A stretch of 34,930 nucleotides of DNA from an uncultured Lachnospiraceae bacterium. Its GTDB lineage: Bacteria > Bacillota > Clostridia > Lachnospirales > Lachnospiraceae. The stretch covers positions 1 to 34,930 of the forward strand of contig CAJFUP010000010.1 of the NCBI GenBank assembly GCA_904420225.1. The letters are read 5' to 3'. Below are positions 1 to 34,930 of this stretch, one piece after another. Every line of letters begins with the position of its first letter. Position 1 is the stretch's first letter. Position numbers and translations under genes: made by a program. The notes beneath the pieces were generated by a model. The model was not told the DNA's origin. It ran no database searches and was given only the letters and a program-made list of their open reading frames with translations.

Positions 1-1
1 C

Positions 2-1984
2 GTTGAGAATTTGTCGGTAAATGCAATCCGCGTATTGGCCGCGGATGCTGTGCAGAAGGCCAAGTCGGGACATCCGGGTCTTCCCCTGGGCTGCGCGGCA
101 GTGGCATATGAGTTGTGGGGAAAACATATGAATCACAATCCGAAAAATCCCCAGTGGAAAAACAGAGATCGTTTTATCCTGTCTGGCGGTCACGGTTCCA
201 CGCTGCTGTATTCCCTGCTTCATTTGTTTGGATACGGAGATCTTTCTGTGGAGGATCTGAAGCAGTTTCGCCAATTTGGTTCTCTGACTCCAGGTCATCC
301 GGAATACGGCCATACGGTGGGAGTGGAAGCCACCACAGGCCCTCTGGGAGCCGGTATGGGAATGGCAGTTGGCATGGCCATGGCAGAAGCCCATTTGGCA
401 GCTGTATTTAACAAAGAAGGTTTTCCGGTGGTGGATCACTACACATATGTTTTGGGCGGCGACGGCTGCATGATGGAAGGGATCTCTTCAGAGGCATTTT
501 CCCTGGCCGGTACTCTGGGACTGTCCAAACTGATTGTGCTGTATGATTCCAATCGAATTTCCATCGAGGGCTCCACAGATATCGCATTCACAGAGAATGT
601 ACAAATGCGCATGGAAGCCTTTGGCTTCCAGACCATTACAGTGGAAGATGGAAACAATCTGGAAGAAATCGGCGCAGCCATAGAGGCAGCCAAGGCAGAT
701 ACCACCAGACCCTCTTTTATCACTGTCAAGACACAGATCGGGTATGGCTGTCCCTCTAAGCAGGGAAAGGCCAGCGCCCATGGAGAACCTCTGGGCGAGG
801 AAAATGTGGCAGCCATGAAAGAATTTTTGGGCTGGCCTTCTCAGGAGCCATTCTATGTACCCCAGGAGGTATATGATCATTACAGAGAGCTGGCCAATGA
901 GCGCGCCAAGGCAGAAGAGGAATGGAATGCGCTGTTTGCCGATTACTGCGAAAAATATCCGGATATGAAAGCCCTCTGGGATCAGTATTACGATGACAAT
1001 GTGAAGGAAAAACTGGATGCCAGCGAGGATTTCTGGGCATATGAAGACAAAGCGGATGCCACGAGAAATCTGTCCGGAAAGATGATCAACCGCTTGAAAG
1101 ATCTGATGCCCAACCTGGTGGGCGGCGCCGCCGATTTGGCTCCCTCCACCAAGACGCATATGAATGGCGAGCTGGATTTTGCAAAGGGACAGTATGAGGG
1201 TAGGAATCTGCACTTTGGCGTCAGAGAGCTGGCCATGACCGCCATCGGAAATGGACTCATGCTCCACGGTGGGCTGAGAGCTTTTGTATCCACATTTTTC
1301 GTGTTCAGCGATTACACCAAACCCATGGCTCGTCTGTCGGCGCTGATGGGAGTACCGTTGACTTTTGTCTTCACCCATGACAGCATCGGTGTGGGCGAGG
1401 ACGGCCCCACTCATGAGCCCATCGAGCAGCTGGCCATGTTCCGGGCCATGCCCAACTTCCATATGTTCCGTCCCGCAGATGCCACCGAAACGGCGGCAGC
1501 ATGGTACAGCGCCGTAACATCAGAAAAGACGCCTACGGCTCTGGCGCTGACCAGACAGAATCTGCCCCAGTTGGAGGGATCTTCCAAAGACGCGCTAAAG
1601 GGTGGCTATATTTTACAGGATTCGGACAAGGAAACACCGGATGCCATCATCATGGCCAGCGGTTCCGAGGTTTCCCTGGCAGTGGAGGCCAAAAAACTTT
1701 TGGCGGCGGACGGCATCGATGTACGTGTGGTCAGCATGCCGTGTATGGACCTGTTTGAGGAGCAGAGCGCGGAATATAAGGAGCATGTACTTCCCAAGTC
1801 AGTGAGAAAGAGAGTGGCAGCAGAAGCACTCATTGGATTCGGATGGGACAAATATGTGGGGCTGGACGGAGATATTCTCTGCATGAACAGTTTCGGCGCA
1901 TCGGCGCCTTACAGTAAGCTGTTCCCTGCTTTTGGTTTTACAGCAGAAAATCTGGCAGCCAAGGTGAAGGCATTGTTTGCATAA
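2..1984 (+). CDS. tkt: transketolase, 5' truncated by window edge
   Basis: Translation has transketolase motifs (AADAVQKAKSGHPGLPLG, GDGCMMEGISSEA, HDSIGVGEDGPTHEPIEQLA). The frame stays open upstream of the ORF-track start at 11, back to base 2 (VEN-LSVNAIRV), so the N-terminus lies outside the window. Confidence 0.96.
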   Translation, partial: VENLSVNAIRVLAADAVQKAKSGHPGLPLGCAAVAYELWGKHMNHNPKNPQWKNRDRFILSGGHGSTLLYSLLHLFGYGDLSVEDLKQFRQFGSLTPGHPEYGHTVGVEATTGPLGAGMGMAVGMAMAEAHLAAVFNKEGFPVVDHYTYVLGGDGCMMEGISSEAFSLAGTLGLSKLIVLYDSNRISIEGSTDIAFTENVQMRMEAFGFQTITVEDGNNLEEIGAAIEAAKADTTRPSFITVKTQIGYGCPSKQGKASAHGEPLGEENVAAMKEFLGWPSQEPFYVPQEVYDHYRELANERAKAEEEWNALFADYCEKYPDMKALWDQYYDDNVKEKLDASEDFWAYEDKADATRNLSGKMINRLKDLMPNLVGGAADLAPSTKTHMNGELDFAKGQYEGRNLHFGVRELAMTAIGNGLMLHGGLRAFVSTFFVFSDYTKPMARLSALMGVPLTFVFTHDSIGVGEDGPTHEPIEQLAMFRAMPNFHMFRPADATETAAAWYSAVTSEKTPTALALTRQNLPQLEGSSKDALKGGYILQDSDKETPDAIIMASGSEVSLAVEAKKLLAADGIDVRVVSMPCMDLFEEQSAEYKEHVLPKSVRKRVAAEALIGFGWDKYVGLDGDILCMNSFGASAPYSKLFPAFGFTAENLAAKVKALFA

Positions 1985-2147
1985 AGCAGAAAAAGGCTTG
2001 TGGAGCCAAATGGTTCCATAAGGATTGATAAGAAAAGCCGTCTTGTGGGCTTTCCGGCAAAAAGCCGGGAGAGTTCATGAGGCGGCTTTCAGAGTTTCGC
2101 AAACACCTAAGAGTCTGTGCATAGGAAAGGAGATTACAGGGGAACGT

Positions 2148-2777
2148 ATGGACCGGAGAAGCTATTGTATACAGGAAGTGGCGGGAAAAGAAGAGTTTTT
2201 ATAGGGGTTGGATGCTTGGCCCAAGGCCGAGATTGGCTGTTATCCGTGGGGAGGCGCGTATCGGCCCGAGGCATATGGCATTTGCTGTGCCGGTCCCGAG
2301 GCTCTCTACGTCTTTCTGGCAGCTCGGGAAGAGCAGCTGCGCTGCCAGGTCAAGGAAGCCAATGGGCCGGTATGCACCGATTCCTGTCTGGAGTTTTTTT
2401 ATCAGCCTGGGGATACGGGATACTTTAATTTCGAGTGGAACCCTCTGGGAGTGCTGCATCTGGGATTTGGAAAAGGACGGAACGGAAGGGTGCATCCTAT
2501 TTTGGAAGACGGAGAAACGTTTTTGCTGAAATTGGGCCAGTGGGAAGAATGGAGGCGAACCGGGTGGTGGTATGTGGCGTTTCAGGTTCCGTTCTCGTTT
2601 ATTCGCCGGTATGTACCCACATTCACAGGTGAAGGAGCGGATATGGGCCGCGGAAATTTTTATAAGTGCGGGGATAAGACGGAGCAGCCGCACTGGGGAT
2701 GTTATGCGCCGGTAAAGACGGAACAGCCGGATTATCATCGGCCGGAATTTTTTGCATCATTCAATAAAATTCAATAA
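2148..2777 (+). pseudogene. CBM9-like carbohydrate-binding family protein interrupted by an in-frame TAG at 2202-2204
   Basis: ATG at 2148 follows an SD-like AGGGGAAC and reads MDRRSYCIQEVAGKEEFL*GLDAWPKAEIGCYPWGGAYRPEAYGI... The ORF-track frame (2208-2777) is the same frame after the stop. The YPWGG.YRP.AY and DSCLEFF motifs fit the CBM9-like family as I know it. Confidence 0.6.
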
Positions 2778-2856
2778 AATGATGCATATACAGGTGGATT
2801 ACACAAATTTCTAGACAGACAGGTATGAAAATAGCTTAAATCTATTGATTTTGGTA

Positions 2857-2886
2857 TTGCCTTAACCTCCCCAATGTTACTATAAA
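2857..2886 (+). promoter_or_regulatory. putative sigma-A promoter (TTGCCT - 18 nt - TATAAA)
   Basis: -35-like TTGCCT at 2857-2862, -10-like TATAAA at 2881-2886, spacer 18 nt, in an intergenic region upstream of a terminator-like hairpin. Confidence 0.4.
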
Positions 2887-2892
2887 TTCTAC

Positions 2893-3137
2893 AGACTGTG
2901 AAAAACAATTGCGGGAAAGCTTTGGGCAAAATCTAAAGATGTTGGGAACCATTCAAACCACAAAAACCAGGGGCTTATCTTTTGAGGGCAATATGCGACT
3001 TTCATATAGGCGATGGGGAAGACGCAGTTAATCATCGATTTGACCCTGGACTGGTGGAGCTTACCGTTATAGAATAAGGAGTTAAGCATAGGAGGATTCT
3101 GAGAAGATAAGCCCTTTATTTTCTCAGAGTCCTTTTT
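2893..3137 (+). ncRNA. candidate non-coding RNA or leader transcript of unknown class
   Basis: No convincing + strand ORF; bounded by the putative promoter 2857-2886 and the terminator-like hairpin 3094-3137. Contains an 11-bp perfect inverted repeat GGGCTTATCTT (2971-2981) / AAGATAAGCCC (3104-3114). Confidence 0.3.
3094..3137 (+). terminator. putative Rho-independent terminator
   Basis: GGATTCTGAGAA (3094-3105) pairs with TTCTCAGAGTCC (3121-3132): 12 bp including one G-U wobble, followed by TTTTT (3133-3137). Confidence 0.6.
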
Positions 3138-3251
3138 GAGATATACGAAAATTTTCGGCAGCAGGAATATCCCGTAGGGGTATTGAACAGAACATATGAA
3201 AATAAAGTATCTGCGGATATTGAAATTCTGTCTTTTTGTTTTGAAAATCCA

Positions 3252-3279
3252 TTGACAAAATTTGCGTAATAGATATAAT
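3252..3279 (+). promoter_or_regulatory. near-consensus sigma-A promoter for the XRE-cupin regulator / pot operon
   Basis: TTGACA (3252-3257), 16-nt spacer, TATAAT (3274-3279). Confidence 0.8.
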
Positions 3280-3290
3280 GGGTCTTGTTG

Positions 3291-3316
3291 TTTAGAATTA
3301 CTAAACTCTGAGTTTA
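3291..3316 (+). promoter_or_regulatory. overlapping palindromes just downstream of the promoter, candidate operator
   Basis: TTTAG-AATTA-CTAAA (3291-3305) and TAAACTC-T-GAGTTTA (3302-3316), both perfect, between the -10 element and the regulator start codon. Confidence 0.4.
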
Positions 3317-3354
3317 ATGATACAATGCCTGGAAAAAGGAGTGGACAAAAGAAT

Positions 3355-3888
3355 ATGGAAATCGGACAGAAGATTAAGCGTCTTCGGGTATTGAAGGGAC
3401 TGACGCAGGAGGAACTGGCCGACCGGGCGGAGCTGTCCAAAGGCTTTATCTCTCAGGTGGAACGGGATCTCACATCCCCGTCCATTGCCACTTTGGTGGA
3501 TATCCTCCAGTGTCTGGGAACCACCATCAGTGAGTTTTTCAATGATAACTTGGAAGAACAGATCGTTTTCGGAAAGGAAGATTTTTTTCAGAAGGTGGAT
3601 GCCGCCCAGGGGAGTACGGTGGAGTGGATCGTCCCCAATGCCCAGAAAAACAGGATGGAACCCATATTGCTGAAACTGGAACCGGGCGGCGGCGTTCAAG
3701 AGGAGGATCCCCATGAAGGGGAAGAATTCGGCTATGTTCTGTCTGGCAGCGTTCTGGTGACGCTGGGGGATGAGACGTACCGAGTAAAAAAAGGAGAGGC
3801 TTTTTATTTTTCAGCCAGCAGGAGACATGGTCTGTCTTCCAAGACGGGAGCAGTGGTCCTCTGGGTCAGCGCTCCGCCCAGTTTCTGA
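3355..3888 (+). CDS. XRE-family transcriptional regulator with C-terminal cupin domain (PuuR-like)
   Basis: N-terminal HTH (IGQKIKRLRVLKGLTQEELADRAELSKGFISQVERDLTSPSIATL) plus C-terminal cupin (EEFGYVLSGSVLVTLGDETYRVKKGEAFYF); adjacent to potABCD. ATG at 3355 preferred over the ORF-track start 3262. Confidence 0.9.
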   Translation: MEIGQKIKRLRVLKGLTQEELADRAELSKGFISQVERDLTSPSIATLVDILQCLGTTISEFFNDNLEEQIVFGKEDFFQKVDAAQGSTVEWIVPNAQKNRMEPILLKLEPGGGVQEEDPHEGEEFGYVLSGSVLVTLGDETYRVKKGEAFYFSASRRHGLSSKTGAVVLWVSAPPSF

Positions 3889-3942
3889 CGGAGCGGACGG
3901 CAGGAAAAATGGAAAAAACAGAGGAAAGAAGAGGAGTACGGC

Positions 3943-5019
3943 ATGATGAAGCAGCCATTGATCAATCTTGTGGACATTTCCAAGCAGTATGACGGAACCA
4001 CGGTTCTGGATCAGCTGAATCTGGAGATTTTTGAGAATCAGTTTGTCACTCTGCTGGGGCCCAGCGGGTGCGGAAAAACCACCACTCTGCGGATTATCGG
4101 GGGGTTTGAGACCCCGGATGCGGGACGGGTGATTTTTGACGGAAAGGATATCACACAGGTGCCGCCCCATAAGAGGGCGCTGAATACGGTATTTCAGAAA
4201 TATGCCCTGTTTACTCATATGAATATCGGTGAAAATATTGCTTTTGGCTTGAAAATAAAGGGAAAAAGCAAGTCTTATATTCAGGACAAGATCAAATACG
4301 CTCTAAAGCTGGTGAATTTGGAGGGATTTGAAAAGCGCATGCCGGATTCACTGAGCGGCGGTCAGCAGCAGAGAATCGCCATTGCCAGAGCCATTGTCAA
4401 TGAACCCAAGGTACTGCTTTTGGACGAACCCCTGGGCGCGCTGGATCTGAAGCTGCGTCAGGACATGCAGTACGAGCTGATTCGCCTGAAAAATGAGCTG
4501 GGTATCACATTCATTTATGTGACCCACGACCAGGAAGAGGCGCTGACCATGTCAGATAACATTGTGGTTATGAATCAGGGATATATCCAGCAGATGGGAA
4601 CACCGGAGAAGATATACAATGAGCCAGAAAACGCCTTTGTGGCAGACTTCATCGGCGAGAGCAACATCATAGGCGGCACCATGATACGGGATCGGCTGGT
4701 GGAGATCCTGGGGGCCCGCTTTGCCTGCGTGGATGAGGGATTCGGCACCGACTGCCCGGTGGATGTGGTAATCCGCCCGGAGGATGTGGATCTTTTGAAG
4801 CCAGGGGAAGGGACGCTGGAGGGCGTGGTGTCTCATTTGATTTTCAAAGGCGTCCACTATGAGATGGAGGTCATGGCGGGAGGGTTCGAATGGCTGGTTC
4901 ACAGCACGGACATGTTTCCTGTGGGGACCCAAGTCAGCATCCATGTGGATCCCTTTGACATTCAGATCATGCACAAGCCCGAATCAGAGGATGAGGAGGC
5001 AGTGGGAGTCAATGAATAA
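3943..5019 (+). CDS. potA: spermidine/putrescine ABC transporter ATP-binding protein
   Basis: Walker [10 protein letters not shown], signature [14 protein letters not shown], Walker [13 protein letters not shown]-terminal TOBE-like region; operon context. Confidence 0.93.
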
Positions 5020-5827
5020 AAAGAAATTGCTGGCAGGTCCATACCTGCTTTGGATGGTGGCGTTTACAGTCATTCCGCTGATTATGATCGCCGTATATGG
5101 ATTTACAGATAGAACGGGGGCCTTCACCTGGGAAAATGTGACGGCCATGATTCGGCCGGAACATATGAAAGCCTTGTGGCTGTCTTTGAAGCTGGCGTTT
5201 CTCTGCACAGCAGTCTGTCTGTTTCTGGCCTATCCCTTGGCCTTGATTCTGAAAGCCAAGGGAGTGAAGAAGGGCAGCTTTGTAGTGATGGTGTTTATTC
5301 TTCCCATGTGGATGAACTTTCTGCTGCGCACGTATGCCTGGCTGAATCTGCTGGATGATGGAGGGATTCTCTGCACCCTGCTGGAAAAACTGGGGCTGGC
5401 CCGGTTTAGCATCATCGGCACAAACACCGCCATTGTGCTGGGAATGGTATATAATTTTCTGCCATTCATGGTGCTGCCTTTGTACAATGTCATCAGCAAG
5501 ATTGATGAAAATGTGATCAATGCTGCCCGGGATCTGGGGGCCAACGGGTTTCAGGTATTTCGGCGGATTATTTTGCCGCTGAGCTTTCCGGGGATCGTCA
5601 GCGGCATCACCATGGTTTTTGTGCCGTCCATGACCACCTTCGCCATTTCCGATCTGCTGGGAGCCAGAAAAATCATGCTCATTGGAAACATTATTGAGCA
5701 GGAATTTTCCACGGCTGCCAACTGGAATCTGGGATCAGGGCTGTCCTTGGTACTGATGGTTTTCATCCTCATCAGTATGGCGGCGCTGAGTCATTACGAT
5801 AAAAATGGGGAGGGGACATCGTTCTAA
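5012..5827 (+). CDS. potB: spermidine/putrescine ABC transporter permease
   Basis: [31 protein letters not shown]; permease EAA-like motif ([25 protein letters not shown]). ATG 5012 overlaps the end of potA and follows GAGGAGG; ORF track begins earlier in the same frame. Confidence 0.92.
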
Positions 5828-6624
5828 TGAGAGTAAAAAAATTTTTCTCACAAATCTATATGGCGCTGATTTTTATTTTTATGTATGCTCCCATAGTGAC
5901 GCTGATGGTACTGTCTTTCAATGAAAACAAAGGGCGAAGGTGGAGCGGTTTTTCTCTGAAGTGGTACGGGGAGTTGTTTCAGAGCGATATGATTTTGTCA
6001 GCGCTGGGAAACACTCTGCTCATCGCTTTCATCTCCGCCACAGCGGCCACTGTGTTGGGCGTCCTGGCATGTGTGGGGATTAATTCGCTCAAGGGAAAAG
6101 CCAGAAATGCCTACTTGGCTCTTAACAACATTCCCATGCTTAATTCTGAGTTGGTGACAGGACTGGCCATGATGCTGGCATTTATCGCTTTTGGGATCAG
6201 CTTTGGATATGCGACCATAATTGTGGCTCACATCACTTTCTGTGTTCCCTATGTGGTGCTCAGCGTCATGCCAAAACTGCGTCAGACAGATAAAAGCGTT
6301 TATGAAGCGGCCGTGGATTTGGGAGCAAAACCCGTGTACGCTTTTTTTAAAGTGGTTCTGCCGGAATTGATGCCGGGAATTGTGTCCGGGTATCTTTTAG
6401 CTTTTACCATGTCCCTGGACGATTTCATCATTACGCATTTTACCAAAGGCGCTGGCATCAATACCCTGTCCACGCTCATTTACAGTGAGGTTCGAAAAGG
6501 GATTAAACCGTCCATGAATGCATTGTCCACCATTCTATTTGTATCGGTGCTGATCCTGCTCTGTGCGGGAACGTACGGACCAGGGCGTAAGAAGAAAACA
6601 GAAAAGAGGGAAAAGGTAAAATGA
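5827..6624 (+). CDS. potC: spermidine/putrescine ABC transporter permease
   Basis: EAAVDLGAKPVYAFFKVVLPELMPGI motif; TAATG stop/start overlap with potB. Confidence 0.92.
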   Translation: MRVKKFFSQIYMALIFIFMYAPIVTLMVLSFNENKGRRWSGFSLKWYGELFQSDMILSALGNTLLIAFISATAATVLGVLACVGINSLKGKARNAYLALNNIPMLNSELVTGLAMMLAFIAFGISFGYATIIVAHITFCVPYVVLSVMPKLRQTDKSVYEAAVDLGAKPVYAFFKVVLPELMPGIVSGYLLAFTMSLDDFIITHFTKGAGINTLSTLIYSEVRKGIKPSMNALSTILFVSVLILLCAGTYGPGRKKKTEKREKVK

Positions 6625-7730
6625 GGAAACATGCAGAGCGCAAGGGTTTGCGCCAAAAGCACCAGGGACGCCGGGTGCAGGCTGCCGCGGCATTGGGGGT
6701 GCTCATGGCCTCTGTGCTGGCAGGATGCGGTTTGGGGGAAGGAGATATGGCGGCGCGTTATCCCAACGGGGAAGTGAAGGTGTACAATTGGGGGGAGTAC
6801 ATCGATGAGGAGCTAATCGAACAGTTCCAGGAAGAGTACGGAATCCGGGTAATCTATGACACATTCACCACCAATGAAGAAATGTTTCCCAAGCTGCAGG
6901 CAGAGCCGGGTATGTACGATGTGGTCTGTCCGTCGGATTATATGATTGAGAAAATGATCCAGTACGATATGGTGCAGCCTTTGGATAAGGATAAGCTGCC
7001 TCATTATGATAATATGGGAACAGCCTATTTGGAAAAAATGGAGGAATTTGATCCGGGAAATCAGTACGCGCTTCCGTATACCTGGGGGACCGTGGGTATT
7101 CTTTATAATACATCCATGGTGCAGGAGCCTGTGGACAGCTGGGATATTCTCTGGGATGAGACATACGAGAATGAAATCATCATGCAGGATTCCGTGCGGG
7201 ACGCGTTTATGGTGGCCTTAAAGAGGCTGGGATATTCGTGCAATACCACCGATGAAGGCCAGCTGGAAGAGGCCATGGTGACGCTTCGGGATCAGAAGCG
7301 CCTGGTAAAGGCCTATGCCATCGATGAGGTGCGGGACAAGATGATCGATGAGGCCGCCGCCCTGGGGGTTATTTATTCAGGGGAGTATCTGTACTGCAAA
7401 GAAGAAAATCCCCAGTTGGCCTATGCGGTACCCCAGGAGGGATCCAACATCTGGTTTGACGGCTGGGTGATCACCAGCGGCGCTCAGAATGTGGAGAATG
7501 CCCATAAATGGCTGGATTTTCTCTGCACAGCAGAAGCGGCGTATAAAAATTTTGAATATATCACGTATGCTACGCCCAACACGGCGGCTCAGGAGATGAT
7601 TGCGGCTGAATATCTGGAGGATCCCGGCGTCTTCGCCGATGAGGAAACCATTGGACGCTGTGAGGTATACCGCTATCTGGGCGACGAAATGGATAACATA
7701 TACTACGAATTTTGGAAAAAGGTGAAATAG
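6621..7730 (+). CDS. potD: spermidine/putrescine ABC transporter substrate-binding lipoprotein
   Basis: Lipobox VLAGC; VKVYNWGEYIDEELIEQFQEEYGI motif; ATGA overlap with potC. Confidence 0.93.
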   Translation: MRKHAERKGLRQKHQGRRVQAAAALGVLMASVLAGCGLGEGDMAARYPNGEVKVYNWGEYIDEELIEQFQEEYGIRVIYDTFTTNEEMFPKLQAEPGMYDVVCPSDYMIEKMIQYDMVQPLDKDKLPHYDNMGTAYLEKMEEFDPGNQYALPYTWGTVGILYNTSMVQEPVDSWDILWDETYENEIIMQDSVRDAFMVALKRLGYSCNTTDEGQLEEAMVTLRDQKRLVKAYAIDEVRDKMIDEAAALGVIYSGEYLYCKEENPQLAYAVPQEGSNIWFDGWVITSGAQNVENAHKWLDFLCTAEAAYKNFEYITYATPNTAAQEMIAAEYLEDPGVFADEETIGRCEVYRYLGDEMDNIYYEFWKKVK

Positions 7731-7779
7731 GGCGGTCGGAATTAGTCCGGGAAACCGTCGGGGAAGGAGGGAAAACCGC

Positions 7780-8529
7780 ATGAAGAATATCAAGTTTACA
7801 TTGGAGTACGAGGGAACCCGCTATGACGGCTGGCAGAGGCAGGGCAATACCGGCAATACCATTCAGGGGAAGCTGGAGGCAGTGCTTTCGCGCATGGTGG
7901 GGAAGCCGGTGGAGGTTCATGGTTCCGGCAGAACCGATGCGGGTGTCCATGCCCTGGGGCAGGTGGCCAACGCCAAGCTGGAGACAGATATGACGGCAGA
8001 AGAAGTGATGGAGTATCTCAATGAATATCTGCCCAGAGATATGGCGGTGACAGAGGCGCTGGAAGTGTCCATGCGGTTCCACAGCCGCCTCTTGGCGGTT
8101 TCCAAAATCTATCAGTACCGGATCCGGACAGAGAAGAGACGGGAAGTATTTTCCAGGAATTTTGTCTGGCATTTGGGAAAAAATCTGGATACAGCAGCTA
8201 TGGAGCGGGCGGCGTCCTATTTGGTGGGAACCCATGATTTTCTCCCTTTTTCCAGCGCCAAAAAAGGAAAGAAATCCACAGTGCGCACAGTGTATGCCAT
8301 TGGGATTCAGGATATGGGAGAAGAAGTCATCCTGACATACACGGGAGAGGGATTTTTGTATCATATGGTTCGAATTTTGACGGGAACCCTGGTGGAGGTG
8401 GGGCTGGGACAGCGCCCTCCGGAGGATATGTGCCGCATTTTAACCTCTGGTGATCGGAGGGAAGCGGGAATGATGGCGCCTCCCCAGGGGCTGACGCTGG
8501 CGCGGGTAGAGTATGCAGACGAAAAATAA
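7780..8529 (+). CDS. truA: tRNA pseudouridine(38-40) synthase TruA
   Basis: FTLEYEGTRYDGWQRQ..., GSGRTDAGVHALGQVA catalytic motif. Confidence 0.96.
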   Translation: MKNIKFTLEYEGTRYDGWQRQGNTGNTIQGKLEAVLSRMVGKPVEVHGSGRTDAGVHALGQVANAKLETDMTAEEVMEYLNEYLPRDMAVTEALEVSMRFHSRLLAVSKIYQYRIRTEKRREVFSRNFVWHLGKNLDTAAMERAASYLVGTHDFLPFSSAKKGKKSTVRTVYAIGIQDMGEEVILTYTGEGFLYHMVRILTGTLVEVGLGQRPPEDMCRILTSGDRREAGMMAPPQGLTLARVEYADEK

Positions 8530-8618
8530 AATACGCTCTAGCCAGGGGCAGTCTCCTTTGGTACAATAGAACTATGAAATGATACGTATCCTAGGGCCAA
8601 AAGGTGAGGAGGCAAAGC

Positions 8619-8996
8619 ATGGGAAAGAAACGAAAACAGCCTTTGTGGAAAAGCTTCCGGTATGCTTTTGAAGGAATTGGCACCGGAGTTCGGAAAGAAA
8701 GAAATATGAAGATTCATTGTGCTGCGGCGGCATTGGTGGTGCTGGCCGGTCTATGGCTGGGACTGTCGGCTGTGGAGTGGTGTATCTGCTTTGGACTGTT
8801 TGGCCTCATCCTGGCCTTGGAGCTGGTTAATACAGCTGTGGAAGCTGTGGTGGACCTGGTGACGGAGGAAAAAAAGCCGTTGGCCAAGCTGGCCAAAGAC
8901 ACGGCTGCCGGGGCTGTGCTGATTGCCGCCATCATGGCGGCAGCGGCGGGACTGATTATATTTCTGCCAAAGATTGGGGCATGGTTGACGGCATAG
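8619..8996 (+). CDS. dgkA: diacylglycerol kinase / undecaprenol kinase family protein
   Basis: Small membrane protein with ERNMKIH and LALELVNTAVEAVVDLVTEEKKPLAKLAKDTAAGAVL motifs; ATG 8619 after GAGGAGG. Confidence 0.9.
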   Translation: MGKKRKQPLWKSFRYAFEGIGTGVRKERNMKIHCAAAALVVLAGLWLGLSAVEWCICFGLFGLILALELVNTAVEAVVDLVTEEKKPLAKLAKDTAAGAVLIAAIMAAAAGLIIFLPKIGAWLTA

Positions 8997-9077
8997 GGAA
9001 CCAGACAGGGAATCGGCGCCCAGGCGCGGCCGGGGCCGGGCAGATCGCAAAGGGCTGCGCAGAAAAGAGGAGGCATC

Positions 9078-9434
9078 ATGGAAGGATTTGGAGAAAACAT
9101 CAGAAAGATTTTGTTGGCAGGAATCGGCGCCATCGCTGTCACCGGTGAGAAATCCAAAGAAGTATTGGAGGAGCTGGTGAAGAAAGGCGAGCTGACGGTG
9201 GAACAGGGGAAGGCTCTCAATGAAGAACTGAAGCATAATATGAAACAGAAAATGAAGGAAAAAGTCAATGTGTCTGTGAAGGCATCCACGCCGGAGGAAC
9301 TGGATGCCTTGCTGGATCGGATGACGCCGGAGCAGGTGGAACAGCTGAAGAGCCGCATTCAGGCCATGGAACGGAACCGTGAAGATGGAAAAACAGACGG
9401 GGAAAGCAAAGAGGATCCCAAAGAAGAACCGTAA
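9078..9434 (+). CDS. phasin-like coiled-coil protein
   Basis: MEGFGENIRKILLAGIGAIAVTGEKSKEVLEELVKKGELTVEQGKALNEELK..., resembles phasin-family proteins found next to UbiB homologs in Clostridia. Confidence 0.7.
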   Translation: MEGFGENIRKILLAGIGAIAVTGEKSKEVLEELVKKGELTVEQGKALNEELKHNMKQKMKEKVNVSVKASTPEELDALLDRMTPEQVEQLKSRIQAMERNREDGKTDGESKEDPKEEP

Positions 9435-9486
9435 GGTGATCAAGGGGAGACAGTGTTGGCCAAGAAGCCTGTGATCAGGAGAAGGA

Positions 9487-11091
9487 ATGATCATGAAAGA
9501 GAATCATAAGGAAGAGCAGAGTTTGGGGTATGGGGAGCGCCTAAAAGAGATGACGGCAGTGCTTCACAAATACGGGGTGACCAGAGGCGTCACCCCAGAA
9601 AAGCTGCGCCTGATTTTGGAAGAACTGGGCCCTACCTATATCAAGCTGGGACAGATCATGTCCATGCACTCGGATATTCTCCCCAGGCGGTATTGCGATG
9701 AACTGATGCGCCTGCGCTCCGATGTGTCTCCCATGTCTTTTGCGGAGGTGACGGAAGTCATTGAGAATTCCTATGGCTGCGCCTGGACGGAGGTCTTTGC
9801 CTCCATGGAACAGAAACCGCTGGGGTCTGCGTCCATAGCCCAGGTTCATCGGGCAGTCTTAAGGGATGGGGACCAGGTGGTGGTTAAGGTACAGCGGAAA
9901 GGCATCTATGAGACAATGGCCAGGGATATCGGTCTTTTGAGAAAGGCGGTTCGGCTTCTGCCGCCCATGAGCATCAAAGGCGTGGTGGATCTGGATATGG
10001 TCTTGGATGAGCTGTGGTCCGTGACCCGGGAGGAAATCAATTTTCTCACAGAAGCCTCCAATATGGAAGAATTTACCAGAAGGAACCAGGATGTGGCCTA
10101 TGTGGCAGTGCCGAGACTGTACCAGGAATATACGGCCACCCATGTTCTGGTAATGGAGTACATCGATGGATTTTCCCTGGATGACAGAGAGGGACTTCTG
10201 GCGCAAGGGTACGATTTGAAAGAAATCGGAACGAAGCTGGTGGATCATTACATCAAGCAGGTGATGGACGACGGATTCTTCCATGCGGATCCCCATACTG
10301 GAAATATACGGATTCGGGATGGGAAGATCGTGTGGATTGATATGGGGATGATGGGCAGGCTGTCGGAGCGCGACCGACAGCTGATTGGCCGTGCCATCCA
10401 GGGAGTGGCAGCTGGAGATGTCAGTATGATCCAGGAAGTGGTCATGGCATTGGGTGAGTTCAAGAAAACGCCGGATCCCAGTCATCTTTATGAGGGGATT
10501 CGCGAACTTTTGGCTAAATATGGGACAGCGGATATGGGCAGCATCGATGTGGCAGAGCTGATGATGAGCCTAATGGAAGTCATGAAGGAAAACGGCATCG
10601 TTATGCCCCACGGCCTGACCATGTTGGCCAGAGGTCTCACCCACATGGAAGGTATTTTGGCGGACATTGCCCCGGATACCAACATGGTACAGATTGCATC
10701 CGCCCACATGGCAGGATATTTCTTTAGAAACCTGGACTGGAAAAAGGAAATGAAAAGCGGCGCCAAAAGCTTATACCGTTCCCTTCATAAAGCAGTGACC
10801 ATTCCCGCCCTGGTGACGGACATTTTAAACGGATATCTGAAGGGCCAAATGCGGCTCCATATGGATCTCCATGCCTCGCCCGCCTTGGAACGTCTTTTGC
10901 TGCGGCTGATTCGCAATCTGGTCATGGGCATTTGGGTTATGGCGCTGCTCATTGGCTCCAGTATCCTCTGTACCACAGATATGCAGCCCAAAATCTGGGG
11001 GATCCCAGCCATTGGCGCCATGGGCTATCTCATGGCGTTTGCCATTGCCATGTTTGTATTTTTAAGGAGACTTTTTTCCAGAAAAAAATAA
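9487..11091 (+). CDS. ABC1/UbiB (AarF) family atypical kinase
   Basis: LGPTYIKLGQIMS, PLGSASIAQVHRAVLRDGDQVVVKVQRKGI, FFHADPHTGNIRIRDGKIVWIDMGMMG; two C-terminal TM segments. Confidence 0.94.
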   Translation: MIMKENHKEEQSLGYGERLKEMTAVLHKYGVTRGVTPEKLRLILEELGPTYIKLGQIMSMHSDILPRRYCDELMRLRSDVSPMSFAEVTEVIENSYGCAWTEVFASMEQKPLGSASIAQVHRAVLRDGDQVVVKVQRKGIYETMARDIGLLRKAVRLLPPMSIKGVVDLDMVLDELWSVTREEINFLTEASNMEEFTRRNQDVAYVAVPRLYQEYTATHVLVMEYIDGFSLDDREGLLAQGYDLKEIGTKLVDHYIKQVMDDGFFHADPHTGNIRIRDGKIVWIDMGMMGRLSERDRQLIGRAIQGVAAGDVSMIQEVVMALGEFKKTPDPSHLYEGIRELLAKYGTADMGSIDVAELMMSLMEVMKENGIVMPHGLTMLARGLTHMEGILADIAPDTNMVQIASAHMAGYFFRNLDWKKEMKSGAKSLYRSLHKAVTIPALVTDILNGYLKGQMRLHMDLHASPALERLLLRLIRNLVMGIWVMALLIGSSILCTTDMQPKIWGIPAIGAMGYLMAFAIAMFVFLRRLFSRKK

Positions 11092-11100
11092 AGTGTATTC

Positions 11101-11130
11101 CAGCCCGGACTGGCTTGTGCCGCCGGGCTG
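11101..11130 (+). terminator. putative stem-loop terminator after the UbiB gene
   Basis: CAGCCCGG (11101-11108) / CCGGGCTG (11123-11130), 8-bp perfect stem 10 nt after the stop codon, weak T tract. Confidence 0.4.
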
Positions 11131-11172
11131 TTGGCGTATCCAACATCATTAAAATTTCGATAGGAGACAGAT

Positions 11173-12501
11173 ATGGAACAGTTATCTTTATTCGATGATC
11201 GCAAACAGACGGCTCCTCTGGCCAGCCGTCTTCGCCCCAGGACGCTGGAAGAGTTTGTGGGGCAGAAACATCTGGTGGGAAGGGGAAAAATCCTGCGCCA
11301 GCTCATTGAGAAAGATCAAATATCCTCCATGATCTTCTGGGGACCGCCGGGAGTGGGAAAGACAACGCTGGCCCGAATCATTGCCGGGCAGACCAGAGCA
11401 GACTTCATCGATTTCAGCGCTGTCACCAGCGGTATCAAGGAGATAAAAGAAGTCATGGCAAAGGCGGAAACCAGTCGGAAGATGGGAATCCGCACGGTAC
11501 TATTTGTGGACGAGATCCATCGATTCAACAAGGCGCAGCAGGACGCGTTTCTTCCCTATGTGGAGAAGGGAAGCATCATTCTCATCGGAGCCACCACAGA
11601 GAACCCCTCTTTTGAGATTAATTCCGCGCTTTTATCCAGGTGCAAAGTGTTTGTGTTACGGGCGCTGGAGGAGGAAGATGTGGAACAGCTGCTCTGCCAT
11701 GCCCTGGAGAGTCCCACAGGATTCGGCGGGCAGAGGATCGGCATTTCCCATGAGCAGTTGAAGGCCATAGCCCGTTTTTCCAATGGAGACGCCAGAACAG
11801 CGCTCAATACGCTGGAGATGGCTGTGCTGAATGGGGAAATCAGCGCCAGCCAGATCACGGTGACGGATGAGGTCATTGCCCAGTGCACCAGCCGCCGCTC
11901 CCTGCTTTATGACAAAAATGGGGAAGAACACTACAATCTCATATCTGCTCTGCACAAATCCATGAGAAATAGTGACCCGGATGCCGCGGTATACTGGCTT
12001 TGCCGGATGCTTCAGGGCGGAGAGGATCCCCTGTATATTGCCAGGCGTCTGGTGCGGTTTGCCAGTGAAGACGTGGGTATGGCGGACAGTCAGGCACTTC
12101 CCTTGGCTATATCAGTGTATCAGGCATGCCATTTCAATGGTATGCCTGAATGTGATGTCAACCTGACCCACGCCGTGGTCTATTTGTCCATGGCGCCCAA
12201 ATCCAATGCCCTATATGTGGCTTGTGAGGAGGCCAAGAGAGATGTGAAAGAGTCACCGGCAGAGCCGGTTCCTCTCCAGATCCGCAATGCCCCCACGTCT
12301 CTGATGAAGGAGCTGCACTATGGAGAAGGATATCAGTACGCTCATGATACCCAGGAGAAAGTGACTGCCATGCAGTGCCTTCCGGATGCCCTGGCGGACA
12401 GGGAATACTATCGGCCCACAGGGGAAGGACGGGAAAAACAGGTAAAAGAAAAGCTGGACAAAATAAAAAGCTGGAAAGCACAAATGCGAGAATCTTTGTA
12501 A
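11173..12501 (+). CDS. rarA: replication-associated recombination protein A (MgsA/RarA AAA+ ATPase)
   Basis: LASRLRPRTLEEFVGQKHLVG, GPPGVGKTTLA, FVDEIHRFNKAQQDAFLPYVE. Confidence 0.95.
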   Translation: MEQLSLFDDRKQTAPLASRLRPRTLEEFVGQKHLVGRGKILRQLIEKDQISSMIFWGPPGVGKTTLARIIAGQTRADFIDFSAVTSGIKEIKEVMAKAETSRKMGIRTVLFVDEIHRFNKAQQDAFLPYVEKGSIILIGATTENPSFEINSALLSRCKVFVLRALEEEDVEQLLCHALESPTGFGGQRIGISHEQLKAIARFSNGDARTALNTLEMAVLNGEISASQITVTDEVIAQCTSRRSLLYDKNGEEHYNLISALHKSMRNSDPDAAVYWLCRMLQGGEDPLYIARRLVRFASEDVGMADSQALPLAISVYQACHFNGMPECDVNLTHAVVYLSMAPKSNALYVACEEAKRDVKESPAEPVPLQIRNAPTSLMKELHYGEGYQYAHDTQEKVTAMQCLPDALADREYYRPTGEGREKQVKEKLDKIKSWKAQMRESL

Positions 12502-12528
12502 AATTCATTTCTCAAAACCTCCGATTAT

Positions 12529-12545
12529 TTAACGTGCATTTTACA
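12529..12545 (+). promoter_or_regulatory. candidate PhoP box upstream of pstS
   Basis: TTAACG (12529-12534) and TTTACA (12540-12545) at 11-bp period; -10-like TATACT at 12579-12584 with no good -35. Confidence 0.45.
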
Positions 12546-12617
12546 AAACTATGCTGGTAGATTTTCCAATTGAAACGGTATACTAAAGGCGTTCCAAGAC
12601 AAGGAAGGAAAAAACAC

Positions 12618-12653
12618 ACGGGAAATACTTCCCGTCAGGCTGAATCCAGCCTG
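12618..12653 (+). other. two directly adjacent perfect hairpins in the pstS 5' UTR
   Basis: ACGGGAA-ATAC-TTCCCGT (12618-12635) followed without gap by CAGGCTG-AATC-CAGCCTG (12636-12653). Confidence 0.7.
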
Positions 12654-12676
12654 GAGCATAAGGAGGAAAAAAGATT

Positions 12677-13618
12677 ATGAAATTGAAGAAAATCGCTGCG
12701 TTAATTACAGTTTGTGCAATGGGCGCCAGCCTGGCCGCATGCGGCAATGATGCGGCAAGCACCACTGCTGCTGCTACGAAGGCGGCCACAGAGGCAAATG
12801 ATACAACAGATGCTGCCACAGATGCGGCAACAAGCGGAGAGACAGAAGCTGATACAGGGGAGGATGCAGCTCTTCCCGAGGATCTGAGCGGCGCTGTTGC
12901 CACAGGCGGATCCACCAGTGTTGAGGCCGTAATCGGAGCTCTGAGCGAAGCGTTCATGGAAGAGTATCCGGATGTGGATGTTACATACGATCCCACAGGA
13001 AGCGGCGCTGGTATCACAGGAGCTTCCGATGGAACTTTGGATCTGGGACTTTCCAGCCGTTCATTGAAGGATGAGGAGAAAGAGCAGGGCCTGACAGAAA
13101 CAACATTTGCTCTGGACGGTATTGCCATTGTTGTAAACACAGAAAATACAATTGAAGACCTGAGCCTGGAAGATATCAAGTCCCTGGCCACAGGCGAGAT
13201 CACCAATTGGAGCGAGGTGGGCGGCCCGGATGCACCGGTTGTACTCATCGGCCGTGAGGCAGGAAGCGGTACCCGCGATGGATTTGAGAGTATCGTAGAT
13301 GTGGAAGAGCAGTGTGTGTATGAGCAGGAGCTGACCAGCACAGGAGCAGTTATGGCGGCAGTTGCTTCCAATCCCAACGCGTTTGGATACGTATCCCTGT
13401 CTGCTGTAGATGACACAGTAAAGCCCATCACTGTTGACGGCGTGGAAGCCACAGAGGAGACCGTGCTGGATGGAAGCTATAAGATTCAGCGTCCGTTCGT
13501 ATTTGTAACAAAAGAGGGTGAAGAACTGAGTGAGCAGGCACAGGCATTCATGGATTTCGCCACCAGTTCCGCAGCCAGCGAGCTGATTGCCAATGCGGGA
13601 GCGGTTCCGTTGAAATAA
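12677..13618 (+). CDS. pstS: phosphate ABC transporter substrate-binding lipoprotein
   Basis: Lipobox SLAACG; Ala/Thr linker; GSTSVEAVIGALSEAF, GSGAGITGASDGTLDLGLSSR, GREAGSGTRDGFE. Confidence 0.95.
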   Translation: MKLKKIAALITVCAMGASLAACGNDAASTTAAATKAATEANDTTDAATDAATSGETEADTGEDAALPEDLSGAVATGGSTSVEAVIGALSEAFMEEYPDVDVTYDPTGSGAGITGASDGTLDLGLSSRSLKDEEKEQGLTETTFALDGIAIVVNTENTIEDLSLEDIKSLATGEITNWSEVGGPDAPVVLIGREAGSGTRDGFESIVDVEEQCVYEQELTSTGAVMAAVASNPNAFGYVSLSAVDDTVKPITVDGVEATEETVLDGSYKIQRPFVFVTKEGEELSEQAQAFMDFATSSAASELIANAGAVPLK

Positions 13619-13799
13619 TCCAACTGTCAGCGGCAATCTTTTTGTCAGAGATAATCGTTTAAAATGATATACAGGAGGGAGTTGTACAGCTAAAGTAGAA
13701 GCAGCCGTTTCTATGACAGAGATGCAGCCCCCTCCTTTCGCGAGGAAAAATACCTGTGGCCATTTGGCAGGCTGCAGGAATGGAAAGGCATAGATAGAG

Positions 13800-14675
13800 A
13801 TGAAAGTAAAGCATATTATTGAGCGTGTGATGAATGCAGTGTTTTTCATATGCGGTATTGTTTCCATTGCTGCAGTGCTGCTGATCACCATATACATGAT
13901 TATTGCCGGTATTCCGGCGATCAGAGAAGTCGGGATCATTGATTTCCTGTTTGGAACGGTTTGGCAGTCCACGGCCAGCGATCCCAAGTTCGGAATTCTT
14001 CCCTTTATTCTGACCAGTATCTGGGGTACTTTGGGGGCAGTCATCATTGGCGTTCCCATTGGTCTGTTTACGGCCATTTACTTGGCGAAGATGGCGCCGC
14101 CTAAGCTGGCAGCCGGTGTGCATGCGGCGGTGGAGCTGCTGGCCGGTATCCCCAGTGTTGTCTACGGTCTCATCGGTATGATGGTTTTGGTGCCGGGGAT
14201 CATGAATTTGTTCAATTTAAAGAGCGGCAGCACGCTGCTGGCAGCTATTTTGGTGTTGGCAGTAATGATTTTGCCCGGTATTATTTCAGTGAGTGAGACG
14301 GCATTGAAGGCTGTTCCCAAGGAATATGAGGAAGCCAGCTTAGGGCTGGGAGCCACCTGGACGGAGACTATTTTCAAAGTCAGCGTTCCCGCAGCCAAAA
14401 GCGGTATTGCAGCCGGTATCGTATTGGGCGTGGGGCGTGCAGTGGGAGAGGCCATGGCTGTCATCATGGTGGCCGGAAATGTGGCCAATATGCCCGGTCT
14501 TTTCAAGAGTGTCCGCTTCCTGACAACAGCCATTGCCAGCGAGATGAGTTACGCTGCTGACGGCAGCCTTCAGAAAAACGCCCTGTTCAGTATCGGACTG
14601 GTTCTCTTCTGCTTCATTATGATCATCAACGGTATTTTGGGTTTTGTACTGAAGAAAGGAGAAAAAAATAAATGA
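13800..14675 (+). CDS. pstC: phosphate ABC transporter permease PstC
   Basis: LLAGIPSVVYGLIGM, LGVGRAVGEAMAVIMVAGN motifs. Confidence 0.95.
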   Translation: MKVKHIIERVMNAVFFICGIVSIAAVLLITIYMIIAGIPAIREVGIIDFLFGTVWQSTASDPKFGILPFILTSIWGTLGAVIIGVPIGLFTAIYLAKMAPPKLAAGVHAAVELLAGIPSVVYGLIGMMVLVPGIMNLFNLKSGSTLLAAILVLAVMILPGIISVSETALKAVPKEYEEASLGLGATWTETIFKVSVPAAKSGIAAGIVLGVGRAVGEAMAVIMVAGNVANMPGLFKSVRFLTTAIASEMSYAADGSLQKNALFSIGLVLFCFIMIINGILGFVLKKGEKNK

Positions 14676-15520
14676 GCCATGCAATAAGGCGTAAGCTGAA
14701 AGGGAATATTTTAAAGGGACTTGTGTATTTTTGTGCCATATTTACAGTGCTTCTTTTGATTGCGCTGCTGGGATATATTTTTGTGCGGGGAATTCCCAAT
14801 ATCACATGGCAGCTGCTGAGTACAAAGCCCAGCGCCATCCGTGATACCATTGGTATTCTCCCCAACATTCTCAATACGCTGTATATGATTCTTCTGACGC
14901 TGCTGATTGCTCTTCCCTTGGGCGTGGGAGCGGCTGTATATCTGACAGAATACGCGAAAAATAGAGTATTTGCCAGAATCATCGAGTTCACCACAGAGAC
15001 GTTGTCCGGTATCCCCAGCATTATCTATGGTCTGGTGGGCATGCTGGTTTTTGTAAAGGTTTTGGGATTTGGTACCAGCCTTTTGTCGGGAAGTCTTACG
15101 CTGGTAATCATGATTTTACCCACCATCATCCGTACCACCCAGGAAAGCCTGAAGACGGTTCCGGCCAGCTACCGGGAAGGAGCGCTGGGACTGGGAGCCA
15201 CCAAGTGGCATATGATCCGCACCATTGTTCTTCCCTCATCCATCAGCGGTATTGTGACAGGCTGTATTTTGTCTGTGGGACGTATCGTGGGTGAGAGTGC
15301 CGCCCTTTTGTTCACCGCTGGAAGCGCCACGGTTATTGCTGACAATATTCTGGAGGCTTATACCAGAGGCGGAGGAACGCTGTCTGTGGCATTGTATATT
15401 TACGCATCGGAGCGTGCGGAATTTGGCGTAGCGTTTGCCATCGCGGCAATTCTGTTGGTGATGGTGTTTATCTTGAACTGTTTGGCAAAGCTGGCCGAAA
15501 AGAAGCTGAAACGAGATTAA
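14672..15520 (+). CDS. pstA: phosphate ABC transporter permease PstA
   Basis: [37 protein letters not shown] overlap with pstC. Confidence 0.95.
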
Positions 15521-15578
15521 CGATAAGCCTGAAAAAATACGCAGCCGCGGCAGGCCAGAGAAGCTATGCGGCGCAGAA

Positions 15579-16349
15579 ATGAGGAAGAAAATGAATCCTA
15601 TTATATTAGAGTCAAAAGATCTTCATTTGTATTATGGAGAGACAGAAGCCTTAAAAGGTATTAATATAAAAATTTATCAGAATGAAATCACCGCTCTCAT
15701 TGGACCTTCCGGATGTGGAAAATCCACATTCTTAAAAACGCTGAACCGAATGAACGATCTGGTGGACGGCGTGCGGATCACAGGCGATGTGACATTCAAG
15801 GGACAGAACATTTTGGATAAGAGCGTTGATGTGACACAGCTTCGTCGTCAGATCGGTATGGTATTCCAGAAGCCCAACCCGTTCCCCATGAGTATCTATG
15901 ACAATGTGGCCTACGGCCCCCGTCTCCATGGAGAACACAGTAAAGTACAGCTGGATGAGCTGGTGGAAAATGCCCTGAAGGGCGCAGCTCTGTGGGATGA
16001 AGTGAAAGACCGCCTGAAAAAGAGCGCCTTGGGACTTTCCGGCGGTCAGCAGCAGAGACTTTGTATCGCTCGAGCTCTGGCGGTACAACCGGATATCCTT
16101 CTGATGGATGAGCCCACCAGTGCCCTGGATCCTGGAAGTACCCTTCGCATCGAGGATTTGATGGCAGAGCTGAAGAAGGATTATACTGTTGTCATCGTAA
16201 CCCATAATATGCAGCAGGCCAGCCGTATTTCTGACAGGACCGCTTTCTTCCTGCTGGGAGAACTGATTGAGTACGGGGAGACATCACAGATCTTTACCAA
16301 TCCTTCCGAGAAGAAGACAGAAGAATACATCACAGGACGTTTTGGCTGA
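15579..16349 (+). CDS. pstB: phosphate ABC transporter ATP-binding protein PstB
   Basis: [53 protein letters not shown]. Confidence 0.96.
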
Positions 16350-16495
16350 TATGGGCGGCGCTTTTTGCCGCTGGCTGTTTAAAAGCGCGACAATTTATAT
16401 GGATGCCAGGGTCTGTTTGTGGTACAATGGGACATAGAAACAGAATGGCGCCCCTTGATTTGATAAACGGGAAAGAAGGAAGGAGACATAAAGCA

Positions 16496-17146
16496 ATGAG
16501 AGTGAATTACACCAATGAGCTGGAGCATATTGGCGGCCAGGTTCAGCATATGGGAAACGAATTGGTGGAAGCCATTGAGAAGACCAGAGGTGTTCTCAAG
16601 ACCCTGGATGTGGAAGGAGCAAATGAGCTCATCCAGGGAGATGAAGTGTTTGATCAGATGAACCGTGACATCGAATCTGAGTGTCTGGGCATCGTGGTGA
16701 CCCAGGCTCCCGTGGCCTGCGATTGGAGAAGAATCGCTTCCATCATGCGGATGGTGGCGGATCTGGAGCGCATCGCGGATCACTGCAGTGATATCGCGGA
16801 GTATGTGGTGAAGCTGGCAAAACTTTCTAAGGTAGAGATTCCGGATTATTTTGGCAAAATGTTTGATCTGATGAAGCAAATGCTGGTGAATACGGTACAG
16901 GCATTTGTGGAAATGGATAACGAAAAAGCCATCAGCGCGGCAAAGCAGGACGATATTCAGGATGACTATTTTGAGAAAGCAGTGGAAGATTTGACAAAGC
17001 GCATGGAGCAGCATCCCCAGGATATTCCCCAGTATGTGGGATATTTGATGATTGCCAAATATCTGGAGCGCATGGCAGATCACACCACCAATCTTGCCGA
17101 GTGGATTGCCTATATGGTAAAAGGAGAGCTTCGGACATATCAATAA
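16496..17146 (+). CDS. phoU: phosphate signaling complex protein PhoU (copy 1)
   Basis: MRVNYTNELEHIGGQVQHMGNELVEAIEK..., VACDWRRIASIMRMVADLERIADHCSDIAE; ATG 16496 after AAGGAGA, downstream of the ORF-track start. Confidence 0.93.
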   Translation: MRVNYTNELEHIGGQVQHMGNELVEAIEKTRGVLKTLDVEGANELIQGDEVFDQMNRDIESECLGIVVTQAPVACDWRRIASIMRMVADLERIADHCSDIAEYVVKLAKLSKVEIPDYFGKMFDLMKQMLVNTVQAFVEMDNEKAISAAKQDDIQDDYFEKAVEDLTKRMEQHPQDIPQYVGYLMIAKYLERMADHTTNLAEWIAYMVKGELRTYQ

Positions 17147-17167
17147 TCAGCATCATAAGAAAAGAAG

Positions 17168-17213
17168 AACAGCCGCCGATGCGGATCCTTTGGATCTCGC
17201 ACCGGCGGCTGTT
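17168..17213 (+). terminator. putative terminator after pstSCAB-phoU
   Basis: AACAGCCGCCG (17168-17178) / CGGCGGCTGTT (17203-17213), 11-bp perfect outer stem with further inner pairing. Confidence 0.55.
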
Positions 17214-17278
17214 TGCGCGGATAAGCCCGGAGGGCGGCCGCCGTGCCTGCGCAAGCGGGCGTAAGCGGCGCCGGAGGC

Positions 17279-17295
17279 TTTACATAAATTTTACA
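17279..17295 (+). promoter_or_regulatory. candidate PhoP box upstream of phoU2-phoP-phoR
   Basis: TTTACA (17279-17284) and TTTACA (17290-17295) at exact 11-bp period; related TTTACG at 17313-17318; -10-like TACTAT at 17328-17333. Confidence 0.6.
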
Positions 17296-17391
17296 TAAGA
17301 GAGATGGCATATTTTACGGGAATGGGATACTATGAAAATAGATTGTGGCAAAACCAAGGCAGCTTTTTGCGGCGCGGCAAATAGCGGCCGA

Positions 17392-17457
17392 AAGGATGCC
17401 CCAAAAGTCAGATCTCAGCGGGATTTCGGGATCAGCAAAGGCTTGAGGGGCATCCTT
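17392..17457 (+). other. long hairpin in the phoU2 leader
   Basis: AAGGATGCCCC (17392-17402) / GGGGCATCCTT (17447-17457), 11-bp perfect, followed by ATTTAACTTATT. Confidence 0.5.
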
Positions 17458-17579
17458 ATTTAACTTATTATGGAATACCGATCCGGATCCCAGGCGGTTT
17501 TGGGAGACTGCCGCCTGCCGCAGGCCTGCACTGACACACGGTCTGCATTGGGGAGATGGAAGCAGAAATGGGGAATGAT

Positions 17580-18245
17580 ATGAGACTGCGTTTTGATCGG
17601 CAGCTGAACTGGCTGCATGTGGAATTGATAAAATTGGGAAGCCTTTGTGAGAAAGCCATTGCGCTCTCGGCCAGGGTATTGGAGGCCAGGAGCGATGAAG
17701 TCATCGATGAAATCCTCGGTGTGGCGGCACAGATAAAAGCCAAAGAAAAGGAATTGGAATCCTACTGTATGATGCTTTTGCTGAAGCAGCAGCCAGTGGC
17801 CAAGGATTTTAGGGAAATATCGGCGGCTTTGAAAATGGTATCCGATCTGGAAAGAATCGGAGATCAGGCCGCTGATATCGCCGATCTCTCCCGGCATATC
17901 AGGGGAGAAACGGTGCATGGCCTGCTGCACATCAATGACATGGCCGAAGCCACGGTTAAGATGGTGACTGCCAGTGTGGATGCCTTTGTAAAAGGAAATC
18001 TGCAGTTGGCAGAAAAGGTCATGGAGGATGACGATATAGTGGACAGCCTATTCAATCAGATTAAAGACGAGCTGATCTGTATGATCCAGGAAAAACGAAT
18101 TGAGGCAGAGTCGGCGCTGGATCTTTTGATGGCGGCCAAATATTTGGAACGCATCGGGGATCACGCGGTGAATCTGGCGGAATGGGTGGAATATTCTGTG
18201 ACGGGAAAAAGAAAAAATAATGAAGTTCCGCAGAATCTGTGGTAA
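17580..18245 (+). CDS. PhoU family protein (copy 2)
   Basis: MRLRFDRQLNWLHVELIKLGSLCEKAIALSARVLE..., PVAKDFREISAALKMVSDLERIGDQAADIADLSR; likely start 17580 (ORF track 17556). Confidence 0.9.
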   Translation: MRLRFDRQLNWLHVELIKLGSLCEKAIALSARVLEARSDEVIDEILGVAAQIKAKEKELESYCMMLLLKQQPVAKDFREISAALKMVSDLERIGDQAADIADLSRHIRGETVHGLLHINDMAEATVKMVTASVDAFVKGNLQLAEKVMEDDDIVDSLFNQIKDELICMIQEKRIEAESALDLLMAAKYLERIGDHAVNLAEWVEYSVTGKRKNNEVPQNLW

Positions 18246-18348
18246 ACTACAGGGGACAGGAAGAGAAATGGAAGCAAACGGCGGTTTTTCCGGCGGCCGG
18301 GCGGCATGTCTGGCTGGATAGGGAACGTCGGCGGGAAATGAGGTTGAA

Positions 18349-19020
18349 ATGAACAGAATTTTTATTGTGGAAGATGATGACAATATCAGAGAACTTTTGA
18401 TTTATACCCTGCAGGCCCAGGGGATGGAGGCGGAGGGATTCGCCCTTCCATCGGATTTCTGGAAGGCCATGGAGAAGAGGCTTCCCAATCTGCTGCTGCT
18501 GGACATTATGCTTCCTCAGGAAGACGGGTTAACGATTTTGAAAAAGCTGAGATCCAATGCCAGAACCAAAAAGCTTCCGATCATTATGCTGACGGCAAAA
18601 GGCAGCGAATACGATACGGTATTGGGACTGGACAGCGGGGCGGATGACTATATCCCCAAGCCTTTTCGGATGATGGAGCTTCTTTCCCGCATACGTGCGC
18701 TTTTGCGCCGTTCCCAGTCTGATGAAGACACATTGGAATATAAAGTGGGGAACCTCACTGTCTCCCCATCGGCCCACATGGTCATGGTGGATCACGAAGA
18801 GGTGGTGCTGACTCTGAAAGAGTTTGAACTTTTATGCCTGCTTTTGAAAAATAAGGGAAAGGTGCTCACCAGGGCGCAGCTGCTGGATCAGATTTGGGGA
18901 TATGAGTTTGACGGAGAGAGCCGGACTGTGGATGTTCATGTGCGGACACTGCGCCAGAAGCTGAAAAGCGCCGGCGGCATTGTGGAAACCATCCGGGGAA
19001 TCGGTTATAAAATCGGCTGA
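18349..19020 (+). CDS. phoP: OmpR/PhoB-family response regulator (PhoP-like)
   Basis: Receiver (VEDDDNIRELL, LLLDIMLPQEDGLTILKKL, SGADDYIPKPF) and winged-helix domain; PhoU/pst context. Confidence 0.9.
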   Translation: MNRIFIVEDDDNIRELLIYTLQAQGMEAEGFALPSDFWKAMEKRLPNLLLLDIMLPQEDGLTILKKLRSNARTKKLPIIMLTAKGSEYDTVLGLDSGADDYIPKPFRMMELLSRIRALLRRSQSDEDTLEYKVGNLTVSPSAHMVMVDHEEVVLTLKEFELLCLLLKNKGKVLTRAQLLDQIWGYEFDGESRTVDVHVRTLRQKLKSAGGIVETIRGIGYKIG

Positions 19021-19032
19021 GGGGGTGAGTGA

Positions 19033-20727
19033 TTGACTAAAAAGATATTCCGCTCCATGCTTTTGCTGAGCATGATTGTACTGGTGGCTGCCATAGGCGG
19101 TGTCATGGGAGTTCTCTACCACTATTTCAGCGAAAATATGAGTGATACGCTGCGCAGTGAGGCCATGTATTTGGCTGTGGCGGTGGATGACGAAGGGACC
19201 GGATATCTGGAGCGCTTGCCGGCACAGACAGAGCGTATCACGCTGATTGACGGGGACGGAACCGTGATTTATGACAATATGGCGGATCCTTCCAATATGG
19301 AGAATCATGCGGACCGGGTGGAGGTGAAGGAGGCGATGGAAAGGGGATATGGGGAATCCAGCCGCTATTCCGGAACGCTGTCTGAGCGAACCATGTATTA
19401 CGCCATCCGCCTAAGCAGCGGGCAGGTTCTTCGGGTAGCCAATACCCATTATACGGTGTTTACCCTGTTTGGCGGCCTGATCTCACCCATTGTACTGATT
19501 CTGGCCGGCATGCTGATCCTCTCCGCGGTGATTTCATCCCGGGTCTCCCGCAGAATTGTGGAACCCATGAATGTGTTGGATCTGGATCATTTGGACCAAG
19601 TTCCGGTGTACGATGAGCTGGTGCCATTTGTGACCAAGATCAGCAGGCAGAAGAAGACCATTAAAAGGCAGCTGGCGGATGCCAAAAAACAGCAGGAAGA
19701 ATTTTCTGTGATCACGGAAAATATGCAGGAAGGCTTTTTGGTGATTGACAGTGAAACAGAGGTGCTGTCTTTCAATAAAAGCGCTCTGAAACTGCTGCAC
19801 GCAGACTATTTTGCTCCCAAACAGAGCGTGCTGACCTTAAACCGCAGCGAGGCGTTCTGCCAGGCGGTGGAGGCGGCTCTGGGGGGAGAGCACACAGAGG
19901 CGGTGCTGGAACTTGGGCAGAAGCGCTGTCAGCTCATTGCCAATCCTGTCTGGGAAAAGAAAACCGTGAAAGGCGCCATCCTGATTCTCATTGATGTGAC
20001 GGAAAAGATGGATCGGGAACATTTGCGGCGGGAGTTTACTGCCAATGTCTCCCATGAGCTGAAGACCCCCTTGACCTCCATCTCCGGATATGCGGAAATT
20101 ATCCAGAATGGCTTTGTACGCCCGGAAGATGTGGGAAAATTTGCGGGCAAAATTTTCGAAGAATCGCAGCGGCTCATCACTCTGGTCAATGATATCATTC
20201 GCATTTCCCAGCTGGATGAGGGACTGATGCCTTACGAGCATGAGGAGATTGACTTGTATGAGGAAGCCAAAGAAACGTTGGTGCATTTGGAGCCGGCGGC
20301 CCGGCATCGGGGGATCTCTCTCAGTTTGAACGGGGAGCATTTCTACATCAGCAGTGTGCGGACCATTCTTCACGAGGTGCTGTTTAACTTGTGCGACAAT
20401 GCAGTGAAATATAATAAGGAAAACGGCAGCGTCAGGGTCACGGTGGGACGGCAGGACGGCCATGTGACGCTGACGGTGGAGGATACAGGAATTGGGATTC
20501 CCCAGGAGGATCAGGAGCGGGTCTTCGAACGGTTTTATCGGGTGGACAAGAGTCATTCCCGTGAGATCGGCGGCACCGGCCTGGGGTTGTCCATTGTAAA
20601 ACATGGGGCGGCTTCCATGGGAGCAACCATTGATATGAAGAGTACCCTGGGCGAGGGAACAGCCATCACCCTGCGTTTTCCATTGGCTGTGGAGACCGCG
20701 CAGCCTGACGGCCCAGAGCAGCATTAG
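19033..20727 (+). CDS. phoR: PhoR-like sensor histidine kinase
   Basis: Two TM segments, PAS-like region, FTANVSHELKTPLTSISGYAE, LCDNAVKYNKENG, DTGIGIPQEDQERVFERFYRVDKSHSREIGGTGLGLSIVKH; TTG start 19033. Confidence 0.9.
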   Translation: MTKKIFRSMLLLSMIVLVAAIGGVMGVLYHYFSENMSDTLRSEAMYLAVAVDDEGTGYLERLPAQTERITLIDGDGTVIYDNMADPSNMENHADRVEVKEAMERGYGESSRYSGTLSERTMYYAIRLSSGQVLRVANTHYTVFTLFGGLISPIVLILAGMLILSAVISSRVSRRIVEPMNVLDLDHLDQVPVYDELVPFVTKISRQKKTIKRQLADAKKQQEEFSVITENMQEGFLVIDSETEVLSFNKSALKLLHADYFAPKQSVLTLNRSEAFCQAVEAALGGEHTEAVLELGQKRCQLIANPVWEKKTVKGAILILIDVTEKMDREHLRREFTANVSHELKTPLTSISGYAEIIQNGFVRPEDVGKFAGKIFEESQRLITLVNDIIRISQLDEGLMPYEHEEIDLYEEAKETLVHLEPAARHRGISLSLNGEHFYISSVRTILHEVLFNLCDNAVKYNKENGSVRVTVGRQDGHVTLTVEDTGIGIPQEDQERVFERFYRVDKSHSREIGGTGLGLSIVKHGAASMGATIDMKSTLGEGTAITLRFPLAVETAQPDGPEQH

Positions 20728-20731
20728 ACTT

Positions 20732-20830
20732 ATACCCCTTTCTGTGATATGATGATGATGCCGGAGAAAAAGAACCTTCGGTGCCAGCAGCAAAAGCGCT
20801 GCTGCATGATCATAGAACAGAAAGGGGTAT
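20732..20830 (+). promoter_or_regulatory. long leader hairpin (candidate attenuator) upstream of the GTPase-NYN gene
   Basis: ATACCCCTTTCTGT (20732-20745) / ACAGAAAGGGGTAT (20817-20830), 14-bp perfect; stem continues with TATGAT (20748-20753) / ATCATA (20809-20814) after a GA/GA internal loop. The 3' arm contains the AAAGGGG SD-like sequence and runs into TTTT before ATG 20836. Confidence 0.65.
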
Positions 20831-20835
20831 TTTCC

Positions 20836-23622
20836 ATGGAGGATACGTCTGTAAATAAAAACAACAGAATCGAAATAGAAGCGGGGAGACGCATATGCGC
20901 GGGCATTCTTGCCCATGTGGACGCGGGGAAAACCACCCTGGCAGAGGGGATTTTGTATGTCTGCGGCAGCATCCGCAAATGGGGCAGAGTGGATCATGGC
21001 GATGCGTTTTTGGATACGTATGATTTGGAGCGGGAGCGGGGAATTACCATATTTTCCAAACAGGCAGAGCTTTCCCTGGGGGACAGGCAGGTGACGCTTT
21101 TGGACACGCCGGGCCATGTGGATTTTTCCGCGGAGATGGAGCGGACGCTGCAAGTGCTGGATTACGCTATTTTGGTCATCAGCGGAACGGACGGCGTACA
21201 GGGCCATGTTCTTACCCTGTGGAAGTTGCTTGTCCGCTACAGCGTCCCGGTGTTTCTCTTTATCAACAAGATGGATCAGCCAGGCACAGACCGGGGGAGA
21301 ATCCTGGAAGAGCTGCGCCGTCGGCTGGATGAGCGCTGTGTGGATTTTGGCTGCGGCTCCCAGGGTGAGGGGCAGGAGGAGCAACCGGAGTTTTACGAGC
21401 AGGCGGCCATGTGCGGGGAGAAACTTTTGGAGGAATATCTGGAGACAGGGCGGCTGGAGGAGGATTCCCTTCGGGATGCCATCCGCCGCAGGGAAATATT
21501 CCCCTGTTTTTTTGGATCAGCGCTGAAAATGCAGGGAGTAAAGGAATTTTTGGAGGGATTTCGCCGCTACAGTGTCTGTCCGGAGTATCCCAAAGACTTT
21601 GGCGCTAGGATTTATAAGATCGGACGGGATGAGAAAGGCACCCGGCTGACCTATATGAAGATCACCGGGGGCAGCCTGAAAGTCAAAGCCCTTTTGACCA
21701 ATGCCAAAGCGGAGGGGGAGGAAGGGGATCAGGTCTGGGAAGAAAAGGCGGATCAAATTCGAATTTACTCAGGCGCCCAGTATGAGGCAGTCAACGAAGC
21801 GGAGGCAGGAACCATATGCGCAGTCGCAGGGCTCACCAGGACAAAAAGCGGGGAAGGGCTGGGGATTGAAAGCGGCGGGGCGGAACCCTTATTGTCTCCG
21901 GTACTCAATTACCAAATTTTGCTGCCGGAAGGGAGCGATTATTTAAAGGTTCTCTCCCAACTGCGCCAGCTGGAGGAAGAAGAACCTCAGCTGCATATTG
22001 TGTGGAATGAAAAACTGGGAGAAATCCATGCTCAGGTCATGGGGGAAGTTCAGATTGAGATTCTCAAGCGTTTGATGGAGGATCGGTTTGGGATCCCAGC
22101 AGAATTTGGCTCCGGCAGTATTGTATATAAGGAGACCATTGGAAATACAGTGGAAGGGGTGGGCCATTTTGAGCCGCTGCGCCATTACGCGGAAGTGCAT
22201 CTTCTGATGGAGCCAGGGGAGAGGGGAAGCGGTTTGGTTTTTGCCTCCTCCTGCAGCGAGGATGTGCTGGAACGCAGCTGGCAGCGCCTGATATTGACCC
22301 ATCTGGAGGAACGGATCCATCCCGGCGTGCTGACCGGATCTGAGATTACAGATATGAAGATTACCCTGGTTGCCGGGAGAGCCCATTTAAAGCACACAGA
22401 GGGAGGCGATTTCCGCCAGGCCACCTACCGTGCCGTTCGCCAGGGATTGAGGAAAGCAGAGTGTGTGCTGCTGGAGCCCGTGTATGAATTTATGCTGGAA
22501 GTACCCACTTTCATGGTGGGGCGGGCCATGGCCGATATCCAGCGGATGCATGGGGAATTCCAGCCCCCTGTACAGGAGGGGGAGCTGTCGCTGATCACGG
22601 GTACGGCACCGGTGGCCACCATGGGCGGCTACCAGACCCAGGTGGCCGCTTATGGTCAGGGTATGGGCAGGCTGTCCTGTACGGTAAAGGGCTATGAGCC
22701 ATGCCATAACACAGAGGAGGTGCTGGCCCAGATGGGCTATGATCCGGATGCGGATGTGGAGAATCCCACGGGATCGGTGTTTTGTTCCCATGGAGCTGGA
22801 TTTTATGTGCCCTGGGATCAGGTGGAGCAGTATATGCACCTGGAAAGCGTTATGAAAAAGCCCGCAGCAGAAGACGACCACAGGAAATCCAGGCCTGCAG
22901 TCTCATCTGGGGCCGCAAAGGCGCGTTCTTTGAGGGAAGAGGATAAAGAATTGGAGGAGATTTTTCTCAGGACATACGGCCGCGGTCAGAAGCGCCAGCG
23001 GCCGGGGGGCTCATCTGGCCACGCCGAAAGGCGCAGAGATCTGTTTCAAAAGACGGAAAAAGGGAGAAAGAAAGCAGACAAAGAAAAAGATGAGGAGCCG
23101 ACCAGGGAATATCTTCTGGTGGACGGCTATAACATCATATTTTCCTGGGAAGAGCTGCGAGAGCTGGCAGCCGTCAGCATCGAGGCGGCCAGACATAAGC
23201 TGATGGACATTTTGTCCAATTACCAGGGATATCGAGGCGGCACACTGATCCTGGTATACGATGCTTATAAGGTGGAAGGAAGTCAGGGGGAAGTTTCCAA
23301 GTACCATAACATCCATGTAATTTACACAAAGGAGGCAGAGACAGCGGATCAGTACATCGAGAAAGCTGTCCATGAAATAGCGAAAAAACACCATGTAACC
23401 GTGGCTACCTCCGATGCCTTGGAGCAAGTGATTATATGGGGCCAGGGAGCCAGAAGAATGTCGGCCCAGGATCTTTTGGACGAGGTGGAACGTGTGGGGC
23501 AAGAGATCCGGGGAACCTATCTCAGCCGTCCGGCCAGGCCGGTGCATCGTCTGTTTGATCATCTGCCCGATCAGCTGTCGCAGATCATGGAAGAAATTCG
23601 GCTGGGACGAAAAAAGATATAA
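20836..23622 (+). CDS. TetM-like/EF-G-family ribosomal-protection GTPase fused to a C-terminal NYN (YacP/Rae1-like) nuclease domain
   Basis: GTPase motifs AHVDAGKTTL, RERGITIF, DTPGHVDF, NKMDQPG and EF-G-like C-terminal domains. After a charged linker, NYN motif YLLVDGYNIIFSWEELRELAAVSIEAARHKLMDILSNYQGYRGGTLILVYDAYKVEGS...ATSDALEQVIIWGQGARRMSAQDLLDEV. Start 20836 chosen over ORF-track start 20749. Confidence 0.88.
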   Translation: MEDTSVNKNNRIEIEAGRRICAGILAHVDAGKTTLAEGILYVCGSIRKWGRVDHGDAFLDTYDLERERGITIFSKQAELSLGDRQVTLLDTPGHVDFSAEMERTLQVLDYAILVISGTDGVQGHVLTLWKLLVRYSVPVFLFINKMDQPGTDRGRILEELRRRLDERCVDFGCGSQGEGQEEQPEFYEQAAMCGEKLLEEYLETGRLEEDSLRDAIRRREIFPCFFGSALKMQGVKEFLEGFRRYSVCPEYPKDFGARIYKIGRDEKGTRLTYMKITGGSLKVKALLTNAKAEGEEGDQVWEEKADQIRIYSGAQYEAVNEAEAGTICAVAGLTRTKSGEGLGIESGGAEPLLSPVLNYQILLPEGSDYLKVLSQLRQLEEEEPQLHIVWNEKLGEIHAQVMGEVQIEILKRLMEDRFGIPAEFGSGSIVYKETIGNTVEGVGHFEPLRHYAEVHLLMEPGERGSGLVFASSCSEDVLERSWQRLILTHLEERIHPGVLTGSEITDMKITLVAGRAHLKHTEGGDFRQATYRAVRQGLRKAECVLLEPVYEFMLEVPTFMVGRAMADIQRMHGEFQPPVQEGELSLITGTAPVATMGGYQTQVAAYGQGMGRLSCTVKGYEPCHNTEEVLAQMGYDPDADVENPTGSVFCSHGAGFYVPWDQVEQYMHLESVMKKPAAEDDHRKSRPAVSSGAAKARSLREEDKELEEIFLRTYGRGQKRQRPGGSSGHAERRRDLFQKTEKGRKKADKEKDEEPTREYLLVDGYNIIFSWEELRELAAVSIEAARHKLMDILSNYQGYRGGTLILVYDAYKVEGSQGEVSKYHNIHVIYTKEAETADQYIEKAVHEIAKKHHVTVATSDALEQVIIWGQGARRMSAQDLLDEVERVGQEIRGTYLSRPARPVHRLFDHLPDQLSQIMEEIRLGRKKI

Positions 23623-23677
23623 AAAGTTTCATTTTCAAATAAAAAGAAAATTTAATTTCCTTTTAACGTGATAATGA

Positions 23678-23705
23678 TTTTGATTTAACAGTTCCGCGCT
23701 AGAAT
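23678..23705 (+). promoter_or_regulatory. putative promoter for the ECF transporter operon
   Basis: TTTTGA (23678-23683), 16-nt spacer, TAGAAT (23700-23705). Confidence 0.4.
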
Positions 23706-23781
23706 AGTCCTGTAACCAAGGAGGCCCCAAGGGGCTTATGCCAAAGGATTGTGAATGTGATCACTGTTAGGAGGATGCGAA

Positions 23782-24630
23782 ATGGAACAAACAAGAAGGC
23801 AGACTGCTTCCCAGTCTCAAAAACTCATGATTTTTGTGCTGACCATGGCATTATATGGCCTGGCCACACTGTTTACGGAGCTTATCCCCAAATTTCAGGT
23901 GGGTATTGTGGAGTTTTCAGTGGAGTACTTTCTCTTTATCCCGCTGACGCTGGCCATGCTTTTTGACCCCATGTCTGCAGCTCTGGGCGCTGCCACGGGA
24001 GAGCTGGTATTCAGTGAGATTATGCTGGGACAGTTTGGCGGCCTGGGTGAGCTGGAAAAATTTCTCACAGTCACCATAGGTGTTTACATCGCCGGAAGAA
24101 TGGTGAAAAATCCCAAAAACAGAAAAATGGTTGGCATTGCAGCCATGACGGGAGTGGTTCTTCAGCTGCTCATGGGAACCATTGTGGATATTATGAAAGT
24201 ACAGTTTGCTGTGGAGGATTTTGAAGCGGTGGCCGGTCTGCCGGAAAGTGTATTTGCCACAGAAGGCTTTGCTTTCCTCAATGACGCGCTGTTTTCAGGA
24301 ATCCTGTTCTGTCTGCTGCCCACGCTGTATCTGGTGCCCATGCTGTATGGAAAGATTGAACCGCTTTTGGGCATGAGTCCCCGCACAGAGAAAACGTGGA
24401 TGGGCGGAATCAGTGGAAAAGTGGTACTTGGCTCTGTTGTTGCTTTTGCCGCAGCGGCAGGTGCCGAATTGCTGGCCACCAGCGGCACATCTCTCATCGA
24501 CTGGGAGGCTGACTGGGCCGAAAGCGGTACAGCCATGGCTGTGGGTATGACGGTGGCCGCCGCAGTGGCTGTCATCATCATTGCTGTGCTGAGAAAGACG
24601 GCGGGCAGCATGAAAGAGGAACGGGCATGA
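23782..24630 (+). CDS. ECF transporter S-component-like membrane protein, substrate unknown
   Basis: Multiple hydrophobic segments (LTMALYGLATLFTELIPKFQVGIVEFSVEYFLFIPLTLAMLFDPMSAALGAATGEL), directly upstream of the duplicated ECF ATPase and T component. Confidence 0.75.
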   Translation: MEQTRRQTASQSQKLMIFVLTMALYGLATLFTELIPKFQVGIVEFSVEYFLFIPLTLAMLFDPMSAALGAATGELVFSEIMLGQFGGLGELEKFLTVTIGVYIAGRMVKNPKNRKMVGIAAMTGVVLQLLMGTIVDIMKVQFAVEDFEAVAGLPESVFATEGFAFLNDALFSGILFCLLPTLYLVPMLYGKIEPLLGMSPRTEKTWMGGISGKVVLGSVVAFAAAAGAELLATSGTSLIDWEADWAESGTAMAVGMTVAAAVAVIIIAVLRKTAGSMKEERA

Positions 24631-26339
24631 ATGCAGTGGAGATTCAGGATCTGACGTACACGTATCCTGCCGCCCATCAGCCCACCCTGAATGGGGTGTC
24701 GCTGACCATCCAACAGGGAGATTTTGTGGCCCTGGTGGGAAACAATGGATGCGGGAAATCTACTCTGTGTAAGACACTCAACGGTTTAATCCCCCATTTC
24801 ATTGACGGGGATTTTCAGGGAGGGGTATCCGTGGGCGGTTTGGATACCCTTCAGGCGGATGTGGGAACCCTGGCCACCAAAGCAGGGTATGTGTATCAGG
24901 ATTTTGAAAATCAAATTGTCAGGCCCACGGTGCTGGATGACGCTTCCTACGCGTGCCTCAATTATGCCATGCCCGATTATCTGGAGCGGGGAAGAGAAGC
25001 CCTGCGTCTCTGCGGCTTGGAGGGAAAGGAGCAGGACTATATCTGGCAGCTGTCCGGCGGCCAGACCCATCTGCTGGCTCTTTCAGGAGCCGTTTCCCTG
25101 CGGCCGGAGATTTTGATTTTGGATGAACCCATTGCCCAGCTGGATCCCTACCATGCTGACCGGGTTTATGAGGTTCTGCGGGAACTCAATGAAATTCATG
25201 GAAAGACCATCATTGTCATTGAGCATCATACCGAGTACATCGCCAATTACTGCAAACATGTGGTGCTGATGAAAGACGGTTCCATTGTCTGGAATCTGCC
25301 CACAGCGGAGGCGCTGAGCCGGGTGGAGGAGCTGATGGCCAGCAATATTTTTCCCCCACAGGTAACCCAGGCGGCCTATCGGATGAAACAGGAGGGAAAA
25401 CTGGATCTGTTTGGCCGTCTTCCCTCCACGGTTGAGGATGGAAAACGGCTTATGAGCGATCTGCGCTGGAATGGTACCGTGTCCTGCGCTGGTCATCCGC
25501 GGCAGGGAGAAAAATTGGTGGAATTTCAGGATGTGGTCATGTCATATCGTTCGGTCAAAGGGGAACCCAGAGTGGTGTTTGATCATCTGAATTTGGACAT
25601 CCATCGGGGAGAAAAAATCGCCCTCATCGGCTCCAATGGAGCGGGAAAATCCACGCTTATGAAACTTTTGGTGGGCCTTCTGAAACCGGAAAGAGGCAGC
25701 GTCTCGGTGGAGGGCAGAGATCTTCGCAAGATGAAAACCCAAGAGATTTCAAGAAAAATATCTCTGGTTTACCAGAATCCGGAGGAAATGTTCATTAAAG
25801 ATTCCGTTGAGGCGGATGTTGCCTACGCCATGCGGGTGAGAAATGTCCCCCAGTATGAGGAGAAAACCAGTCAGCTGCTGGAGCGTTTTTCCCTGACAGA
25901 ACTGGGGAAACGGGACGGCCGTCTGCTGTCCGGCGGACAGATGCGCCGCGCCAGCCTGGCCATCGGCATCGCGCTGAATCCAGAGATTTTACTTTTGGAC
26001 GAACCCACAGCCAACTTGGACATTGCCACCAGGCGGGAAGTGCGAAAGACGCTTGCCGATATTCGGGATGTGACAGATACCGTGATCATTGCCACCCATG
26101 ATATGCAGCTGGTCTGTGAGTGGGCGGAGCGCATTGTGGTTTTGTATCAGGGGACGGTGGTGGCTGACGGAACCAGAGATGAAATATTCGGCAATGACCG
26201 GATTGTGGAAATGGTGGGAATTCGTCCGCCGGAGATCTTTACCATGGGGCAGGCGCTGGATAAGCGGGCATACTGCTACACCGTGGAGGAATTTGACCGG
26301 CAGTTTGCGCCCATGGAAATGAGAGGTGGAAATAGATGA
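24627..26339 (+). CDS. energy-coupling factor ABC ATPase, two nucleotide-binding domains in one polypeptide
   Basis: Two Walker A motifs (GNNGCGKSTLCKTL; GSNGAGKSTLMKLL), two signatures (LSGGQTHLLALSG; LSGGQMRRASLAIG), two Walker B motifs; ATGA overlap. Confidence 0.92.
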   Translation: MNAVEIQDLTYTYPAAHQPTLNGVSLTIQQGDFVALVGNNGCGKSTLCKTLNGLIPHFIDGDFQGGVSVGGLDTLQADVGTLATKAGYVYQDFENQIVRPTVLDDASYACLNYAMPDYLERGREALRLCGLEGKEQDYIWQLSGGQTHLLALSGAVSLRPEILILDEPIAQLDPYHADRVYEVLRELNEIHGKTIIVIEHHTEYIANYCKHVVLMKDGSIVWNLPTAEALSRVEELMASNIFPPQVTQAAYRMKQEGKLDLFGRLPSTVEDGKRLMSDLRWNGTVSCAGHPRQGEKLVEFQDVVMSYRSVKGEPRVVFDHLNLDIHRGEKIALIGSNGAGKSTLMKLLVGLLKPERGSVSVEGRDLRKMKTQEISRKISLVYQNPEEMFIKDSVEADVAYAMRVRNVPQYEEKTSQLLERFSLTELGKRDGRLLSGGQMRRASLAIGIALNPEILLLDEPTANLDIATRREVRKTLADIRDVTDTVIIATHDMQLVCEWAERIVVLYQGTVVADGTRDEIFGNDRIVEMVGIRPPEIFTMGQALDKRAYCYTVEEFDRQFAPMEMRGGNR

Positions 26340-27160
26340 AAAAATTATCGGAAAATATCATGGATAAATTTACCATAGATTTTCTGCGCACCCAAGTGCT
26401 GAAAAATGCCTATGGAAACGATGACACGGTCATCGCCTCTCTGGATCCCAGAATCCTTCTTGTGTGGTATCTGTTCTTTGCCATCGTGCCCTGGTTTGTT
26501 CAGGATGTATATTTCCTCATGGGATGCTTTTTGCTGGTCATGGTGACCACTCGGCTGGCCAGGGTGGCAGGGCTGGTGTTGTTTTTATTTGGTCTGGGTG
26601 TATTTTCCCAAACCGGGTATCTGTTTTTGGCATCCCTGCTGTTTGGCGGAAATCTCTCCACGGCAGTGCCGCTTTTGGTGCTGACTTTGAAGGTGGCCAC
26701 AGTGTCGTTGGCTTCGGTCACAGTGTTTTCCGGTCTGGATCCCGACCGGCTTTCCAACGGCCTGATGTGGTATGGATGCCCGGAACGCCTGTCCTTTTCC
26801 ATCTCCTACGCGTATCGGGTGCTGCCCATGCTGATGGAAGAATTCCAAAACATCCTGCTGGCGTATCGAATGCGTGGAAATCCGCCGCCGCATGATACCG
26901 TCCCCCAGAAGATTCGTTATCTGTGCTATCAGGTTAAGATTATCATGCAGGCGTTCTATCCGCTGATGCTCAACACGGCCAAGCGGTCCCGCACCACGGT
27001 GGAAGCGCTGGAGATCAAGGGATACCGGTATGCTGCGGTTAATAAAGATGTGAAAAAGATGAAGCTGGCCGCTCTGCGGGTGACATACAATGATTTGATG
27101 TTTTTGGCCGTTTCTTTCTTATGGGTGGCGGTTTCCGCTCTGGTTTCCTCCATCATGTGA
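26336..27160 (+). CDS. ECF transporter T component (EcfT-like)
   Basis: SLDPRILLVWYLFFAIVPWF, YRMRGNPP and TVEALEIKGY motifs; overlaps the ATPase gene. Confidence 0.88.
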   Translation: MKKLSENIMDKFTIDFLRTQVLKNAYGNDDTVIASLDPRILLVWYLFFAIVPWFVQDVYFLMGCFLLVMVTTRLARVAGLVLFLFGLGVFSQTGYLFLASLLFGGNLSTAVPLLVLTLKVATVSLASVTVFSGLDPDRLSNGLMWYGCPERLSFSISYAYRVLPMLMEEFQNILLAYRMRGNPPPHDTVPQKIRYLCYQVKIIMQAFYPLMLNTAKRSRTTVEALEIKGYRYAAVNKDVKKMKLAALRVTYNDLMFLAVSFLWVAVSALVSSIM

Positions 27161-27222
27161 CAAGGGCGGCATCCGGGGCATCAACATTTTTAGATTGAAT
27201 GACAGAGAAAAGGGGAGAAGCG

Positions 27223-28116
27223 TTGAGACTGGATTTTCACACACATGGAAAATTGGCGAAAAAATTGCCGTTTTCCACAAAATATACAGATTGGCTTTTT
27301 GATGAAGCAAAACATGCCGGGCTGGATGCTCTGTGTCTTACAGAGCACTTCAATACTTGGCAGTTTGAGGACTTATACGGATATCTTACAAGTATCGGAA
27401 AACGGGACGGGGATGCTCTTATTCTGGAAAATGGCTTGGCCATATTCTCCGGTATGGAGACGGATATTGCGGAAGGAGGCCATATTCTTTCCATTGGCAC
27501 CCCTGAAACCATACTGGAGCTGAATGGAAAGCTTAAGTCCAACAAGACGCCGGGAAGCTTCCTTCCTTTTAAGGAGCTGATGGACTTGTTTGATCAATAT
27601 CCTGTGCTGGTGGGGGCTGCCCATCCGTTCCGCGCGGGGGGAAACATTCCCGGTCTGCCGGAGGAACAGCTGAAACGCCTGGATTTTCTGGACTTAAACG
27701 GAAAGGACGTGGCGGAGAACCGGGAATTTGCCTGCCGCATGACCGCGCGGCTGGGAGAACGGCTGGGAAAACCGGTGGTGGCCGGAAGCGATACCCATCA
27801 GGCAGTTCAGTACGGCTGTATATGCACGGAATTTCAGCGGAATTTGCGGCGGGTGGACGAGATATACGCGGATATGAAAGCTGGAACATATCAGGTGATC
27901 ATTGCGGATCAGGCTCCGTTCCAGGTAAAGACTGCCGGAATCCTTAAGCGGGCGCTGAAAGAAATCCATGCCCTGGGCGGGGATTACGTGGATATACTAG
28001 TCGCAGTAGAAAATGGAAGGGATGAAATCAATGAGACCGATGCAGCTGCAATTTCCCAATATGTCGGAGCAGTTTACAAAAGCAGACAGAAAAATCATAG
28101 AATATATCACCAATAA
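27223..28116 (+). CDS. PHP-domain metal-dependent phosphoesterase-like protein
   Basis: LDFHTHGKLAKK..., GLDALCLTEHFN, ILENGLAIFSGMETDI, VLVGAAHPFR, PVVAGSDTHQ. TTG 27223 after AAGGGGAG preferred; ATG 27199 possible. Confidence 0.85.
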   Translation: MRLDFHTHGKLAKKLPFSTKYTDWLFDEAKHAGLDALCLTEHFNTWQFEDLYGYLTSIGKRDGDALILENGLAIFSGMETDIAEGGHILSIGTPETILELNGKLKSNKTPGSFLPFKELMDLFDQYPVLVGAAHPFRAGGNIPGLPEEQLKRLDFLDLNGKDVAENREFACRMTARLGERLGKPVVAGSDTHQAVQYGCICTEFQRNLRRVDEIYADMKAGTYQVIIADQAPFQVKTAGILKRALKEIHALGGDYVDILVAVENGRDEINETDAAAISQYVGAVYKSRQKNHRIYHQ

Positions 28117-28861
28117 CACGGAAATGTTTTTGTTTTCCTCCATTGGGGAATTTGCAAAACAGTTGGATCTCTCCGAGGCCACAGTGTCTCGTTTTGTCAG
28201 ACATGTGGGCTGCCGGGATTATAAGGAGCTGAAGCGATTGGTGATGCGGCAGAATGCTGTGGAGGGTCCGGCGGCCAAATTGGCGGCCACTTTAAATGAT
28301 GATACGGATTTTTCTCTGGAGCAGTGGTTCAGACGACAGCAGCAGTATTTGGAAAAGACGCTGGAGGGAATGGGGGGAGAGGAATTTGACCGGGCGGCAG
28401 AACTGATTCTGTCAGCTCGACGGATTTTTATCCATGCCAAAAGCGCCTCCGCTTCCATGGGACAACTGTTGTTTTTTCGGCTGCGTAGGCTGGGATTTGA
28501 TACGGTGCTTTTGCCTTCCGGCGGTTCTGAGGTTCTGGAGGGCTTGGTACAGGCCCAAAAAGGAGATGTGGTAATCATGTTTAGTTTTTCCAAAGTGTCG
28601 GCAGAGGGGCGTATTATCCTTCGCCATGAGCCGGAGGCGGGATACCGCACGGTTTCCTTTTCCAGCCGCACGTTTGCGCCGCAGGAGGAGCGGGCGGATG
28701 TGAATCTGTATGTGTACCGAGGAGAAGAACGGGAATACCATACCATGACGGCAGCCGCGGCGTTGGTGGATGCCTTGGTGGTGGCGCTGTCCCGCAGTAT
28801 GGGCAGCGATTCCGCCAGAAACCTGACAAAATTGCACCGGATGAAGAAGCGCTATATGTAG
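28031..28861 (+). CDS. RpiR/MurR family transcriptional regulator (HTH + SIS domain)
   Basis: FTKADRKIIEYITNNTEMFLFSSIGEFAKQLDLSEATVSRFVRHVGCRDYKELK HTH and SIS domain; starts inside the PHP gene. Confidence 0.9.
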   Translation: MRPMQLQFPNMSEQFTKADRKIIEYITNNTEMFLFSSIGEFAKQLDLSEATVSRFVRHVGCRDYKELKRLVMRQNAVEGPAAKLAATLNDDTDFSLEQWFRRQQQYLEKTLEGMGGEEFDRAAELILSARRIFIHAKSASASMGQLLFFRLRRLGFDTVLLPSGGSEVLEGLVQAQKGDVVIMFSFSKVSAEGRIILRHEPEAGYRTVSFSSRTFAPQEERADVNLYVYRGEEREYHTMTAAAALVDALVVALSRSMGSDSARNLTKLHRMKKRYM

Positions 28862-28885
28862 GCTGTGTGGGGAAGACTTAGGGAT

Positions 28886-28958
28886 AAAAAGCGCCGGAAC
28901 TCGAGGATACAGGCCCATTTGGGCGATGGAAAATCGAGTCCCGGCGCTATGTTTTTTT
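28886..28958. terminator. bidirectional terminator between convergent rpiR-like and MATE genes
   Basis: AGCGCCGGAACTCGA (28890-28904) / TCGAGTCCCGGCGCT (28934-28948), one mismatch; T7 at 28952-28958 and A5 at 28886-28890; inner GCCCA-TT-TGGGC hairpin. Confidence 0.8.
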
Positions 28959-28978
28959 GTGATCCCCTGGGAAGCGCA

Positions 28979-30328
28979 TCAGTCTTGATACAGCCGCTTT
29001 TTCTCCCTTTGAAACAGCGCCACGGCCGCAGCAGCTGCCGCGACTTCGGCCACAGGAAAGGAGGCCCATACGGCATCAACGCCGAAAACGCCGGAGAAGA
29101 TCCAGCTGATGAGGATGGTGATGATGAACTGGCGAAGCAGAGAGATGATCAGGGATTCTTTTCCCTTCCCCAGCGCCTCAAAGGTACCGGAGTAGACGAT
29201 GCTGAAGGTGGACACCAAGAAGCCCAGGCTGATGATCCGCAGGGCGGTGGTGCCGCTTTCCATGAGTGAGGCGTCTGCGTCAAATAAGGCCAAGATCTGT
29301 TCTGGCAGCAGCAGAGCCGCGCCCATTCCCAGGGCCATCAGGAGAGCGGTCAAAAGCAGGCTGATGCGGATGGCCTGAAACATGCGTTTGGTCTCATGGG
29401 CTCCGTAATTGTACCCGACAATGGGGCGCAGCCCCTGAATGATGCCATTGGCAGGCATGTAGATGAAGGTCTGCAGTTTGTAGTAGATGCCCAGCACAGC
29501 CACATATACATCAGAGATTCCCATGAGAATGCCGTTTAAGACACTGATGAGCACCGAAGGCAGCGTAGTCATGACGCTGGAGGGAATTCCCACGGCGTAG
29601 ATCTGCCGGATAATAGACCAGTTGAGTGAAAGATGGCTTCTGGAAATGGTCACGCCGATGTCCAGCCTGCGGTACACAGGAATGTAGAGAAGGAAAGCGC
29701 CAATCTGCCCGATGACGGTGGCGATGGCGGCGCCGGATACTCCCAGTGCGGGTATACCAAACCAGCCAAAGATCAGAATGGGATCCAGGATGATGTTGAT
29801 GATGCATCCGCTACCCAGGAGAAACATGGTGGGAATCATGTTTCCGGTGGCCTGGAAAATTTTTTCCATACTGATCTGAAGCAGACTGCCGAAGGAAAAA
29901 CATAGGACAATGGTGCCATATTGGGAAGCCATATCAAGAATTTCAGAATCTTCGGTGAATAATTTTAAAAAGGGAACTGTGGCAAAAAGCCCCACCAGTA
30001 CAAATAAGAGAGAGTGGAAAACGGAAAGAGCCATGCCCAGTGTGGCTGCCTGATCTGCAGCCCACCGGTTTCCTGCGCCCAGATGGCGGGAAATGACAGA
30101 GCTGATGCCAACGCCGATCCCCACAGCCACAGATACAATGACATTTTGCAGGGGATACACCAGGGAAACAGCTGTCAAGGCATCGGTGCCCAGGCGTGAC
30201 ACAAAAATACTGTCCACGATATTATAAAGAGACTGAATGAGCATGGACAGCATCATGGGCACCGCCATGGACAAAAGAAGGGGAAGGATGGGTTTGGTTT
30301 TCATAAATTCCTGTTTCTGTGATTCCAT
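28979..30328 (-). CDS. MATE family efflux transporter
   Basis: Reverse-strand 449-aa 12-TM-type protein (PILPLLLSMAVPMMLSMLIQSLYNIVDSIFVSRLG...GLRPIVGYNYGA); GAGG SD before ATG. Confidence 0.93.
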   Translation of the reverse strand: MESQKQEFMKTKPILPLLLSMAVPMMLSMLIQSLYNIVDSIFVSRLGTDALTAVSLVYPLQNVIVSVAVGIGVGISSVISRHLGAGNRWAADQAATLGMALSVFHSLLFVLVGLFATVPFLKLFTEDSEILDMASQYGTIVLCFSFGSLLQISMEKIFQATGNMIPTMFLLGSGCIINIILDPILIFGWFGIPALGVSGAAIATVIGQIGAFLLYIPVYRRLDIGVTISRSHLSLNWSIIRQIYAVGIPSSVMTTLPSVLISVLNGILMGISDVYVAVLGIYYKLQTFIYMPANGIIQGLRPIVGYNYGAHETKRMFQAIRISLLLTALLMALGMGAALLLPEQILALFDADASLMESGTTALRIISLGFLVSTFSIVYSGTFEALGKGKESLIISLLRQFIITILISWIFSGVFGVDAVWASFPVAEVAAAAAAVALFQREKKRLYQD

Positions 30329-30343
30329 TTTACCTCACATTCT

Positions 30344-30430
30344 GCCGCGTAAGCGGCTTTTTCATTTCCAAAGAAACAAAAGAGCCGCAGTTCCTGTTTA
30401 TGCATAGAAACAGGCAAACATACGGCTCTT
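30344..30430 (-). promoter_or_regulatory. structured, attenuator-like 5' leader of the MATE gene
   Basis: Reverse strand AAGAGCCG...CGGCTCTT outer stem (30423-30430 / 30380-30387), inner CCTGTTT/AAACAGG stem, U-rich run, then GCCGC-TTAC-GCGGC hairpin (30344-30357) before the SD. Confidence 0.6.
30398..30421 (-). CDS. candidate 7-codon leader peptide MFACFYA upstream of MATE gene
   Basis: Reverse strand ATG TTT GCC TGT TTC TAT GCA TAA, just after the predicted transcription start; embedded in paired stems. Confidence 0.4.
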   Translation of the reverse strand: MFACFYA

Positions 30431-30439
30431 GGCAGCCAT

Positions 30440-30468
30440 ATCCTACCATGGAATCAGGGAAAAGTCAA
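30440..30468 (-). promoter_or_regulatory. promoter for MATE transcript
   Basis: Reverse strand TTGACT (30468-30463), 17-nt spacer, TAGGAT (30445-30440). Confidence 0.6.
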
Positions 30469-30640
30469 TTATCTTTGCAAAAGTTGCGAAAACCTCGCCT
30501 GTTTTTTATTTTTCAGATATTTGGAGATGGAATAATGGAAGATGATGTGATAGAATAACGTTATATTCGGAATTTTTGGAAGTCATCACGTATGGCCCGG
30601 CTGTGAAAAGTGCTGGGAGACAGGAAAGGAAGGAAGCGTT

Positions 30641-31063
30641 ATGGAATACAGGAGATTTCAGCAGACCATTGTGGCCAGAATGGACAAGGGGGAAGAGATT
30701 CTGACAAAGCTGCAGGAAATCTGCGAAAAAGAACAGATAAAGCTGGCCAGCGTATCGGCACTGGGAGCAGTGGGGGAGTTTACGGTGGGGCTGTTTGATA
30801 CGGTTAAGAAGCAGTATCAGTCCGCTTCCATGACAGGGGATTTTGAGATTGTTTCCCTGACCGGGACTGTCAATACCATGGGCGGGGCATACTATGCCCA
30901 CATTCACATGAGCGCCGGGGACAGGGAATACCATGTGTTTGGCGGTCATCTGAACCGGGCTGTGGTCAGCGGCACATGCGAGATGGTCATCCAGATCATT
31001 AACGGAACGGTGGATCGCGTGTATGATAAAGAAGTGGGACTGAATGTATACAAATTTGACTGA
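30641..31063 (+). CDS. PPC/DUF296 domain-containing putative DNA-binding protein
   Basis: ASVSALGAVGEFTVGLFD..., HIHMSAGDREYHVFGGHLNRAVV motif. Confidence 0.88.
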   Translation: MEYRRFQQTIVARMDKGEEILTKLQEICEKEQIKLASVSALGAVGEFTVGLFDTVKKQYQSASMTGDFEIVSLTGTVNTMGGAYYAHIHMSAGDREYHVFGGHLNRAVVSGTCEMVIQIINGTVDRVYDKEVGLNVYKFD

Positions 31064-31144
31064 TGGGGAAGACTCTGGCAACGCATTGGGAAGACAATCG
31101 TGTCAGAGCCCCAGAGGATAGAAGGGCAGCGTGAGGATAGCAGG

Positions 31145-32104
31145 ATGAAGATTTTAGTGACCATTCCGGTACAGGAGCGCCACAGAAAGCGGTTCCAAAA
31201 CATTGCGCCGGAGGCGGAGTTTATTTACAGAGCGGCGGGGGAGACAGACAGAGAGCTGGTCCAGGATATGGATATCATCATTGGCAATGTAAATCCGGCT
31301 CTCATCGCAGGTACCCAAAACCTGAAGTGGCTGCAGTTAAACAGCGCGGGGACAGATGGATATCTGGCCGAGGGCATCCTGCCACCGGGGGCCAGCCTGA
31401 CCAATGCCACTGGGGCGTATGGATTGGCCATCTCCGAGCATATGCTGGGAATGGTGCTGGTGCTGAAAAAGAAATTGGACCGGTATATGAAGAATCAGCT
31501 GGACGGCGTGTGGAAGGATGAAGGAAACGTGACTTCTGTCTGGGGTTCCACCACGCTGATCATCGGTCTGGGAGACATCGGAAGCCAGTTTGCCATAAGG
31601 ATGAAGGCGCTGGGAAGCCGTATCATTGGCATCCGCCGTACCAGAGCGCAGCGGCCGGAGTTTGTGGATGAGCTGTATCAGCCGGATCATTTGGACGCAT
31701 GCCTCCCCCAGGCAGATATTGTGGCCATGTGTCTACCGGGAACCAGAGAGACGCAGCAGATCATGAACAGGCAGCGTCTGGGGAAAATGAAGCGGGAGGC
31801 CATCCTGGTGAATGTGGGCCGGGGAACAGCGGTGGATACACAGGCGCTTACGGATGCCCTCCGCGAAGGCAGTATCGGAGGGGCCGCTCTGGACGTGACG
31901 GATCCGGAGCCGCTGCCTCCGGATCATCCTTTGTGGAAGGCGCCAAATCTGATTCTGACGCCTCATGTTTCGGGCCAATATCACCTGGCAGAAACCCATG
32001 AGAGGATACTGGAAATTGCGGCATGTAACCTGGAGGCTTTTTTGAAAGGGCAACCCTTAAAAAATGTGGTGGATCCCGCCACTGGGTATCGTGCGCTGCC
32101 GTGA
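31145..32104 (+). CDS. D-isomer-specific 2-hydroxyacid dehydrogenase family protein
   Basis: LIIGLGDIGSQFAIRMKALGSRIIGIRR Rossmann motif, NVGRGTAVDTQAL, ALDVTDPEPLPPDHPLW. ATG 31145 preferred. Confidence 0.9.
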   Translation: MKILVTIPVQERHRKRFQNIAPEAEFIYRAAGETDRELVQDMDIIIGNVNPALIAGTQNLKWLQLNSAGTDGYLAEGILPPGASLTNATGAYGLAISEHMLGMVLVLKKKLDRYMKNQLDGVWKDEGNVTSVWGSTTLIIGLGDIGSQFAIRMKALGSRIIGIRRTRAQRPEFVDELYQPDHLDACLPQADIVAMCLPGTRETQQIMNRQRLGKMKREAILVNVGRGTAVDTQALTDALREGSIGGAALDVTDPEPLPPDHPLWKAPNLILTPHVSGQYHLAETHERILEIAACNLEAFLKGQPLKNVVDPATGYRALP

Positions 32105-32195
32105 GGCTGTGTAAAATGACAGAGACTGTTGGATGCAAAAAGGCCGTGTGCTGATGGCGGGAAATACGCATGGCATGGAAGAGATGAGAGGAATC

Positions 32196-33476
32196 ATGAG
32201 CAGGAATGAGTTTTCAGATCTGGGAGAACAGATCAAGGATATTGTGCAGGGCGCAGTGAAAAATATGGACTTTGAAAAGCTGAACCGGGATATTTCCGGC
32301 ACAGTGGGGAGAGCCCTGGATGAAGTAAAGTCCAATATGGGAATCAGCCGAAATCAATGGACGGGTTCGGGAAACGGCGGCGGTTACCGTTACCGAGGCT
32401 CGGCGGCTGGGCCGGGAGTCCGTCCTCCGGGAGCGCAGCCATGGGACAGAGGGGGAACGGCGCGGCAGACCTCTGGATGGAATGGGCCGGGAAACAACTA
32501 TGGAGCAGGCCAGGCCGGGCGCAGTTTTCCACGGACAGTCATCGGCCGCGCCAAGGGAGCCGTGGGCGGTATTCTGGCCAGTGTCTTTGGCGCCATAGGG
32601 ACCTTTTCTTTTGGGATGGCGGGCATATCAGTATTGGCTTCCTTTGCAGCTGGCTTTTTGGGGACGGGAGTCACCATTGTATCGCTGGCAGTGCTGGCGC
32701 CGCTGTTCCTCATCAGCGCGGGGGTGCTGGCGGCGGGGATTCGTGTCAATGGCCGAAACAGTCGCTTTAAGCGGTATGCATACCGCATTGGGCGGGCCAG
32801 TTTCATCACCATGGAAGAGCTGGCGGCATCCATAGGAAAATCTTTGGATTTTGTGCGAAAAGATGTGCGCAGGATGATTCAAGATGGAATGTTTCCCTTC
32901 GGCCACATTGATCCAGAGCAGAAATATCTCATTTTAAATGACGAAACGTACCGTTTGTATCAGGCCACTCGAGTACAGCAGATGGAGATGAAGCGGGAAG
33001 AGGAGAAACAGCAGGAAGCCCGTCAGGAAAGGCAAAAAGATGAAAAGCTGGAAAAGGTTATAGCCTCCGGAGAGGAGTATGCGGCCAAGATTCGCGCGGC
33101 CAACATGGAGCTGAAGGAGAAAGAAATTTCCCTGAAGTTGACTCGCCTGGAAGCCATCATCCGCAGAATTTTCCAGTGTGTGGAGCTGAATCCTGATAAG
33201 CTGCCGGATATAGAAAAGTTCACCGAATATTATCTCCCCACCACCCTGAAGCTGGTGAACACATATCGGGATTTTGAAAAAGAGCCCATTCAGGGCGATA
33301 ACATAAAAAAAGCCAAAGAAGAAATCAATCAAACGTTAAACACCATTATCCGGGCCTTTGAAAATTTGTTGGACAGCATGTATGAGGATGTGGCCATGGA
33401 TATCTCCACGGACATCTCTGTACTTGAGACCATGCTGAAGCAAGAGGGACTTACGGACAGTGATTTTCAGAAATAG
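32196..33476 (+). CDS. XpaC-like (5-bromo-4-chloroindolyl phosphate hydrolysis) family protein
   Basis: Gly-rich N-terminal region, two TM segments, C-terminal coiled-coil domain; followed by telA homolog. ATG 32196 after GAGAGGAA preferred. Confidence 0.75.
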   Translation: MSRNEFSDLGEQIKDIVQGAVKNMDFEKLNRDISGTVGRALDEVKSNMGISRNQWTGSGNGGGYRYRGSAAGPGVRPPGAQPWDRGGTARQTSGWNGPGNNYGAGQAGRSFPRTVIGRAKGAVGGILASVFGAIGTFSFGMAGISVLASFAAGFLGTGVTIVSLAVLAPLFLISAGVLAAGIRVNGRNSRFKRYAYRIGRASFITMEELAASIGKSLDFVRKDVRRMIQDGMFPFGHIDPEQKYLILNDETYRLYQATRVQQMEMKREEEKQQEARQERQKDEKLEKVIASGEEYAAKIRAANMELKEKEISLKLTRLEAIIRRIFQCVELNPDKLPDIEKFTEYYLPTTLKLVNTYRDFEKEPIQGDNIKKAKEEINQTLNTIIRAFENLLDSMYEDVAMDISTDISVLETMLKQEGLTDSDFQK

Positions 33477-33555
33477 AAAGCCGCCGGATCAGGAGGTTTT
33501 GCAAGTATCAAACAATTTTTATAATGTATTGCGCCAATGCGGAAAGAGGTAGAAA

Positions 33556-34731
33556 ATGAAAGAGGAAACAATGGATAAGTTTGCCAGTGAAGCCATGGAT
33601 ATCCCTACTCCCACCCTGACTTTTGATCCGTTTCCGGAGACAAAGCAGGAACTGGAAAGTGTGAAAGAGGAGAAAATTCAGGAGACGCCCATTTTGGAGG
33701 AGAGCAATCTGAGTCCGGAGGAGCGGGCCATGGTGGAGAATTTCTCCAACCAGATTGATCTGACCAATTCCGGTATGATTCTTCAGTACGGTGTGGGTGC
33801 CCAGAAAAAAATCGCCGATTTTTCCGAATCGGCTCTGGAAAATGTGAAGACCAAGGACTTGGGGGAAATCGGGGAGATGCTTTCCGGCGTGGTATCGGAG
33901 TTAAAGAGCTTTGACGCCGAGGAGGAATCCAAGGGGATTTTCGGTTTTTTTAAAAAGAGTGCCAATAAACTGGATTCTATGAAGGCAAAATATGAAAAGG
34001 CCGAGACCAATGTCAACCGGGTAATCAAAGTGCTGGAAGGCCATCAGATCCAGCTGATGAAAGACGCCGCCATGCTGGATAAGATGTATGAGATGAACAA
34101 GGCTTATTTCAAGGAACTATCCATGTATATCCTGGCGGGGAAGAAAAAGCTGAAAAAAGTCATGGAGACAGAGCTGCCCGCTCTGAAGGATAAGGCGGCT
34201 AAAAGCGGTCTTCAGGAGGACGCGCAGGCGGTCAATGATCTGGCGGGGCTGTGCAACCGGTTCGAAAAAAAGATTCATGATCTGGAGTTGACTCGAATGA
34301 TCTCGGTGCAGATGGCGCCACAGATCCGCCTGATTCAGAATAACGACACGCTTATGTCAGAAAAAATTCAGTCCACCATCGTAAATACCATCCCATTGTG
34401 GAAAAGTCAGATGGTGCTGGCATTGGGGGTGACGCACTCTGCCCAGGCGGCTCAGGCACAGCGCGAGGTGACGGACATGACCAATGAGCTTTTGCGCAAG
34501 AATGCCGCCACCTTGAAAATGTCCACCATTGAGACGGCCAAAGAGTCGGAGCGGGGTATTGTGGATATTGAGACTCTGAAAGCTACCAATGAATCTCTCA
34601 TCACCACCATAGATGAAGTGATGAAGATTCAGACAGAAGGGCGGCAAAAGCGCCAGGAGGCGGAAAAAGAGCTGTACCGGATCGAGAATGAGTTGAAGAA
34701 CAAGCTGCTGCAGGTGAGCGGCAATAGGTGA
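33556..34731 (+). CDS. toxic anion resistance protein, TelA/KlaA family
   Basis: DLTNSGMILQYGVGAQKKIADFSESALENVKTKDLGEIGEMLSGVVSELKSF... and IPLWKSQMVLALG are characteristic of TelA. Confidence 0.92.
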   Translation: MKEETMDKFASEAMDIPTPTLTFDPFPETKQELESVKEEKIQETPILEESNLSPEERAMVENFSNQIDLTNSGMILQYGVGAQKKIADFSESALENVKTKDLGEIGEMLSGVVSELKSFDAEEESKGIFGFFKKSANKLDSMKAKYEKAETNVNRVIKVLEGHQIQLMKDAAMLDKMYEMNKAYFKELSMYILAGKKKLKKVMETELPALKDKAAKSGLQEDAQAVNDLAGLCNRFEKKIHDLELTRMISVQMAPQIRLIQNNDTLMSEKIQSTIVNTIPLWKSQMVLALGVTHSAQAAQAQREVTDMTNELLRKNAATLKMSTIETAKESERGIVDIETLKATNESLITTIDEVMKIQTEGRQKRQEAEKELYRIENELKNKLLQVSGNR

Positions 34732-34907
34732 GCGGATAGGTTTGCGGTTATGGTTTTGTCATCAAGAGCCGCAGAAAAATGATTCGGCAGGAAAACACCA
34801 CACAGAAATTGGCACCCATGAGAGCTATTTGGCTCACACAAGGATAAGGTTAAAAGGGCTGTGAAGTGATATGGCACCTGTAGGAGAAAAGGAGGAAGAG
34901 GAAATAT

Positions 34908-34930
34908 ATGGAAATAGTAAGAGCAGAGAA
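34908..34930 (+). CDS. probable start of next gene, truncated at window edge
   Basis: ATG GAA ATA GTA AGA GCA GAG AA after a strong AAAGGAGGAAGAGG SD. Confidence 0.4.

Follow-up and report, generated by a model that had tools for sequence, protein, structure and literature searches.

The MATE gene and its leader

The window, by which we mean the whole stretch of 34,930 nucleotides that was analyzed, encodes on its minus strand a MATE family efflux transporter whose closest structure-solved relative is BH2163 (4lz6, 5c6n, 5c6o). The leader of this gene contains a promoter and a large hairpin (Table 1), and on its far side lies a divergent gene for a PCC domain protein (30641-31063, plus strand), so the hairpin is not the terminator of a neighboring gene. 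A preliminary description of the leader had assigned the pump gene a promoter of its own and had proposed a seven-codon reading frame within a stem, together with mutually exclusive stems, as the parts of a translation-coupled attenuator or small riboswitch controlling the efflux pump. When the window was re-read, the sequences named in that description were all found at their places on the minus strand. The separate promoter was borne out: a promoter scan recovered TTGACT-17-TAGGAT at 30468-30440 (minus strand), the two closest relatives (loci L027 and L028) carry similar promoters, and of 38 distinct leaders 76% have a sigma-70-type promoter scoring at least 9/12 no more than 100 nt 5′ of the hairpin, versus 18% of shuffled upstream sequences. 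The gap between promoter and hairpin is shortest, at 9 nt, in the window and in locus L097.

The stem AAGAGCCG/CGGCTCTT does flank the seven-codon frame, with a T-rich run behind it, but it is larger than had been described and forms one composite hairpin (30430-30372). In the window this hairpin reads AAGAGCCGUA..GUU..CCUGUUU/AAACAGG AAC UGCGGCUCUU, with a folding energy of about −24 kcal/mol. The leader as a whole folds at −39.8 kcal/mol versus a mean of −25.8 kcal/mol (z = −4.3) and is more stable than 200 of 200 dinucleotide shuffles. Of the mutually exclusive stems, the complementarity held, as AAAAAGCCGC (30361-30352) can pair with GCGGCTCTTTT apart from one bulged C, but the competing fold was not supported. 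The alternative pairing was worse by approximately 5 kcal/mol (−36.2 versus −41.4), the GCCGC stem is missing in L027 and L028, and the AAAAAGCCGC strand is transcribed only once the terminator has formed. Elsewhere in the window (20749-23622, plus strand), a 957-aa protein joins an EF-G/TetM-like GTPase (GTP_EFTU, EFG_IV, and EFG_C domains) to a C-terminal YacP-like NYN nuclease domain, an unusual combination of a ribosome-acting GTPase with an RNase-like domain.

Table 1. Positions of the pump gene and of the leader features in the window.
Feature	Position	Strand	Remark
-35 box TTGACT	30463..30468	-	Promoter scan; TTGAC(A/T)-17-TAGGAT also in L027 and L028
-10 box TAGGAT, preceded by TG	30440..30445	-	Promoter scan; 9 nt from box end to hairpin
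Terminator-embedded RNA element, whole conserved motif	30372..30430	-	57.5 bits, E 2e-10 in the window, filters off
P1 5′ arm AAGAGCCGUAUG, outer terminator stem	30419..30430	-	Covarying
UUU bulge	30416..30418	-	Invariant in 39/39 distinct members
P2 5′ arm CCUGUUU	30408..30414	-	Upper UUU invariant in 39/39
P2 loop CUAUGCAU	30400..30407	-	Consensus C(U/A)G(A/C)AU
P2 3′ arm AAACAGG	30393..30399	-	
P1 3′ arm UGCGGCUCUU	30380..30389	-	
U-rich terminator tail TCTTTTGTTTCTT	30371..30383	-	Overlaps end of P1
Putative MFACFYA reading frame	30398..30421	-	Not conserved, probably not functional
GCCGC-UUAC-GCGGC hairpin 5′ of ribosome-binding site	30344..30357	-	Absent in L027 and L028
Shine-Dalgarno GAGG of MATE gene	30336-30333	-	
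MATE family efflux transporter gene, 449 aa	28979..30328	-	TIGR00797, 211 bits versus cut-off of 147

Conservation and covariation of the hairpin

We gathered 78 related MATE loci, aligned their leaders, and built covariance models from them; the E-values given are approximate, the calibration having been short. A covariance-model search in front of other MATE genes, a check that the preliminary description had called for, showed that 59 of the 78 loci carry the element immediately 5′ of the MATE gene, on the sense strand (model R2, all E ≤ 2.4e-7). Many of these loci had been used in building the model, so the independent evidence consists of the matches of model R1, the genome scans, the core pattern, and the covariation. 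The training set of R1, 31 copies, included no Erysipelotrichales-type MATE loci, but the model still recovered them (L085-L093) at E values near 1e-9, with P2 altered in compensating pairs (CUAUUU/AAAUAG and CUCGUUU/AAACGAG). The pattern TTT-N-CTGTTTC..AAACAG matched 51 times in 461 kb, each time (51/51) 62 to 153 nt before a MATE gene, whereas shuffling predicted 0 matches. Among 39 distinct members, two-sided changes were present at 15 of 19 base pairs, the cells with double changes numbered 126 versus 34 in shuffles, and the covariation score was 0.502, whereas shuffles gave 0.225 and slid registers no more than 0.157; 0 of 500 shuffles reached the observed score. The MATE proteins that bear the leader have pairwise identities down to 38-45%.

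The outer stem, P1, comprises about 12 bp whose sequence is unconstrained across the 39 distinct members. P2 follows the consensus NCUGUUU/AAACAGN, in which the three upper U-A pairs are practically invariant and the lower pairs covary. Its loop, of roughly 6 to 12 nt, is partly conserved (C(U/A)G(A/C)..), with the loop C retained in 38/39 and the loop G in 34/39 members; the window loop CUAUGCAU departs from this consensus, as do the loops of L027 and L028. Every one of the 38 distinct members scored has 6 to 9 T residues per 10 nt of tail, and the median hairpin energy is −21 kcal/mol. Judged from these features, P1 and the U-tract look like a predicted intrinsic terminator, that is, an expression platform, in every member. 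The alignment revealed no convincing additional covarying helix or pseudoknot. The sole strong extra covariation signal, between columns 7 and 13, was rejected as a helix, both columns lying within one P1 arm and being split by clade.

The peptide fared differently from the stems. The frame ATG TTT GCC TGT TTC TAT GCA TAA is present at 30421-30398, but its product, MFACFYA, is limited to the window, L027, and L028. No conserved reading frame covers the core among the 38 distinct leaders, in which start codon, frame, and peptide vary, and about 12 of these leaders lack any such frame. The comparison of codons with stems that had been suggested therefore came down on the side of the stems (15/19 pairs with two-sided changes) and not of the MFACFYA codons, and the proposed translation coupling was not supported. 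Only the hairpin with its core exceeds chance expectation; neither the peptide nor the competing hairpin downstream does. The part that is conserved, and apparently regulated, is the terminator hairpin.

Approximately 18 of the 78 related MATE loci are without a clear copy of the element. In five loci (L029, L037, L040, L060, and L070) a co-directional gene, judged by eye to encode an MntP-like manganese efflux protein, ends just 5′ of the MATE gene. These loci lack the hairpin, as would fit a pump that entered an operon and shed its leader. Two Ruminococcus-type MATE relatives (L078 and L082, both at 2400-2490, plus strand) share another terminator hairpin at the same position, with a conserved interior GGUAGGAAA..CC..UUCUU. 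A MATE relative from Fusobacterium mortiferum (L098, 2419-2484, plus strand) is preceded by an element-like hairpin (23.5 bits, E 0.013) that is possibly a remote or converged copy.

Genomic distribution and downstream genes

The element is present in several Firmicutes groups, with the cultured Sellimonas and Mediterraneibacter among its carriers, and genome scans added copies from further families and classes, likewise 5′ of transporter genes. These scans covered 40 genomes with strict filters, and about 1,900 genomes were sampled, so the distribution and the gene-context counts are lower bounds. Weak genome matches (E 1e-3 to 1e-2) were discarded, most of them being ordinary terminators without the core. 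In the 20 whole genomes reached via the loci, one copy was found in 17, a match on both strands in 1 (a single palindromic element scored twice), and none above threshold in 2. The window genome possesses one copy of the element versus about 20 MATE-like genes, a large number for a 2.4-Mb draft, and only 1 of those genes has the leader. Across the neighborhoods of 37 loci, the MATE gene alone is common beyond close relatives, and no linked regulator gene is shared by them. Viral and plasmid collections yielded zero copies in searches with one exact core pattern and by blastn with one consensus.

Other genes downstream of the element encode a paired SMR exporter (L142 and L146), a MelB-like GPH symporter (L144 and L147), a YczE membrane protein (L145), a DUF6198 membrane protein (L138), an AEC-type Mem_trans carrier (L149), and, with a weaker match (E 1e-5), an EamA exporter (L139). 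Each of these non-MATE contexts is represented by one locus or by two species of a single genus, and all of the identified downstream genes encode membrane transport or membrane proteins. The SMR proteins score under the cut-off of the SugE model. The SMR pair and the MelB-like symporter are neighbors in two congeneric species, and each has a separate copy of the element (L142/L144 in genome G1011, L146/L147 in G1189).

Regulatory models and relation to known elements

There is good support for assigning the hairpin to the cis-regulatory terminator elements. With moderate confidence, we regard the hairpin as a cis-acting transcription attenuator that carries a conserved sensor core inside the terminator hairpin and that most probably acts as a small-molecule ON riboswitch. 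In the default state, RNA polymerase would produce the hairpin at or close to the mRNA 5′ end, P1 and the U-tract would terminate transcription, and the pump gene would remain untranscribed. An inducing compound, when present, would be bound by the core (the UUU bulge, the invariant U-A pairs of P2, and the loop C(U/A)G(A/C)); the bound core would then keep a shape that bars closure of P1, so that read-through into the MATE gene would allow the compound to be exported. The sequence analysis shows the order of promoter, hairpin, and gene, the conservation of the element, the covariation of its two stems, the U-tract, and the link to MATE and other transporter genes; it also shows that no peptide is conserved and that no regulator gene is linked. 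In the window and in L097 the transcript begins at or just before P1, so the sensor must be inside the terminator hairpin, and with a promoter as near as 9 nt the hairpin must work without an upstream domain. An upstream antiterminator was suggested by eye in several members, and pairing of upstream sequence with the P1 5′ arm was only marginally in excess (10 of 300 permutations were as good, and 5 of 20 in an ensemble test); we do not claim it. Because neither a conserved antiterminator nor an added covarying helix was found, the ON direction and direct ligand binding are what we infer. Of the earlier proposal, then, the riboswitch reading and the conserved terminator-like leader are retained and the translation coupling is not.

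The main rival to the riboswitch is a trans-acting RNA-binding protein, acting as an antiterminator or by stabilizing the terminator, that would recognize P2 and the UUU and report drug or metabolic stress. The upper P2 pairs and the UUU are invariant in sequence beyond any purely structural need, and P2 is nearly constant in many members, as sequence-specific binding would require. We nevertheless consider this reading rather unlikely, given that the neighborhoods share no regulator gene and that the element occurs mostly as one copy per genome, scattered over distant Firmicutes groups, a pattern that does not suggest a dedicated regulon.

A plain, unregulated intrinsic terminator, for example one shielding the pump gene from upstream read-through, would account for the terminator features, every one of which is present, and a co-directional gene does end just 5′ of the hairpin in L038, L039, L056, and L094. 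This explanation is very unlikely: the upstream gene in the window is divergent and the promoter stands immediately before the hairpin, the unpaired UUU and the loop sequence are kept across orders, unlike in ordinary terminators, and it is the weak model matches that are ordinary terminators lacking the core, whereas 51 of 51 core matches lie 5′ of MATE genes. TetR and MarR operators are frequent at efflux genes, and P2, read as DNA, forms an inverted repeat, which could make the palindrome CCTGTTT-N8-AAACAGG an operator for a repressor of the pump gene. That reading appears highly improbable, for the half-sites vary in spacing from approximately 6 to 12 nt and shift in the compensating pairs noted above, the asymmetric UUU bulge, like the 3′ U-tract, is kept constant on just one of the two strands, and the outer stem covaries freely. 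Barely credible is a ribosome-mediated attenuator in which a leader peptide (MFACFYA) stalls the ribosome under antibiotics and blocks the terminator, as in mef/mel(msr(D)); the window frame overlaps the stem behind an A/G-rich stretch 5′ of its ATG, and transcription attenuation can control drug-efflux genes, as the mef(E)/mel leader does (PMC4335068), but such attenuators need a translated leader peptide and none is conserved around the element, the frame being restricted to three close relatives while the RNA core persists where it varies or is missing, the stem pairs covary as RNA, and in the window and L097 the promoter, at a distance of 9 nt, leaves scarcely any space for a ribosome-binding site.

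Returning to the riboswitch, we compared the element with known RNAs. At the gathering threshold of Rfam 15, the window and 29 loci gave zero matches to cis-regulatory families; the best sub-threshold match in the window was sok (18.5 bits versus 59). A literature search lying mostly outside subscription journals, with Rfam as the sole RNA-motif database, found no description of the motif. The element could be present, without a description, among the thousands of unnamed candidate RNAs catalogued from human microbiomes (PMC8040213). We conclude that this terminator-embedded orphan riboswitch candidate has apparently not been described before.

Several known systems resemble it in part. The HMP-PP riboswitch (thiS motif; PMC6478431) is an ON switch with a very small aptamer in an intrinsic terminator hairpin whose tip is unusually conserved, and the window element likewise has a terminator-like stem with a conserved tip (a putative aptamer) and a proposed ON logic. 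The HMP-PP riboswitch, however, regulates thiamin HET-P genes, and there is support for an alternative, pseudoknot-containing fold of it, whereas our element precedes transporters and showed no convincing alternative fold. The guanidine-IV riboswitch (mepA or GGAM-1 motif; PMC7736828, PMC11611296) is an ON-switch terminating leader before MATE and SMR exporters in Firmicutes, and the element shares with it both these genes and the conserved nucleotides in a terminator hairpin. Guanidine-IV consists of two hairpins joined by a pseudoknot (PMC9788692) or kissing loop in an aptamer of about 88 nt, in contrast to the one composite hairpin here, and the window and L097, with the −10 box 9 nt away, leave no space for a 5′ hairpin. 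The element is not guanidine-IV by the criterion of two hairpins and a pseudoknot and not HMP-PP by gene context. The Gd4v motif (PMC9788692), an orphan guanidine-IV variant found mostly before PRK07324 transaminases and also before GNAT acetyltransferases, is, as is the element, a gut-enriched, MATE-associated, terminator-based orphan, but retains the 5′ hairpin and pseudoknot. The HRC-8-4 motif (PMC8632094) is similar as a single terminator-like stem with a conserved tip and a suspected terminator-embedded sensor; it is confined to Rhodobacterales, between cbb3 oxidase operons or before hvrB. Two MATE relatives from our set, in Lachnospiraceae TWA4 (L095, 2410-2480, plus strand) and Granulicatella (L103, 2400-2480, plus strand), share a different leader, GUGGAUUUUYC..GAA..UUUUCGCCACAU followed by a terminator; it may be guanidine-IV-like and has no Rfam match.

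A single element shared by genes for unrelated transport proteins is classically taken to indicate a riboswitch that responds to a common compound. There is, in our estimate, an even chance that these RNAs are the founding members of an undescribed group of self-contained, terminator-embedded Firmicutes riboswitches of about 60 nt, which would sense one toxic compound, control MATE, paired SMR, EamA, AEC, and YczE-like exporters, and use as binding core the invariant unpaired UUU together with the UUU/AAA pairs. That this core might form U·A-U triples is speculation. Work on orphan riboswitches has brought unsuspected metabolites to light, chief among them guanidine. A motif placed before many unrelated transporters in gut Firmicutes points to a compound that is often met and needs transport, and identifying its ligand would reveal both that compound and the molecule that this MATE subfamily naturally transports. 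The element would also enlarge the small set of terminator-embedded sensors and offer a compact genetic part.
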